From an uncultured Chloroflexota bacterium (GTDB lineage Bacteria > Chloroflexota > Dehalococcoidia > GIF9 > AB-539-J10): 64,000 nucleotides of DNA. Under the pieces are notes generated by a model. It saw nothing but the letters and a program-made list of their open reading frames with translations, was not told the origin of the DNA and ran no database searches. Shown here piece after piece: positions 1 to 64,000 of the stretch (its first letter is position 1; the number at the start of each line of letters is the position of its first letter). The stretch covers positions 34,086 through 98,085 of the forward strand of contig CAISEW010000041.1 of NCBI GenBank assembly GCA_903884455.1. The letters are read 5' to 3'. The translations under genes and the position numbers were made by a program.

Positions 1-8
1 CTATTTTT

Positions 9-1410
9 ATGGAACTAAGACCTTATCAAATGGAAGTAGCGCGGGCGGCTATGGACTCTATCCAGAAGGGAATGGGACTGACCTTTTCTGTGGAGATTGC
101 TAGGCAAGGCGGCAAAAACGAGCTTTCAGCGCATCTGGAAATTCTGCTGTTAACGCTCTATATGGCTAAGGGAGGCAATCTTATAAAGTGCTCCCCGACC
201 TTTAAGCCTCAAACCATTATATCTATAGAAAGGTTAAAGCAGAGGCTGGATGATTTCGGTTTTGCCGGCATTTATCGTCTCCAGATGGGCTATATTGTTC
301 AGCTCGGCAACGCTAAAGCCATCTTTCTATCGGCTGAGGGCTCGTCTTCAGTGGTGGGACACACCCGCTGACATACTTCTGGAGATTGATGAATCGCAAG
401 ATATTAGCAAGGAAAAGTACACCAGGGAATTCCGCCCCATGGGTTCCGCTACCAACGTGACTACGATTCTTTATGGCACTACCTGGGATGATAGCACCTT
501 GCTGGAAGAGGTAAAGCAGGCTAATCTGGAACTGGAAAGAGAGGACGGCATTAAGCGCCACTTTAGATATGATTGGCAGGAGGTAGGCCGGTACAATCCT
601 GACTATGTCAAGTTCGTCCAGGCGGAGCGGCAAAGACTGGGTGAAGAGCATCCCCTGTTCAGGACTCAATATGCTTTATTACCTATCACCCATGGCGGGG
701 GCTTCCTATCACGGCAACAGATAGCTCTGGTGCTGGGAGAACACCACAGGCAATCGCAGCCTGAGGGGAAGAGGACTTATATTGCTGGTGTAGATTTGGC
801 CGGAGAACATGAGCCGGAAATGACAGGGGAAGACGCTCCTGACAATAATAGGGGAAAAGGATGTGATTCCACAGTAATCACCATTGCCGAGGTGGATGCC
901 CGCCTGCCAAGCCTTGGCGGGCAGGCCACCAATCCATCACAGCCACTGTTGAAAGTTGTGGAGCAATACCGGTGGACGGGAACGCCCCATAGCCAACTTT
1001 TTACCCAGATGACGGATATCCTTAAGAACGTCTGGAACTGCCGCAGGATAGTGGTGGACGCCACCGGCATTGGTCAGCCTGTAGCTAGCTTTCTCAGAAA
1101 GGAACTGGGAAGCCGGATCATCCCATTTGTCATTACCTCCAAAAGCAAATCCGACATGGGCTTTGAGCTATTGTCCTTTATCAATTCCGGGAGGCTTAAA
1201 CTCTACAAGCAGGATGGCTCCAGGGAGTATAAGGAGACCCTGTTTGAGCTAGAAAGAGCCAGGGTGCAATATCGCCCCAACCAAACGATGAACTTTTATG
1301 TTGACCCTCAAGAGGGGCATGATGATCTTCTCGTGAGTCTGGCTCTGGTGATCCAGGCCGCTAAAGGTCTTAGCCCCCGGGGAGCCAAAGGTTGGCTCCG
1401 GGAAAGCTAG
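9..1410 (+). CDS. Phage terminase large subunit, split by a +1 frame change near 360 (ORFs 9-371 and 250-1410)
   Basis: Walker A-like ARQGGKNE in the first frame; Walker B-like ILLEIDESQDI immediately after the frame change; nuclease-like C-terminus; located upstream of portal/capsid genes. Confidence 0.8.
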
Positions 1411-1435
1411 GCAGGGGTCGGGCTTGCCCCCGGCT

Positions 1436-2614
1436 TCATTCCAATTTAGGCAAGTCTTTGCCTAGCTCAGCCAGGGATTCAATCCTCTTCTTAGTTTCTT
1501 CTAATTGTCCCTTATGTTCATGGGCAAACTGCGTAGCTTGCTCGTAAAACTCTTTTATCCTGGGCACAAAGGCTAACTGGGATAATATCAAGGTAACGTC
1601 GATGTAGTGCTTTTCTCCGGGAAAATCGCCGCCGCGAATCAGGGCGGTGGGTGCCAGTTCCTTGATGTAATCGCTAATGTTCTTGACCATGTCCATATTC
1701 AGATCTTTTTCCGGACCAGATATGATATATATAGCTTTGCCGGCATCCTTAGGGCTACAAGTAAGGGAAAGGTCAGAGATGGTGGCGTCTAGGGCTTGTG
1801 TCCCCCTGAAGCTTTCCAGAGCTTTGTCGCGGAAAGTCTTCTTCCTTATCTCCCAGGGAAAACGGAATGAAGGAAGCTCAGTTCTCCCCAGGCCAATGGT
1901 GGTCCATCCCTCTAGGCTGGCAATTATGTCCCCGGCGTCTATCGTCCGCGAACCTACGTATTTGGCCTTGGTTACCTCACCGGCGCACATTAAATCATAG
2001 AAGGGCTCGGCAATCATCCTGTTTATTATATCTATGTTACTAACGAGACTGGCATCTTTTCTCACATACCTCTGGTTATCCGCGAGAAAAACGGCATCCA
2101 CTAAGTCATAAGTGGATTTCAGGCAAGTGGCGGTGTTATATGTGCTCCTGGACTCTGTGGTCTGCTCGTGCTCAAAAGGCAAAACTATCAGGGCATAAAC
2201 TGGCTTGCCAATATATCTATCCTTAACTGCCTTGGCTATTATGGGTAGCGCTCCCGACCCTGTGCCGCCGGCAGCGCCAGCCATGAGAAGAAAACCATGT
2301 GTCTCGTAAAACTGTGAACTAGCTTTCACGGCATCCAGTACCTTATCACCGTCCTCCTTAGCCAATTGAGCTCCTAGCTCGTTTATCTTGCCTACCCCGT
2401 GTCCCAGGGTCTGGCGCAAGCCCAGGAGCACCCGGTGCGTGTAGTCGTTCTTGATAAACCTTAGTCCGGTCAAATCAGCCTGATCTGTATTCACGGCAAT
2501 GACGACGGGGGCTATGGTGGCCTTGCGCTGAGCATGCGCCTTGAGATTTAGCCTGGCAAAGTGGTCAGCAATCCGGCATCCACACTGCCCCAGTCCAATA
2601 ACTGTTAGCTTCAT
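1436..2614 (-). CDS. Tubulin/FtsZ-superfamily GTPase, non-canonical
   Basis: N-terminal MKLTVIGLGQCGCRIADHF nucleotide-binding start and tubulin signature-like GAAGGTGSGALP; lacks the typical FtsZ C-terminal tail. Confidence 0.7.
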   Translation of the reverse strand: MKLTVIGLGQCGCRIADHFARLNLKAHAQRKATIAPVVIAVNTDQADLTGLRFIKNDYTHRVLLGLRQTLGHGVGKINELGAQLAKEDGDKVLDAVKASSQFYETHGFLLMAGAAGGTGSGALPIIAKAVKDRYIGKPVYALIVLPFEHEQTTESRSTYNTATCLKSTYDLVDAVFLADNQRYVRKDASLVSNIDIINRMIAEPFYDLMCAGEVTKAKYVGSRTIDAGDIIASLEGWTTIGLGRTELPSFRFPWEIRKKTFRDKALESFRGTQALDATISDLSLTCSPKDAGKAIYIISGPEKDLNMDMVKNISDYIKELAPTALIRGGDFPGEKHYIDVTLILSQLAFVPRIKEFYEQATQFAHEHKGQLEETKKRIESLAELGKDLPKLE

Positions 2615-2656
2615 TTTTCCCTCCTTCTTTCTTTACCGTTGTTTACCCTCTTGTTG

Positions 2657-2807
2657 GTCATTGCGAGCGGAGCGAATGCGGAGCGCGGCAATCTCCTTCC
2701 CCCGTAGCCCCTCCGAGATTGCTTCGTCGCCCCGATGAATCGAGGCTCCTCGCAATGACAAAGGGGAGGGTATTGCTTCGGCTGACGGAGTCAGCCTCGC
2801 AATGACA
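2657..2807. repeat. Composite of GTCATTGCGAG...CAATCTC palindromic repeats
   Basis: gtcattgcgagcggagcg...ggcaatctcc followed by inverted gagattgcttcg...ctcgcaatgac and attgcttcggctgacggagtcagcctcgcaatgac. Confidence 0.85.
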
Positions 2808-2838
2808 GGAAGGGACCGTGCCTGGCAATGGCGCTCCT

Positions 2839-4401
2839 TTAGTAGTAGTAATGTGTTCTTCTCCTTATTACGAAAAAGTAAACCAGGGCGCCGATGAGCA
2901 CCACTATTGCGACTATGCTGGCAATGAATACCCATAGGGGCAGGAGTCCAGCATGTAAGGAACGGGCTGCGGTCCAGTTGCCTGCGTTCTCTGCTCTATC
3001 TACGGCTTGCACAATCCAGTAGTAGGTGCCATAAGGCAGGGCTTCTGTCGCATTCAAGGTATAGTTCGTTCCGACTATGTCCGGAACTGAAACTATGGGG
3101 TCAGCAAATCCTTCAGTGGTGATGTTGGCACTGGTCGCTATCTGCAGGCTATAGCGAACTCCACTGGGATCGGATACCGCCGACCATTCAAATGTCGGCC
3201 TCACCTTGCCTATGAATCCCACGCGGCTTCCGTCGGCTGGCGATTTGAGTTCCGGCACAGGTGGAGGGACTGATTCCATGGTGAAGTTGGCGGTGGCGTT
3301 GTTCCCGGCAGTATCGCCGGCTGTTACCGGGCGCTCGCCGTGTTGACTTTCAGGCACGGCAAAACTTGCCTCAAAGTTGCCGTTGTCGTTGGTTTCGGCT
3401 GTCGCTTTCTGGCTACCATCGTACTTTATGGACACATCTTCGGTGGCGGCAAATCCGCGACCGGTGACGGTCAGGTTTGTGCCCACGTGTCCTTCGTCAG
3501 GAGACAGCACGATGCCAGGCTCTATCTTGAAGCTGAGTGCAGTGATGGCGGCTTTTGGAGTCGATTCTCCGTAGGCAGTCACGTTATACGTGCCTTTGGG
3601 CATTTCGGGCACCTCGAAGCTTTTTTCCCAGTAACCTTCGTCGTCAGCATCAACCCTGATTTCTGTCCCCACTTCCTCTCCTGCAAATAATATCCTGATG
3701 TACCTGTCGTTAGCATAAAATCCGTTGCCTGTCATAGTTATGTTGTCGCCTACGGTGCCCGATGATTTATCCAGGCTTATCCCCGGCGTTACTTCGAAGG
3801 TGGCATCCTTGACTTGATAGAAGCTGCTGCTGGCACCCTGGGCGTCTATTTTATGGTTTCCCGTGGTGGAAGGAGGAATTTGGAAACTCCGCTGCCAATT
3901 GCCCGTGGCATTCGCCGTGATATTCCCTGGTATCGGTGCATAGCCGGTGCTATTGAGGTAATACCTCAGCTCGATGCCTGTTTCATTCTTGGCAAATCCA
4001 TGGCCTTGCACGGTAACATTAGTGCCCACAGGACCTTTGGCAGGACTTATTGTCAGCCCCGGCTTCACGGTAAAGTTTTCCGTAGCTTGAGGGGTAGTGT
4101 CTATATCAGCACGCACTTCGTGTGCGCCTTTGCAGCTTTCGGGAACGGTGAAGGTGACATTGAAGCTTCCCGTACTGGTGGTCTGGACATCTATCATCCA
4201 GTCCCCGGCATAGTAAATATCAACCCACTTACGAGCCGTAAAGTTATAGCCATAGACGGTAACCTCTGTTCCGGGCACTCCGTCACCGGGGTCGAGCGTG
4301 ATAGAAGGTCCTATGCCATCGGCTTGTGCAGGCGTAGCCGGCAGGGCCATAGCTACAAGGCAAACGATGAAAACAACCAGTAACCGAGATAGCACACGCA
4401 T
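2839..4401 (-). CDS. Secreted surface protein with IPT/TIG-like repeats and C-terminal TM anchor
   Basis: Signal peptide; repeated G-x-VGTNVTVxGxGF modules; C-terminal LLPLWVFIASIVAIVVLIGALVYFFVIRRRTHYYY. Confidence 0.75.
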   Translation of the reverse strand: MRVLSRLLVVFIVCLVAMALPATPAQADGIGPSITLDPGDGVPGTEVTVYGYNFTARKWVDIYYAGDWMIDVQTTSTGSFNVTFTVPESCKGAHEVRADIDTTPQATENFTVKPGLTISPAKGPVGTNVTVQGHGFAKNETGIELRYYLNSTGYAPIPGNITANATGNWQRSFQIPPSTTGNHKIDAQGASSSFYQVKDATFEVTPGISLDKSSGTVGDNITMTGNGFYANDRYIRILFAGEEVGTEIRVDADDEGYWEKSFEVPEMPKGTYNVTAYGESTPKAAITALSFKIEPGIVLSPDEGHVGTNLTVTGRGFAATEDVSIKYDGSQKATAETNDNGNFEASFAVPESQHGERPVTAGDTAGNNATANFTMESVPPPVPELKSPADGSRVGFIGKVRPTFEWSAVSDPSGVRYSLQIATSANITTEGFADPIVSVPDIVGTNYTLNATEALPYGTYYWIVQAVDRAENAGNWTAARSLHAGLLPLWVFIASIVAIVVLIGALVYFFVIRRRTHYYY

Positions 4402-4483
4402 TTAACTCACCTCCCTTTTGCTATTATAAACGAAAATGACCAGAAAAAGTAAGTAGTCTTGACTATTTTGGGACAAATTTGTT

Positions 4484-4569
4484 GAGATTGCTTCGGCTGA
4501 TTTCATCAGCCTCGCAATGACAGGAAGGGAATGTCATTGCGAGCACCTGAAAGGTGCGTGGCAATCCCC
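4484..4569. repeat. Two GTCATTGCGAG-family palindromic repeats
   Basis: gagattgcttcggctgatttcatcagcctcgcaatgac and gtcattgcgagcacctgaaaggtgcgtggcaatccc. Confidence 0.85.
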
Positions 4570-4702
4570 ACAGTTAAATTCCAAAATCCAAACTCCAAAC
4601 AAATCCCTTCAAAATGCAAAAATAGCGGTAGTAACAAGAATACAGAATCCAGTAGGGAAATCTTCTGAATACTGAATTCTGACTACTGGCTACTGACTAT
4701 TA

Positions 4703-6262
4703 CTAGTAGTAGTATCTTCTCCTTATTACCAAAGCGCGAATCAAAGCGCCGAGAAGCACCGCTATTGCCACTATGATGAGAATGAATGCCCACATAGGCA
4801 AGAGTCCAGCACGGAAAGAGTGAGCCGCAGTCCAGCCTCTTTCGTTCCCTGCGCCGTCTACGGCTTGCACAATCCAGTAGTAAGTGCCATCAGGCAGGGC
4901 ATCTGTCGCATTCAGGGTGTAGTTCGTCCCGACTATGTCCGCAACTGAAACTATGGGGTGAGCGAATTCTCCGGTGGTGGTGACGTTGGCACTGGTTGCT
5001 ATCTGCAGGCTATAGTGAACTCCACTGTCATCGGATACTGCTGACCAACTGAACGTCGGCGTCACCTTGCCCATGAGTCCCGCCCAACCTCCGTTGGATG
5101 GTGAAATGAGTGTTGGTATGTCCGGAGGATGTGATTCCATGATGAGGATAGCAGTGGCATTATTCCCCCCAACATCCGTGGCTATTATTTGGCGCTCACC
5201 ATGTGGGCTCTCAGGCACGACAAAGATTGCCTCAAAGCTGCCTGTGTCGTTGGTCGTGGCTGTTGCTTTCTGGTTACCATCGTACATTATGACCACATCT
5301 TTGTTGGCGGCGAATCCATGGCCCGTGACGGTCAAGTTCATGCCCACGTATCCTTCGTCGGGGGGCAACACGATGTCCGGCTCTATCTTGAAGCTGAGCT
5401 CGCTGATATCTTCTTTCTTAGTCCATTCTCCCTCGGCGGCCACGCTATACGTGCCTGCGGGCATTTCGGGCACCTCGAAGCTTCCCTCCCAGTTACCTTG
5501 AGAATCGGCTTTGATGCCTGTGACCACTGCCTCCCCATCAAACAATATCTGGATGTTCTTTTCATAAGCCACAAATCTGCTGCCCGTCATGGTTATTGCA
5601 TCGCCCATGCTGCCCCATGGTTTATCTAGGCTTACCTCTGACGTTACTCTAAAAATGGCATCTTGGACCTCATAAAACTGGCTCTCAGCACCCTGGGCAT
5701 CTATCTTATGTTCTCCCTTGGTGGAGGGGGGAATTGAGAAACTCGTCTCCCAACTGCCCGTGGCATTGGCTACTATACGCCTTTGTATCGTTTGGTAGTT
5801 GTCATTGAGGTAATACATCAACTCGATGCCCTGTTCATTCTGGGCAAAGCCCTGTCCTGTCACGGTAACATTAGTGCCCACAGGACCTTCGGCAAGACTT
5901 ATTGTCAACCCCGGCTTCACGGCGAAGTAAGTATCTACTCTGACAGTCCCTATGTAGGTCCCTACCACAGCGAGTAATTTGTGGTCTCCCTTACAGCTTT
6001 CAGGGATGGTGAGGTGGATTGTGAAATCTCCACTGCCATCGGTCTGGCCTGTGGCTACGTGGGTCTCGTCATAATAGATGTCCACATACTTGCCGTCATC
6101 AAAGTACTGGCCAGTGACGATGATCTCTGTTCCGGGGGCTCCTGAGCCAGGGGAGAGCTGGATGGAAGGTCCTCCACACTGAGCCTGTGCGGGCACAGCT
6201 GGCAGGGTCATAGTGACAAGGCAGACGACGAGAACGATGACCAATCGAGATAGTAAGCGCAT
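4703..6262 (-). CDS. Paralogous TIG-repeat surface protein with C-terminal TM anchor
   Basis: Strong similarity along its length to the 2839-4401 product; C-terminal LLPMWAFILIIVAIAVLLGALIRALVIRRRYYY. Confidence 0.75.
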   Translation of the reverse strand: MRLLSRLVIVLVVCLVTMTLPAVPAQAQCGGPSIQLSPGSGAPGTEIIVTGQYFDDGKYVDIYYDETHVATGQTDGSGDFTIHLTIPESCKGDHKLLAVVGTYIGTVRVDTYFAVKPGLTISLAEGPVGTNVTVTGQGFAQNEQGIELMYYLNDNYQTIQRRIVANATGSWETSFSIPPSTKGEHKIDAQGAESQFYEVQDAIFRVTSEVSLDKPWGSMGDAITMTGSRFVAYEKNIQILFDGEAVVTGIKADSQGNWEGSFEVPEMPAGTYSVAAEGEWTKKEDISELSFKIEPDIVLPPDEGYVGMNLTVTGHGFAANKDVVIMYDGNQKATATTNDTGSFEAIFVVPESPHGERQIIATDVGGNNATAILIMESHPPDIPTLISPSNGGWAGLMGKVTPTFSWSAVSDDSGVHYSLQIATSANVTTTGEFAHPIVSVADIVGTNYTLNATDALPDGTYYWIVQAVDGAGNERGWTAAHSFRAGLLPMWAFILIIVAIAVLLGALIRALVIRRRYYY

Positions 6263-6342
6263 TTGACTATTCTTTCGTTATTATAACCGAAAAGTATACC
6301 AGAAAGTAAAGCGGGCTACCCCTGCCACTATGCTTTTCTATA

Positions 6343-6430
6343 TGTCATTGCGAGTCCCGATTTATCGGGACGTGGCAATCCCTGCCCCTCCGAGATTGCT
6401 TCGGCTGACTAAAGTCAGCCTCGCAATGAC
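6343..6430. repeat. Two GTCATTGCGAG-family palindromic repeats
   Basis: tgtcattgcgagtcccgatttatcgggacgtggcaatccc and gagattgcttcggctgactaaagtcagcctcgcaatgac. Confidence 0.85.
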
Positions 6431-6453
6431 AAATGGGAATACACTGAGCATTT

Positions 6454-6488
6454 GTGGAAAAAGGGAGGGGCGGCTTTCGCCGCCCCTC
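6454..6488 (-). terminator. Rho-independent terminator of the S-layer-like gene
   Basis: Perfect 10-bp stem GAGGGGCGGC-tttc-GCCGCCCCTC; on the minus strand it is followed by a T-rich run (ccctttttcc). Confidence 0.75.
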
Positions 6489-6539
6489 TTGGAAATCACC
6501 TTTACCTCTCCCTCGAAGAGAGGGTTAGGTGGGGTGTGC

Positions 6540-9500
6540 TTATACCCGACGAGTCCTGAAGATGAGCACTATGACCACAATCACCAGAACCGCGCCGATG
6601 GCGATAACTACCCACACCCAGAATGGGGTTGCGGGAGCTGGGTGCGACGTAGCTTCGTGCGCTTGCAGTGCCGCCGCACTGTCGAAGCACAGACCGTCAA
6701 TTGGATCACAGAACGCACCCTGTGCTCCTGTGGTAAAGGTGCCTATGACGCTCGTGCTTATGACAGCACCTGCATTGTAGGCGGTCACCTGCCAGTAGTA
6801 GGTGGTGCCGTGGGTCAGCGTTCCGGTATAAGTGCAGGCTGTGGTGGTCAGGCCGGTCTTGGTTTGGAGGGGGCTGGAAAGATCAGCGTTGGCCGACAGC
6901 ACCCACTTGAACGCATCAGCAGTAGCTGTCATGTGCCAGCTGAAGCCCACATTCATTGTACCCACACCGGTGGCTCCGGGCGCAGGAGCGACAAGGTCGA
7001 TCGCGGCAGCTCCCACACTGGGAGCAATTGTGACCTTCATGGGATCAGACCACCAGCTGTGGATTACTTGACAGGTCCCAGCCTGGGTAGCTCTGACTCT
7101 CATGTAGTAGGTGGTTTCACAAGAAAGCCCTTCTCCACCCACTCCTCCCGCGACCAAGTAGCTAGTAGGGGTTTTACTGCCTTCGCGAGGAGCTGATATG
7201 GTGTCAAACACAGCGGTGAAGTCCTCGTCCAGTGCAAACTGTATTTCATAGTGGCAGGCATCGCACAGGCCGTCCCACGTGATGCCAAACGGTGCATTGT
7301 AGCATGAGCAGGGGTCGGCTTTGATGGTCGTGTTGCCAGTAGGAGATGTCACGTCGGGAGCCTTCTTGGCATAGCAGTCCTCGAAGGTCCAGACAGCGCC
7401 ATCTTCGTGATTGGACATGTCGTAGCCATATTCCGAGGCGCCCCAGGAGTCAATGGCAAAGAGCTTGCTGTTGCTATCTGGAGTCAGACAACCGCAGATC
7501 TTCAGGGCATTGGGCGTTGCCTGGAAGCCTACCTCGTAGTCAAGGCCCACAGTCAGGTAATCCCACTCAACACACGTCGCGCACTCTATGGTTTCGGCAG
7601 GGTTGAGCGAGCGGGCCACGCCGGTCTGCCAACACGTCCAGGTGTTACAGTCAGGGGCACCGGCGTAGTCACAATACTCTCTGGTGAAGCTGGCGTAGAG
7701 GACGCCGCCGGTGGCAGCGCTGGTGTAGGGATTGCCATTAATATTGCTCAGTACCAGGCCGGTGTAGCTCAAGTCATGCCTGGCACCCGTGTCTGCCCAG
7801 TCATCGCTTGTGCCAAGGACCCAGCGGTAGATGCCGCCGTTGTAGTCGTCGCCGCCCCATCCCTCTATAGCAGCGTAGATTATATTATTGGTGTCGAAGT
7901 AGGTATCGAAAGCCACGCTGGTGTGGCCCTCAACGGGAGTCGTCGCGTCGTTGCCAGCTGCATCCTGCAGATGGGTGAAGGTCTCACCTCCATCGTCGGA
8001 GTAAGCAACCTCACCATCAAACATGCCGCCGACAAGGACATAGTCGCCATGGACAGCGATGCTCCAACCATAAGTGTTCAGCTTGCTGTCCACCGCGTCA
8101 TGCCAGCCATCAGAATCGTACATGGAAACGTCGCCATTATAATCCAGGGCATAGAGGGTATCGGCGTCTTTGGCGACCAGGTCCACGATCTCGGTTAGCG
8201 TGGTGGATGGTAAGGGGGTCCAGCAACCCAGGGTTTCCAGGTCATTCCGGTACACATTGCTGGTCCCATAGTCCACGAGATAGACGGTATCTCCGGTTGT
8301 TTCAGTCAGAGGCAGCCTGAGCAAGCCCGCTTCGGAACCATCTGTGTATTCATACCATGTTGTGCCTGTGAGCTCGCCGCACCAGGTCCTCAGCCATTTG
8401 CCGCTGTATTCCTCAGCCTCGGGAAGGCTCGTAGCTTTGAGCCAGACGCTGTCACAGCCAGCACCCTGACGCTGCCCGTTATTAACGCTGACAAGCATCA
8501 TCTTGTTGCAGTCGGGCGAGACCGCGACATCGGACAGGTAGTCGATCGCAGTGTCAACCAGGCTGAGCTGGTTCCAGGTATTGCCGCCGTCGAAAGTTAC
8601 CGACCAGGCGCCCTCGTCGTAATCGAAAACGCCCTGGAGGGCGACAGCGTAAGCCTTGTCTGCGCTGACAAAGGATACCGCCATGGCGGTCTCTCCGGTG
8701 GGTGGCTTGCAAGCCTTCAGCCATCGCTGACAGCAGATATCCATGTTGTGGATGCCCGTGTTGCGATAGACCTGGACGCCCGCACAGCCGCCACCGTTAT
8801 AGAGGCTGGTTCCGCTGCCTAGCACGCCGGCGATAGCCTCACCTTCGGCTATGGTACCGTAGTAGGAGACATTGGTCAGCCAGAGTTCGCCGTTCTTGAC
8901 CTGCTGTACTACGGGGTCGGCGGAGTCATTGTCCACCCGCACTATCTTGCATGCGGAATAGCCCGTATTATAATCATAGTAGTTCACCCAGACCCAGAGA
9001 ACTCTGGTATCGGTGCTCTTACTGTTGTAGTCGCTGGGCAGGGTCAGGCCGGCTATTGATCTGACGTCGTACGAGATACCGCTTGATAGCAGATTCTCAT
9101 TGTGTAGTACGAGCACAGCGTCGATGCCCAGAGTGGACTTCGCGTTCCAGCCCGGGGTTGATAGCATACTACCGGACTGCAGGTAGATATCCGAGTAGGG
9201 CATGTTGTAGGGAACAACGGTGGTAACCAGGAGGGTCTTGTCCGTCGCATAGCTGGGTGAGAATTCCATGAAGGTAACGCCAATCGAGGTAAAGCTGGCA
9301 GCGGTAGAGCTGCCGACGTTATCCCAGCCAGCATAGGCTGTGGCATCCTGCCAGGCACCGGCGCTCTCTCCGGTAACCGTGCAGCGGAAAAGCAGGGAGT
9401 ATCCGCTCAAATCGGAGCCACCGGCGACGATATCCCGCTTGCCGGCCACTTCGGGGGAGACGGCGAGGTCAGCGACTGACCCGCCTGAGGGGTTGAAGTA

Positions 9501-10016
9501 TTTGCCGTTATCCGTAACTTCGCCGGCGTCATTGAAGGTCGTGCCGCCGTCGTTGGAGAAGTAAACACGGAGTTCAGTGGTATTAGTCCAGAAAACGACA
9601 GCCACGAAGTTGGGGTCCACCCCGTCGGTCTCGACTCGCAGCAATTGACTTATGCTGACTGTCTTGTCTACTTTCGCCAGTGCATCGGTGAGGTCGGTCC
9701 AGGTGGCAGCGCCGTCATCGGACTTCAGCACGCGATAACTCTGATTACTCCAACTCTCATCATATCCATATACCACGGCGTAGGTCACTGCTCCTTCGGA
9801 AGCCAGGGCATAATCGATAATCGTGCTCTGTGGTGACAGGACCCAGCCGGCCATGGTGGGAGTGTCCGTCATGCTCCATTCGGCCTTTACATTATTATTG
9901 CCATTGGCGGCGCTCACCTTGTGGGCGGGTGCCGCTGTAATAAACAGACTGAGCGCCAGTGCCGCAGCGATGAGTATATACATCGCCCTCACTGGCCACT
10001 CTCTTGATTTAATCAT
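6540..10016 (-). CDS. Very large secreted, BNR/beta-propeller-like surface protein; S-layer candidate
   Basis: ORF 6540-10088; start placed at ATG 10014-10016 (MIKSREWPVRAMYILIAAALALSLFITAAPA) behind an AAAGGAGGA-type RBS; signal peptide; C-terminal TPFWVWVVIAIGAVLVIVVIVLIFRTRRV. Confidence 0.7.
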   Translation of the reverse strand: MIKSREWPVRAMYILIAAALALSLFITAAPAHKVSAANGNNNVKAEWSMTDTPTMAGWVLSPQSTIIDYALASEGAVTYAVVYGYDESWSNQSYRVLKSDDGAATWTDLTDALAKVDKTVSISQLLRVETDGVDPNFVAVVFWTNTTELRVYFSNDGGTTFNDAGEVTDNGKYFNPSGGSVADLAVSPEVAGKRDIVAGGSDLSGYSLLFRCTVTGESAGAWQDATAYAGWDNVGSSTAASFTSIGVTFMEFSPSYATDKTLLVTTVVPYNMPYSDIYLQSGSMLSTPGWNAKSTLGIDAVLVLHNENLLSSGISYDVRSIAGLTLPSDYNSKSTDTRVLWVWVNYYDYNTGYSACKIVRVDNDSADPVVQQVKNGELWLTNVSYYGTIAEGEAIAGVLGSGTSLYNGGGCAGVQVYRNTGIHNMDICCQRWLKACKPPTGETAMAVSFVSADKAYAVALQGVFDYDEGAWSVTFDGGNTWNQLSLVDTAIDYLSDVAVSPDCNKMMLVSVNNGQRQGAGCDSVWLKATSLPEAEEYSGKWLRTWCGELTGTTWYEYTDGSEAGLLRLPLTETTGDTVYLVDYGTSNVYRNDLETLGCWTPLPSTTLTEIVDLVAKDADTLYALDYNGDVSMYDSDGWHDAVDSKLNTYGWSIAVHGDYVLVGGMFDGEVAYSDDGGETFTHLQDAAGNDATTPVEGHTSVAFDTYFDTNNIIYAAIEGWGGDDYNGGIYRWVLGTSDDWADTGARHDLSYTGLVLSNINGNPYTSAATGGVLYASFTREYCDYAGAPDCNTWTCWQTGVARSLNPAETIECATCVEWDYLTVGLDYEVGFQATPNALKICGCLTPDSNSKLFAIDSWGASEYGYDMSNHEDGAVWTFEDCYAKKAPDVTSPTGNTTIKADPCSCYNAPFGITWDGLCDACHYEIQFALDEDFTAVFDTISAPREGSKTPTSYLVAGGVGGEGLSCETTYYMRVRATQAGTCQVIHSWWSDPMKVTIAPSVGAAAIDLVAPAPGATGVGTMNVGFSWHMTATADAFKWVLSANADLSSPLQTKTGLTTTACTYTGTLTHGTTYYWQVTAYNAGAVISTSVIGTFTTGAQGAFCDPIDGLCFDSAAALQAHEATSHPAPATPFWVWVVIAIGAVLVIVVIVLIFRTRRV

Positions 10017-10148
10017 TATTTCCTCCTTTATAGGTATCCAACTTATCTTCACTCTCGCCCGAGGTCGACCCCTCAGGGCTCGAGTCATTGGAAACGTTTT
10101 TTCAGTAAACCTAGTTTTAAGCCTGCCTCATTTCAGGCTGCCCTTTTT

Positions 10149-10354
10149 GAGATTGCGGAGCTTGTTCCGAGTGAAACAAGGAATCTCGCTCCTCGCAATA
10201 GCTTCTTGCCCGGGCCAGGCATTGTTCTCTTCCCCTCGACTCCTCGCAATGGCGATTCGCTTCGGGACTTTGCCATAGGCGTCACCTCCTTTCCATTTTA
10301 TTGAGTAATGCCATTCTGAGGAGCCCCGATTCATCGGAGCTGGCTCAGAATGAC
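10149..10354. repeat. Degenerate GTCATTGCGAG-family repeats and a CATTCTGAG...CTCAGAATG variant
   Basis: gagattgcggagcttgttccgagtgaaacaaggaatctcgctcctcgcaat; cattctgaggagccccgattcatcggagctggctcagaatgac. Confidence 0.6.
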
Positions 10355-10455
10355 CGGCAAATGTCATCTAACAATATTCAATTATTAAAGTTCCAACAAA
10401 ATCAAATTTCTCGCCAAAAGCCATAGTAATAGGCTTTAGGCCTACCTAACCTTCT

Positions 10456-10484
10456 ACTTTAAACCTATATATCTATTTTGTCAA
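10456..10484 (-). promoter_or_regulatory. Candidate sigma70 promoter (proximal) of the S-layer-like gene
   Basis: Minus strand TTGACA-N17-TAAAGT. Confidence 0.5.
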
Positions 10485-10522
10485 TAGGTGAATTAAGAAA
10501 TTTGCCAAAATAGCTTAGGTTT

Positions 10523-10550
10523 ATTATAACCCCCAGCTTTCTTTTGTCAA
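10523..10550 (-). promoter_or_regulatory. Candidate sigma70 promoter (distal) of the S-layer-like gene
   Basis: Minus strand TTGACA-N16-TATAAT, exact consensus hexamers. Confidence 0.65.
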
Positions 10551-10598
10551 TATGCCTCATATAGCGAGGTATAAGTGAGGCAGGGACAATCCCCCTCC

Positions 10599-10638
10599 TG
10601 TCATTGCGAGGCTGACTTCGTCAGCCGAAGCAATCTCG
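10599..10638. repeat. GTCATTGCGAG-family repeat
   Basis: tgtcattgcgaggctgacttcgtcagccgaagcaatctcg. Confidence 0.9.
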
Positions 10639-10713
10639 GGTCGGGATGGTTGAGGCTAACAGGACAAAAATTCCTTGCCCTTTTAGAACAAAGGTGCTAA
10701 TTTATACTCTATT

Positions 10714-11097
10714 ATGGAAAATGGATTGCTCTGGGATTTGTTGCCCGAGGAATTCCCCTACGAAGATAAAGGCTGTGAGCTCTTTTCCTCCTGTCTTAAC
10801 TGCCCCTTTCCTGATTGTCTTGAAGAGGAGCCCTGGGGGAAGGAGAGATTCTTAAAGCGCAGGCGAGCCGGGAGAATGCTGGAGTTGAAGCGGGAAGGGA
10901 AAAGCGTTAAGGAGATTGCCCGCATATTTGAGGTGAGCCCGAGAACGGTACAGAGATGGTTGAAGGCGGTGGAAGCAGCTACCCCCTCTGTCGTTGCGAG
11001 AAGCCGAGATTCCTCGTTTCACTCGGAACCTGCTCCGCAATCCCATGGGGCTGTTGACGATGGAGATTGCCACGCACCTTTCAGGTGCTCGCAATGA
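10714..11097 (+). CDS. Small HTH DNA-binding protein with N-terminal Cys cluster (possible small-terminase-like or regulator)
   Basis: GKSVKEIARIFEVSPRTVQRWLKAVE helix-turn-helix; CELFSSCLNCPFPDC; directly upstream of portal; last ~35 codons lie in repeat DNA. Confidence 0.6.
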   Translation: MENGLLWDLLPEEFPYEDKGCELFSSCLNCPFPDCLEEEPWGKERFLKRRRAGRMLELKREGKSVKEIARIFEVSPRTVQRWLKAVEAATPSVVARSRDSSFHSEPAPQSHGAVDDGDCHAPFRCSQ

Positions 11098-11148
11098 CAC
11101 TCCCTTCATGTCGTTGCGAGGCTGATTTCGTCAGCCGAAGCAATCTTG
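10989..11148. repeat. Composite of three GTCATTGCGAG-family repeats
   Basis: tgtcgttgcgagaagccgagattc..., ggagattgccacgcacctttcaggtgctcgcaatgac, tgtcgttgcgaggctgatttcgtcagccgaagcaatctt. Confidence 0.85.
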
Positions 11149-11176
11149 TGGAGGACAGCTAAAGGAGGCTTAAGAG

Positions 11177-12703
11177 ATGACTGATTTTACCCCATCCCAA
11201 CTAGCCCGCATGGACACCCAACGCCTGGCTAATTACCGTGCTAACCTGGACTTTTACCAGGGCAATCACTGGCCCACGCAGTCACGTCACCGCCAGCTCG
11301 TCTTTAATTACGCCAAGGTCTCCATTGACAAGGTCACCAGCTTCCTTATGCCGGGGCTGGGCTTTGCCTGCTACCCCAGCGGCGCCCCCTTGTCATTGCG
11401 AGGAGCGCAGCGACGAAGCAATCTCGAAAGTGAAGAGGCTCGGGTGAGAAAGGCCGAGCAGCTCCTTCGCCAGGTCTATGAGCAAAACAACCTCCAGCAG
11501 CTTGATTACGAGACGGAGATTGACACCGCCATCTTGGGCGACGGTTGCTATAAGGTCATCTGGGATACTGGCGAGAAGCGAGTCCGTATCACCGCCCCTG
11601 ATGTCTCAGGCATCTATGCCTGGTGGCTGGGAGACGATGCGTCACGAGTGTGGAGAGTCGCTTCACGCTACACCCTCACCCAGGACGAAATCCAGATGCT
11701 TTATGGTGATGTCATTGCGAGCACAGCGAAGCAATCTCAAGGGATTGCCACGTCGCCCCGATTCATCGGAGCTCCTCGCAATGACACCCCTCTGTCATTG
11801 CGAGGCACGCCAGTGCCGAAGCAATCCCAAGGAAAGGACAGAGTCGTGGTAACCGAGCTCTGGACGGCTAAGGACTTTGAGCTTTACCTGGATAACGACC
11901 TTATACAGTCCAAGCCCAACCCCTACGGCTTCATCCCCTTTATTATCTTCCCCAACATCAAGCAGCCCAAGAAGTTCTGGGGAGAGTCGGACATTCCCAT
12001 CCTTATGCAGCCTCAGCGGGAGCTTAATAGAGCCCTGAGCCAGTTATCCCGCATCCTGGAGCTTTCTGGCAATCCCATCGCCGTTCTCGAAAACATCGCC
12101 TCAGCCGAGGACATCAAGGTCCAGCCCGGCGCCCTGTGGACGATACCGGAGGACGCTAAGGCATATCTTCTGGACTTACTGCAAGGCGGTGGAGTCAGGC
12201 TTCATGTCGATTACATCGAGTTGCTATACCGCTCGTTGCACGACATCTCCGAGCTTCCAAAGGCCGCCTGGGGAGGCGCTGAGAGAGACCTCTCAGGCTC
12301 AGCTATGAGGATTGAGCTCGGTAGCCTTATCCAGAAGGTAGTCAGGAAACGCACCATCAGGATGAACGTGTATCACCAGCGAAACGACATGATATTGAAG
12401 CTCGCTGAGAGATATATGGACGAGAACTTTGAGGGAGTAAACCACAGAGTAGTCTGGGGCCCTATCTTGCCACAGGATGCAGATAGGCAAGCCCAGACCG
12501 AGCAGCTTTTGGTCCAGGCGGGAGTCCACTCACGAAGAACCGCTATAGACGAAATGGGAATCCAGGACCCCGATGAGGAGTTTAACAGGTGGCTAGAGGA
12601 GAGGGAGAAAATCCTGGAAATGAACAGGGAGTTTAGGGCAGCGTCCACTCGTGGCGGAGCGAGAGAGAGAGCGGTAGCCGCAGAGATGGAAGTGCCTGAG
12701 TAA
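11177..12703 (+). CDS. Phage portal protein (with in-frame repeat insertions)
   Basis: ORF of 508 aa with portal-like organisation (ANYRANLDFYQGNHWP..., long C-terminal helical region, QTEQLLVQAGVHSRRTAIDEMGIQDPDEE); followed by scaffold and capsid genes. Confidence 0.8.
   Translation: MTDFTPSQLARMDTQRLANYRANLDFYQGNHWPTQSRHRQLVFNYAKVSIDKVTSFLMPGLGFACYPSGAPLSLRGAQRRSNLESEEARVRKAEQLLRQVYEQNNLQQLDYETEIDTAILGDGCYKVIWDTGEKRVRITAPDVSGIYAWWLGDDASRVWRVASRYTLTQDEIQMLYGDVIASTAKQSQGIATSPRFIGAPRNDTPLSLRGTPVPKQSQGKDRVVVTELWTAKDFELYLDNDLIQSKPNPYGFIPFIIFPNIKQPKKFWGESDIPILMQPQRELNRALSQLSRILELSGNPIAVLENIASAEDIKVQPGALWTIPEDAKAYLLDLLQGGGVRLHVDYIELLYRSLHDISELPKAAWGGAERDLSGSAMRIELGSLIQKVVRKRTIRMNVYHQRNDMILKLAERYMDENFEGVNHRVVWGPILPQDADRQAQTEQLLVQAGVHSRRTAIDEMGIQDPDEEFNRWLEEREKILEMNREFRAASTRGGARERAVAAEMEVPE
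11391..11426. repeat. GTCATTGCGAG-family repeat inside the portal CDS
   Basis: tgtcattgcgaggagcgcagcgacgaagcaatctcg, read as LSLRGAQRRSNLE. Confidence 0.9.
11711..11830. repeat. Three consecutive GTCATTGCGAG-family repeats inside the portal CDS
   Basis: gtcattgcgagcacagcgaagcaatctcaagggattgccacgtcgccccgattcatcggagctcctcgcaatgacacccctctgtcattgcgaggcacgccagtgccgaagcaatccc. Confidence 0.9.
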
Positions 12704-12716
12704 TAACTCAACCCCT

Positions 12717-12760
12717 TGTCATTGCGAGCCCTGAGCTCGGCAAAGGGCGAAGCAATCTCA
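12717..12760. repeat. GTCATTGCGAG-family repeat between portal and scaffold genes
   Basis: tgtcattgcgagccctgagctcggcaaagggcgaagcaatctca. Confidence 0.85.
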
Positions 12761-12779
12761 AGAGGAATAGGAGAAATGT

Positions 12780-13292
12780 ATGGAAAACGAAACTCAAGAA
12801 ACCTTGGAAACTCAAGAACCCGGGAATACTGCCCCAGACCCTGAGGACTTATCAATCATCAAGGCCGAGCTTGAGGAGGGGAGGAAGGCGAAGGCCGAAA
12901 TCGAGGCAGCGTTAGCCGACAGAGCTAAACGTATCACCGAGCTGGAGGCCTCGCTAAATGTAGTCTCTCAGGCCAGCGAGGCGGCGGCAGCCGAGCTCGC
13001 CGCAGTGAAGGGCGCTAGCTCGAAGGCCGTCTCTAAATACCTCGAGGCCGCCAGAGCTCTTAATTCCACCATCCCCAAAGACGTCATCTCTGGCCAGACT
13101 ATTGAGGAGATAGACGCCTCTGTGGAGAAGGCGAAGGCCATCGCCAATGCCGTCAGGGCTAACCTCGAAGCTCAGGCCAAAGAGGCTAAGGTCCCGGCAG
13201 GAGCACCCACCAGAAGTGAGATATCCCTTGAGGGACTTTCCCCCCGGGAGAAGATCGCCGCTGGAATAATGTCATTGCGAGGAACGCAGTGA
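12780..13292 (+). CDS. Phage scaffold-like coiled-coil protein
   Basis: Acidic, Ala/Glu-rich coiled coil between portal and capsid; C-terminus MSLRGTQ* comes from a repeat. Confidence 0.6.
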   Translation: MENETQETLETQEPGNTAPDPEDLSIIKAELEEGRKAKAEIEAALADRAKRITELEASLNVVSQASEAAAAELAAVKGASSKAVSKYLEAARALNSTIPKDVISGQTIEEIDASVEKAKAIANAVRANLEAQAKEAKVPAGAPTRSEISLEGLSPREKIAAGIMSLRGTQ

Positions 13293-13304
13293 CGAAGCAA
13301 ACTC
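13270..13304. repeat. GTCATTGCGAG-family repeat at the scaffold 3' end
   Basis: gtcattgcgaggaacgcagtgacgaagcaaactca. Confidence 0.85.
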
Positions 13305-13323
13305 AAAAAGGAGGAACAAGCTA

Positions 13324-13554
13324 ATGCAAGACATCATCGAAATGGGAGTTTGGGCTATTATTGGAATAGCCATTCTCAGTGTGCTAGCCACGCTGTCCAT
13401 CCACTTCCTGTCGCAGCGTTCGCAGCAGCACATGAACGAAACCTCCCAGTCTAACCTCTACAACCTACACTCGTTGGGCATCCAGGCCATTATCGGAGCT
13501 AACGAGATGAAGATTGTGGACGATAGCCTGCAAGACACCGAAAAGAAAAGCTAA
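13324..13554 (+). CDS. Small single-TM protein in the phage module
   Basis: 76 aa; hydrophobic WAIIGIAILSVLATLSIHFL; upstream aaaaaggagg RBS. Confidence 0.55.
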   Translation: MQDIIEMGVWAIIGIAILSVLATLSIHFLSQRSQQHMNETSQSNLYNLHSLGIQAIIGANEMKIVDDSLQDTEKKS

Positions 13555-13574
13555 AAAGGAGGAACTAGCTAGAC

Positions 13575-14647
13575 ATGACAATATCTTTAGCAGAAGCCAG
13601 TAAACTCTCGAGCGATATCCTGCTTAAAGGTATCATCGAGACAATAATCAAGGACAGCCCCATCTTAGAGAGGCTGCCCTTCATTCAAATCGTCGGCAAT
13701 AGCCTTAAATACAACAGGGAGAAGACCTTGCCGACCGTTGGCTGGTATGCCCCGGTAACCGGTACCTGGACTCAGTCCGAGCCGGCTTTTGAGCAGTGCT
13801 CGGCCAGCCTGGGCGTCCTCGGCGGAGACGCCGACGTGGACAACTTTCTTAAGGCCACCCGGAGCAACATCCAGGACCTCGAGGCCGCCGTCATCGAGCA
13901 GAAGGCCAAGGCTCTCAGGCACGAGTTCGAGAACACCTTCCTTAACGGAGACTCGGGCGTCGACGCCAACCAGCCCGATGGCCTCTATAAGACCATGAAA
14001 GGCACCGCCTGGGCAGCCAGCACCGCCTATACATTAGGCCAATTTGTCGTGCCCACGGCCGGCCTCGAAAACGGATTCCGTTACGAGTGCACCACCGCCG
14101 GCACCTCAGGATCCTCAGCGCCTACCTGGCCCACCACGGAAGGGGCCACGGTAGCCGACAACACCGCCGTCTGGACCTGCCGTTACGGCAGCCATCAGGG
14201 CTCAGGAGCCAACGGAGCCACCCTTTCCTTGACCAGCCTGGATAAGCTTATTGACCTGGTCAGAGGCGGCAAGCCCGACTTACTCTTAATGAGCCGCCGG
14301 TCCCGCAGGAAGATTGTGACCCTGGCCAGAGCTGCGGGCACCAATCTACTTATCGGAGAGGGCGCGCTCGGCCAGGTCGTTGAGTACTTTAACGGCATCC
14401 CTGTGGCCATCTCCGACTGGGTAAAGGATAACTACACCGTCGGCACGTCGTCCGACTGCTCTGCCATCTTCGCCTTCCAGATGGGTGAGGGGGGAGTCTG
14501 TGGACTTACAGCCCTGAGATGATTCAGGTTGAGCGTCTTGGCTCACTGGAGACTAAGGACGCCACCAGAACCAGGGTCAAGTGGTATGTATCACTGGCTC
14601 TCTTTTCCGTAGTGAAGGCTGCCATGCTGACGGGGGTGAGAGACTAA
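13575..14647 (+). CDS. Major capsid protein; 0-frame ORF ends at 14522, continuation to 14647 is in the -1 frame
   Basis: 0-frame 315 aa; -1 frame continues SPEMIQVERLGSLETKDATRTRVKWYVSLALFSVVKAAMLTGVRD*, a capsid-like C-terminus; G_GGG_GGA heptamer at 14489-14495. Confidence 0.7.
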
Positions 14648-14737
14648 CAGAAAGCGGGAGTCAGGAGAAAGCAGTAGTCAGTAGTCAGAATTCAGAATCT
14701 ACTGGCTCCTGACTCCTGTCTACTGACCAGGTGAACT

Positions 14738-15328
14738 ATGAACCTAACCCAAATGAGAGCCAGGGTCCGACAGGACCTCCAGGATACTGATAGCCAGAAC
14801 TACTGCTGGACGGACGACGAAATCGAAGCAGCTATCCAGAGAGTAGCATTGGAGTATTCTCTCCATGCTCCCATCGAGCAGCAGACCGATATCGCCACCA
14901 CCTACGGAAGCACCGAGCTCGATATATCAGGACTGCAAGGAGCCCTTAGAATCGAGTCCGTCGAGTTTCCCATCGGCAAGACCCCGAAATATATACAGAG
15001 GTTTGAGTACTGGGGCACCAGCCTGCACATGGAAGACCAGGGAAACGGCCAGAACGCCCGGGTGAGATGGCTAAAGAAGCACACGCTCACAACCGAGTCC
15101 ACGACCATCCCAACCGAGCACGACGAAATCATTATCCTGGGGGCCACAGGCTACCTGGCTATGTCAGCGTCAGCCTATACAGTGGACAGAGCCACTATCG
15201 CTGGGCGTTACGGCACCACGAGCTACAAGGCCTGGGGTCAAGAACGCCTTGACCGCTACGACAAGCAGCTCAAGGCCGTTAGCCGTTCTAACCAAGTTGT
15301 TCGGAAGGAGCTCTATACAGATGATTGA
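14738..15328 (+). CDS. Phage head-tail connector-like protein
   Basis: 196 aa; position after capsid; MNLTQMRARVRQDLQDTDSQNYCWTDDEIEAAI typical of gp6-like adaptors. Confidence 0.6.
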   Translation: MNLTQMRARVRQDLQDTDSQNYCWTDDEIEAAIQRVALEYSLHAPIEQQTDIATTYGSTELDISGLQGALRIESVEFPIGKTPKYIQRFEYWGTSLHMEDQGNGQNARVRWLKKHTLTTESTTIPTEHDEIIILGATGYLAMSASAYTVDRATIAGRYGTTSYKAWGQERLDRYDKQLKAVSRSNQVVRKELYTDD

Positions 15329-15530
15329 AAAAGGCATCCTACGAAGCTACGACCCTATTAACCACAGAGCCAGCGTTCAGCTCATGGGCTCTTTGACCAC
15401 CTATTTTGACAACGTCCGAGTTGCCAGGAATATCCCTTCCCTTGAAATGGTACTCGGCCGACACGTGTTTATAGCCATTCCCGAGAACAACCCCGGGAAC
15501 GCCGCTATCATCGCCATTTTTGACCCGTAG
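15321..15530 (+). CDS. Small phage structural protein
   Basis: ATG 15321 with upstream GGAAGGAG; MIEKGILRSYDPINHRASVQLMGSLTTYFDNVRVARNI; overlaps the preceding gene by 8 bp. Confidence 0.5.
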   Translation: MIEKGILRSYDPINHRASVQLMGSLTTYFDNVRVARNIPSLEMVLGRHVFIAIPENNPGNAAIIAIFDP

Positions 15531-15595
15531 CACCAAACTACCCCTCTTAAATTAAGAGGGGATAGGGGAGTTATGACAGCGAAAAGGAGGGAAAC

Positions 15596-15934
15596 ATGAG
15601 TAAACTAACAGAAGCACTTACAAAGGAGAAAACCAAGGAGGGCCTCCCCAAAGAAGCCTTCGCCATCGTGGAAGACCCTGATGACCCCAGCACCTGGAAG
15701 CTTCCCCATCACACCAAAGCTATACTGAGAGCTCTTAAAGGCCGTCTCGATATCGAAAAGACTGTGGACTGGGATAGAATGCCAGCAGCCATCGCCGCTC
15801 TCAGCAGAGGCGGATATCGGGGGGAGAGGGTCCAAGCCTCAGAGGAGGACATCATCAAGGCCGCCCGTCACTTAGCGGCCCACTATGAAAAGGCCGACAA
15901 GTCCGTCCCCGACACCCTGGGCGCCCTCATTTGA
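15596..15934 (+). CDS. Phage-associated hypothetical protein
   Basis: 112 aa, aaaaggaggg RBS, in the phage gene string. Confidence 0.5.
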   Translation: MSKLTEALTKEKTKEGLPKEAFAIVEDPDDPSTWKLPHHTKAILRALKGRLDIEKTVDWDRMPAAIAALSRGGYRGERVQASEEDIIKAARHLAAHYEKADKSVPDTLGALI

Positions 15935-16006
15935 GCAGAAGACAGTAGTCAGAATCCAGAATCTACTGTCTACTGACTCCTGACTACTGATTACTACGGA
16001 GGAACC

Positions 16007-17185
16007 ATGGCTAAATCAGGACTCAAGCATATAGACGTCGGAGCAGAGCTCACCAAAACCGAGTGGGAGAGTGAGGAGAGCCACGAGGTCGTTCACGGCA
16101 CCAGCTTCTCATCCTCGCCCGTCGAACGTCAGCTCTTTTATCGGGACGACGAGCACAAGTGGTACGTCTACAACGGCTCAACCTGGGTGTGGCTCGGTGG
16201 AGGCGGAGTAAGCACATTCCTTCAGCTTACAGACACGCCGTCCAGCTACTCGGGCCAGGGCGGGAAAGTCGCCAAAGTAAAGTCCTCAGAGGACGGCCTC
16301 GAATTCGGCCAGGTCACTGGCATGCAGGAGCACGGCAACGAGTATCACGACCCCGACTTCGCCGAAGTATCCCACACGCACTCCGACCTGTCCCCCGCCC
16401 ACAAGGACCAAGCAACTGGCGTTCATGGAGTAGGGGGGAGCGCAGTCGAAAGTGCCTCTGGCTCTCAAGCCAAAGTCGACGCCCACAAAGACCTCCCCAC
16501 CGGCGTTCACGGCGTGGGGGTGGGAACAATCGCCAAAGTGGCGGACATAGCCGTCGATAGCAACCTGTCTTCTGCGGCTCAGGACGCAATCAGTAAGAGG
16601 CATACACAGAATACCGACACCGAAATCAGGGATACCGATAACGATACCCAAGTTGACGTCGAGCAGTCTGCAGATGAAGACCAAGTCCGCATGAAGGTCG
16701 CAGGCACTGAGGCTTTTTTGCTCTATAACAATGGGGTATTAACTCTAAACAAACAAAGTGGATTTAGAGCCTATAGGACAGCAACCCAGAGTGTAAGCCC
16801 TATGACATGGACTAAGGTTCAATACAACACCGAGGAATACGATATTCAGGGTGAATATGACCATGTAACAAATTTCAGGTTTACGGCTACAAAAGCTGGA
16901 AGATACTTAGTAACAGCTATATGTGGACTTGACAACCTATCTGATGGGAAAGCCGTAACACTCGTAGTAGTTAGGAATGGTGATACAACTACTTGGGTGG
17001 GAGCTAGGCGATTAGTCACCGCAACCACTGGTGCTGCTGGAGGCCTTTGCTTCTCTGGCTCAGGCACAATGAACTTAGCAGCTAACGACTACATTGAAAT
17101 CTACATACTTCACACTGACACCGCAGCAAAAAACACCCCAGCAGAGGCAATGTCTGTGTCGGTTGAGGTAATTAAGGTAGCCTAA
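16007..17185 (+). CDS. Phage tail/fibre-like protein with C-terminal C1q/TNF-like domain
   Basis: HKDxxTGVHGVG repeats; C-terminal TKVQYNTEEYDIQGEYDHVTNFRFTATKAGRYLVTAICGL...SGSGTMNLAANDYIEIYI jelly-roll pattern. Confidence 0.6.
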   Translation: MAKSGLKHIDVGAELTKTEWESEESHEVVHGTSFSSSPVERQLFYRDDEHKWYVYNGSTWVWLGGGGVSTFLQLTDTPSSYSGQGGKVAKVKSSEDGLEFGQVTGMQEHGNEYHDPDFAEVSHTHSDLSPAHKDQATGVHGVGGSAVESASGSQAKVDAHKDLPTGVHGVGVGTIAKVADIAVDSNLSSAAQDAISKRHTQNTDTEIRDTDNDTQVDVEQSADEDQVRMKVAGTEAFLLYNNGVLTLNKQSGFRAYRTATQSVSPMTWTKVQYNTEEYDIQGEYDHVTNFRFTATKAGRYLVTAICGLDNLSDGKAVTLVVVRNGDTTTWVGARRLVTATTGAAGGLCFSGSGTMNLAANDYIEIYILHTDTAAKNTPAEAMSVSVEVIKVA

Positions 17186-17192
17186 GACATCT

Positions 17193-19356
17193 ATGAAAAC
17201 CTTAACCTCCACTCTGCTCGCAAGCCAGAAGAAAGCCAACCACCTCCCCTACGTCGAGGCTAAAGTCTATGACTATGAGGCGGGCATCAAGAGGCTATCC
17301 TGGACACGCATTTATGAAGGCAGCGAGCCCGACAACCATCACGGCATTGCCTTCGACGGCCAGGGCTCTATGCACCGCATCAGGAGCCAGGGCAACAATC
17401 TTTATTATCAGAAGCAGACGCTTCCTTTTGGTGTCCCGTCATCCTTCCCCCTTATCTTCCCCGTCTCCCTGGTCGACGGCCCAGCCCTTGACCAGTGGAC
17501 GTTAATAGCGGAGGACTGCTACGGTCCCTGCGCTATCGCTGCCTATGGCAGCAAGGTCTATATCTTCTACAAACCCAACGAACCCAACAAACTCAACAAA
17601 CTCTATAGTCATGACTACGGCCAGTCCTGGAATAATGCTCAGCTCGCAGCCTACGATGAGGTCGTTTCCCTGGCGGCGTGTTGGTGGAGGACAGGGAACA
17701 ATGTCGTCTGCTTCGCTCTCAAAGGGAGCTATCCAGTCAAGATCAACGGCATAGTCTTAGACACCTCCGACCAGAGCACCAGCCAGCACGAATGGTACGA
17801 CGCCACCCACCCTTTGTTGGACACCTATGGCATCGGAGCTACCTTTAATCCTTTCTGGCCTGCTATCGAGATCATCTTCGCTGGCAGGGAGTCTGATTCC
17901 CCCTATAATCACTATGACCTTTTCCGTACCAAGTTTAGTTCATCATACAACTTCCTGGCCCTGGAAAGCTTTCTCATGGCCCCCGATGGAGAGGGCATCA
18001 CCTATGAATACCCCGACTGCCATTTACCCGCCGTAGCCTCCGGCGAAGGCGGGCCGGACTACGAGACTAACCGCATTGTCGCCGTCGAGAAGTTCATGGG
18101 GACGACCGCCTACACCCGCCCTATTACTTGCCACGTGGTAAAAGGAACATACTGGTCCGATACCACTTTTACTGAGCCCAAGCCCCTCCCTGTCATTGCG
18201 AGCGGAGCGTGGCAATCTCCCTACGGGCTCAGAATCGCCAGCACCGCCGATTATTGGTGGCTCTCCGAAGCCCGACGGAGTCTGGAGAGCCACCCGCCCC
18301 GCCGACTCGCCCCTCGACTTGACTGGCGATATTGTCTCCGTCACCTTAACCCAATCACCCCAACAAACTCAAAGAACTCAAGGAACTCTCATTATCGAGC
18401 TCAACAACTCCAAGGGACAGTATGCCAACCCTGGCAGCGGAGTCCTTGCTTCTCTTCGCTTCCGCAGTGAAGTCGTCCTTAAGCTCGGCTATAAGACCTC
18501 TGTCGGGAACGAAGCTGTCGAAGTTGGGACTTACTGGATTGATTCCTGGGAGTACCAGTCCGTGTCATTGCGAGGCGAAAGCCGAAGCAATCTCAGCACT
18601 TTCACCCTCACCTGCCTGGACGGCTGGGGGCTCATGAACCGCTGGTCAGCTCGCTACCAGATGCGCTGGAACAAGGACGCCGTCAACCCCAAGTCCGTCT
18701 GGCAAATCCTCTATCAACTCTTAGCCAGGGTCGGCATCAAGCTCACCAACACCCCACCCAAACCCCAGTCCTCCGCCATCAACAACTTCTATCCCGACTT
18801 CACCATTAACCCTGGCACCAAGGGGGATGCTGCTATCAGGAGGCTGCTTTCCTTCGTCCCCGACCAGCTCGTCTTCAGAGGCCAGGAAGCCTTCACCAAG
18901 AACCCTTTACCCGCCGAAGCCCCCTCTTACTCCTACGGCGTAGGCGCGGCCGCCCACCCCATCATCTCCGGCCGATACCAGGACGCCGTCACCGCTTCCC
19001 GGGCCCGTGCCATCGGCCAGGACGAAGATGCCAACCGCATCGTTAGAGACGCCTTTGATTGGGATTTACTGAAGCTTGACATTGATATATTAGAACAAGA
19101 CTATGACCCTAACCTTAGCGAGGAGGCCAGGGCCCAGGAGAGAGCCGATGCCCTCCTAAGGGAGGCGTCATTGCGAGCGGAGCGTGGCAATCTCGTAGTC
19201 CCCACCAACGTCGGCCAAGAGCTCTTAGATGTCGTGGGGTTCACCGACGCCCGCTGCGGCGTCGACCAGGAGAACTACCGGGTCCAGGGGATTCGAACCC
19301 TCTACGACCGCCGTCAGGGACGATACGAGCAGGCTCTAACCTTGGGAGCACCGTGA
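17193..19356 (+). CDS. Phage tail protein split by a +1 frame change near 18266
   Basis: ORF 17193-18470 reads ...TADYWWLS then junk; ORF 18196-19356 resumes KPDGVWRATRPADSPLDLTGDIVSVTLTQ... Confidence 0.6.
18191..18220. repeat. GTCATTGCGAG-family repeat inside the tail CDS
   Basis: tgtcattgcgagcggagcgtggcaatctcc, read as VIASGAWQS. Confidence 0.85.
18563..18595. repeat. GTCATTGCGAG-family repeat inside the tail CDS
   Basis: tgtcattgcgaggcgaaagccgaagcaatctca, read as SLRGESRSNL. Confidence 0.85.
19167..19195. repeat. GTCATTGCGAG-family repeat inside the tail CDS
   Basis: gtcattgcgagcggagcgtggcaatctcg, read as SLRAERGNL. Confidence 0.85.
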
Positions 19357-19367
19357 TTTGTTTCCCG

Positions 19368-19922
19368 TTAGCTAATTAATGCTTGCTTCAAATCATTGAG
19401 CCTTGGGGTAAAAGCTTCAACGAGCTCCTGCCGGGCTAGTTGCCATTGGTTGTTAGTTTCGATATTGATAGCATCCACTGCTGTTCCTGAGATTCTCAAT
19501 TGGTGCAGGGTTTCCCTGTAGTTGCTTTCTAGGTCCTGTCTTATCTTCTGTTCTGCCTCTTCATATTCTTGAACAAGCTGGCCTATTTCTTCTGCCTTTG
19601 GCTGCAATTCAGGCCTTAAGCTGCTTATCGCCTCGACTACCCTTTTCACGCTATTTATACCCTGGGTAGTTGTAAACCCGATAGCCTCTACGAGGTGCTC
19701 GATTACGGCCTGCTTTATGATGTCTCTCCCCTTCTCTTCATGCTTGTTTAGCTCCGCAGTCATATCCAGTTGTCGGGAACTGTCTAGCCATTTTTGTGCC
19801 AGCACCTGACCGATTTGACGATACCCTTGTCTTTCTTGCTGTTCCTTTTCCTCGGTTGACAGCTTGCCCAATCTATTTGCTCTCTCTTGAGCAATTTCCC
19901 AGGAACTCTTTAACTCACCCAT
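19368..19922 (-). CDS. Hypothetical coiled-coil protein
   Basis: 184-aa ORF rich in Glu/Gln/Lys; no family recognised. Confidence 0.55.
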   Translation of the reverse strand: MGELKSSWEIAQERANRLGKLSTEEKEQQERQGYRQIGQVLAQKWLDSSRQLDMTAELNKHEEKGRDIIKQAVIEHLVEAIGFTTTQGINSVKRVVEAISSLRPELQPKAEEIGQLVQEYEEAEQKIRQDLESNYRETLHQLRISGTAVDAINIETNNQWQLARQELVEAFTPRLNDLKQALIS

Positions 19923-20004
19923 ACAGGCCTTCAGTTTATTAGCACTAGCAGTGCATTTTAGCCTATAATATTGAGGGGTTCAACAAAGCGAGTTTGAGGT
20001 TATA

Positions 20005-20736
20005 GTGATGATTTATTATAAATCTGTGAAGTTGGCCGAGTATTTTTATTGTTATGTATGGCAAGGCAGGGGCAATAACTGCAATGCCATTCTCTGGCCC
20101 TCGGTTTTAAGGGGGGAGCGTCCGCACGTATTAATTGACCCTGGCCATGTTAGGAATGAGCTTGGGGAGCCCTGTTTTGATTCACTGGCTCAGGCTATAG
20201 AGAAGGATGGCTTCAAAATGGAGGATATTGGCCTGGTGATTGGCACCCATAGCCATCCTGACCATATTGAAGCCACCGATTTGGTAGTGGGAAAAAGCGG
20301 AGCTTTGTTTACTTTATCCCGTGAGGAGGATGAATTTTATCGCACGATGGGGAAGATGTTCTTTCAGGCATTTGGCGGTAAGCCGCCGCAGGTTAATCCC
20401 TTCTTTTATCTTAAGGAGGGCGATTTGTCTCTGGGGGCTAAAAATAATAAAGTCGCGGTCAAGGTTTTCCTTACCCCGGGACATTCTCCCGGTTCTATTT
20501 CCCTTTATCTGGAAGAGGATAAAATATTGATCAGCGGTGACGTGGTCTTTGCGGGCAGCATAGGTAGGACTGATTTCCCTGGTGGCAGCCCTTCCTTGCT
20601 ACGGAAGAGCATTGATGAGCTGTCTCAGCTTGATGTGGAATACCTTGTTCCTGGTCACAGCACCGAAGCGGGCAGCATAATTGTCGGCAAGGATAAAGTA
20701 AGGCGTAACTTTTACACGGTCAAGATGTTTATTTAA
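20005..20736 (+). CDS. Metallo-beta-lactamase fold hydrolase
   Basis: THSHPDH motif, TPGHSPGS, GDVVF, PGHS. Confidence 0.85.
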   Translation: MMIYYKSVKLAEYFYCYVWQGRGNNCNAILWPSVLRGERPHVLIDPGHVRNELGEPCFDSLAQAIEKDGFKMEDIGLVIGTHSHPDHIEATDLVVGKSGALFTLSREEDEFYRTMGKMFFQAFGGKPPQVNPFFYLKEGDLSLGAKNNKVAVKVFLTPGHSPGSISLYLEEDKILISGDVVFAGSIGRTDFPGGSPSLLRKSIDELSQLDVEYLVPGHSTEAGSIIVGKDKVRRNFYTVKMFI

Positions 20737-20788
20737 CAAATGATAAGGAGTGAAGAGCTTAGAATAACAGGTTGAATTGGGGTCTATT

Positions 20789-21463
20789 ATGGAGACGGAT
20801 GACAAAGTTAAATATGCTCTGGAGCACACGGAATTAATCCGAGCACCACAGCAAAACCTGGCCACTTTTGGCAGTTCTGTTATTGATTATTACGTTGTCA
20901 CTGAACTGGTGGGGAATCTCAGTGTGGTCCGGGATGGGAAGGTAATTGCGGAAAGACCCAAAATTGTCACTCCTGCTTACCTGGTCAATGTTGAAGGATT
21001 CAGTGAGCAGGCGAGAAGATACATAGCGATGATGGCTCGGGAGCGCCCTTATGAGTCGGGCATTTTTTACCGATATAAGAACGAACCCAAGGGGATGAAT
21101 GTTGTCTCCGAGCCTATCAGGCAGGTGATAGAAAAGCTCAGCTCTCAAATAGAGGAGCAGAATAACCCCTTAAGCACCATAATCAGAGGGGTGGAGGAAC
21201 TATGGGATGTATCTTTGCTCATGTTCATCTATGAGATAACTAACAGGTCGGTTCGCACTAATGTAGTCGAATTTAATCGTCGGGGCTTTTTAGAAGTAGA
21301 TGCCGGTGGAGTGCCTCAGGGTGCCCGAGATTACATTGAGGAACTTTTCGAGCAAGCGAGTCGCAACCTTTCCCGAGCCCCGGAGCTGGTGGTTGAGTTA
21401 AACCGCTGGGGTCTATTCCCGGAATATCAAGACCGTTTCTTTGCCCTGTTCAGAAGAAAGTGA
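20789..21463 (+). CDS. Conserved-looking hypothetical protein
   Basis: 225-aa ORF from ATG 20789. Confidence 0.55.
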   Translation: METDDKVKYALEHTELIRAPQQNLATFGSSVIDYYVVTELVGNLSVVRDGKVIAERPKIVTPAYLVNVEGFSEQARRYIAMMARERPYESGIFYRYKNEPKGMNVVSEPIRQVIEKLSSQIEEQNNPLSTIIRGVEELWDVSLLMFIYEITNRSVRTNVVEFNRRGFLEVDAGGVPQGARDYIEELFEQASRNLSRAPELVVELNRWGLFPEYQDRFFALFRRK

Positions 21464-21474
21464 GCCTGCCCGAG

Positions 21475-22248
21475 TCACCACAGTCCCAGGTACCAGCTTA
21501 GTATATTACTTCCCCAGAGTAGTGTTACCATGGCGGCTAGGGCCAGGAAGGGACCGAAAGGAATCGTCTCCCGGCGTTTTCTCTTTTTAGCTATCATCAA
21601 GACCACAGCCACTATGCCACCGATGATAGCTCCCATAATAATGGCGAGAAGAACCAGAGGAAAGCCGGTTGCCAGGCCAATCAAAGCCGCGAGCTTAACA
21701 TCTCCCCAACCCATGCCCCCACGGGAGACTATGGCAATCACAAGGAATAGAGCAAAACCAATGCCTCCGCCTAGAGCGGCGTAAGCAACTCGCATAACTA
21801 TCGAATCAGTAAGCCATGGCCAGGGATATAAAGACAGGAGCAAAGCCACAACCATGCCGGGATAGACTACCTTGTTCAGGATGAGCCCCTGCTCCAGGTC
21901 GATGACGAAAATGATAATGAATAGGCAGGCGTAGAAAGCCATAACTCCCAGCTCCGCACTTAAGCCATAGTGCCAGTAGAGTAAAGCGAATATCAGGCCG
22001 GTGGCCAGCTCCACCCAGAATATCCTGCGGGGTATGGAAGCCTGACAGTACCGACAGCGACCACGAAGCCGGAGGTAGCTAAATACGGGAATGTTGTCTT
22101 TAGCGGCTAGCTTGTGCTGGCAAGCTTCGCAATGAGACGGTGGAAGTACAATGGACTTGTTCTGGGGTAGACGGTCAATGCATACATTAAGGAAGCTGCC
22201 TATAGCCAGACCCAGAAGGGCAAATATGAATATCAAAAGTATTTCCAC
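21475..22248 (-). CDS. Type IV prepilin peptidase (A24 family)
   Basis: N-terminal ALLGLAIGSFLNVCIDRLP, CEAC...CRYC zinc motif, GMGWGDVKLAALIG. Confidence 0.9.
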   Translation of the reverse strand: MEILLIFIFALLGLAIGSFLNVCIDRLPQNKSIVLPPSHCEACQHKLAAKDNIPVFSYLRLRGRCRYCQASIPRRIFWVELATGLIFALLYWHYGLSAELGVMAFYACLFIIIFVIDLEQGLILNKVVYPGMVVALLLSLYPWPWLTDSIVMRVAYAALGGGIGFALFLVIAIVSRGGMGWGDVKLAALIGLATGFPLVLLAIIMGAIIGGIVAVVLMIAKKRKRRETIPFGPFLALAAMVTLLWGSNILSWYLGLW

Positions 22249-22331
22249 GGGTGTTTATTGTGGACGTATTATGTGCCTGAAGTCAATACCTGCTCTGATA
22301 AAATCGGAGTTATTGCCAGGCGTAGCTTCTT

Positions 22332-22407
22332 CTGTCGTTGCGAGGAGCGTAGCGACGAAGCAATCTCGTGGAGCCAATGAGATTGCCACACTTCGCTAGC
22401 AACGACA
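22332..22407. repeat. Inverted pair of GTCATTGCGAG-family repeats
   Basis: tgtcgttgcgaggagcgtagcgacgaagcaatctcg ... gagattgccacacttcgctagcaacgac. Confidence 0.85.
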
Positions 22408-22415
22408 ATATAACC

Positions 22416-22443
22416 GTACCTCCGCCCTTAGGGGCGGAGGTAC
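22416..22443 (-). terminator. Hairpin downstream of the RCC1 gene, possible terminator
   Basis: Perfect 12-bp stem GTACCTCCGCCC-ttag-GGGCGGAGGTAC; only a weak T-run follows. Confidence 0.5.
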
Positions 22444-22453
22444 GGGGGAAAAT

Positions 22454-23599
22454 TCAATTGAGATCCCAGCCGCCGACATTGCACTGACCATTGGAGTTCC
22501 ATCCCACGGCGACCACAGCGCCGTTGGACTTAAGCCCCACTGTGTGGAAGACGCCTGTAGCGACCTGGACGATGTCCGTCCAGTTGCCGACATCATACTG
22601 CCCGAAGGCGTTAGATCCCACGGCGACCACGGTGCCGTTGGCACAAAGCCCCACCGTGTACAAGCCGCCTGCGGCGACCTGGACAATGCTCGTCCAGTTG
22701 CCGACATCACACTGCCCGGAGGTATTATCTCCCACGGCGACCACGGTGCCATCGAGCTTAAGCCCCACCGTGTGACCGCCACCTGCGGCGACCTGGATGA
22801 TGTTCGTCCAGTTGCCGACATCACACTGCCCGTAGGTGTCATTTCCCACGGCGACCACAGTGTCGTCGAGCTTAAGCCCCACCGTGTGACCGCCGCCTGC
22901 GGCGGCCTGGACGATGCGCGTCCAGTTGCCGACGTCGCACTGCCCGGAGTCGTTCAATCCCACGGCGACCACGGTGCCGTCAGGCTTAAGCCCCACTGTG
23001 TCTGAGCCGCCCGCAGCGACCTGGATGATGTCCGTCCAGTCGCTGACATTACACTGCCCGTCCCAGTTCAATCCCACGGCGACCACAGTGACGTCGGATT
23101 TAAGCCCCACCGTGTGATACCTGCCGGCGGCGACCTGGACGATGTGCGCCCAGCCGCTGACATCCAACTGATGATAGTAATTGCTCCCCATGGCGACCAC
23201 GGTGCCGTCGGACTTAAGCCCCACTGTGTGCTTCTCGCCTGCAGCGAGGCCATATTGCTTGACAAAGTTGGCTGTTACAGAGTAGTTGTGGCCCATCGTG
23301 ATGGTAGTTGTGGCGGCATTGACATTGGCAATCGTGCCTGCGTCACCAGTCCAGCTGGCAAACAGATAGCCGTTATCAGGAGTCGCCACCAGGTGGACCA
23401 CCGTTCCGTTAGAATAGGTAAAATTCCCCCCTCCAGGGGTGGTTACCAACCCTCCAGCGGTACTGGCGATAGTGAGGGTATAATAAGAACGAGTAGTCTG
23501 AGCACAGCTTACCATCCCGCCAATTAAGGCTACCGCAATCAAAAGGATGCTAACTCTGGCCACGTAACAGTGTTTCCTCAAGCTAAGTATTATCCTCAT
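22454..23599 (-). CDS. Lipoprotein with InlB-type repeat domain and ~6 RCC1-like repeats
   Basis: Lipobox-like IGGMVSCAQ; repeats of HTVGLKxDGTVVAVGxNxxGQCDVGNWTxIVQVAAG. Confidence 0.8.
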   Translation of the reverse strand: MRIILSLRKHCYVARVSILLIAVALIGGMVSCAQTTRSYYTLTIASTAGGLVTTPGGGNFTYSNGTVVHLVATPDNGYLFASWTGDAGTIANVNAATTTITMGHNYSVTANFVKQYGLAAGEKHTVGLKSDGTVVAMGSNYYHQLDVSGWAHIVQVAAGRYHTVGLKSDVTVVAVGLNWDGQCNVSDWTDIIQVAAGGSDTVGLKPDGTVVAVGLNDSGQCDVGNWTRIVQAAAGGGHTVGLKLDDTVVAVGNDTYGQCDVGNWTNIIQVAAGGGHTVGLKLDGTVVAVGDNTSGQCDVGNWTSIVQVAAGGLYTVGLCANGTVVAVGSNAFGQYDVGNWTDIVQVATGVFHTVGLKSNGAVVAVGWNSNGQCNVGGWDLN

Positions 23600-23721
23600 T
23601 TTTCACCTCTAGATTCTTGTAGTTGCCTGATTCGGCGCAATAGAGTGCTCTTGCTTATGCCAACTATCTGGCAAACTTCAGCAGTTCCATAACAGATTCG
23701 GCTGTTTATTTTTACACGCAT
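23596..23721 (-). CDS. 41-aa HTH (excisionase/MerR-like) protein
   Basis: ATG 23719-23721 with GAGGGAG RBS; YGTAEVCQIVGISKSTLLRRIRQLQESRGEK; ATGA overlap with the RCC1 gene. Confidence 0.55.
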   Translation of the reverse strand: MRVKINSRICYGTAEVCQIVGISKSTLLRRIRQLQESRGEK

Positions 23722-24000
23722 ATAGAACTCCCTCACAAGACTAATTGAATATAGTCTAAGATCTGTTCGCTTCTCCGTCAATCACCCATTAGTAACCGTA
23801 CTTTCGTAAGGGAAGGCTTGTCCTCTCCCGATTGGTAGGAGCACACAAGGAGTTCTCTGTAGAAAATCTCATTACCACAGTACCAATCAAGCCTACTATA
23901 AATTAGGTATTATTTCCCCAGAATAATCCGGTTTGCCCAGACTAGGGGTCAATGAAGTTTGAGGATAGCTTGAGGCTTTATCGGAGGATTGAGCAACTCT

Positions 24001-24060
24001 TGTCATTGTGGGGCACTTTTCTCTTGTCATTGCGAGGAGCGAAGCCCCGAAGCAATCTCA
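24001..24060. repeat. GTCATTGCGAG-family repeat plus a degenerate partial copy
   Basis: tgtcattgtggggca...cttgtcattgcgaggagcgaagccccgaagcaatctca. Confidence 0.8.
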
Positions 24061-24131
24061 ATTATGAGACTGGACACTGGATTAGGATGATAATATAGTA
24101 ATGTGGTTGCCAAAATCGGGGGTGAGGCAAT

Positions 24132-24863
24132 ATGTCAGTGAAGTACTATGTTGGTTGCAGTGGCTGGCATTATGAGCACTGGCGCGGGCTTTATTACCCC
24201 GAGGAATTGCCCAGGCCGAAATGGTTGCCATTTTACGCCCGGCAATTTACTACCGTAGAGCTCAATAACAGTTTTTATCATATGCCTTCGGAGAAAGCGT
24301 TCACCACCTGGAGAGAATCTACACCCGACAACTTTATTTTTGCTGTTAAGGTGAGTCGATTCATCACGCACATAAAAAGGTTAAGGAATTTAGGTTCAGC
24401 GGTGGAGAACTTTCTATCGCGGGCTAGTTTTTTGGGAGAAAAACTGGGTCCCTTGCTGTACCAACTGCCTCCTAGCATGAAGCGCAACGATGAGCTATTA
24501 CAGAATTTTTTATCTTCATTGCCGCCAAAATATCAGCATGTAGTTGAATTTCGCCACGAGTCATGGATTGACGATGCTGTGTTCGATATTTTACGAGGAC
24601 ACAATGTTGGGTTGTGCGTTTTTGACATGCCGGGCTTTAGCTGCCCCCTTGTCGCTACCAGTGATTTTGCCTATGTCCGTTTCCATGGCAGCGAGGGTCT
24701 ATATTCCAGTTGTTACTCCGACGAAGAGCTTTCCCAATGGGCACAAAGAATTGCTCGGCTGGGGCAAAACGTTAGGGCTAGCTATATCTATTTTAATAAC
24801 GATGCAGAGGCATTTGCGGTTAAGAATGCTATAACGTTGAGGAATCTTTTAAATATTCCTTAA
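24132..24863 (+). CDS. DUF72 family protein
   Basis: YYVGCSGWHYEHWRGLYYPEELP...FYARQFTTVELNNSFYHMPSEKAFTTWRESTPDNFIFAVK. Confidence 0.9.
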   Translation: MSVKYYVGCSGWHYEHWRGLYYPEELPRPKWLPFYARQFTTVELNNSFYHMPSEKAFTTWRESTPDNFIFAVKVSRFITHIKRLRNLGSAVENFLSRASFLGEKLGPLLYQLPPSMKRNDELLQNFLSSLPPKYQHVVEFRHESWIDDAVFDILRGHNVGLCVFDMPGFSCPLVATSDFAYVRFHGSEGLYSSCYSDEELSQWAQRIARLGQNVRASYIYFNNDAEAFAVKNAITLRNLLNIP

Positions 24864-26679
24864 CTTTCTTCGCCAGGACTGGGGTTATGCCTTCTGTCTG
24901 GCTGAGCTCCTCTAACGAAGCTTCCTTGATAGCTTGAATTGAGCCAAGCTTTTTTAGCAGAGCCTTTTTTCGCTTTGGCCCGATGCCGGGTATGTTATCC
25001 AGAGCGGAAGCGATGACTTCTTTGTGGCGCAACTTCCGGTGGTAGCTTATAGCGAAGCGGTGGGCTTCATCCCGGGCTCTTTGTAGGATATGAAGGGCCG
25101 GAGAGTCTTTAGCTATATAAACCGGCTGGGGGTCGCCGGGTATAAATACCTCCTCATTTTCTTTAGCTAGGCTGACCATGGGGATAGAGTCTAGCCCTAA
25201 TTCTTGCCTCACCTCCAGAGCGGCATTGAGTTGTCCCTTGCCGCCATCAATGAGGACAAGGTCGGGAATAATTGCCCAGGTGCCTTCGCCTGTCAGGCCC
25301 CGTTTAAACCTGCGCCTCAATGTCTCTTGAATCATGGCATAATCGTCAGCGCCAGTCACAGTTTTGATACGGAAGCGGCGATAATGTGCCGGTTTAGGCC
25401 AGCCTTTTTCCAGAACAACCATGCTGCCCACAGCCAAAGCGCCCTGAATATTAGAGACATCATAACATTCTATTCTCCGGGGCATCTTAGGCAAGTGTAG
25501 TCTGTTTTTTAGCTCTTGTAAGCCGGAGCTTATAGTCTCTACCTTCATCTCTTTAGCTTGGGCTAGTTCTAAACCTTGTGCAGCGTTTTCGGCTGCTGTG
25601 TCCACCAGCTTCTTTTTGGCTCCCCTTTGAGGCACTTGAAGCTCCACCCTGCTCCCTCTTTGCTGTTCAAGCCATTCCGAAAGCACTGCTGGCTCGTCCA
25701 CGGGGTGCTGAAGCAATATCAGCGGTGGGATATATGAAGCCGAGGCATAGTATTGTTTCACGAAACTGGTCATTATTTGCCCGGGAGACTCGCCCTGGAT
25801 GCCTTCCATAATAAAATGGTCTTGGCTGATAAGTTTATTATTGCGAATAGAAAAGAGCTCGACATAAGCCTGTTTTTCATTTTGTGCCAGACCAATGACG
25901 TCCTTTTCCCCTTGTAATGTTATAGCAATCCTCTGCCCCTCTATGACTTTTCCTATGGCGTTAATTTGGTCGCGCAACAAAGCTGCCCTCTCAAACTGAA
26001 GCTGCTGCGCTGCGGCTTTCATCTTGGTGTTTAATTCACGAAGAATAAGTTCCTGCTTCCCCTGTAAGAATAAGATGACCTGGTTTATTACGTCGTGGTA
26101 TTCCTGTTTTTCCACTGCCCCAATGCATGGTCCGAGACAGCGGTGGATATAATAATCGAGACAGGGCCGCTTATCTTTACCCTCGATGCGCTTGCTGCAG
26201 CTACGAAAAGGAAAGATTTTCTTTATTAACCTTAAGGTTTTGCGTACTGAGCCAGCACTGGCAAAAGGTCCAAAGTATCTAGCTCCGTCTTTCTGAACCC
26301 GGCGAGTGATGTAGACACCCGGCCAATCTTCGTTAATGTCTATCTTGAGGTACGGGAAAGTCTTGTTATCTTTAAGGCGCACATTGTACCTGGGGGTATA
26401 TTTCTTTATCATGTTGCATTCTAGGATAAGCGCCTCTTGCTCGGAATTGGTAACTACGAACTCGAAATCTTGTATTTTTGACACTAATCGTTGAATCTTG
26501 GATGATAGGTTGGAAGGAGCGCCAAAATAACTCCTTACCCGACTGTTCAAGTTGGCAGCCTTGCCAACGTAGATAACCTTACCCTCGTTGTCCTTAAACA
26601 GATAAACTCCGGGCTTTGCTGGCAAAACTTTTAATTGCTCTGATTTCACGGCAAATTTATTGTAGCAAGCGGCTGGCAT
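24829..26679 (-). CDS. uvrC: Excinuclease ABC subunit C
   Basis: GIY-YIG start LPAKPGVYLFKDNEGKVIYVGKAANLNSRVRSYF; C-terminal IPGIGPKRKKALLKKLGS. Confidence 0.95.
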   Translation of the reverse strand: MPAACYNKFAVKSEQLKVLPAKPGVYLFKDNEGKVIYVGKAANLNSRVRSYFGAPSNLSSKIQRLVSKIQDFEFVVTNSEQEALILECNMIKKYTPRYNVRLKDNKTFPYLKIDINEDWPGVYITRRVQKDGARYFGPFASAGSVRKTLRLIKKIFPFRSCSKRIEGKDKRPCLDYYIHRCLGPCIGAVEKQEYHDVINQVILFLQGKQELILRELNTKMKAAAQQLQFERAALLRDQINAIGKVIEGQRIAITLQGEKDVIGLAQNEKQAYVELFSIRNNKLISQDHFIMEGIQGESPGQIMTSFVKQYYASASYIPPLILLQHPVDEPAVLSEWLEQQRGSRVELQVPQRGAKKKLVDTAAENAAQGLELAQAKEMKVETISSGLQELKNRLHLPKMPRRIECYDVSNIQGALAVGSMVVLEKGWPKPAHYRRFRIKTVTGADDYAMIQETLRRRFKRGLTGEGTWAIIPDLVLIDGGKGQLNAALEVRQELGLDSIPMVSLAKENEEVFIPGDPQPVYIAKDSPALHILQRARDEAHRFAISYHRKLRHKEVIASALDNIPGIGPKRKKALLKKLGSIQAIKEASLEELSQTEGITPVLAKKVKEYLKDSSTL

Positions 26680-26708
26680 AGAGGCAAAATGACTCGGATT
26701 ATGTTAAA

Positions 26709-27563
26709 ATGACTCTGATGAAGCTAGATATCGAAGCCTTCCTTCAGTATTTGACCAAGGACAAAGGCTATTCCCAGAATACTGTGGCTGCTTACCACAA
26801 TGATTTGACTCAAATGGCAGCCTTTATTACCGCAGAGCAAGCCAAGGGCATAATCACGTCCTACGATGGGCTTTTAAAGGGCTATTTGCTCAAGCTCAGG
26901 GAGAAGAGATACGCTGTGGCAACAACCGCTCGCAAAGTTGCATCAGCCAAATCATTCTTCAAATTTATGGTTGATTCGGGGAGGATGAGGGAGAATCCAA
27001 CACAAAATTTGCCCTCTCCTCAAGTTAGCAAGCATGCACTCAGGTTCTTATCTCCGTCTGAGTACCAAAAGTTACTTGCCGAGCCAGCCAAGCTATCCTC
27101 TCCGGAAGCTAAAAGAGATGCGGTGATGCTGGAATTACTATATGCCACTGGTGTACGCATAAGCGAGTTAGTGTCATTAAATGTTAAAAATATTGATTTG
27201 GAGCAAAATCGTGTGCATATTGATTCTAAAAGACAAGTTCCTTTTGACCATCGCTTAAGCCTGATTTTAGGAAATTTCCTCAGAAGTGATAGGCTGGATT
27301 TATTATATGATGAGAGAGAGGAAGCCCTATTTCTTAACCGACGTGGTAAGAGGCTGACTCGACAGGGGTTCTGGCAGATTATTAAGGGTTATGCCTCTAA
27401 GGCAGGTCTGGGTGGCAAGATCACGCCGCAGACCTTGCGTCATAGCTTTGCCAGACGTAAATTACAGAGTGGCATTGAGCTCCGTCAACTCCAGCAACTT
27501 TTAGGTCACGCATATATTTCCAGTACAAGAATTTATAAGCAATCTGCACCAAGGAGAGGATAA
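26709..27563 (+). CDS. Tyrosine recombinase, XerC/XerD type
   Basis: ATGVRISELVSL, TPQTLRHSFARRKLQSGIELRQLQQLLGHAYISSTRIY catalytic R-HxxR-H-Y pattern. Confidence 0.85.
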   Translation: MTLMKLDIEAFLQYLTKDKGYSQNTVAAYHNDLTQMAAFITAEQAKGIITSYDGLLKGYLLKLREKRYAVATTARKVASAKSFFKFMVDSGRMRENPTQNLPSPQVSKHALRFLSPSEYQKLLAEPAKLSSPEAKRDAVMLELLYATGVRISELVSLNVKNIDLEQNRVHIDSKRQVPFDHRLSLILGNFLRSDRLDLLYDEREEALFLNRRGKRLTRQGFWQIIKGYASKAGLGGKITPQTLRHSFARRKLQSGIELRQLQQLLGHAYISSTRIYKQSAPRRG

Positions 27564-27835
27564 TGGCAAAAAAATCACGACGTGCTAAAGCTAAACAGCG
27601 GGCTAGAATGGCGAAGGCGGTAGAGCAGAGACAGCCACAACAACCAACACAACAACCAATGTCAATGCCTACTAAGCTGCAATCACCGGCCCGAGTGTCT
27701 CCGAAAGCTCAAGCCCCAAAAGCTCAAGATTTAACCAGCCGCTATCAATATGTTCTGCCTGACGTAAAACGCATCGGCATCATTGCCGGCTCCATAATTG
27801 TGGTCCTCATAATCCTGTCTTTCATTCTTGGTTGA
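27563..27835 (+). CDS. Small basic protein with C-terminal TM helix
   Basis: KKSRRAKAKQRARMAKAVEQR N-terminus; RIGIIAGSIIVVLIILSFILG; coupled to the preceding gene (TAATG). Confidence 0.6.
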   Translation: MAKKSRRAKAKQRARMAKAVEQRQPQQPTQQPMSMPTKLQSPARVSPKAQAPKAQDLTSRYQYVLPDVKRIGIIAGSIIVVLIILSFILG

Positions 27836-27854
27836 CATCTTCGGCTGGTGAACT

Positions 27855-28493
27855 GTGGCGGATTTAGAGTGGGCTAGGGAAAATTTACTTAAATATCTTG
27901 ACCACGAAATCGCTGACAAGCGTATAGTTGAAGCTATGAAGCATGTTCCGCGTGAAGCCTTTGTATCACCAGAGCAATATCATGCTGCTTATGACGATAG
28001 ACCCTTGGGCATTGGCTTCGGGCAAACTATCTCTCAACCCTTCATTGTGGCTCTGATGGTGCAAGCTTTGGAGCTCAGGGAGAATGGAAAGGTGCTGGAG
28101 CTGGGTACTGGGAGCGGCTACGAAGCAGCGATATTAGCTGAGTTAGCTCAAAAGGTGGTTACCGTGGAGTGTATACCTGAATTGGCGGAATCGGCTAAGC
28201 AAGTTCTGGATAAGCTTGGTTATTCCAATATCGAGATTCACGTAGCTGGCAAAACTCTGGGTTGGCCAGAGGGAGCCCCTTACGATGCTATTATAGTTTC
28301 TGCTGGTGCTCCCAGTGTGCCTCAAGTTCTTTTGGAGCAACTAACTTGGGAGGGGCGATTGGTAATCCCTGTGGGCTCTCAATGGCAGCAAGACTTGCTC
28401 AAGATTACCAAGCTCAGAAAGGGTAACAGGATAGAGAACTTAGGTGGTTGCTACTTCGTGCCCCTTATTGGTGAAGGTGCTTGGGAGAAGTGA
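27855..28493 (+). CDS. pcm: Protein-L-isoaspartate O-methyltransferase
   Basis: GTG start; VPREAFV, GQTISQPFIVALM, VLELGTGSGYEAAILAEL. Confidence 0.9.
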   Translation: MADLEWARENLLKYLDHEIADKRIVEAMKHVPREAFVSPEQYHAAYDDRPLGIGFGQTISQPFIVALMVQALELRENGKVLELGTGSGYEAAILAELAQKVVTVECIPELAESAKQVLDKLGYSNIEIHVAGKTLGWPEGAPYDAIIVSAGAPSVPQVLLEQLTWEGRLVIPVGSQWQQDLLKITKLRKGNRIENLGGCYFVPLIGEGAWEK

Positions 28494-28593
28494 AAAGGGT
28501 AATTGGCAGTGGGAATGTTGTTGGTGCTGGAAGCGGAGAACTGTGAATGTCTATCGGAAGACCATCTGCAAAATAAGCTAACGGAGGTGAAAG

Positions 28594-29727
28594 ATGGATT
28601 TTAACTTGAGTCGAGAGCATGAGATGCTGAGGGATATGGTGAAGGAATTTGCTAACAATGAACTGGCGCCTCGCGCTTTGGAACTGGACAATAAAGGCGA
28701 ATTTTTCTGGGAACAGGTGAAAAGATCAGGGCAGTTGGGTCTCATCGGGGTGATAAACTCCAAAGAGTATGGTGGCACGGCTATGGGTCATCTGGCCCGG
28801 ATGATTCTAATCGAGGAAATCTCGCGCGTTTATCCACCGATGGGCTTCTTCCATCAGACGGGCAATCTGTTAATGTACGCCATAGAGACTTTTGGCAATG
28901 ACCAGCAGAAGAAAAAGTATTTGCCTGCCCTCTGTAAAGGTGACAAGGTGAGTGCTTTTGCTCTTACTGAGGCTAGTGGCGGTTCTGACCCAGCCAATAT
29001 GCAAACTGAGGCTACTCTGAAAGGCAACGATTACGTCATTAACGGTCGAAAGTGCTGGATCACTGCAGTCGACCCGGCAGATGTTGTGGGCTTTGTTGCC
29101 AAAACCGGGGATAAGTTCAGTGCATTTATCGTAGAAAAGGGCACACCAGGCTTTGAAGTCACCCGGAGGGAGGAAACTATAGGTCTGCGTTCTCTGCCGG
29201 TCAACGAATTTGCTCTGACCAACTGCCGCCTGCCTAAGGGAAACCTCATAGGAGAGGAAGGACGTGGTCTTGTCTGTGCTCTGACCACTATTGCCACTAT
29301 CGGCAGGACAGGTGCCGCCGGAGTAGCCTTGGGCATTGCCCGTGGCTGCTACGAGATAGCTTTGAAGTTCGCCAAAGAGCGTGTCCTCTATGGCAAGCCG
29401 ATAGCTGCCCTCCAGGCGATACAGTTTATGCTGGCTGATATGAATGTGGAGATTGAAGCCGCCAAGTGGCTTTGCTACAGCACTGCCTGGCAGCTTGACC
29501 AGGGCAAGACATCCCGGGACCTGGCAGTGGATATAGCCAGATGTAAGCTCTATGCCGTTGATGTTGCTAACCGCTGCGCCTATAAGGCGGTGGATATCAT
29601 GGGCGCTTACGGGTTGTCTCCCGAGTACCGTGTCATCGGTCTACTGAGAGATGCTCTAGAGCTGGGCGTGGCTGCTGGCAGTCAAGAGGTAATGAAGATT
29701 ACCATCGGGGCAACCATTACAAGGTAA
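28594..29727 (+). CDS. Acyl-CoA dehydrogenase
   Basis: FALTEASGGSDPA, NGRKCWIT, C-terminal flavoprotein domain pattern. Confidence 0.9.
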   Translation: MDFNLSREHEMLRDMVKEFANNELAPRALELDNKGEFFWEQVKRSGQLGLIGVINSKEYGGTAMGHLARMILIEEISRVYPPMGFFHQTGNLLMYAIETFGNDQQKKKYLPALCKGDKVSAFALTEASGGSDPANMQTEATLKGNDYVINGRKCWITAVDPADVVGFVAKTGDKFSAFIVEKGTPGFEVTRREETIGLRSLPVNEFALTNCRLPKGNLIGEEGRGLVCALTTIATIGRTGAAGVALGIARGCYEIALKFAKERVLYGKPIAALQAIQFMLADMNVEIEAAKWLCYSTAWQLDQGKTSRDLAVDIARCKLYAVDVANRCAYKAVDIMGAYGLSPEYRVIGLLRDALELGVAAGSQEVMKITIGATITR

Positions 29728-29736
29728 TCTGGCTCT

Positions 29737-30537
29737 ATGGGTCTTGAAATCTTAGTTTGTATTAAACAGGTGCCGCACCCCGACCACTTCTCTGAAATCC
29801 GGCTGGATGTAGGCAGCGGGCACATTATCCGGGAGGGTGTCCCGGCAATCATAAATCCACTGGACCGCAATGCCCTCGAAGAGGGGCTGAGGGTTAAGGA
29901 GAGGTTTTCAGGGAAGGTAACCGTGATAAGCATGGGGCCTCCCCAGGCTCAAAAAGCTCTGGAAGAAGCCCTGGCAATGGGTGCGGACAGGGGCATCCTC
30001 CTTTGCGATGTGGCATTTGCTGGAGCTGATACTCTGGCAACTGCCAATACTTTATTTTATGCTGTCCGAAAGCTGGGCAAGTTCGACCTTATCTATTGTG
30101 GTAACGAGACGGTGGATAGCGGCACTGCCCAGGTTGGCCCTCAACTCGCAGAACTCCTTGATATTCCTCAGGTGAGCGGTGTTCAGGAAGTCGCTTTTGT
30201 TGACGAAAAGACCCTGGAGGTCAGGCGTGCCCTGGAGCACGGCTACATGAAGGTGAGGTTGAAGCTACCGGCTTTGCTTTGCGTAACCAGGGGTATTAAT
30301 AGGCCTCGGTTGCCTACGGTGCAGAGTATTATGGAGGTGGCACAGAAAGAGATGATTATCTGGAAGGCGAAAGATATCGGGGCTCCACCGGAGAGCATTG
30401 GTCTCAAAGGTTCACCAACCTGTGCCGCCGGCGTTTACGAACACAAGGTGGGACGGCGGCGCGAAATAATGCAGGGCTCTACCGAAGAGCAAGTTCAAAG
30501 GACTGTGGCACGGCTTAAAGAGCTGGGAGCGATATAA
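29737..30537 (+). CDS. etfB: Electron transfer flavoprotein beta subunit
   Basis: ILVCIKQVPHP, NPLDRNALEEGLRV, DLIYCGNETVDSGTAQVGPQLAELL. Confidence 0.9.
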   Translation: MGLEILVCIKQVPHPDHFSEIRLDVGSGHIIREGVPAIINPLDRNALEEGLRVKERFSGKVTVISMGPPQAQKALEEALAMGADRGILLCDVAFAGADTLATANTLFYAVRKLGKFDLIYCGNETVDSGTAQVGPQLAELLDIPQVSGVQEVAFVDEKTLEVRRALEHGYMKVRLKLPALLCVTRGINRPRLPTVQSIMEVAQKEMIIWKAKDIGAPPESIGLKGSPTCAAGVYEHKVGRRREIMQGSTEEQVQRTVARLKELGAI

Positions 30538-30551
30538 CGAGGCGCGAAAGC

Positions 30552-31571
30552 GTGAGTAATTCCGGAGAAATATGGGTCATTGGCGAGCAGCGTCGGGGGA
30601 GGCTTGAAGAAGTCTCACTGGAGCTTTTGAGCAAGGGGACGGCACTATCTCAAAGAATGGGTGTGACCCTTTCTTCGGTGTTGTTGGGGGATGAGGTTGA
30701 GGAAATTGCCCGGGAGCTTGTCTTCCACGGTGCTGAAAAAGTTTACCTTCTTGAAGATGCCCGGCTTAGGTATTATCAGAGTGAGGCATATGCCAGGTTG
30801 CTGTCCGAGGTTATCAAGGAGCATGAGCCGCAGATAATTTTGATTGGTGCCACTGAAATTGGTATGGAGCTAGCACCTAAGGTTGCGGCTAAGTTGAGGA
30901 CAGGGTTGACGGCGCACTGCATTGACCTCTATGTCGGCGAGGTTGATGACACTCCTCATCTCATTCACGTAGTTCCTGGATGGGGTGGCAATTTGGTTAT
31001 GCACATCATTTGCCCGCAAAGGAGACCGCAGGTGGTCACCGTGAAACCCGGCGTGCTACCCAAGGCGGTAAGGGATGAAAATAAGAAGGGCAAGATAATC
31101 AGGGTCAAACCTGATGTAAGAGATGAAGATTTCCGTTGGATAGAGACTGTGGAGGTGGTTGAGGAGCCGCCCCAGGGTAAATCACTGGAGTCGGCTGATG
31201 TTGTGGTTTGTGGGGGTTGGGGCATGAATGCTCTGGGTGACTTTTCCAGGGTGCAGGAACTGGCTGATATCCTGGGAGGAGTCGTTGCCGGCACCAGACC
31301 AGCCATGGATAAAGGCTGGGTTGAGGAAGCCTGGATGATAGGGCAGAGCGGTAAAACGGTTAGCCCGGGACTCTTCGTTAGCCTGGGAGCCTCAGGGGCG
31401 ATGCATTACACTACCGGCTTTATGGGTTCTAAGGTAGTTCTGGCTGTGGACCACAATCCGCAGGCTCCTATCTTTCATGTGGCTGACGTTGGCATTGTTG
31501 GCGACCTGCGCGAGGTTCTTCCCTGTCTCATTGCGGAGCTTAAGAAGGACAGAATGCCCAGGAAATTCTAA
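30552..31571 (+). CDS. etfA: Electron transfer flavoprotein alpha subunit
   Basis: C-terminal FAD-binding GQSGKTVSPGLFVSLGASGAMHYTTGF and VVAGTRPAMDKGWV. Confidence 0.9.
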   Translation: MSNSGEIWVIGEQRRGRLEEVSLELLSKGTALSQRMGVTLSSVLLGDEVEEIARELVFHGAEKVYLLEDARLRYYQSEAYARLLSEVIKEHEPQIILIGATEIGMELAPKVAAKLRTGLTAHCIDLYVGEVDDTPHLIHVVPGWGGNLVMHIICPQRRPQVVTVKPGVLPKAVRDENKKGKIIRVKPDVRDEDFRWIETVEVVEEPPQGKSLESADVVVCGGWGMNALGDFSRVQELADILGGVVAGTRPAMDKGWVEEAWMIGQSGKTVSPGLFVSLGASGAMHYTTGFMGSKVVLAVDHNPQAPIFHVADVGIVGDLREVLPCLIAELKKDRMPRKF

Positions 31572-31596
31572 AAGAGATAAGGAGGAAAGCCAAGAC

Positions 31597-32286
31597 ATGG
31601 ACATTGTTGAAGCTATCAATCAGAGGAAGAGCATTCGGGCTTTTAAATCCAACCCTGTGCCCAAAGAGATTCTGAAGGAGATAATGGAGCTGGCTTTACG
31701 AGCTCCCTCCTGGGGGAATACTCAGCCCTGGGAATTTGCCATAGTGACCGGGAAAAAGCTGGAGGAAATAAGGCAAGCCTTCGTGGAAAAGGCAGCAGAG
31801 GGACACAATCCAGACACAGACATCCCTCGTCCTCGAGAATTCCCCCAGCCCTACGATACTCGTTACCGCACTTTAGGTAGGAGAATTCTCGAACTAAAGG
31901 GAATAAGCAGGGAGGATAAGGAGAAGAGGGGGAGGTGGCTCTTGCAAGGCTTGAGACTATTTGGAGCTCCTTGCGTCATCTACATCTATATTGACCGCTC
32001 TTTCTACCGGCAAGGCGAAGGGTTGAATATTTGGCCTGTATTCGATTGTGGTTTAGTGGCTGAGAACATCATGCTGCTGGCTACCAAGTATGGGCTGGGA
32101 ACTATTCCTCAAATACAGGCTGTCGTGTATCCTGATGTATTGAGGAAGGTGTTGGGAATACCAGATTCCAAGCTTATAGTGCTGGGAATAGCCGTTGGCT
32201 ACCCTGACTGGGATGACCCTGTAAATCAGCTCCGCTCCGAAAGAGAGCCGTTGGATAATGTGAGCACCTGGTACGGCTTTGATTAA
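31597..32286 (+). CDS. Nitroreductase family protein
   Basis: ATG 31597 behind AAGGAGG; INQRKSIRAFKSNPVPKEILKEIMELALRAPSWGNTQPWEFAIVTG. Confidence 0.85.
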   Translation: MDIVEAINQRKSIRAFKSNPVPKEILKEIMELALRAPSWGNTQPWEFAIVTGKKLEEIRQAFVEKAAEGHNPDTDIPRPREFPQPYDTRYRTLGRRILELKGISREDKEKRGRWLLQGLRLFGAPCVIYIYIDRSFYRQGEGLNIWPVFDCGLVAENIMLLATKYGLGTIPQIQAVVYPDVLRKVLGIPDSKLIVLGIAVGYPDWDDPVNQLRSEREPLDNVSTWYGFD

Positions 32287-32392
32287 AAGATACAAGCGGT
32301 TTGTCCCTGAGCGTAGAAGTCACTGGCGTGATGGAGCCTGAAAAACAGGTGTATAATCAAGCAGATTTTACTACCTCGTGAGGATATGAGGT

Positions 32393-33064
32393 ATGGCTGT
32401 GCAGTTGGAGTTTTTGAAGAGCATTCTATACTTTTCCGATCTTGGCCTTGCTGAACTTGAGTCAATCAGAAAGCTCGTCTTTGAGAAAACTGCTGACAGA
32501 GCAGAAGTGGTCTTGCTTGAGGGTGAATCGGCTGCGAATCTGTATTTTGTCGCTTCGGGGGCGGTGAAAGTGTTCAAGACCTCGGCCGAAGGAAAGGAGC
32601 AGATCTTGGACATCGTGCGCCCCGGTGAGTCCTTCAATGATGTCCCTATCTTTGATGGTGGTCCAAATCCCGCCAGTGCTCGGACTATGGGACCTGTTCT
32701 TCTTTATGGGATAAAGAAGAATGACATGGAAGCTATTCTCCGGGACCATCCACAGATAGCATTGAATGTAATTAAGGTGCTGGCAAAGCGAGTGCGTCAC
32801 CTCGTGTCGCTGGTTGAGGATCTGTCTTTCAGGCATGTCATCAGCAGGGTAGCCAAGATACTCTTTGAGCACATCGGAGGTGAAATGGGCCGTGGGCCAC
32901 GGCTTACACAGCAAGAAATGGCAGCTATGGCAGGTACCGCCCGGGAGGTAGTGGGCAGGTCGCTAAAGGCATTGGAAGAGGAGGGGGCGATCAAGTTGGA
33001 TCGCCATCGCATAATAATTACGGATAAAGAAGCTCTCCAGGAGATAATGGAGGTGACTTCTTGA
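32393..33064 (+). CDS. Crp/Fnr family transcriptional regulator
   Basis: cNMP-like domain plus C-terminal winged HTH LTQQEMAAMAGTAREVVGRSLKALEEEGAI. Confidence 0.9.
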   Translation: MAVQLEFLKSILYFSDLGLAELESIRKLVFEKTADRAEVVLLEGESAANLYFVASGAVKVFKTSAEGKEQILDIVRPGESFNDVPIFDGGPNPASARTMGPVLLYGIKKNDMEAILRDHPQIALNVIKVLAKRVRHLVSLVEDLSFRHVISRVAKILFEHIGGEMGRGPRLTQQEMAAMAGTAREVVGRSLKALEEEGAIKLDRHRIIITDKEALQEIMEVTS

Positions 33065-33104
33065 GACAAAAATCACAGACAGGTATCGCCCTTTACTCTA
33101 AAAT
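33060..33104 (+). promoter_or_regulatory. Candidate promoter/operator upstream of the ferredoxin gene
   Basis: GAGACAAAAATCACAGACA-N17-TAAAAT; same arrangement as 33425-33471. Confidence 0.5.
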
Positions 33105-33127
33105 AATCAACATGGAGACTGAAAAAC

Positions 33128-33334
33128 GTGGCTGAAATGCCGATTATAGACACCAGGAAGTGCGACGGGTGTGGGTTATGCGTTAGCGTGTGCCACTGCA
33201 ATGCTCTGGAGGTAGTTAACAATATTATTACCATTATTGAAACAGTGGAGTGCGACTGGTGTACAGACTGCGAAGCCGTTTGTCCCACCGGGGCCATAAG
33301 TTGCCCTTTTGAGATAATTATCCAAGAGCTCTAG
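33128..33334 (+). CDS. 4Fe-4S dicluster ferredoxin
   Basis: CDGCGLCVSVCHCNAL and CDWCTDCEAVCPTGAI. Confidence 0.9.
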   Translation: MAEMPIIDTRKCDGCGLCVSVCHCNALEVVNNIITIIETVECDWCTDCEAVCPTGAISCPFEIIIQEL

Positions 33335-33424
33335 ATACCAACTAAGACCTTTTATACAATATTTTCACCTGCTTTCCTGACTGATCTTTTAATGTCCCGT
33401 GTTTCCCTATACCATCGCCATGTC

Positions 33425-33471
33425 TGTATGAGACAAAAGTCGCATACAAGGATTGCCTCCTTACCTATAAT
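33425..33471 (+). promoter_or_regulatory. Candidate promoter/operator upstream of rpoD
   Basis: 24-bp palindrome TGTATGaGACaaaaGTCgCATACA, right half at the -35 position, N17, TATAAT. Confidence 0.6.
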
Positions 33472-33525
33472 GATCTTGCATGAAAGATGCAGTTGCCCGA
33501 GCGAAGAGTATAAAGGAGGCTGAAG

Positions 33526-34944
33526 ATGATAACGGTTTTAAAAAACGTTAAAGATAGAGAACAAGTCTCTTCCGAGGATGGGGAATTGCATTTGGCTGGT
33601 GAGGAGGCTGGTCAGGAAGAGGAATTATCTGAGCTTGAGATTACTCCTCAAAAGCGGGAGCTTGAACTTGGTGAGGATTTGTTGAATTTATACTTAGATG
33701 AAGTGGGGCAAACTCCTCTCCTCAATGCCGAGGAGACAAAAATGCTGACCAGCCAGATAGAGGATGAGAAGCATCTTGTCCGACTTGAGAAGGACTGGAG
33801 TGCCGAACATGGTGCTCAGCCGTCGGCAATCGATTTATTGTTGGCATTGGCGGAGCGCTTCAGTCGGGCGCGCGCGCTTTTTGAAGCCCTTTACCAGTGT
33901 CTTAAACTTCCTGCTCACGGAAGTATAGCAGAGAAGGTATCGCACCCAGAGCTACGTCGCGCAATCGATGGCAATATCGATCAGCATCTATCCAGCGCTA
34001 TAGCTAAAATCACCGGGGCAAGCCAAACTAGAATCGAGAAGACCGTGATTGAATTGTCGCTGGACAGCCGGCTGATACCCTGGCATATCATGGAAGAGGC
34101 AGGCCGGAAAAGTTCCCTGGCCGAATTTGAGAAAGTGCTGCAGTCGCCGGAATTCCATGACAAATTGGAAGCGCATCGCTCAGAAATTGTCAAGCACTTT
34201 GAGCAAATAAGAGAAATGACACGCCAGGCAACCAACCACATGATTAAAGCCAATTTGCGCCTGGTGGTAAGCGTGGCCAAGGGATATATTAGCTGGGGCG
34301 TGCCTCTGTCTGACCTCATCCAGGAAGGCAATATTGGGTTAATGCAGGCAGTGCAGAAATTCGACCACCGCAGAGGCTATAAGTTCAGTACCTACGCTAT
34401 TCTCTGGATCTGGCAGGCAATCAACAGGGCAGCTGATGACCAGTCACGCATTGTGCGCCTGCCGGGACACGTGGTTGACAATCTGACGAAGCTATCACGG
34501 GTAAGGAAGAACTTAGCTCAGAAGCTCGGCCGCCAGCCGATTGAGAAGGAGCTAGCTTCTGAGATGGGACTGCCGTCCGAGAAGATAGAATCGCTGCTTA
34601 AGCTGAGCTCTGGGGTGCCTGTTTCTTTTGAGACACCTGTAGGAGAAGAGGGAAGCCAACTCGGTGATTTCATCGCAGATGAGGCGATTCTGCAGCCTGA
34701 TGAACAGTCCACTGCAAGCTTGCTCAGGGAAGAATTGAGCAAAACATTAGAGTCGCTGACACCCCGAGAACGACGCATAATTGAGTTGAGGTTTGGGCTG
34801 GGCAATGAGTACAGTCGGACCCTGGCAGAGGTTGGCACAGAGTTAGGTCTCAGCAAGGAGCGAATCCGCCAGATTGAAAAAGAAGCACTGGCTAAGCTGC
34901 GCCATCCAAGTCACAGCCGCGAGTTGATAGGGTATCTCGGATGA
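33526..34944 (+). CDS. rpoD: RNA polymerase primary sigma factor (sigma70)
   Basis: Regions 2-4: [57 protein letters not shown]. Confidence 0.95.
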
Positions 34945-35003
34945 CGGGTTTTTAGGCTGGTTAAATTTGATTTAATTCTCGCAGAAAAAAAGGAAACAGA
35001 GAG

Positions 35004-35040
35004 TGAGCCGTACAGGATTCGAACCTGTGACACCCTGATC
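35004..35040 (-). other. 3' fragment of a tRNA gene (tRNA-Lys-like), possible att-site remnant
   Basis: Minus strand GATCAGGGTGTCACAGGTTCGAATCCTGTACGGCTCA contains T-arm and 3' acceptor strand; no 5' half adjacent. Confidence 0.6.
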
Positions 35041-35334
35041 AGAAGATACAAAAAATATATCCCTGGGCGTGAAAAGAAGTAATTCCTGATACCTTTTTAC
35101 TGGCGATTTAGCTTCGATTTGTACCGCCAGGTCACTCTTGGTTTTTTATGGTGGGGAAAAATTCATTAGCAAAAATGTTGGCAAGTGACGATGGATTTAG
35201 GCAGAAACATAGACCGCCAAACAACTTAAAGTTGATAGTTATTGAATACAACGATTTAAAGTGTTAACATACTATGCTTGGAATAATAGAATCACTAGAT
35301 ATATATAGGCGCGAATAGTAGTGAGAGCAATGAA

Positions 35335-36582
35335 ATGACTGCGGAAATAGCAATACTAAATAAGGAGGCTGTAGCGTTAGCTGCGGACAGTGCGGTGACG
35401 GCTGGTGAAGGGGAAGGTATGAAGATATTCACTACAGGAAATAAGATATTTGAGCTGTCTCCGAAGATGCCTGTGGGTGTTATGGTGTATAACAATGCAC
35501 AATTCATTGGGGTGCCGTGGGAGACTATAATATGCGAGATACGTAAGCAAGTCCCAGCAGATGGATTCAAGAGTTTAGATGGATATATAAGATTATTCTT
35601 ATCGTACTTTGAAAAAGGGAGCTATCTATTTCCGGAGAAGAAACAAAGAACATATTTCATGGAGCATATATATTATTGCTGTTGGAGGACAAAAGATATA
35701 ATAGTTGAGAGAGTGGACAAGGAGCTTGAGAAGCGTAAGCCTCTGAGTGAAAGGTCGATTAAAATTCTAGTATCAAACGTAATTAGGGACGAATTGAATG
35801 ATTGGAGAAGTTTGGAGGAATATGAGAGGTCTTCATCTATCAAATTAAATATGGGTGGGGAATTGATAAAATACTATCGGAGTTCGATTCAACAAATTAT
35901 AGATACGGTCTTCCAAAAGATACCGATGTCTAAAGATACTAGGAAAAATATGTTCGAAATAATAAAGCGCTTCGTTTCGTATGGAACTGATGAAATACAA
36001 AATACAGGGATAGTAATTGCTGGTTTTGGTGAAGAAGAAGCGTTTCCTTCATTAAGGTCATTTATTTTTGACGGTCTATTTAATGGTAAGCTCAAGTATT
36101 CTAAGGGACCTAGGAGTGTTATTGGGGAAAATATTGCAGCGAGTATTTTCCCATTCGCACAAGGAGAGATGGTAGCTAGATTCATGGAAGGAGTAGACCC
36201 TGATTACCGGCAAGCTGAGCGAGATTTTATGTCAGAGTTATCAGAGAAATTTGCTGGTGCAATAGTGAAAAATTTAAAAAAATACAGTTCACGAGAAAAA
36301 GAGAATTTGTCAGCACAAATAAAAGATGAGTGTAAGAGAATATTCAATAATTATGACAAAGGCATGGATAGGGAGATAGAAGAACACTTTACTACTCCGA
36401 TAACAGGAGTTGTAGCGGTACTACCTAAAACTGAGATGGCCAAACTTGCCGAGGCATTAGTGAACCTAACCTCTATAAAGAGAAAATTTTCTAGTGTAAG
36501 TGAAACCGTAGCCGAACCAATAGATGTTGCAGTGATTAGTAAAAGTGACGGATTTGTATGGATAAAGAAGAAAAGTTACTAG
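35335..36582 (+). CDS. Proteasome-beta/HslV-like Ntn-hydrolase candidate
   Basis: M-TAEIAILNKEAVALAAD17SAVT...GNK36IFELSP: Thr after initiator Met, Asp at position 17 counted from Thr1, Lys in NKIFELSP. Confidence 0.5.
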   Translation: MTAEIAILNKEAVALAADSAVTAGEGEGMKIFTTGNKIFELSPKMPVGVMVYNNAQFIGVPWETIICEIRKQVPADGFKSLDGYIRLFLSYFEKGSYLFPEKKQRTYFMEHIYYCCWRTKDIIVERVDKELEKRKPLSERSIKILVSNVIRDELNDWRSLEEYERSSSIKLNMGGELIKYYRSSIQQIIDTVFQKIPMSKDTRKNMFEIIKRFVSYGTDEIQNTGIVIAGFGEEEAFPSLRSFIFDGLFNGKLKYSKGPRSVIGENIAASIFPFAQGEMVARFMEGVDPDYRQAERDFMSELSEKFAGAIVKNLKKYSSREKENLSAQIKDECKRIFNNYDKGMDREIEEHFTTPITGVVAVLPKTEMAKLAEALVNLTSIKRKFSSVSETVAEPIDVAVISKSDGFVWIKKKSY

Positions 36583-36607
36583 TGTACTTGAGGTAAAGGA
36601 GAGGGCA

Positions 36608-36778
36608 ATGCAGAAAACAAAAAATAGAAAACGTCTTATTTACAGCACCAGAGAATTTGAGAGAGCGTATCTCCCAAAGACAACAAAGAGGCTAGAAATT
36701 CCTGCTGGAAATAGCACGAGTGACTTTGGTGTTAATTTAGCAAAAAAGATTATGAGTAGAATAAATGTAAAAGTATAA
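36608..36778 (+). CDS. 56-aa basic protein MQKTKNRKRLIYSTREFERAYLPKTTKRLEIPAGNSTSDFGVNLAKKIMSRINVKV
   Basis: Manual translation; AAAGGAG RBS ~7 nt upstream; followed by terminator; below the ORF-track length cutoff. Confidence 0.6.
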   Translation: MQKTKNRKRLIYSTREFERAYLPKTTKRLEIPAGNSTSDFGVNLAKKIMSRINVKV

Positions 36779-36811
36779 TGAAACATTGCTACATTAGCAA
36801 TAACGATTGCT

Positions 36812-36843
36812 AAAAAGGCCCGCATTTTATGGGTCTTTTTTTA
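36812..36843 (+). terminator. Rho-independent terminator
   Basis: aaaaaggccc-gcattttat-gggtctttttttt; stem includes one G-U pair. Confidence 0.75.
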
Positions 36844-36873
36844 TACTACTTGACAAGGTGAACAGGCAGGGGC

Positions 36874-36980
36874 CTAGGCCCGCAGCATCTCCTTCTTCCG
36901 TAGCACCTTCTCTGCATCCTTCTTGGCACCGACCTTCTGGAATGTGACAAGTGCTTCATCGATTAAGAGATAGATGTACG
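36874..36980 (-). pseudogene. 3' remnant of a truncated gene
   Basis: Minus strand reads YIYLLIDEALVTFQKVGAKKDAEKVLRKKEMLRA*, with no room for a full gene before the tRNA. Confidence 0.4.
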
Positions 36981-36987
36981 TAAGAAA

Positions 36988-37061
36988 TGCCCCCAAGGGG
37001 ATTCGGACCCCTGATCTTCAGCTTGAAAGGCTGATGTCCTAGGCCGCTAGACGATGGGGGC
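36988..37061 (-). tRNA. tRNA-Glu (TTC)
   Basis: Minus strand GCCCCCATCGTCTAGCGGCCTAGGACATCAGCCTTTCAAGCTGAAGATCAGGGGTCCGAATCCCCTTGGGGGCA folds as a cloverleaf; anticodon loop CTTTCAA. Confidence 0.9.
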
Positions 37062-37333
37062 AACGTTAAGCATTTTACGGGTAAATGGCTAAATGTGCAA
37101 GGTCTGACTAAAGTATAGCTTGCTTCGGCTTGCTAATAACTTGGATATGAGGTATTATGTGGCGGTTGTTATGCCCACAACTGGTAATCTCAAACTGAAA
37201 GGAATTGTCCGAAAGCGCTAAGAACATGGGCTGGGCTGTTCGCTCTCGGTGATACCTGCGCTCTACTTGTTTGGTTTGAGAAAGGATGATTCTCGAGGTC
37301 AATGAATAGGACTCAAAAGGAGGTTTGATAAAT

Positions 37334-39151
37334 ATGATGAAAGAGACAGATAGAGTTGCTTCGCGAATTGAGGAAGTAATTGATGAAGCCAGCGGGAAGG
37401 CATATTTGCCTCCTTGTCAGGTTCGCTGTCCTCTTAAAATAGATATTCAACGCAATCACGTTATGATTTCATGCCTTCCCCTGGATGAGAAGGAGGCCTC
37501 CAGCCAGATATTAAAGATAGGCGATGAAATCTATGACAAAAACCCTTTATTTCCAATCCTCTGCAGCTACGTTTGTGGGCTTTGCGAGAAAGAGTGTAAT
37601 TATGAAGAACAAACCGGAGCAGTGAGAAGAAAATTGCTGCTGCGGTTTATCGCCGATCATTATCTACCCTACTTGGAAACAAAACCTTCATATGCTGCTC
37701 CTACCAGGGAAAAAGTGGCGGTGATTGGAGGAGGACCGGCAAGCCTGATGTGTGCTTATACGCTGAGCAGGCAGGGTTACCGGGTCACTATTATGGAGAG
37801 AAGTTCGAAGTTGGGGGGTGCCCTGAGATGGATTCCCAAATATCGCCTTCCTGAAGATATCATGGATGCTACCTTGAATAATTTAGTCAGGATTGCTCAT
37901 ATAGATGTCAAGCTCGGCTACATAATGAAAGATGGTGAGAAAACGCTGGACGAACTCAGAAAAGAAGGTTATCAGGCCATATTTATCGCTACTGGCACCC
38001 CTTCTCCAAGACCCCTTAGCTTTGAAGGGAAACTCGTGGCGGGAGCAGATCTGGATGGAGTCATGTTTGGTTTGAACCTCCTCTCTGACGTGAGCCAGAA
38101 GAAAGTTCGTCCTCGGCTCTTCGAGGGCAAAAGGGTGATAGTAATCGGAGGCGGTAATGTGGCTTTTGATGCTGCGAGAACCGCCCGACGACTTGGCGGG
38201 AAAATTACACTCGTGTGCCTGGAATGTGAAGACAAATCTTCCAAGGATGGAATTCCAGCTGATATCGAAGAAATCGAAGGCGCCACTGAGGAAGGAATTC
38301 AAATCGTCTATTCCCGGGGTGTAGAAGAGATAATTGGCGAGGATGGGAAATTCCGGAAGATAAAGTGCCCTCGGTGCACATCGGTCTACGACCAGATGGG
38401 ATATATTGGATTTAATCCCAAGTTCGACAAGAGTGACGTGATATATCTTGAAGGAGATGTGCTACTCGTTACCATCGGACAAGGTGCGGAGAGAAAATTC
38501 TTTCAGCAAGAGGATTTATTGGATGAAAGAGGCAGGATTGACGTCGACCCACTTACTCTGATGAGCAATCGCAAAAAGGGGATTTTCATCGGAGGCGATG
38601 TCAGGAGAATAGGCTTTGCCTCAGAGGCAATGAGAGAAGGGATGATAGCTGCCGAGTCTATAGACCGCTACCTCAAGGGCGAAGACCTTAAGAAAGGAAG
38701 AGAGAGGGACTATGAGAAGGCAGCTATTCCCAGAGCTGCAGAGTACAAGTCTCAACCTGAGCTTAAATGGTTGTCGGCGAAAAAAAGGATAAACTTCAAA
38801 CCTTTTGAGAAGGGATTTACCCTGGAACAGGCGGTGGAAGAGGCTGGGAGATGTCTATACTGCGGCCCGTGTAAGAGTTGTAAAGCATGTGTGATGCTAG
38901 AGCTTCAAATTGAGATACCAGAAATTGAGCTCAATCGGGAGATATGTAGCGGATGTGGGGTCTGTGTTCTCCTGTGCAGCTATGATGCCATCAAATTGGA
39001 GAAATCTGGGGATAGGGCTGTAGCAGTTATCAATAACCTCAGGTGCAAACGATGCGGGGTGTGTGCTGCTGCTTTCCCCAGCGCGGCAATTGCCCCTGAA
39101 CATTTCACTGACAAAGAAATTATGGCTGAAATCGAGGGCGTGTTGGTATAA
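37334..39151 (+). CDS. FAD/NAD(P)-dependent oxidoreductase with 4Fe-4S domains (GltD-like)
   Basis: VAVIGGGPASLMCAYTLSRQGYRVTIMERSSKLGGAL, VIVIGGGNVAFDAARTARRLG, C-terminal CSGCGVCVLLCSYDAI; start after AAAAGGAGG. Confidence 0.85.
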   Translation: MMKETDRVASRIEEVIDEASGKAYLPPCQVRCPLKIDIQRNHVMISCLPLDEKEASSQILKIGDEIYDKNPLFPILCSYVCGLCEKECNYEEQTGAVRRKLLLRFIADHYLPYLETKPSYAAPTREKVAVIGGGPASLMCAYTLSRQGYRVTIMERSSKLGGALRWIPKYRLPEDIMDATLNNLVRIAHIDVKLGYIMKDGEKTLDELRKEGYQAIFIATGTPSPRPLSFEGKLVAGADLDGVMFGLNLLSDVSQKKVRPRLFEGKRVIVIGGGNVAFDAARTARRLGGKITLVCLECEDKSSKDGIPADIEEIEGATEEGIQIVYSRGVEEIIGEDGKFRKIKCPRCTSVYDQMGYIGFNPKFDKSDVIYLEGDVLLVTIGQGAERKFFQQEDLLDERGRIDVDPLTLMSNRKKGIFIGGDVRRIGFASEAMREGMIAAESIDRYLKGEDLKKGRERDYEKAAIPRAAEYKSQPELKWLSAKKRINFKPFEKGFTLEQAVEEAGRCLYCGPCKSCKACVMLELQIEIPEIELNREICSGCGVCVLLCSYDAIKLEKSGDRAVAVINNLRCKRCGVCAAAFPSAAIAPEHFTDKEIMAEIEGVLV

Positions 39152-39195
39152 ACTTGACTGAATATTGCATTCCTCAGGAATCGTCTTATAAACTA

Positions 39196-39266
39196 ACCCC
39201 AGGCGAATTTTGATTTTAAATTAAGCGGGGTCCCACGAAAATCGCAAGATTTTCGTGGGTTAGTGT
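39196..39266 (+). promoter_or_regulatory. Structured leader upstream of hypF
   Basis: Perfect hairpin CCCACGAAAATC-gcaa-GATTTTCGTGGG at 39232-39259; flanking ACCCC...GGGGT; similar element before ilvD. Confidence 0.5.
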
Positions 39267-41657
39267 ATGTCAAAAGCAGCAAGACAGTCCCTCAAATCAG
39301 CTTCTATTAGCGTCCGGGGCATCGTTCAGGGCGTGGGCTTCAGGCCTTTTGTCTACGGACTAGCTGTTAAACACAACCTTAAGGGATGGGTTTACAACAC
39401 TTCAGAGGATGTCAAGATTGAGGTAGAAGGTGCAGCAGAGGCTATTAAGAAATTTGAGCGGGAACTCGAGACAAAAGCCCCACCGCTGGCTCACATCGAG
39501 AACATAACTATCGAGTATCACCCACCCCACGGTTATAAAAATTTTGAAATTCGACAGAGCCAGGCACAGGCAGGGAAATATCAGCTTATCTCTCCGGATG
39601 TCGCTACCTGCCAGGCTTGCCTTGGTGAGTTGCTAAATTCTGAAGACCGCCGCCACCGCTATCCCTTTACCAACTGCACCAATTGCGGCCCACGCTTTAC
39701 CATAATTGAAGATATGCCCTATGACCGCCCCAAGACAACCATGCGCTACTTCCAGATGTGCTCCCAATGCCAGGCGGAATATGATAATCCCTTGGATCGC
39801 CGCTTCCATGCTCAACCCAACGCCTGCCCGAAATGCGGTCCCCAGGTCCAGTTAGTTGATAACCGGGGCAAGCTGGTAACCAAGTCGAATCCTATTGCCG
39901 CTGCCAGTCAGCTCCTTAAAGAAGGGAAAATCGTGGCTATTAAGGGCTTAGGGGGTTTTCTCCTGGCTTGCGATGCCACGAACGATACCGCAGTTAAAAC
40001 GCTGCGGCAGAGGAAGAAGCGCTCCTCCAAGCCCTTTGCCATAATGGTAACCGATGTAGACGAAGCTAAGAGGCATTGCTATGTCTCGCCAGAGGAGGAA
40101 AATTTACTTACCTCACCTCAAAGCCCCATCGTACTCATGAAGTGGCGGGAGGACTCATCTGGGTCTCGAGAGGTAGCGCCCAATTTACAATTCTTAGGGG
40201 TTATGCTGCCGTATACCCCGCTTCACCACATACTGCTCAGGGACACGGGCCGGCCTTTAGTAATGACCAGCGGCAATCTCAGTGAAGAGCCTATCGCCAG
40301 AGACAACGATGAAGCCTTATGGAGGCTTTCCGGTATTGCCGATTACTTTCTAATCCATAATCGGGATATCTATTCCCGCTACGATGATAGCGTGGCCATA
40401 GTAGAAAGGGGCACAAGCCAGCTTATAAGGCGAGCGCGTAGCTACGCTCCCTATCCCATCCGCCTGCCGTTTAAAACCAGGCAGGTGCTTGGTTGCGGCG
40501 CCGAGGAGAAAAATACGTTCTGCCTGACCAAAGATAACTATGCCTTCCTATCGCAGCATATCGGCGATATGGAGAACATGGAAACTCTGGAGCATTTTGA
40601 CAGCACTATATCCCTGTATAAAAGGCTTTTCCATGTAGAGCCTGAAATCATTGCCCATGACCTCCACCCTGATTATCTGGCCACCAAATATGCCCGGGAG
40701 TTAGGCGAGTCCGGTATAAAGCTTATTCCTGTGCAGCACCACCATGCCCATATCGCCAGTTGCCTGGCTGATAATGGGCTGGAGTCCCCGGTTATCGGCG
40801 TGGCCTTCGATGGCACGGGGATGGGTGTGGATGGGAATATCTGGGGAGGGGAATTCCTGGTCGCCGACTACCGTAATTTTCGCAGAGCAGGACATCTGGA
40901 ATATTTGCCTTTGCCTGGAGGAGCCGCAGCTATAAAAAGACCTTACCGCACCGCCATCGGCTATATTCTCACTCTATTAGGGGAAAATGCCCTCAACGCT
41001 GTCATTGCGACCCTGAACGAAGTGAAGGGGAAGCAATCCCAGTTGGCTTCTATCGGGCAAATGAGCGAAGTTGAAATAGAGGTTATCAAGCGCCAGATCG
41101 AAAGAAGGATAAATTCACCACTTAGCTCGAGCATGGGACGCCTTTTTGATGCCATATCAGCCCTGCTGGGCATAAGGGGCGAAATAGATTACGAAGGACA
41201 GGCGGCGGTGGAACTGGAGATGGCTGCCCTCTCCTCTGTCATTGCGAGGCCTGTCCCGAGCGAAGCGAGGGAACTCGACGAAGCAATCTCCGGTAATAAT
41301 GAAAGTTACCCATACCACATAGTACAAGATAAGGGAATAAGAATCGTGCGCCTGAAGGACCTGCTCGCAGCCGTAATAGAAGACTTACATCAGGGTATAT
41401 CAAAGGGGAGGATATCAGTCAAATTCCACAATACCGTAGCCCGGATGATAAACGAGATGTGCCACTTGATAGCCGACGAAACAGGCATCAGCCAGGTAGC
41501 ATTAAGCGGCGGCGTATTCCAGAATCGTTTGCTGTTGAGTAAAACAGTCAGCTTACTGGAAAGCAGCGGTTTCCAGGTTTTTACCCACAGGCAGGTGCCC
41601 TGTAATGACGGCGGCATCTCCCTGGGTCAAGCCGTTATTGCCAATTTCGTCGTATAA
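39267..41657 (+). CDS. hypF: Carbamoyltransferase HypF
   Basis: Acylphosphatase domain RGIVQGVGFRPFVYGLA, Zn fingers CQACLGEL/CTNCGPRFT, Kae1-like C-terminal domain with HHHAHIASC. Confidence 0.95.
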   Translation: MSKAARQSLKSASISVRGIVQGVGFRPFVYGLAVKHNLKGWVYNTSEDVKIEVEGAAEAIKKFERELETKAPPLAHIENITIEYHPPHGYKNFEIRQSQAQAGKYQLISPDVATCQACLGELLNSEDRRHRYPFTNCTNCGPRFTIIEDMPYDRPKTTMRYFQMCSQCQAEYDNPLDRRFHAQPNACPKCGPQVQLVDNRGKLVTKSNPIAAASQLLKEGKIVAIKGLGGFLLACDATNDTAVKTLRQRKKRSSKPFAIMVTDVDEAKRHCYVSPEEENLLTSPQSPIVLMKWREDSSGSREVAPNLQFLGVMLPYTPLHHILLRDTGRPLVMTSGNLSEEPIARDNDEALWRLSGIADYFLIHNRDIYSRYDDSVAIVERGTSQLIRRARSYAPYPIRLPFKTRQVLGCGAEEKNTFCLTKDNYAFLSQHIGDMENMETLEHFDSTISLYKRLFHVEPEIIAHDLHPDYLATKYARELGESGIKLIPVQHHHAHIASCLADNGLESPVIGVAFDGTGMGVDGNIWGGEFLVADYRNFRRAGHLEYLPLPGGAAAIKRPYRTAIGYILTLLGENALNAVIATLNEVKGKQSQLASIGQMSEVEIEVIKRQIERRINSPLSSSMGRLFDAISALLGIRGEIDYEGQAAVELEMAALSSVIARPVPSEARELDEAISGNNESYPYHIVQDKGIRIVRLKDLLAAVIEDLHQGISKGRISVKFHNTVARMINEMCHLIADETGISQVALSGGVFQNRLLLSKTVSLLESSGFQVFTHRQVPCNDGGISLGQAVIANFVV
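41001..41041. repeat. GTCATTGCGAG-family repeat inside hypF
   Basis: gtcattgcgaccctgaacgaagtgaaggggaagcaatccca, read as VIATLNEVKGKQSQ. Confidence 0.85.
41237..41292. repeat. GTCATTGCGAG-family repeat inside hypF
   Basis: tgtcattgcgaggcctgtcccgagcgaagcgagggaactcgacgaagcaatctccg, read as VIARPVPSEARELDEAISG. Confidence 0.85.
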
Positions 41658-41674
41658 AGAGTTACTTCCCCATC

Positions 41675-41714
41675 TGTCATTGCGAGGCTGCCAAAGCCAG
41701 CCGAAGCAATCTCG
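41675..41714. repeat. GTCATTGCGAG-family repeat downstream of hypF
   Basis: tgtcattgcgaggctgccaaagccagccgaagcaatctcg. Confidence 0.85.
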
Positions 41715-41738
41715 TTGTGAAAAAGAGTTACCCCCCTT

Positions 41739-42803
41739 TTACGGCTGCCAGCTCAAGAAGGGATAGGTCACTCCATTGACGATATTCCAGATGTAGGCGG
41801 GGTTAGTCTGGTTCAGAGCGACTGCGGTTATGTTCCAGCTTGCCCCTGAGAAAGTGGTGATATTCTTCATTTCGGTGGTGGTCTTGCCTGTCCCGCCAGA
41901 TGAAGTAGCTTGTCCGCTGGTTTGGATGTCCCAGAAGGAGGTGCTCACAGTGCCACTATTGTCTCCCACCAGACCGCCAACTGACGAATTGCCAGTCGCG
42001 CTGCCGGTGGAATAGGAGTTGCTCACAGTGCCCGCATTACCTCCCACCAGACCGCCAACCCACTGATAGCCAGTGACGTTGCCGGTGGAATAGGAGTTGT
42101 TCACAGTGCCACTACTAGCTCCCACTAGACCGCCAACACCATAATAGCCAGTGACGTTGCCGGTGGAATAGGAGTTGCTCACAGTGGCGCCGTTACCTCC
42201 CACCAGACCGCCAACATGTCCCTGGCCGGTCACGCTGCCGCTGGAATAGGAGTTGCTCACAGTGCCTCCATTCAATCCCACCAGACCGCCAACCTCAGCG
42301 CTCCCGCCATTAACGTTGCTGCTGGAATAGGAGTTGCTCACAGTACCCACATTCACTCCCACCAGACCGCCAACACTCGAATTGCCAGTCACAGTGACGT
42401 TCACCACGCCGATATCTTCGATGCCCCCTCCCGTATTAACAATACCAAAAAGGCCGACATAATTCTCGTCAGGGCGGTTGCTAAACAGGTCACGTATCTC
42501 GTATTCTTGTCCGTCGAAAGTCCCGGTGAATGTGTTGTTCTGAGTTCCAATTGGCTGCCAACCCTTTCCCCCATTGGCTGTTGGGCTTGCCAGCTCAGTA
42601 TAACCGGCAGTAGTGGAATCGAGGTCGTTCATTAGAGTGTAATTGCCGCCCAAGTTGTTCCTGACGGCATCCAAATCATACCAGGTCCGTATTTCCAGGC
42701 TTCGGGAAGGAAAAAGAGAACAGCCTGCCATCCCGGCAATTAAGGCTACCATAATTAAAAGGATGCTAAGTCTTTTCACGCAACAGTTTAGTTTTTCCAA
42801 CAT
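41739..42803 (-). CDS. Lipoprotein with GLUG-motif repeats
   Basis: Lipobox-like IAGMAGCSL; ~6 repeats of GGLVGxNxGTVSNSYSTGNVTG. Confidence 0.8.
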   Translation of the reverse strand: MLEKLNCCVKRLSILLIMVALIAGMAGCSLFPSRSLEIRTWYDLDAVRNNLGGNYTLMNDLDSTTAGYTELASPTANGGKGWQPIGTQNNTFTGTFDGQEYEIRDLFSNRPDENYVGLFGIVNTGGGIEDIGVVNVTVTGNSSVGGLVGVNVGTVSNSYSSSNVNGGSAEVGGLVGLNGGTVSNSYSSGSVTGQGHVGGLVGGNGATVSNSYSTGNVTGYYGVGGLVGASSGTVNNSYSTGNVTGYQWVGGLVGGNAGTVSNSYSTGSATGNSSVGGLVGDNSGTVSTSFWDIQTSGQATSSGGTGKTTTEMKNITTFSGASWNITAVALNQTNPAYIWNIVNGVTYPFLSWQP

Positions 42804-42897
42804 CTCTAGCTTATAGTATTATTATATCACGTCCTACGCAACGTTAAGGGGTTGATTTGGCATGTGCGCCAATTGGGATATCACATCACAGGCGAGT

Positions 42898-43437
42898 CTA
42901 CTTCCCTGGCCGTGTAAAGAGGAACATGAGCAGGGCAGCGATGCTTTTGGCATCGCAGATTTCGCCCGAGGCAATAAGTCGGGGTATCTCATCCGGGGAA
43001 ACGCGGACCAACTCGATATCGTCAGTATCCTCAGCCACGAGACGGGCGGGCACAAGGTCGGTAGCCAAAAAACAATAGAGGTACTCCGTGCCATAGCCCG
43101 GGGTGGCATAAAAGCCCCCCAATTTGTCTATTTTCCGGGGGAAGTAACCAATTTCCTCCTGTAATTCGCGGCGCACAGAGTCAATGGGCTCTTCGCCGGG
43201 GTCAATGCCACCAGCCGGTATTTCCAGAAGAAACCTGTCCACGGCATGGCGGAACTGGCGAACCAGAAGGACATTATCTTGTTCATCAAGGGCCACTACA
43301 GCTATACAATCGCTGTGCTCCACCACCTCTCTAGTAGTCTTTGTGCCGCTAGCTTTCTCCACGGTGTCCACGCGTATATTTACCGCGCGCCCGTGATAAA
43401 TCTGTTGGGTGGCTAACTTCTTTTCCGGCTTCAACAT
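42898..43437 (-). CDS. NUDIX hydrolase, ADP-ribose pyrophosphatase-like
   Basis: Nudix box GGIDPGEEPIDSVRRELQEEIGY. Confidence 0.9.
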   Translation of the reverse strand: MLKPEKKLATQQIYHGRAVNIRVDTVEKASGTKTTREVVEHSDCIAVVALDEQDNVLLVRQFRHAVDRFLLEIPAGGIDPGEEPIDSVRRELQEEIGYFPRKIDKLGGFYATPGYGTEYLYCFLATDLVPARLVAEDTDDIELVRVSPDEIPRLIASGEICDAKSIAALLMFLFTRPGK

Positions 43438-43708
43438 ACTTTAGTTACATCCACTTGTTCAATAGTTTAGCTTTTTCCGCAAGTTCCATCTTAAAATTAG
43501 GGGTCTCTCCTTCGTAACTCCCCTTGCCCCTCTTATCTTAAGAGTGGGAATCTCCCTAACATGGGGATTCTCTTCTTATCCCCTTTAAGATAGGAGGCTC
43601 TCACCTTCAATATCCCCCTTAAGATAAGGGGGAATAAAGGGGGTTATGAATGCTTCTCAACATACTCTTGCTACTTGGCTAAAATGGCATCGCTTTGCCT
43701 GTCGAGCT

Positions 43709-44173
43709 TCAAAGGTGGAGAATAAGAGCTACCTCATCGCAGTCGGGAAACTTGGGACAGCGATAGCATTCCGCCCAGACCTTGTGGGGCAGCTCCGCTT
43801 TGTCAATTAATTGGAAGCCATGTTTTTCAAAAAAAGCCGGCTTACGAACGAGACAAAAAACCCTGGGTATAGCTAATTCCTTAGCCTCTTCCAGACAGGC
43901 CTGGACCAGCGCAGAGCCAACCCTCTGGTTCTGTGCCTGTTCATCGACAGCCAGAGACCTGATTTCAGCTAAATCAACCCAGGTAACGTGCAATGCCGCA
44001 CAAGCGATAACCCGACCTCTTTTCCTGACTACGAAGTAATCTCTAATATCCTCATATATCTCAGATAAGGCGCGAGGCAACACCTCCCCCTTATCAGCAA
44101 AATGACTGATCAGCCGGTGCATAGAGTTAGCATCGCTCACCCTTGCCCTATCAACCTTTATATCAGCTTTCAT
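43709..44173 (-). CDS. GNAT N-acetyltransferase
   Basis: EIRSLAVDEQAQNQRVGSALVQACLEEAKEL; overlaps the nadK 3' end. Confidence 0.85.
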   Translation of the reverse strand: MKADIKVDRARVSDANSMHRLISHFADKGEVLPRALSEIYEDIRDYFVVRKRGRVIACAALHVTWVDLAEIRSLAVDEQAQNQRVGSALVQACLEEAKELAIPRVFCLVRKPAFFEKHGFQLIDKAELPHKVWAECYRCPKFPDCDEVALILHL

Positions 44174-44984
44174 TTCTTCTTCCTCCCAGTTTTTGCCACA
44201 GCGAACTATAGAAATAGGTTGGCTCGTGAATTCTTAAGAAGCAAGCTATGTGAGGGCTGAGCTTCACTCTGACATTCTGCCCATCGGATAATGGCAATTC
44301 AACCTGTCCGTCCATGCTAAGTATGACCTTTTCTCTGCGGGCAACCTTCAAATCAACTATGCTCTGCGGAGGCAGCACCAGGGCATGACTCAATCCCAGG
44401 TGGCAGGATATTGGTTGAAGGACGATTTCCCTGGATTGAGGATGAAGAATTGGTCCGCCGGATGCCAGGGAATAGCTGGTGCTCCCGGTAGCGGTGGCTA
44501 CAATTAGGCCATCAGCCCGGTAAGTGGTTATTGCTGTGCCATCAATTTCGGCTTCTATGTTAACCAGGCGAACCGCCACACTTCGTAGGACGACATCATT
44601 TAAGGCATGAAAGCTTTTGTCTTCAACTTGAGCCTCGAGCATGGCCCTTTCCTCAATCCAGCCTTTCCCCTTAAGCAAACCGGGCAAATGAGACAAGACC
44701 TCGTCGCCATCTATCTCCGTGATGAATCCCAGCCTGCCCAGGTTTATACCTAAAATGGGCACCGACAAGGAAGCTACGATTCGAGCAACACGGAGGATAG
44801 TGCCATCTCCGCCAATACTGAGAATTAACTCCGTGCCGGCCATCTGGGATTTAGCTTCATCCTCATCCCTGGTTGAGCATCGCCACGAAGAGACTCCCCG
44901 AGAGGATAGAAACTCTTCCAGTTTCTTAGCTAAGTCTCGGGCTTTCTCACGTAGAGGGTGATATAGAATACCAATACGCTTCAC
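44163..44984 (-). CDS. nadK: NAD kinase
   Basis: LSIGGDGTILRVAR, GINLGRLGFITEI, TYRADGLIVATATGSTSYSLASGGPI. Confidence 0.92.
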   Translation of the reverse strand: MKRIGILYHPLREKARDLAKKLEEFLSSRGVSSWRCSTRDEDEAKSQMAGTELILSIGGDGTILRVARIVASLSVPILGINLGRLGFITEIDGDEVLSHLPGLLKGKGWIEERAMLEAQVEDKSFHALNDVVLRSVAVRLVNIEAEIDGTAITTYRADGLIVATATGSTSYSLASGGPILHPQSREIVLQPISCHLGLSHALVLPPQSIVDLKVARREKVILSMDGQVELPLSDGQNVRVKLSPHIACFLRIHEPTYFYSSLWQKLGGRRNES

Positions 44985-45029
44985 AGGTGAACGAAGTGTA
45001 GCACTGGCGAATTCTGGCTGTCAAACCAT

Positions 45030-46034
45030 CTAGCAGATACGGGGGAGCAATTCCCCGGATAGCATATCCACGATTCGGGAGGGGCCGAGCTTTGTTTTCA
45101 TTATTACCTTTCCCGGGTGCTCCTTGGTTACTTCGCCGATGATGGCAGCATCTCTGCCATAGCGATTTTTTCTCATTCGGGCAAGAATCTTATCAGCATC
45201 GGCGGGGTCGACTATGGCTACCAGCTTGCCTTCGTTGGCCACATAAATGGGGTCCAGTCCCAGGAGCTCGCAGGCAGCTTTAACCTCTTCCTTCACTGGT
45301 ATCTTTGCCTCCTCTACCACAATGCCCACCTTCGATTGCCGGGCCAATTCGTTGAGCGTGGTGGCTAGCCCACCCCTGGTTGGGTCACGCATACAATGAA
45401 TCCTGGAGGAGATATCCAGCATCTGAGACACTAATTTATTCAATGGAGCGCAGTCGCTTTTCAAAGTCATGGAGAACTTTAATCCTTCGCGCTGACTCAT
45501 TATAGCTATACCGTGGTCACCAATGGTGCCGCTCAGCAGGACCTTATCCCCGGCTCTGGCGTTAGCTCCTGAGATATCAACTCCGGGAGAAATTATCCCT
45601 ACTCCCGATGTGGTGAGAAACAACTTGTCAGCTTGTCCTCGATTTACCACCTTGGTATCCCCAGCGATTATACTTACCTCGGCTTCTTCAACAGCTTTCT
45701 TGATTGATTGCACTATCCGCTCAAGCTCACTTAAGAGAAAGCCTTCTTCTATGATTGCCGAGAGACTCAAATATAGAGGCTTGGCTCCATTCATAGCTAA
45801 GTCGTTCACCGTGCCGCAAACGGCTAGCTTGCCGATATCACCGCCGGGGAAAAAGATGGGATTTACTACGTAGCCATCGGTAGTGAAAGCCAGTCGCCCG
45901 CTGGCTTCGAAAATAGCTGAGTCATCTAATTTATTCAATGCCGGATTAGCCAGGAAGGGCAGGAATTTTTTCTCCACCAGCTCGTGGCTCAATTTGCCAC
46001 CACTGCCATGTGCTAAAAGAATGCTGTCATCCAT
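45030..46034 (-). CDS. hypE: Hydrogenase maturation protein HypE
   Basis: LLAHGSGGKLSHELV, TTDGYVVNPIFFPGGDIGKLAVCGTVNDLAMNGAKPLYLS, C-terminal LPRIC. Confidence 0.93.
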   Translation of the reverse strand: MDDSILLAHGSGGKLSHELVEKKFLPFLANPALNKLDDSAIFEASGRLAFTTDGYVVNPIFFPGGDIGKLAVCGTVNDLAMNGAKPLYLSLSAIIEEGFLLSELERIVQSIKKAVEEAEVSIIAGDTKVVNRGQADKLFLTTSGVGIISPGVDISGANARAGDKVLLSGTIGDHGIAIMSQREGLKFSMTLKSDCAPLNKLVSQMLDISSRIHCMRDPTRGGLATTLNELARQSKVGIVVEEAKIPVKEEVKAACELLGLDPIYVANEGKLVAIVDPADADKILARMRKNRYGRDAAIIGEVTKEHPGKVIMKTKLGPSRIVDMLSGELLPRIC

Positions 46035-46054
46035 GAGCCTGCTCTATATCTACC

Positions 46055-47158
46055 CTAAAAGTCTTGCAAATTTTCAGGAATCCCGTATTGATAATAGGCG
46101 GCGCAGGCGCCTTCACTGGAGACCATGCAGGGACCGACAGGGCTTTCCGGCGTGCAGGCCTTTCCAAATAGTTTGCACTCCAGCGGTGTCGCTGCGCCGC
46201 GGATTACGTCCCCGCACCGGCATCCCTTAGGCTCCCGTGGTGGTCTCAGGCTCACTGAAAAGGCCTTGTCGGCATCAAATTGCTCGTATTTTTTTCTAAT
46301 TTTCAAGCCGCTTTGAGGGACAATTCCAATCCCCCGCCAGTTAGCTTCACCAATCTTAAAAATATCCTCCATCAGTTGACGGGCTTTTCTATTTCCCTCG
46401 GGCTTTACTCCCCGGGGGTAAGCTATCTCCACTTTGGGCTCGCCCTTTTCAATTTGTTCCACCAGCTTATCTATGCATAACAAGATATCCAGTGGTTCAA
46501 ATCCCGAGATGACACAGGCCACTCCATAATCCCTGGGGATGAATTCATAGGGATGAGAACCAATTATAACACTGACATGTCCGGGACAAACGATGCCGTC
46601 CAGCTTTACTTCGCCTGAGTCGAGCAGCGCTTTCATCACCGGCGGGGTCAGCTTATTAAGGGATAGAACGTAGAAGTTTTCTATTTTCTCCTGTTGTGCC
46701 TTAAGTATAGAAGCAGCTATAGTGGGCGCAGTGGTCTCAAAGCCGATGCCGATGAAGATGACTGATTTCACCGGGTTGGCTTTGGCTATCTCTACAGCGT
46801 CTGTAGTGGAATATACTATTCGGACATCTGCTCCCTCAGCTTTTGCCTTTTGCAGGCTCGAGTAGCTGCCGGGAACTCTTATCATGTCCCCAAAAGTAGT
46901 GATGATAACGTCGGGCAGGTGTGCCAGGGCGATGGCCTTGTCCAGGTCAGCAGTGGCTGTAACACAGACAGGGCAGCCCGGCCCTGATTTCATTTCCACC
47001 GTTTTGGGAACTAACTGGCGAATTCCATATCGCAATATGGCATGCGTGTGCCCACCGCAAAATTCCATTACTCTTATCGTTTTGGTGGAGCGCTGAGCAA
47101 TTTTGCGTGCCAGTCCCCTGGCTAGCTTGCTGTCTTGATACTCGTCAATGAACTTCAC
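46055..47158 (-). CDS. hypD: Hydrogenase maturation protein HypD
   Basis: VMEFCGGHTHAILRYGIRQLVP, GPGCPVCV, GIGFETTAPT, KGCRCGDVIRG. Confidence 0.95.
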   Translation of the reverse strand: MKFIDEYQDSKLARGLARKIAQRSTKTIRVMEFCGGHTHAILRYGIRQLVPKTVEMKSGPGCPVCVTATADLDKAIALAHLPDVIITTFGDMIRVPGSYSSLQKAKAEGADVRIVYSTTDAVEIAKANPVKSVIFIGIGFETTAPTIAASILKAQQEKIENFYVLSLNKLTPPVMKALLDSGEVKLDGIVCPGHVSVIIGSHPYEFIPRDYGVACVISGFEPLDILLCIDKLVEQIEKGEPKVEIAYPRGVKPEGNRKARQLMEDIFKIGEANWRGIGIVPQSGLKIRKKYEQFDADKAFSVSLRPPREPKGCRCGDVIRGAATPLECKLFGKACTPESPVGPCMVSSEGACAAYYQYGIPENLQDF

Positions 47159-47372
47159 TTAGACTTGCTATCTCTTCCAGGAGCTTCAGTGTCTCCTCGG
47201 CTTCGGCTTCATCTATAACGCCTATGGCATATCCCGTATGAAGCAATACGTAATCCCCCACCTTGGCCTCCGGAGTAAAGACAATGCTAACTCGACGCCT
47301 CACCCCGGCGATTTCTGTTTCAGCCTCATCCCCGTCTATGGAAACAATCCTTACTGGTATTGCTAAACACAT
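47145..47372 (-). CDS. hypC: Hydrogenase assembly chaperone HypC
   Basis: MCLAIPVRIVSIDGDEAETEIAGVRRRVSI; start at ATG 47370-47372. Confidence 0.93.
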   Translation of the reverse strand: MCLAIPVRIVSIDGDEAETEIAGVRRRVSIVFTPEAKVGDYVLLHTGYAIGVIDEAEAEETLKLLEEIASLSEVH

Positions 47373-47658
47373 GGCTTCCCGTATTTTAGCTAAAATCTGC
47401 CTGTGATACAATCACTCGTTTAACAAGTAGGTCTCTTTCCACGATATATCCATAGGTGGTGTTCCTCTTTAGCTTTCTGACAAACCTCTGTTATGGAAGG
47501 AATACCGGCTCTTCTCAACCAGTTTTCCAGAAATTTATTAGAAATCTGGTAATAATCTCTTGGCGCAAACGCTGGACATAGGTTGACAGCGTGAGATACG
47601 GGTGGCAAAATGTTGGGTAAAGTTAGAATCTATAGAAAATCTCTGAAGGAGGTGTCAA

Positions 47659-48156
47659 ATGAAAGGACCATTGATATTGGCCATCTTAGCAACAGTGTTG
47701 GCTATTGTAGCTCTAGTTCTGGCTGTTGTCTTGCCTGGGGCACAAGGGCCAGTCGGACCAGCCGGGCTAGCCGGGCTAGCCGGAGCAACCGGATCTGCGG
47801 GGCCACAAGGGCCAGCCGGAGCAACCGGATCTGTGGGGCCACAAGGACCAGCCGGATCTAGCATGATTGTAGCCATGGGCAGGGTTACTAGGACCGGGAG
47901 TATTGGGGCATCATTAAACGTTTCATCGGTTACTTGGAATAACGCCAGTGAACGGTGGGAAATTGCACTCGATGGTATAAATTATTTGGATTCGCAATAC
48001 GTAACAGTCGTTAGTGCCGTATTTAGGACCGGTGTTAGTGGATATGCTAACCATGATAGTGTAAGTGGCAAGCTATTGGTAAAGATATTCGATGCAGACG
48101 GGACTCCAATTCAGGAAGGTTTCAGCTTCGTCGTTTTCAACGTGACTGCATCGTAG
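47659..48156 (+). CDS. Membrane-anchored/secreted collagen-like protein
   Basis: N-terminal TM; (GXY)n [54 protein letters not shown]. Confidence 0.75.
47778..47849 (+). repeat. 36-bp tandem duplication in the collagen-like gene
   Basis: Two near-identical 36-bp units agccggagcaaccggatctgyggggccacaaggrcc. Confidence 0.8.
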
Positions 48157-48305
48157 CCACTTGTTGTCCATTATGACGTTCTGTTCAGAGCTGTTCAGGC
48201 TCTGCTTTAGCTCGGCTAATTGACACTGCTTTAATCGTGAAGGAAAGGATTCCTTCACGCCTCCAAAGCACCTTTGTAGTTGCCTGGTTTATCAGACCTC
48301 CGCCG

Positions 48306-48344
48306 TTATTGCGAGTCCCGATAAATCAGGACTCGCGATGACAA
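48306..48344. repeat. GTCATTGCGAG-family repeat, degenerate
   Basis: ttattgcgagtcccgataaatcaggactcgcgatgacaa. Confidence 0.65.
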
Positions 48345-48379
48345 CTGAACAATTGCTAAACACATTAAAAGACATCGTA

Positions 48380-48408
48380 TTGACGCTAGTTAGGTATTGT
48401 GCTATTTT
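48380..48408 (+). promoter_or_regulatory. Candidate promoter of the ilv operon
   Basis: TTGACG-N17-TATTTT. Confidence 0.45.
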
Positions 48409-48447
48409 ATGCGACATAATTCCTTTGAGGGAGCATAGGTTAAATCA

Positions 48448-48518
48448 ACCCCAAAAAGTCTGACCTTAATTTACCGGGGTCTCCACGAAAACTGTAAGAT
48501 TTTCATTGGGTGGGTTAA
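48448..48518 (+). promoter_or_regulatory. Structured leader upstream of ilvD
   Basis: ACCCC-N23-GGGGTctCCACGAAAActgtaagATTTTCattggGTGGGTTA; resembles the hypF leader. Confidence 0.4.
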
Positions 48519-50186
48519 ATGAGAAGCGACATGGTGAAGAAGGGAATCGAGCGGGCGCCTCACCGGGCGCTGCTGCGGGCTGTCGGTTGCACTTCAGATG
48601 ACTGGGATAAGCCATTTATCGGAGTAATCAATAGCTTTAGCGAGATTGTCCCCGGGCACATCCATTTACAAACAATGGCTAAGGCGGTGAAAAAAGGGAT
48701 TCGCAGCCGGGGCGGGGTGCCTTTTGAGGTCAACACCATAGCTGTTTGCGATGGTATCGCTATGAACCATTCGGGAATGAAATACAGCTTGCCCAGCCGG
48801 GAGCTCATTGCTGACTCGGTGGAAATCCTGGCCCAGGCCCATGCCTTCGATGGCCTGGTATTTATCCCTAATTGCGACAAGGTCGTGCCGGGGATGCTGA
48901 TGGCCGCAATCAGGCTTAATTTACCCTGTGTCTTTGTGAGTGGCGGGCCCATGCTGGCCGGAAAGTTTGTCCGGGGAGACGCTACCAGGTCCGTTGACCT
49001 TATTACGGTCTTTCAAGCTGTAGGCAAAGTAGCTAAAGGCAAGATGACCGAGGCTGAGTTGCAGGAACTGGAGATGGTCGCCTGTCCTGGGTATGGGAGC
49101 TGTGCCGGCATGTTCACCGCCAATACTATGAATTGTCTCAGCGAAGCTTTGGGGATGGCTTTGCCGGGTAATGGCACAATACTCGCAGTGGAAGCACGGC
49201 GCAGGCAGTTGGCCTATAAAGCCGGGCAGCAAGTCATGGAAGCGCTGGCTAGAGATATTCGGCCAAGAGATGTTATCACCAGGGACTCTCTTTATAATGC
49301 TTTTGCCGTGGACATGGCCCTGGGTGGCAGTACAAATTCCGTATTGCATCTTGCCGCCATAGCTCACGAGGCTGGGATAGATTTTCCCTTGTCCCTGATA
49401 AACGAGATTAGTGACTCTGTTCCTAATATCTGCAAAATAAGCCCGGCCAGCGATTATCATATTGAGGACCTGGACTTAGCCGGTGGCATTCCTGCGATAA
49501 TGCACGAGCTATCGGGATTGTTGAAGCTTGAGGCGAACACTATTTTGGGCAAGCCATTAGGTGACATAGCCAAGAAAGCCAAAGTCAAAAATAGAAAGGT
49601 AATCCACCCCCTGTCACAGCCGTATGCCTCTACCGGAGGCATTAGCATATTATTTGGCAATTTGGCGCCTGATGGCAGTGTAGTAAAGAGCGCTGCAGTA
49701 GCTCCTGAAATGTTGGTTCATCGAGGTCCAGCGAGAGTTTTCGATAGTGAGGAGGAAGCTACGGCGGCGATAATGAAAAGCGAATTTAAATCAGGCGAGG
49801 TAATTGTCATCCGCTATGAAGGCCCCAAGGGAGGGCCAGGAATGCGAGAGATGCTAGCAGCCACCTCCCTCCTCAGCGGTATGGGTATGGATAAAAAGGT
49901 AGCTCTTATTACAGATGGACGCTTTTCCGGAGGCACGCGAGGAGCAGCCATTGGTCATGTCTCTCCCGAGGCGGCAGAGAGAGGTCCGATAGCGGCTTTG
50001 CGGAATGGCGATATGATTAAGATAAACATACCTGACCACAAATTGGAAGTGGAATTAAGCCAAAAAGAGCTAAAACAACGGTTGGCTTCATTGCCTGCCT
50101 TTGAACCCAAGATTAAAACTGGCTATCTCAAGAGGTATAGTGATAAAGTAAGCTCAGCCAGCACTGGGGCGGTGTTTGCTGGATAA
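48519..50186 (+). CDS. ilvD: Dihydroxy-acid dehydratase
   Basis: [63 protein letters not shown]. Confidence 0.96.
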
Positions 50187-50197
50187 GGAGCTATTCT

Positions 50198-51895
50198 ATG
50201 AAGAAAACTGGTGCTCAGATTCTCTGTGAGAGTTTAATTAAAGAAGGGGTAGAGGTTATTTTCGGCATTCTCGGTGGGGCTGTCTTACCGCTATATGATA
50301 CCTTCCCCCAATATCCTCAACTCCGACATATATTGGTTCGCCATGAGCAGGGAGCGGCTCATGCCGCCGATGGCTATGCTCGAGCCACTCATAAGGCGGG
50401 AGTATGTGTTGCTACTTCGGGGCCTGGAGCTACTAATCTGGTTACAGGCATTGCCTGCGCCTATATGGATTCAGCACCCATGATAGCTATAACTGGCCAG
50501 GTAGCCAGACCGGTTATTGGCAAGGATGCCTTTCAGGAGACGGATATCACGGGCATCACCATTCCAATTACCAAACATAACTATCTTGTTACCGATGTTG
50601 CTGAGCTGGCTAAAACGGTTAAAGAGGCCTTTCATATTGCCCAGACAGGGAGGCCGGGACCTGTGCTTATTGACATACCGCGGGATGTTCAGCAAGAGCA
50701 AACCGACTTTGTTTATCCCGATAAGATTGATTTGCCGGGCTATAAGGTTATCTCTCGTGGGCATCCAGCTCAAATTAAGAAAGCAGCCAAGCTCATTAAC
50801 GAAGCTGAGCAGCCTGTTATCATCGCTGGCAGGGGGATAATTATTTCCCAAGCCTATGATGAGTTTAAGGAATTTGCTGAGAAAGCACAATTACCAGTGG
50901 CTCACACGCTCCTGGGCCTGGGCTCCTTCCCAGGGAACCATATACTTGATCTGGGCATGATGGGGATGCATGGCACAGGTTGCGCCAATATGGCAGTGCA
51001 AAACGCCGACCTCCTTATCGCTATTGGCATGAGATTTGATGATCGGGCTACAGCAAATACCACGGAATTTGCTCCCAATGCCCGCATCATTCACATCGAT
51101 ATCGACCCCGCGGAGATTGGAAAAAATGTTCCCGTAGATATTCCTGTAGTGGGAGATATAAAAAGTGTGCTCACAGCCCTGAATAAGGAAATTGAGAGAA
51201 GAGAGCATGTGGATTGGCTTTCTCAAATAGAACAGTGGAGGTATGAGTATCCGTCGCTAGAAATCAGACAAAGCGATGAGCTATTGCCTCAATACATTAT
51301 TCACCAAATCTACGAGGCCACACAAGGTAATGCTCTAGTGGTTACCGGGGTGGGGCAGAATCAAATGTTTGCGGCACGATATTTTACTTATACCAAGCCA
51401 AACAGCTTTATTTCTGCGGGAGGTTTGGCGCCTATGGGGTTTGAACTACCCGCGGCCATGGGAGTTAAAATCGGTCGCCCTGAGGAACTGGTATGGTGTG
51501 TTGCCGGCGACGGTGGCTTTCAGATGACTATCCAGGAGTTAGCTACCATAACACAGGAAAACATTGCTGTAAAAATAGCTATTATGAACAACGGGTATTT
51601 AGGTATGGTAAGACAGTGGCAAGAGCTATTTTATGGACGGCGCTACGTTGACACGAAACTTTGGAATCCCGATTTCATCAAAATCGCCGAAGCGTATGAC
51701 ATTTCTGGTGTCAGGGTGAAACACAGAGAAGAAGTTATCCCGGCTATACAGAAGGCCATGGAGTCCCCCGGAGCTTTTCTTATCGATTTTCTTATCGAGC
51801 CCGAGGAGAACATCTATCCCATAGTGCCACCAGGGGAAAGCCTGGCCAGATTCTTTGAGCCCTCAAGGACAGAATTATGGGGAGAGAAATTCTAA
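50198..51895 (+). CDS. ilvB: Acetolactate synthase large subunit
   Basis: IFGILGGAVLPLYD, HEQGAAHAADGYARATHKAGVCVATSGPGATNLVTGIA, GDGGFQMTIQELATI. Confidence 0.95.
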   Translation: MKKTGAQILCESLIKEGVEVIFGILGGAVLPLYDTFPQYPQLRHILVRHEQGAAHAADGYARATHKAGVCVATSGPGATNLVTGIACAYMDSAPMIAITGQVARPVIGKDAFQETDITGITIPITKHNYLVTDVAELAKTVKEAFHIAQTGRPGPVLIDIPRDVQQEQTDFVYPDKIDLPGYKVISRGHPAQIKKAAKLINEAEQPVIIAGRGIIISQAYDEFKEFAEKAQLPVAHTLLGLGSFPGNHILDLGMMGMHGTGCANMAVQNADLLIAIGMRFDDRATANTTEFAPNARIIHIDIDPAEIGKNVPVDIPVVGDIKSVLTALNKEIERREHVDWLSQIEQWRYEYPSLEIRQSDELLPQYIIHQIYEATQGNALVVTGVGQNQMFAARYFTYTKPNSFISAGGLAPMGFELPAAMGVKIGRPEELVWCVAGDGGFQMTIQELATITQENIAVKIAIMNNGYLGMVRQWQELFYGRRYVDTKLWNPDFIKIAEAYDISGVRVKHREEVIPAIQKAMESPGAFLIDFLIEPEENIYPIVPPGESLARFFEPSRTELWGEKF

Positions 51896-51978
51896 GCATC
51901 AATTACAGAATTCCAGTGACCAAAAGAAGAGGTTTTTGAATTTAGAGATTGTATGGGATTTATCTATGGGAGGGCAAA

Positions 51979-52470
51979 TTGACTGATACAAAACATACTT
52001 TAGTAGCTTTAGTGGAAGATAAACCAGGGGTGCTTAATCGAGTAGCTAGTCTATTCCGACGGCGCTCCTTTAATATTGAGAGTCTTGCTGTAGGTGGTAG
52101 CGAACACCCCGGCTTATCTCGGATGACTATTGTTGCTATTGGTGATTCTGCCCAGGTAGAGCAGGTAAGAAAGCAACTGGAAAAGCTAATTAACGTGGTT
52201 AAAGTCTCTGATATAACCGAAGAAGACATGGTGACCAGAGAATTGGCTTTAATTAAAGTGAAGGCTACTGCCTCGACAAGAAGCGAGATTATGCAAATCG
52301 TGAATATTTTCCGGGCTAACATAGTTGATGTTTCTCCAGGTTCACTGACAGTGGAGGTGACTGGTGACGAAGGCAAAGTGAATTCTCTGCTCGGGCTCCT
52401 TCGTGATTTTGGTGTTAAGGAAGTTTCAAGAACTGGCAGGATAGCCTTAACTCGCGGAAGCAGTTCTTAA
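51979..52470 (+). CDS. ilvN: Acetolactate synthase small subunit
   Basis: TTG start behind GGGAGG; HTLVALVEDKPGVLNRVASLFRRRSFNIESLAVGG ACT domain. Confidence 0.92.
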   Translation: MTDTKHTLVALVEDKPGVLNRVASLFRRRSFNIESLAVGGSEHPGLSRMTIVAIGDSAQVEQVRKQLEKLINVVKVSDITEEDMVTRELALIKVKATASTRSEIMQIVNIFRANIVDVSPGSLTVEVTGDEGKVNSLLGLLRDFGVKEVSRTGRIALTRGSSS

Positions 52471-52514
52471 ATGATTGCTGATAACTGACAACTGAAGGTT
52501 AATAAGGAGGGATT

Positions 52515-53507
52515 ATGGCTAAAATTTATTATGACAAGGATGCCAACCTGAATTTGCTCAAAAGAAAGACAATTGGCATTATTGGCTTTGGGAGTCAAGG
52601 GCATGCCCATGCCCAGAATCTAAGAGACAGCGGCTGTCAGGTCATCGTCGCTGAATTACCGGGCACCCAAGCCTGGAAAGCAGCAAAAAAAGCTGGTTTT
52701 GAAGTGGCCACCGCCGCTGAAGTAGCCAAGAAGGCAAATATAATTGTTATGCTAGCTCCGGATACTGCACAGCCCAGAATCTACCGGGAGTCAATTGAGA
52801 AGGAAATGGCCCAGGGCAAGACACTTATGTTTGCTCATGGTTTTAGTATCCACTTTTCCCAAATCGTGCCTCCAGTTGGAGTTGATGTTAGCATGATAGC
52901 GCCTAAATGTCCGGGACATATGCTCAGAAGGCTTTATACTGAAGGTTTAGGACCTCCGGCCTTGGTGGCTATCCACCAGGATGCCTCGGGGAAAGCCAAA
53001 GAGACAGCTCTGGCCTACGCCAAGGGGATTGGTTGTGCTAGAGCCGGGGTTCTGGAAACGACTTTTGCTGAAGAGACCGAGACCGACCTGTTTGGCGAGC
53101 AAACGGTCCTTTGTGGAGGAGTTTCTTCTCTGATAAAGGCTGGCTTTGAAACATTGATAGAGGCTGGCTATCAACCGGAGATCGCCTATTTCGAGGTTTG
53201 CCACGAGTTAAAGCTCATTGTTGACCTGATTTATCAAGGTGGTTTGAGTTATATGCGCTATTCGGTAAGTGATACGGCAGAGTACGGAGATTACACGCGA
53301 GGCCCGCGGGTCATTGATGATTTGGTCAGGGAAGAAATGGAGCAAATCCTGGCAGAGATTCAGGATGGCAGCTTTGCTACAGAATGGATTTTGGAAAACC
53401 AGGCAGGCCGCCCCAGCTTTAATGCTATGAAGCGGATGGAAGCAGAGCATCCCATCGAAGTTGTGGGCAAAAAACTCAGGGATATGATGCCCTGGCTGAA
53501 GGGCTAG
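52515..53507 (+). CDS. ilvC: Ketol-acid reductoisomerase
   Basis: [36 protein letters not shown]-rich C-terminal knotted domain. Confidence 0.96.
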
Positions 53508-53518
53508 GTATTATTAGA

Positions 53519-53560
53519 AAAGCTTGCTACTGACGCACTACTGCGAGCTTTAAAAAATTT
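53519..53560 (+). terminator. Possible terminator after ilvC
   Basis: aaagcttgc...gcgagcttt hairpin followed by aaaaaattttt. Confidence 0.4.
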
Positions 53561-53663
53561 TTGTAAGACCTGATAATAATCTCCTGCGCACACGCCAGCA
53601 GAAGATAGTGCATTTTGGTCAGCGTTATCTTATAATATTAGAAAGAGACTGGGAGGTGTGGCC

Positions 53664-53996
53664 ATGTCATGCTGTCAATATTGCGGGGAAAAAATAACTG
53701 AAGATACAGTGTTTTGCCCTAAATGTGGGGAGGTTTTAGTTGGGGAAGATACAGAATGGCAAGAGTTTCAGCTTCAGGGGGGAGTTGATGAAGCGAAAGA
53801 TAGAGCAAATATGTATATTATTTTGGCAATAATTCTGGTAACAGTGGGAATGGTGGGTGGTAGTGTTCTTCTTATCTCACCGAGTATGCTTGGGCTTTTT
53901 GGAATTGTGCTTGTTTGCTTGGGCATTGGATGTACTGCGGCGGCTGATCGATATGAACACAAAGCTAGGAATTTGAAGAAACAACTCAGTCAGTGA
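53664..53996 (+). CDS. Zinc-ribbon protein with two TM helices
   Basis: CCQYCGEKITEDTVFCPKCGEVL; hydrophobic C-terminal segments. Confidence 0.7.
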   Translation: MSCCQYCGEKITEDTVFCPKCGEVLVGEDTEWQEFQLQGGVDEAKDRANMYIILAIILVTVGMVGGSVLLISPSMLGLFGIVLVCLGIGCTAAADRYEHKARNLKKQLSQ

Positions 53997-54051
53997 AATT
54001 AATCTCAAGCTGCCATGTTTGGGCAGAAGAAGATACCCAGCAACTCTCTTT

Positions 54052-55110
54052 TCAGTAATTGCGTTCTGCTAGAAAATGTGTTATTTGCTTCAAAGGAGCC
54101 TGGCGGTTCCTTTCTATGCCGCTGGCTTCGAGCTGCTCTAAGGCTCGACGGCAACATTGCTGAACTAGATTCTGGGCGTGGTCTCGGGCGCCTGACTGAT
54201 CAAGTATCCCCACTACTATGGGTACATCTCTATCATTAATATGCCTCTGTAAGTAAAGTCTCTCAAGCTTTGCCTTATCCTTGCTCTCTCTAAGTGCATA
54301 AACTATGGGTAAAGTTTTCTTTCTTTGTCGGAGATCCTCTTCTATTGATTTTCCTGTGCTTTCTTTCATACCCCAAATCCCTAATATATCATCACGAATT
54401 TGATAAGCCATACCTAATGCTTCACCAAACTGATGAAAATACTGTACCTGCTCTCTTCCTTTACCCAGATAAGCTCCCATCGAAGTAGATGCCGCTATCA
54501 GGGCTGCTGTTTTCTTTCTTATCATGTTGAGATAATCCTCTACAGTAATATCAACTCTGTTCTCGAATTCGATATCTAGACATTGTCCTTCACAAAGCTC
54601 CTTGCAGGCTTCGGCTAAGAGATGAAAAGAATGTACAATCTCTTCGCTGGGTACACCATTATCTTTCAACTTAAGTAAGGCTAGAGAAGCCAGGGCAAAC
54701 ATGAAATCACCGATGTTTATAGCTTGCGACTTACCCCACAATTTCCACACAGTGGGCCGCCCACGTCGTTCATGACTTATATCCTGGATATCATCATGGA
54801 TGAGAGAAAGATTGTGGACAAATTCCACAGCTGCTGCAGATGGCAATACCTGTGCTGTGTCACCTCCCACTGCTCGACAGCTGAGAAGATGGAGGATAGA
54901 ACGGATAAATTTACCTGGCTTCCCCTGGCGAGCACAACCCTTCTCGTTCTCCCAGCCCATATGATATCGCAGAATATTGCGAAGAGATGGAGGGGTTCTG
55001 TTAATTATTTCCTTCAACTCATCCTGGACGCTATCACGATATCCTGTCCACTCCTTTAGAGTGGCATCAAGATCTCCCAAGTGCTCTTTTATGCCCTGTT
55101 TACTTGCCAT
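54052..55110 (-). CDS. Polyprenyl synthetase (isoprenyl diphosphate synthase)
   Basis: LIHDDIQD first Asp-rich motif, QIRDDILG second motif. Confidence 0.9.
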   Translation of the reverse strand: MASKQGIKEHLGDLDATLKEWTGYRDSVQDELKEIINRTPPSLRNILRYHMGWENEKGCARQGKPGKFIRSILHLLSCRAVGGDTAQVLPSAAAVEFVHNLSLIHDDIQDISHERRGRPTVWKLWGKSQAINIGDFMFALASLALLKLKDNGVPSEEIVHSFHLLAEACKELCEGQCLDIEFENRVDITVEDYLNMIRKKTAALIAASTSMGAYLGKGREQVQYFHQFGEALGMAYQIRDDILGIWGMKESTGKSIEEDLRQRKKTLPIVYALRESKDKAKLERLYLQRHINDRDVPIVVGILDQSGARDHAQNLVQQCCRRALEQLEASGIERNRQAPLKQITHFLAERNY

Positions 55111-55339
55111 CAGCGGTCGTTTGCCTAAAGAATTCGCAGTCAGACAAATTCAGAGGCTCTTTGTAATCTAGCTAAGGACAACTTCAGCAACCTTGTTCGA
55201 TAATTTTCGGTCTGCCTCATCTGCGTTTAAGCCAAGATAACACGGTTGTGGCACCTCGTCAATTTTGCATTTGCGGCCGGAGAGTATTACTGGATTTTCA
55301 ATGAAATTTCAAAAAATTGCTTGAAAAAGGAAAGAGAAA

Positions 55340-56224
55340 CTAAACAATCGCTGCAATTATGTATCCTACAGCTAATAGAGACTGGGTGCCTAGCACTACC
55401 ATCAAATTAGCGCCCAGGGCGGGCAACAATTTGCTCTCTTCATCATAATTACGGGCTCCCTTTATTGCTTTCACTCCCAGAGGAAGTGTTAGCAGACCCA
55501 GTAAGGCAAATATCGGCATAAACCCCGCTATTGACCATGCAGCTATCCACACATACATTGCTATGATCAACATGGAGTACAATAAAGATGCCTTCTTCTT
55601 TCCCATTACAATGGTGAGAGTCTTTTTCCCAGCCTTTTCGTCAGCCTCCACATCGGGGAATTCATTTAGCAACAGGGCATTATGGAGTAAAATCCCCGAG
55701 GGTATAGCTGCAATCACCGCCTCCCAGGTATAGGTTCCGCTTTGAACAAAGTAGGCTCCTAAGACCGGCAACATTCCCAGTCCTAAGCCGCAAGCGATTT
55801 CTCCCAACCCCCATCTTTTCAGGTGAGTTGTATATAGAAGTACACAGAGTGTGCCTATTACCAGAACGGGCACTAAAAGCCAACCTCTAAGGATAACAAA
55901 ATAGATGCCTATCGGAATGGCTAATAAAAAACAGAGGAGACCAAACCTGCCCACAGAGACAGGAGTGAGAAGCCCGGCAGATAAGATGCCGCTTCCCCCA
56001 CTGAAAGGCGTTCTTTTTACTTCCAGGTCTATCCCGCTCTTGTAGTCGAAATAATCATTCAATGTGTTAACGCTGGTGTGGACAAGGAGTAGTCCAACAA
56101 GAGCCAGTAGACAATACAGAAGGCTGAAGTAACCATGATACCAGGCTACTGAAGTACCGAGAAATACCACCATCAGCGAGATTATCAAAAACTGGGGTCT
56201 AGTCTCTAGAAACCATGTTCGCAT
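55340..56224 (-). CDS. UbiA/MenA-type prenyltransferase
   Basis: NTLNDYFDYKSGID and NEFPDVEADEKAGKKTL motifs, multi-TM. Confidence 0.9.
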   Translation of the reverse strand: MRTWFLETRPQFLIISLMVVFLGTSVAWYHGYFSLLYCLLALVGLLLVHTSVNTLNDYFDYKSGIDLEVKRTPFSGGSGILSAGLLTPVSVGRFGLLCFLLAIPIGIYFVILRGWLLVPVLVIGTLCVLLYTTHLKRWGLGEIACGLGLGMLPVLGAYFVQSGTYTWEAVIAAIPSGILLHNALLLNEFPDVEADEKAGKKTLTIVMGKKKASLLYSMLIIAMYVWIAAWSIAGFMPIFALLGLLTLPLGVKAIKGARNYDEESKLLPALGANLMVVLGTQSLLAVGYIIAAIV

Positions 56225-56252
56225 CGTGTCACCTGGCCTCGCGATTATCTCG

Positions 56253-56510
56253 TTAAGGCAAAGTGCGCCTTAGTTCAAACACCACCGGGTTTCCTGGGTC
56301 AGGACAGGCAACAGTAGCCTTGTTTCGGTCTTTCTCCCAGGGGAACGAACCACCGAATCGAAGGACTTGGGCACAAGGAAAAAGGGAGTGAAAAGCCCAT
56401 GAACAAAGGTCAGGCGGCATCTGTTCTCCGATGACAAACTCATCACCAACCTTGTGTTGAGCTTCGCAAGTCCCCTTCTGGGATATTACCTTGGCTATCA
56501 CATCAGACAT
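56253..56510 (-). CDS. TIGR04076-type small protein
   Basis: KVISQKGTCEAQHKVGDEF...MPPDLCSWAFHSLFPCAQVLRFGG...VACPDPGNPVVFEL. Confidence 0.7.
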   Translation of the reverse strand: MSDVIAKVISQKGTCEAQHKVGDEFVIGEQMPPDLCSWAFHSLFPCAQVLRFGGSFPWEKDRNKATVACPDPGNPVVFELRRTLP

Positions 56511-56819
56511 CTTAACCTCCTATTTCATTTTTCATTACCGCTCAAACTAATATCTTTTATCTCCGTTTTTGGGTAAAGCGACCTGAATATATAGTACATT
56601 ATGGTATGGCTCAGTACAAGTGAGTGGCGAATGTACAGGATGTGCATTGTCCGTCCACACCAACCCTTTTTGTTTTTCCGCCGCGCTCACTCCAGCTTAA
56701 TGGACATGTGGAAAGAGCCCGGAGGATTCACACTGAAGATGCTAATGTGATAGTGCTATAATCATAGAGTTTAGGGCGATGGAGATTGCTCTAGCAAAAA
56801 TAGACATGGAGGCAGGAGT

Positions 56820-57854
56820 TTGAGCTTCAAAGTAGTTGATACCTTTTATGTGCCCGGGATAATTCCCACCTACGATGAGTTGTTGACCAAGTTAGGAGTG
56901 GAAGTGGAAAAGACTTTCTGTACTACTGAAGAGGAACTTATCTCCGCCTGTTCTGAATCTGACGCTGTTATAGCAGTGGGAATAAGGATAACGCCAGGGT
57001 ATGTCTTTAGTCCCAAAGTAATCGAGAATCTAAACAAATGCCGACTGATTGCCCTTACGAGTATAGGTTATGACAATGTGGACATAGCCGCAGCTACCGA
57101 AAAAGGTGTTTGTGTTGCCAATGTTCCCTATTATTGCTTGGAGGAGGTCTCAGACCACGCTATGGCACTTATTCTCACCTGCGCCAGGAAGTTTTATCAA
57201 CTATTTCCCGACATTAAGAGTGGGAAATGGAGTACCCAGGCAGATTACTTGAGTGCCTTGAAGCCGTTACATCGGCTATCTGGGCAAACCTTAGGGCTTA
57301 TTGGCTTTGGCAATATACCTCGTACCCTTGTCCCGAAAGCCAAAGCTTTTGGCTTCAGAATCATTGTCTACGATCCCCATGTGCCTAACATCCTGTTTAA
57401 GACATTTAAAGTGGAATCGGTAGAGCTCGATCAGTTGCTTAAAGAGTCGGACTTTGTTTCCATGCATGCTACTCTCACCCCAGAAACCAAGCACATGATG
57501 GGGCTTCATCAATTTAAGAAGATGAAGCCCACCGCTTATTTCATTAACACAGCCCGGGGAGAGCTCGTGGATGAAAGGGCTCTTTATACTGCCCTTTCAG
57601 AGGGACTAATTGCCGGTGCTGGCCTGGATGTGTTGGAGGCAGAGCCTCCTAGCCGCGACAATCCCTTGCTCAAGCTTAACAATGTTCTCATTACCGGTCA
57701 TTTTGCTTACTATTCCGAGGAGTCACATGAAGAATTATTTAGGTGGCCCTGGGAAGAGGTAGCCAGAGTATTGCAAGGGGAGTGGCCTCAGGGCTTGGTT
57801 AATCCACAAGTCAAAGAGAGATTTAGTGTTAAATGGGGCGCTCACCCCAAGTAA
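56820..57854 (+). CDS. D-2-hydroxyacid / phosphoglycerate dehydrogenase-like protein
   Basis: LGLIGFGNIPRTLVPKAKAFGF Rossmann motif; HATLTPETKHMMG; INTARGELVDERAL. Confidence 0.88.
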   Translation: MSFKVVDTFYVPGIIPTYDELLTKLGVEVEKTFCTTEEELISACSESDAVIAVGIRITPGYVFSPKVIENLNKCRLIALTSIGYDNVDIAAATEKGVCVANVPYYCLEEVSDHAMALILTCARKFYQLFPDIKSGKWSTQADYLSALKPLHRLSGQTLGLIGFGNIPRTLVPKAKAFGFRIIVYDPHVPNILFKTFKVESVELDQLLKESDFVSMHATLTPETKHMMGLHQFKKMKPTAYFINTARGELVDERALYTALSEGLIAGAGLDVLEAEPPSRDNPLLKLNNVLITGHFAYYSEESHEELFRWPWEEVARVLQGEWPQGLVNPQVKERFSVKWGAHPK

Positions 57855-57876
57855 ACAAAGCTATTTCTTACACCCC

Positions 57877-57905
57877 TTGACAAGGCTTTAGAAGTGTGTT
57901 ACTAT
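57877..57905 (+). promoter_or_regulatory. Strong sigma70-like promoter of the putative ncRNA
   Basis: TTGACA-N17-TACTAT. Confidence 0.75.
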
Positions 57906-57911
57906 AGTGAT

Positions 57912-58075
57912 GCTCCAAGTAATCAAACAGGAATTTGGCGAGTGTGGAACCGACCGCCGAGTAAGTGGAAGCTGAAAAGTGCTGGGAGGTAAGAGGCCCA
58001 GCGCAAGGTAGGTGGAAGCAGAAAGGAGGGTGGTGGAGAGCCAAGAAAAGGGAGGTTACTTGGGGCATCTTTTTT
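57912..58075 (+). ncRNA. Putative structured small RNA (family not recognised)
   Basis: Starts ~7 nt after the -10; 11-bp 5'/3' closing stem 57912-57922 / 58056-58066, nested inner stems, U-tract ATCTTTTTT; no plausible + strand ORF. Confidence 0.6.
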
Positions 58076-58140
58076 CCCCCAGTTGTTTATTGTTATACTA
58101 GCTATAAGTATTGCCACAAAAAAGAGAGCGAAGGGGGTGG

Positions 58141-59586
58141 TTAGTGCGGCTCGGCGCCTTTGGTTAGCTCGGGGTGGAGGATGCCAATGAAGGGCAAATT
58201 ACGGTATTCTCCCTTGTAATCTAGTCCATAACCCACTACGAACTCGTCGGGGACCTCAAAACCTACGTAATCAAGAGGAACATTTATCAATCGACGTGCT
58301 TTCTTATCAAGCAAGGTACAAACGCGAAGACTGGCAGGATTGTGAGCAGAAAGATGACTGAGGATGTAATTCAGTGTCATGCCGGTATCTACAATGTCTT
58401 CAACCATCAGTACATGTTGCCCTGTTATGCTGCTATCGAGGTCTCTGGTTATCTTGACCACCTGACCATCACCACCGTAGTAAGAGATAGCCATAAAGTC
58501 CAGAGTAACCGGAAGAGAAAGGTTCTGCATCAGGTCAGCCATAAAGCAGACAACGCCCTTCAAGATGCCTATTAGCACTAATCGCTGGCCAGCGTAATCA
58601 CGCGAAATGTGTCTGGCTAGGGTTTTTACCCTTCGTTGAATTTTGGCATGGCTGTACAAAACTCGGTCGATTCCCTCTACTTTAGCTTCGCCGAGAGGGC
58701 CATAACCATATTTGGCTAGCAGCTTGAGGAAATCGTTTTTGTTCAGAAGCCTGATATTGACTTCGGGGTAAAGTTCTCTGAGCTGGCGCAGCTTGCGATT
58801 TTTCTCGGTTAGCAGATGTTGTTTTAATGTAGTGAGTTCAACATAAAGGTCTAGCTCGGGCAAATAAAAATCGGGAGTGAACATCTCTGCTATCTTATCG
58901 CCTTCCCACCTAAGAGGAAACGAACGAGGCTCATAAAGCCATTCAATACAGTAGAAGTCTAAAAGTTTGGCAAAATCCTCCTCGCTGGGATGAGCAAAAC
59001 TGGTTGGCCTCAGCGTCGTAGCAGGTAACGGAGATACTCTAGACGATTTTCTTCGTTTCTCATTTGCCTTATAGTCTTGCTCTAGCAATTGATGAAGCTC
59101 TGCTCTCTCAAAGATGACGGCGCAAATATCGGCAACACTGAGGAGGAAACTTTTATCAGCTTCGGAGAATTGGCGAGGCTCACGAGTGTAAATTCGAATC
59201 TCTCCAATAGCTTCTCCTTTCTCAAGTACGGGAATACCAAGAATAGAAGATATTCCTTGCGCTAGTGCTATTTGGGGATATTGAACTCTTTTATCTTTAG
59301 CAGCATCAGCAATAAATACCACTTTCCCATCAAGGATATCCGGGAGGCTTTTATGGACATCAAGAGGGCCTTTTTTCAGATAGAGGTCGCTCAAACCATA
59401 TGCGCCTACAGTAATCAAATATTCCTTTTGGGGATTGAGGGATAAAATGCGGCAGCCATTTGCCTGCACTGCTGTGGCAGCGCTTTTAGCTATGGAATTA
59501 CAAATTCTTCTTAAGCTAAGAGCCGAATTGGCAACTTTAGTTATTTGCTTAAGAGCTGAATAATAACTACCTCTTGCGCTACCCAC
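58141..59586 (-). CDS. GAF - nuclease-like - hypoxanthine phosphoribosyltransferase fusion
   Basis: GAF-like N-terminus; central EMFTPDFYLPELDLYVELTTLKQ; C-terminal PRTase LVLIGILKGVVCFMADLM, VLMVEDIVDTGMTLNYIL. Confidence 0.8.
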   Translation of the reverse strand: MGSARGSYYSALKQITKVANSALSLRRICNSIAKSAATAVQANGCRILSLNPQKEYLITVGAYGLSDLYLKKGPLDVHKSLPDILDGKVVFIADAAKDKRVQYPQIALAQGISSILGIPVLEKGEAIGEIRIYTREPRQFSEADKSFLLSVADICAVIFERAELHQLLEQDYKANEKRRKSSRVSPLPATTLRPTSFAHPSEEDFAKLLDFYCIEWLYEPRSFPLRWEGDKIAEMFTPDFYLPELDLYVELTTLKQHLLTEKNRKLRQLRELYPEVNIRLLNKNDFLKLLAKYGYGPLGEAKVEGIDRVLYSHAKIQRRVKTLARHISRDYAGQRLVLIGILKGVVCFMADLMQNLSLPVTLDFMAISYYGGDGQVVKITRDLDSSITGQHVLMVEDIVDTGMTLNYILSHLSAHNPASLRVCTLLDKKARRLINVPLDYVGFEVPDEFVVGYGLDYKGEYRNLPFIGILHPELTKGAEPH

Positions 59587-59598
59587 TTTTCTCGCACT

Positions 59599-62103
59599 CT
59601 ATCCACATTTGGTAAAGCCACAGGCGAGGCAAATGTTGCAGCCTTCCTGGTAAATCAAAGGACCACCACAATCTGGGCATTGCCCGGCCCAACTTTTAAC
59701 CATCTCAGGATTTTTAGAAGGCGTCTCAAAATTGCTAGCAGTCCCTTCTTTAATATACTTCTCAAGCACGCTAGCGATAGCGTCGGCACACGATAAAGTA
59801 GCATGTCCCTGCTCCCAAGCGATAGAAGGGCACCTGATGCCGCGCAAGTGCTTTACAATAGAATCTACATCTATTCCAGATCTTAAAGCTAGGGATGTAA
59901 GGCGGCTAATAGCCTCAAGCTGTGCTGCCGCACAACCTCCAGCCTTCCCTAGGATGGAGAAAACTTCGGATATTCCCTGACCATCAAAATTTACTGTCAC
60001 ATAGATGTGGCCACACCCAGTGTTGACCATTTCGGTTACACCCCTGGTAACTTTAGGTCTTTTCCGGGGAGCCAGCTTGCCTTCAGCCTTTTTTATCCCC
60101 TCACCTACAGTGAGGACCTGACTTTCCCGGCTCCTATCCCGGTAAATGGTTATCCCCTTCAAGCCTTCCTGGTAAGCTAACATATATACTTTAGCTACAT
60201 CTTCGGGTGTCGCATCGTGAGGGAAATTGACTGTCTTGGATACAGCGCTATCAGTAAATTTTTGGAATACCGCCTGCATCTTAACATGCCACTCAGGAGA
60301 TATGTCATGCGCGGTGACAAAGAGCCTTTTTATCTCTTCCGGAACTTCTTCTATTTCTTTTAACCTTTTTCCTTCAGCTAGCTGCTTCATTAGCTCCGGA
60401 GAATAGAACCCTCCCTTTTTGGCTGCCTCCTCAAAGTAAGGGTTCACCTCTACAAATTCTTCGCCTTCCAGAATATGACGCACGTAGCTTAAGGCGAATA
60501 ATGGTTCAATGCCACTGGAGCAATTAGCGATTATACTCAAGCTGCCAGTAGGAGCGATGGTAGTACGGGAGGCATTTCGAAAGCGAGGACCATCGGGCGT
60601 GTCATAAATGCTTCCCTGGAAAGCCGGGAAGGCCCCCCTTTCTTGGGCTAGCTCTATTGAGGCTTTGTCAGCTTCTGAAGATATGAAATGGGCAATTTCC
60701 TCGGCCATAACAAGCCCTTGTTCACTATCATAAGGGATACCAAGCCGAATCAGCATGTCAGCAAAACCCATAACGCCCAGGCCTATTTTCCTGGTAGTTT
60801 TTGTCATCTGCGCAATCTCCGGCAGTGGGAATTGGTTGACTTCGATAACATTATCAAGGAAGCGGACTGCTACCTTGACTGTTTGTGATAGCTTGTCATA
60901 GTCAATGTATGGCTGCCCATCTTTATCTGCCACCACCTTGGACAGATTTATGGAGCCTAAATTACAGGATTCGAAGGGTAATAGAGGTTGTTCCCCACAA
61001 GGATTGGTGCTTTCTATTTTGCCTAATTCAGGTGTGGGGTTATGCCTGTTTATCTCATCGATAAACACAACACCCGGGTCGCCGGTGCGCCAGGCCATGT
61101 CAACTATTTTGTTAAACACCTCTCTGGCATTAAGCTTATCCACCACATCTCCAGTTCGCGGACTCACCAAATTGTAATCGGTGCCTTTTTCCACCGCTTT
61201 CATAAACTCATCGGTCACAGCTACGGAGAGGTTAAAATTAGTCAGAGCTTCCGAGTTCTCCTTAGCCTCGATGAATCTCAAGATGTCAGGGTGCTCAACA
61301 TTGAGTATTGCCATATTGGCTCCGCGGCGCATGCCGCCTTGCTTTATGACATCGGTGGTGGCATCAAAGACTCGCATGAAAGAAACAGGGCCGCTCGCAA
61401 TGCCACCTGTGGAACCCACTCTATCCCTTTCTGGTCTAAGTCGGGAAAAGGAAAAACCGGTGCCACCACCACTTTTATGAATCAAGGCAGTATATTTAAC
61501 CGCATCAAAAATAGACTCCATAGAATCCTTAATAGGTAAAACAAAGCAAGCTGATAATTGTCCTAGTTCGTGACCGGCATTCATTAGAGTAGGGGAATTA
61601 GGTAAAAACTCCAGGTTTTCCATTAGTTGGTAAAAAGCTTCTTCATAGGGGGAGACATCCGCATTAGGATTGTAGCTAAGCTCGGCTGAGGCAATGTGCT
61701 TGGCGACGCGGCGAAATAGCTCTTGTGGGGTCTCGATAACCTTCCCTTCCCCATCTTTTGTTAAATATCTCCTTTCCAGAACTCTTAAGGCATTATCACT
61801 AAGTTTGATTCCAGAAATAACTTGGCTTTTGGCTTGGGGAGAAAATTCATCGGCAGTTAGAATTTCCTTAACCATTGCCCGAATCTGAGAGGAAGACACA
61901 GGTTGTTTGGTTTGCCGAGGAACCAATTTCTCCATGCCTGGTAAGGGGTGAGCCATCTCTAGGCGCTGGCTCACTTGTTCCGTAAACTTTTCCAGCAATT
62001 TCCTATCACTTATACCCATGGACTCGGCAGCAGCGAAAACAGCTTGAGCTACTCTGTCTCGACCAATAGTCTTTTGGTTCTCTTTCCGACGGGTTTTGGG
62101 CAT
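59599..62103 (-). CDS. nrdJ: Adenosylcobalamin-dependent ribonucleotide reductase (class II)
   Basis: NSPTLMNAGHELGQLSACFVLP, STNPCGEQPLLPFESCNLGSINL, TIAPTGSLSIIANCSSGIEP, C-terminal Zn ribbon; start ATG 62101-62103. Confidence 0.93.
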   Translation of the reverse strand: MPKTRRKENQKTIGRDRVAQAVFAAAESMGISDRKLLEKFTEQVSQRLEMAHPLPGMEKLVPRQTKQPVSSSQIRAMVKEILTADEFSPQAKSQVISGIKLSDNALRVLERRYLTKDGEGKVIETPQELFRRVAKHIASAELSYNPNADVSPYEEAFYQLMENLEFLPNSPTLMNAGHELGQLSACFVLPIKDSMESIFDAVKYTALIHKSGGGTGFSFSRLRPERDRVGSTGGIASGPVSFMRVFDATTDVIKQGGMRRGANMAILNVEHPDILRFIEAKENSEALTNFNLSVAVTDEFMKAVEKGTDYNLVSPRTGDVVDKLNAREVFNKIVDMAWRTGDPGVVFIDEINRHNPTPELGKIESTNPCGEQPLLPFESCNLGSINLSKVVADKDGQPYIDYDKLSQTVKVAVRFLDNVIEVNQFPLPEIAQMTKTTRKIGLGVMGFADMLIRLGIPYDSEQGLVMAEEIAHFISSEADKASIELAQERGAFPAFQGSIYDTPDGPRFRNASRTTIAPTGSLSIIANCSSGIEPLFALSYVRHILEGEEFVEVNPYFEEAAKKGGFYSPELMKQLAEGKRLKEIEEVPEEIKRLFVTAHDISPEWHVKMQAVFQKFTDSAVSKTVNFPHDATPEDVAKVYMLAYQEGLKGITIYRDRSRESQVLTVGEGIKKAEGKLAPRKRPKVTRGVTEMVNTGCGHIYVTVNFDGQGISEVFSILGKAGGCAAAQLEAISRLTSLALRSGIDVDSIVKHLRGIRCPSIAWEQGHATLSCADAIASVLEKYIKEGTASNFETPSKNPEMVKSWAGQCPDCGGPLIYQEGCNICLACGFTKCG

Positions 62104-62104
62104 T

Positions 62105-62632
62105 TTATCTCCTCTTATGGCCAATGAGGGCATTCACTGCCTCAGAAGAGGGCAGCGGTAGCTGGTTTGCTGGCGTTAGCTCTCTTCGTACCGCCAAGCT
62201 ATCCACTTCTTGTTTTAAAGCGCCGATATCAGCAAATTCCCGATAAACACTGGCAAAGCGAATGTAAGCAATGTGGTCTAATTTTTTTAATCCCTCCATG
62301 ACCAAATCACCAATATAGGAACTGGAGACCTCGCTTTTGCCCACCTTGTAAAGCTCAGCCTCGATAGTGTCCACGAACTTATCAATGGCGCCTGTAGGAA
62401 GGGGGCATTTCTCACAAGCTTTGCGAATACCTAGCAAGAGCTTATCCCGGCTGAATTCCTCACGTCGTCCATCCTTCTTAATAACGAAGATATCATGTGG
62501 CTGTACACGCTCGTAAGTAGTGAAGCGAGTATTGCAAGCGAGACATTTCCTTCGACGTCTCACCCCCTCGTCTAGACTCCGGGAATCTATCACCCTTGAT
62601 TCCTGCTTGCCACAGTAGGGACAGTTCACCAA
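62105..62632 (-). CDS. nrdR: Transcriptional repressor NrdR
   Basis: MVNCPYCGKQESRVIDSRSLDEGVRRRRKCLACNTRFTTYERV plus ATP-cone. Confidence 0.96.
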   Translation of the reverse strand: MVNCPYCGKQESRVIDSRSLDEGVRRRRKCLACNTRFTTYERVQPHDIFVIKKDGRREEFSRDKLLLGIRKACEKCPLPTGAIDKFVDTIEAELYKVGKSEVSSSYIGDLVMEGLKKLDHIAYIRFASVYREFADIGALKQEVDSLAVRRELTPANQLPLPSSEAVNALIGHKRR

Positions 62633-62827
62633 CCCCTCCTAAATATTGTGGTATGGACACATTTTACCACTAGATGTAGTAAAATGCAATACCCTCCGCG
62701 GAAAAAAAAGAGGCGCGATGGTGGACAATTCTAGGAAAATATGCTAGGTTTGAATTCACATAGGACCAACGTGATTAAAGTTACACTATGTTCGTGGTCA
62801 ATATCGCGAGAAGGATTTTAAAGAACA

Positions 62828-63826
62828 TTGTTCGAGGAAATCTTACCAGGTCTTTATAGAATTAAGGTTCCTCTCCCCGGAAGTCCTCTAAAAGCCACCA
62901 ACTCTTACGTTATAAAGGGGACAGAGCGGTCTTTAATTATTGATACTGGATGGAATCGAGAGGATTGTATGGCAGCACTAGTTTCCGGCTTAAACGAATG
63001 TGGCGTGGACTCAAAGCAAGCCGATTTCTTCATCACGCACATGCACGCAGACCACGCAGGTTTAGTGTCAACTCTCGCCGGGGAAGGGGCGAGAATCTAC
63101 TTTGGTTGGGCAGATGCAGAAATTATTAGGTCTGCTACACCTGAGCATTGGGAGAAGCAGATTGATTTTGCTCGTAAATGCGGCTTTCCTGGAGAAGAGC
63201 TTGAAAGAGCTATTGGAAGCCACCCTGGTCGCAGATATAGCTCGAGTAATTCCTTGAACTTATGTGTCTCAAAGGACAGCGATACGATAAGCATTGGGGA
63301 TTACCTATTTGAATGTGTTGAAACCCCGGGGCACACTGCGGGTCATATTTGTCTTTATGAGCGCGACAAGAAGATATTCATATGTGGTGACCATATCCTT
63401 GTTGATATAACTCCGAATATCACCCTCTCCGCCGAAGAGCGAAATCCATTAAAAGAATATCTGATGAGCCTGGACAAAGTTTATGATTTGGACGTTGAAC
63501 TTGTACTGCCTGGACATAGGAGTATCTTCAGGAATCAAAAAGAGAGAATTCAAGAACTGAAGCAGCATCACCAAATACGGCTTAAGGAAGTCATCTCTAT
63601 TCTGGGAAAAGGTAAACAAAACGCCTTCCAGATCGCATCACAAATGACCTGGGATATAAGTTACAAATCCTGGGATTTATTTCCCCCGGCGCAAAAGTGG
63701 TTTGCTTTTGGAGAAGCTTTGGCTCACCTGAAATATCTCGAAGAAGAAGGGGAGGTGGGATGGGGGATGGAGAAGCAGAGGATTATGTTTTTCATTACGC
63801 AAAATAAGAAGGAGACGCACAAATGA
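62828..63826 (+). CDS. Metallo-beta-lactamase fold hydrolase
   Basis: ITHMHADHAG, TPGHTAGHICLY, CGDHIL, LPGHRS. Confidence 0.85.
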   Translation: MFEEILPGLYRIKVPLPGSPLKATNSYVIKGTERSLIIDTGWNREDCMAALVSGLNECGVDSKQADFFITHMHADHAGLVSTLAGEGARIYFGWADAEIIRSATPEHWEKQIDFARKCGFPGEELERAIGSHPGRRYSSSNSLNLCVSKDSDTISIGDYLFECVETPGHTAGHICLYERDKKIFICGDHILVDITPNITLSAEERNPLKEYLMSLDKVYDLDVELVLPGHRSIFRNQKERIQELKQHHQIRLKEVISILGKGKQNAFQIASQMTWDISYKSWDLFPPAQKWFAFGEALAHLKYLEEEGEVGWGMEKQRIMFFITQNKKETHK

Positions 63827-64000
63827 GAGACGCTTACGTAGTCTTAGCTGAGAAGCTTGGTTATGTTGGGTCGGAGAGGCTTAGGAAGGTGCTCAAAAGG
63901 CTCATGGATAAGGAAGAAGCAGAGATAGTAGCTTCTCTTCCTTGCCCTGTGGCTGAGCTTGCCCAGAAGCTGAGCAAGGATGAAGAAGAGGTGAACAATA
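63823..64000 (+). CDS. Partial ORF running off the window end
   Basis: ATGA overlap with the preceding stop; MRDAYVVLAEKLGYVGSERLRKVLKRLMDKEEAEIVASLPCPVAELAQKLSKDEEEVNN... Confidence 0.6.
   Translation, partial: MRDAYVVLAEKLGYVGSERLRKVLKRLMDKEEAEIVASLPCPVAELAQKLSKDEEEVNN

Follow-up and report, generated by a model that had tools for sequence, protein, structure and literature searches.

The window, a stretch of 64,000 nucleotides from an uncultured Chloroflexota bacterium, carries an AT-rich foreign insert of 1.9 kb with two genes on the same strand, a large one for a protein of 415 amino acids and a small one of 56 codons (Table 1). The GC content is about 50% to the left of the insert and 45-48% just to its right. 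From left to right, the sequence shared with same-genus genomes ends just after a sigma-factor gene and is found again from tRNA-Glu on. Both the GC drop and the break in the same-genus sequence match agree with the AT-rich mini-island described in the first-pass annotation of this DNA.

Table 1. Positions of the genes, catalytic codons and flanking features in the window
Feature	Position	Strand	Remarks
tRNA-Lys(TTT), 3' half	35007..35045	-	95% identity with an intact tRNA-Lys that the closest same-genus genome (L098) has at this place
AT-rich foreign insert, 38-39% GC	35050..36960		same-genus match interrupted from near 34975-35050 to about 36967
Predicted proteasome-like (PMI-4-type) Ntn-hydrolase gene	35335..36582	+	ORF of 415 aa
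Catalytic-residue codon, Thr2	35338-35340	+	
Catalytic-residue codon, Asp18	35386-35388	+	
Catalytic-residue codon, Lys37	35443-35445	+	
Small partner ORF, MQKTKNRKRLIYSTREFERAYLPKTTKRLEIPAGNSTSDFGVNLAKKIMSRINVKV	36608..36778	+	56 aa; Shine-Dalgarno-like aaaggagaggg upstream
Terminator-like hairpin, then T run, 3' of the small ORF	36812..36845	+	read by eye
tRNA-Glu(TTC), host gene, right flank	36987..37062	-	beside the same downstream gene in relatives

The 3' remnant of tRNA-Lys is likely the scar of a tRNA-targeted integration. There is little in the insert besides the two genes, and no integrase was seen there. A second tRNA-Lys 3' fragment is present in the same genome (G000:C5:12401-12457, in L131 at 3402-3458); the two fragments agree at 93% of 57 nt, a stretch that extends beyond the tRNA itself, and ARAGORN found an intact tRNA-Lys at neither site, which suggests repeated integration at tRNA-Lys ends. 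The large gene is found in two of the 20 same-genus genomes searched, one of them the source genome, and is thus sporadic among the relatives of the host. Reading of the ORFs of 30-42 kb showed no HslU, Mpa/ARC or other proteasomal ATPase next to the large gene, as had been noted before. Further downstream (41739-42803) lies a lipoprotein-like ORF with many SVGGLVG...NSYS repeats, a GLUG-type repeat protein.

Active site, fold and family of the large protein

The large protein starts with MTAEIAILNKEAVALAADSAVT and reads GNKIFELSP further on. Its candidate catalytic residues are Thr1, Asp17 and Lys36 when the initiator Met is removed (Thr2, Asp18 and Lys37 when it is counted), and the layout given in the first-pass annotation is exact in the translated ORF. 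All three positions are kept in an alignment of 45 diverse relatives, which are 26-38% identical to the window protein: 44 of them have Thr and one has Ser at residue 2, and Asp18 and Lys37 are present in every member. The Thr directly follows Met, so that members of the family have no propeptide. Asp18 matches position 17 of the proteasome beta subunit, as proposed. The correspondence proposed for the Lys, three residues late in an equivalent context, is borne out by the profile search described below, in which Lys37 aligns with Lys33 of Thermoplasma 20S beta. The offset amounts to a small loop insertion, since the equivalent Lys of the relative L025 is at mature position 33 exactly.

The likely equivalent of Gly47 (oxyanion hole), aligned by eye, is column 53, where 25 of the 45 members have Gly and 15 have Asn; the window protein also has Asn, the backbone amide of which could still act as oxyanion hole. 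Proteasome Ser129, Asp166 and Ser169 are not evidently kept in the family, where the aligned positions read PFAQ and S-E-T-V, and the chemistry may therefore differ in detail. The window copy has 393A and 394E in place of two glycines that are near-invariant in the 45-member alignment and lacks the conserved C-terminal F..LN tail of the family; for these reasons this copy may have diverged or may be in decay.

The AlphaFold model of the protein, built with an alignment, has a mean pLDDT of 91.3 and a pTM of 0.88. Its strands and helices follow one another as in a proteasome beta subunit and form an alpha-beta-beta-alpha sandwich, into which two helical insertions are placed at about residues 94-223 and 286-364. 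The inserted helices span 101-216 and 289-362, following H1/H2 and lying between H3 and H4, and the sandwich is closed by the last two strands (396-411). The protein is indeed about twice as long as a proteasome subunit, as stated earlier, but the helices, which had been assigned to a large C-terminal part, are two internal insertions in the model.

Comparing the model to the PDB with Foldseek, all 31 matches at E < 0.001 are 20S proteasome entries, some with the proteasome in an assembly or regulator complex. The best matches are 20S subunits with a probability of 1.00, and yeast 4eu2_K is among the 20S comparisons. Anbu (PDB: 5nyw) follows at rank 43, and HslV is not among the PDB matches listed. 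Normalisation to the query gives low TM-scores of about 0.2-0.3, as is to be expected for a query of double the target length. The best match in a profile search of solved structures is Thermoplasma 20S beta (PDB: 1pma, E 3e-4), where profile positions 2-49 align to Thr1...Lys33-Leu-Phe and positions 387-403 to SGG-x-IDVAVI-x-x-DG. Position 17 is Glu in the Thermoplasma subunit and Asp in the family of the window protein. Searching the same structures with the single sequence (phmmer) gave only chance matches. The Proteasome family (Pfam: PF00227) is matched by seven of the 45 relatives, weakly (best E 2.4e-4), and is the only Pfam family with more than two of them matching; the window protein itself does not match it at the curated Pfam score, has only sub-threshold chance matches to Pfam otherwise and has no match in NCBIfam. 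Structure prediction, Foldseek, profile search and the invariant catalytic residues strongly support the original call of a proteasome-type Ntn-hydrolase, and the 415-residue product is predicted to be a real member of this fold.

The family had been taken for an undescribed one. This is not the case, as the protein fits a subfamily already in the literature. Fuchs, Alva and Lupas described 22 subfamilies of proteasome homologues in 2021 (PMC8665760), among which insertions at both sites, after H1/H2 and between H3/H4, are found only in PMI-3 and PMI-4 (Proteasome homolog with Multiple Insertions 4). PMI-4 is recorded from many bacterial phyla, Euryarchaeota and phages, and PMI-3 has no phage listing (Table 1 of PMC8665760). 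The model of the window protein has both insertions and its relatives occur in bacteria, archaea and phages, so it fits PMI-4 as matched on published architecture and distribution. The proteasome-like core, the Thr/Asp/Lys active site and the missing propeptide are shared as well. The conserved small ORF downstream goes beyond the published account, in which neither an informative genomic context nor AAA+ partners that co-occur with these homologues were reported (PMC8665760). Furthermore, PHROG 5990 (phrog_5990), with its function listed as unknown, matches residues 1-415 end to end (E 3.7e-97).

Several better known relatives can be compared with the window protein. The 20S beta subunits share the fold, Thr1, Lys33 and the C-terminal SGG-x-IDVAVI strand; the window protein differs from them by its double length, its two helical insertions, the lack of a propeptide, the absence of evident S129/D166/S169 and the lack of an alpha subunit. 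HslV is likewise a bacterial beta-like subunit without alpha subunits, but it does not have the two insertions, and HslU is missing here. Anbu belongs to the relatives of the PMI group in the cluster map of PMC8665760, but the only extension named for it there is a C-terminal helical one (H5), with no such insertions in the middle of the fold. Connectase, a monomeric proteasome-like protein ligase, has its specificity set by a helical insertion (PMC8665760), which in connectase is located between S3 and S4, and H1/H2 are absent; the insertions of the window protein lie elsewhere.

A small gene downstream and the genomic contexts of relatives

The 56-residue ORF begins 25 nt past the stop codon of the large gene and was overlooked in the first-pass annotation, which regarded the large gene as standing alone. 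Downstream regions were gathered for 49 clusters of relatives (60% identity), 44 of which had enough sequence. In 42 of the 44 clusters the large gene is followed by an ORF of 35-85 amino acids that is encoded by the same strand and has its start at -40 to +45 nt relative to the stop codon; the same holds for 72 of 230 control genes (31%; Fisher P 2e-16), the controls being other ORFs of at least 200 amino acids within the same loci. L018 and L003 lack the partner. The gene is thus not a solitary one. L018 (465 aa) was considered as a natural fusion of large and small protein and rejected, its extra tail being too short and unlike the partners. In Methanoregula (L005, 1764-3019) the large gene is split by a frameshift and the small downstream ORF is still present.

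The small ORFs have a median length of 58 amino acids and a median offset of +3 nt from the stop, and 37 of 46 are preceded by a Shine-Dalgarno-like motif. Phage and plasmid records list several of them as CDSs in their own right. Three pairs of the same length had useful divergence; their pN/pS is 0.17-0.39, which indicates purifying selection on the small ORFs where it can be tested, and the large genes of the same pairs are held more tightly (0.10-0.16). The products are rich in Lys, Glu and Ser, hypervariable and almost unalignable across clades. Leave-one-out HMMs recovered homology of the small proteins within one firmicute-like group, and for the window and archaeal small proteins they did not demonstrate it; the score of the window partner is marginal, exceeding that of 98.6% of the shuffled decoys (28 of 2000 were higher). 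Common descent of all small partners is nevertheless likely. In a fused-chain model of the L025 pair, with the stop codon read as Gly, the small part is predicted to be disordered (pLDDT 33-45) apart from one C-terminal helix, and no confident docking on the large protein is seen. An aromatic-Phe-x-Leu-Pro motif is found in some of the small proteins (15, against 2.2 in shuffles), on which we do not rely, because it was picked after seeing the data and is clade-bound. We conclude that the large and the small gene form a conserved unit with a fast-evolving small product. The family being known, it is this partner, with its strong statistics, that appears to be new.

The relatives, roughly 26-43% identical, are located on archaeal and bacterial contigs, plasmids and phages, and 80 viral contigs of IMG/VR carry them. 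These 80 were found by an alignment-based scan; a scan of the viral contigs with the single sequence found none. In streptococcal satellite phages the pair makes up the last two genes before the end of the element, in prophage Javan85 the large gene is the last one, and in Providencia and Stenotrophomonas phages it is placed beside holin and lysozyme genes. Element ends and holin/lysozyme neighbourhoods are common sites of accessory cargo. The streptococcal satellite phages also have a conserved, toxin-antitoxin-like pair upstream of the gene, a protein of about 121 amino acids with a putative regulator (L008 8601-9252, L158 7851-8499, L159 4328-4979). In the solitary insertions L001, L002 and L004 the neighbours are ordinary host genes, so the argument for a defence island is weak.

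Five rhizobial plasmids, four from Rhizobium and one from Mesorhizobium, carry the large gene within about 5 kb of genes for a multiubiquitin-domain protein and an E1-like ThiF protein, in two arrangements (L153, L157, L160, L161, L163). The three ThiF proteins that were tested match the E1-E2 models of PADLOC. The Rhizobium loci also have a ClpP-like protease and mostly DUF6527. For a relative of the proteasome such neighbours are suggestive, but they are bound to this clade and were not seen in Hyphomicrobiales UR115 (L162).

A proposed mobile two-gene cassette and its alternatives

The reading we prefer, at a probability of about one half, is that of a two-gene mobile cargo cassette, in which a PMI-4-type hydrolase and its small partner aid the element that carries them. 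Its basis is computed: the fold, the conserved residues, the pairing of the ORFs, purifying selection on some small ORFs and the spread on phages, satellites and plasmids. From here on we infer how the pair may work, that is, catalysis, an interaction of the two products and a role in competition between phages. Removal of Met would expose Thr1 without a propeptide, and the trio of Thr1, Asp17 and the Lys33 equivalent would form a catalytic centre, like that of the proteasome, for the attack on an amide bond. The helical insertions, which flank the active-site core in the model, probably restrict access and confer substrate selectivity. Insertions at these sites make a canonical stacked-ring barrel unlikely, and the large protein would most likely not be a bulk degrader but a specific hydrolase or transpeptidase that is small or forms no barrel. 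A proteasome-like protein need not be a protease, as the ligase connectase illustrates (PMC8665760). The second product, with 35-80 charged and largely disordered residues and a C-terminal helix, may be a substrate, regulator or adaptor of the hydrolase, and the cassette would benefit its carrier most plausibly against competing phages.

Among the other explanations, a toxin-antitoxin-like pair, in which the hydrolase does harm unless its active-site cleft is occupied by the small disordered protein as an inhibitor, would go well with the two-gene layout, the tiny and fast-evolving second gene, the location in phages, satellites and plasmids and, if it is given any weight after its selection from the data, the aromatic-Phe-x-Leu-Pro motif. 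We regard it as unlikely, given that L018 and L003 do without the partner, that neither protein has a match in PADLOC-DB and that hypervariability would also be expected of a disordered substrate. The large protein might instead be a self-compartmentalising protease acting alone, in rings like those of HslV or BPH, with the small ORF as an assembly factor. Its catalytic triad and fold are those of 20S beta and HslV, and an assembly factor in trans is conceivable in a family without propeptides. This is quite improbable, however, as no ATPase is adjacent and as insertions at the two sites concerned, that of the pore loop and the one between H3 and H4, would hinder the assembly of rings and double rings, according to the authors of PMC8665760; by the same argument a ring would be less likely than a non-barrel assembly.

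A Pup-like or ubiquitin-like system, in which the large protein would recognise the small one as a modifier or tag, is the least probable of the explanations and very doubtful. The small partner resembles Pup in its size, charge, predicted disorder and C-terminal helix, so that here too a small, charged, disordered product stands beside a proteasome-type gene, and the multiubiquitin and ThiF genes of the rhizobial plasmids point in the same direction. But the C-terminal GGE/GGQ signature is present in none of the 46 partners, on which ground the Pup reading was rejected, no ligase accompanies the cassette outside the rhizobial records, and the ubiquitin neighbours are confined to these records and missing already in UR115. 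For the window copy alone, a decaying relic without function has to be weighed. The loss of the two glycines and the C-terminal tail would fit with it, as would a solitary insert beside a tRNA scar in which no integrase was seen; yet neither ORF is broken, the small one has a good ribosome-binding site, and the large protein keeps its catalytic residues and predicted fold, so that we hold a relic to be rather improbable.

Extending the preferred cassette reading to the whole family is more tentative. PMI-4 proteins may possibly not act alone but be the enzymes of a hitherto undescribed two-gene system carried by phages, satellites and plasmids. The hydrolase or transpeptidase would process a tiny, hypervariable and disordered protein, or be controlled by it, and the pair would help its carrier against rival elements. 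If the pair does act between phages, the proteasome fold would be in use in phage conflict; neither this nor a phage-defence role of proteasome homologues was found in the literature searched, from which subscription papers and preprints were mostly absent. The authors of PMC8665760 had no genomic context that hinted at the function of the non-proteasomal proteasome homologues; the conserved small gene next to the large one offers a concrete candidate for the substrate or regulator of PMI-4.
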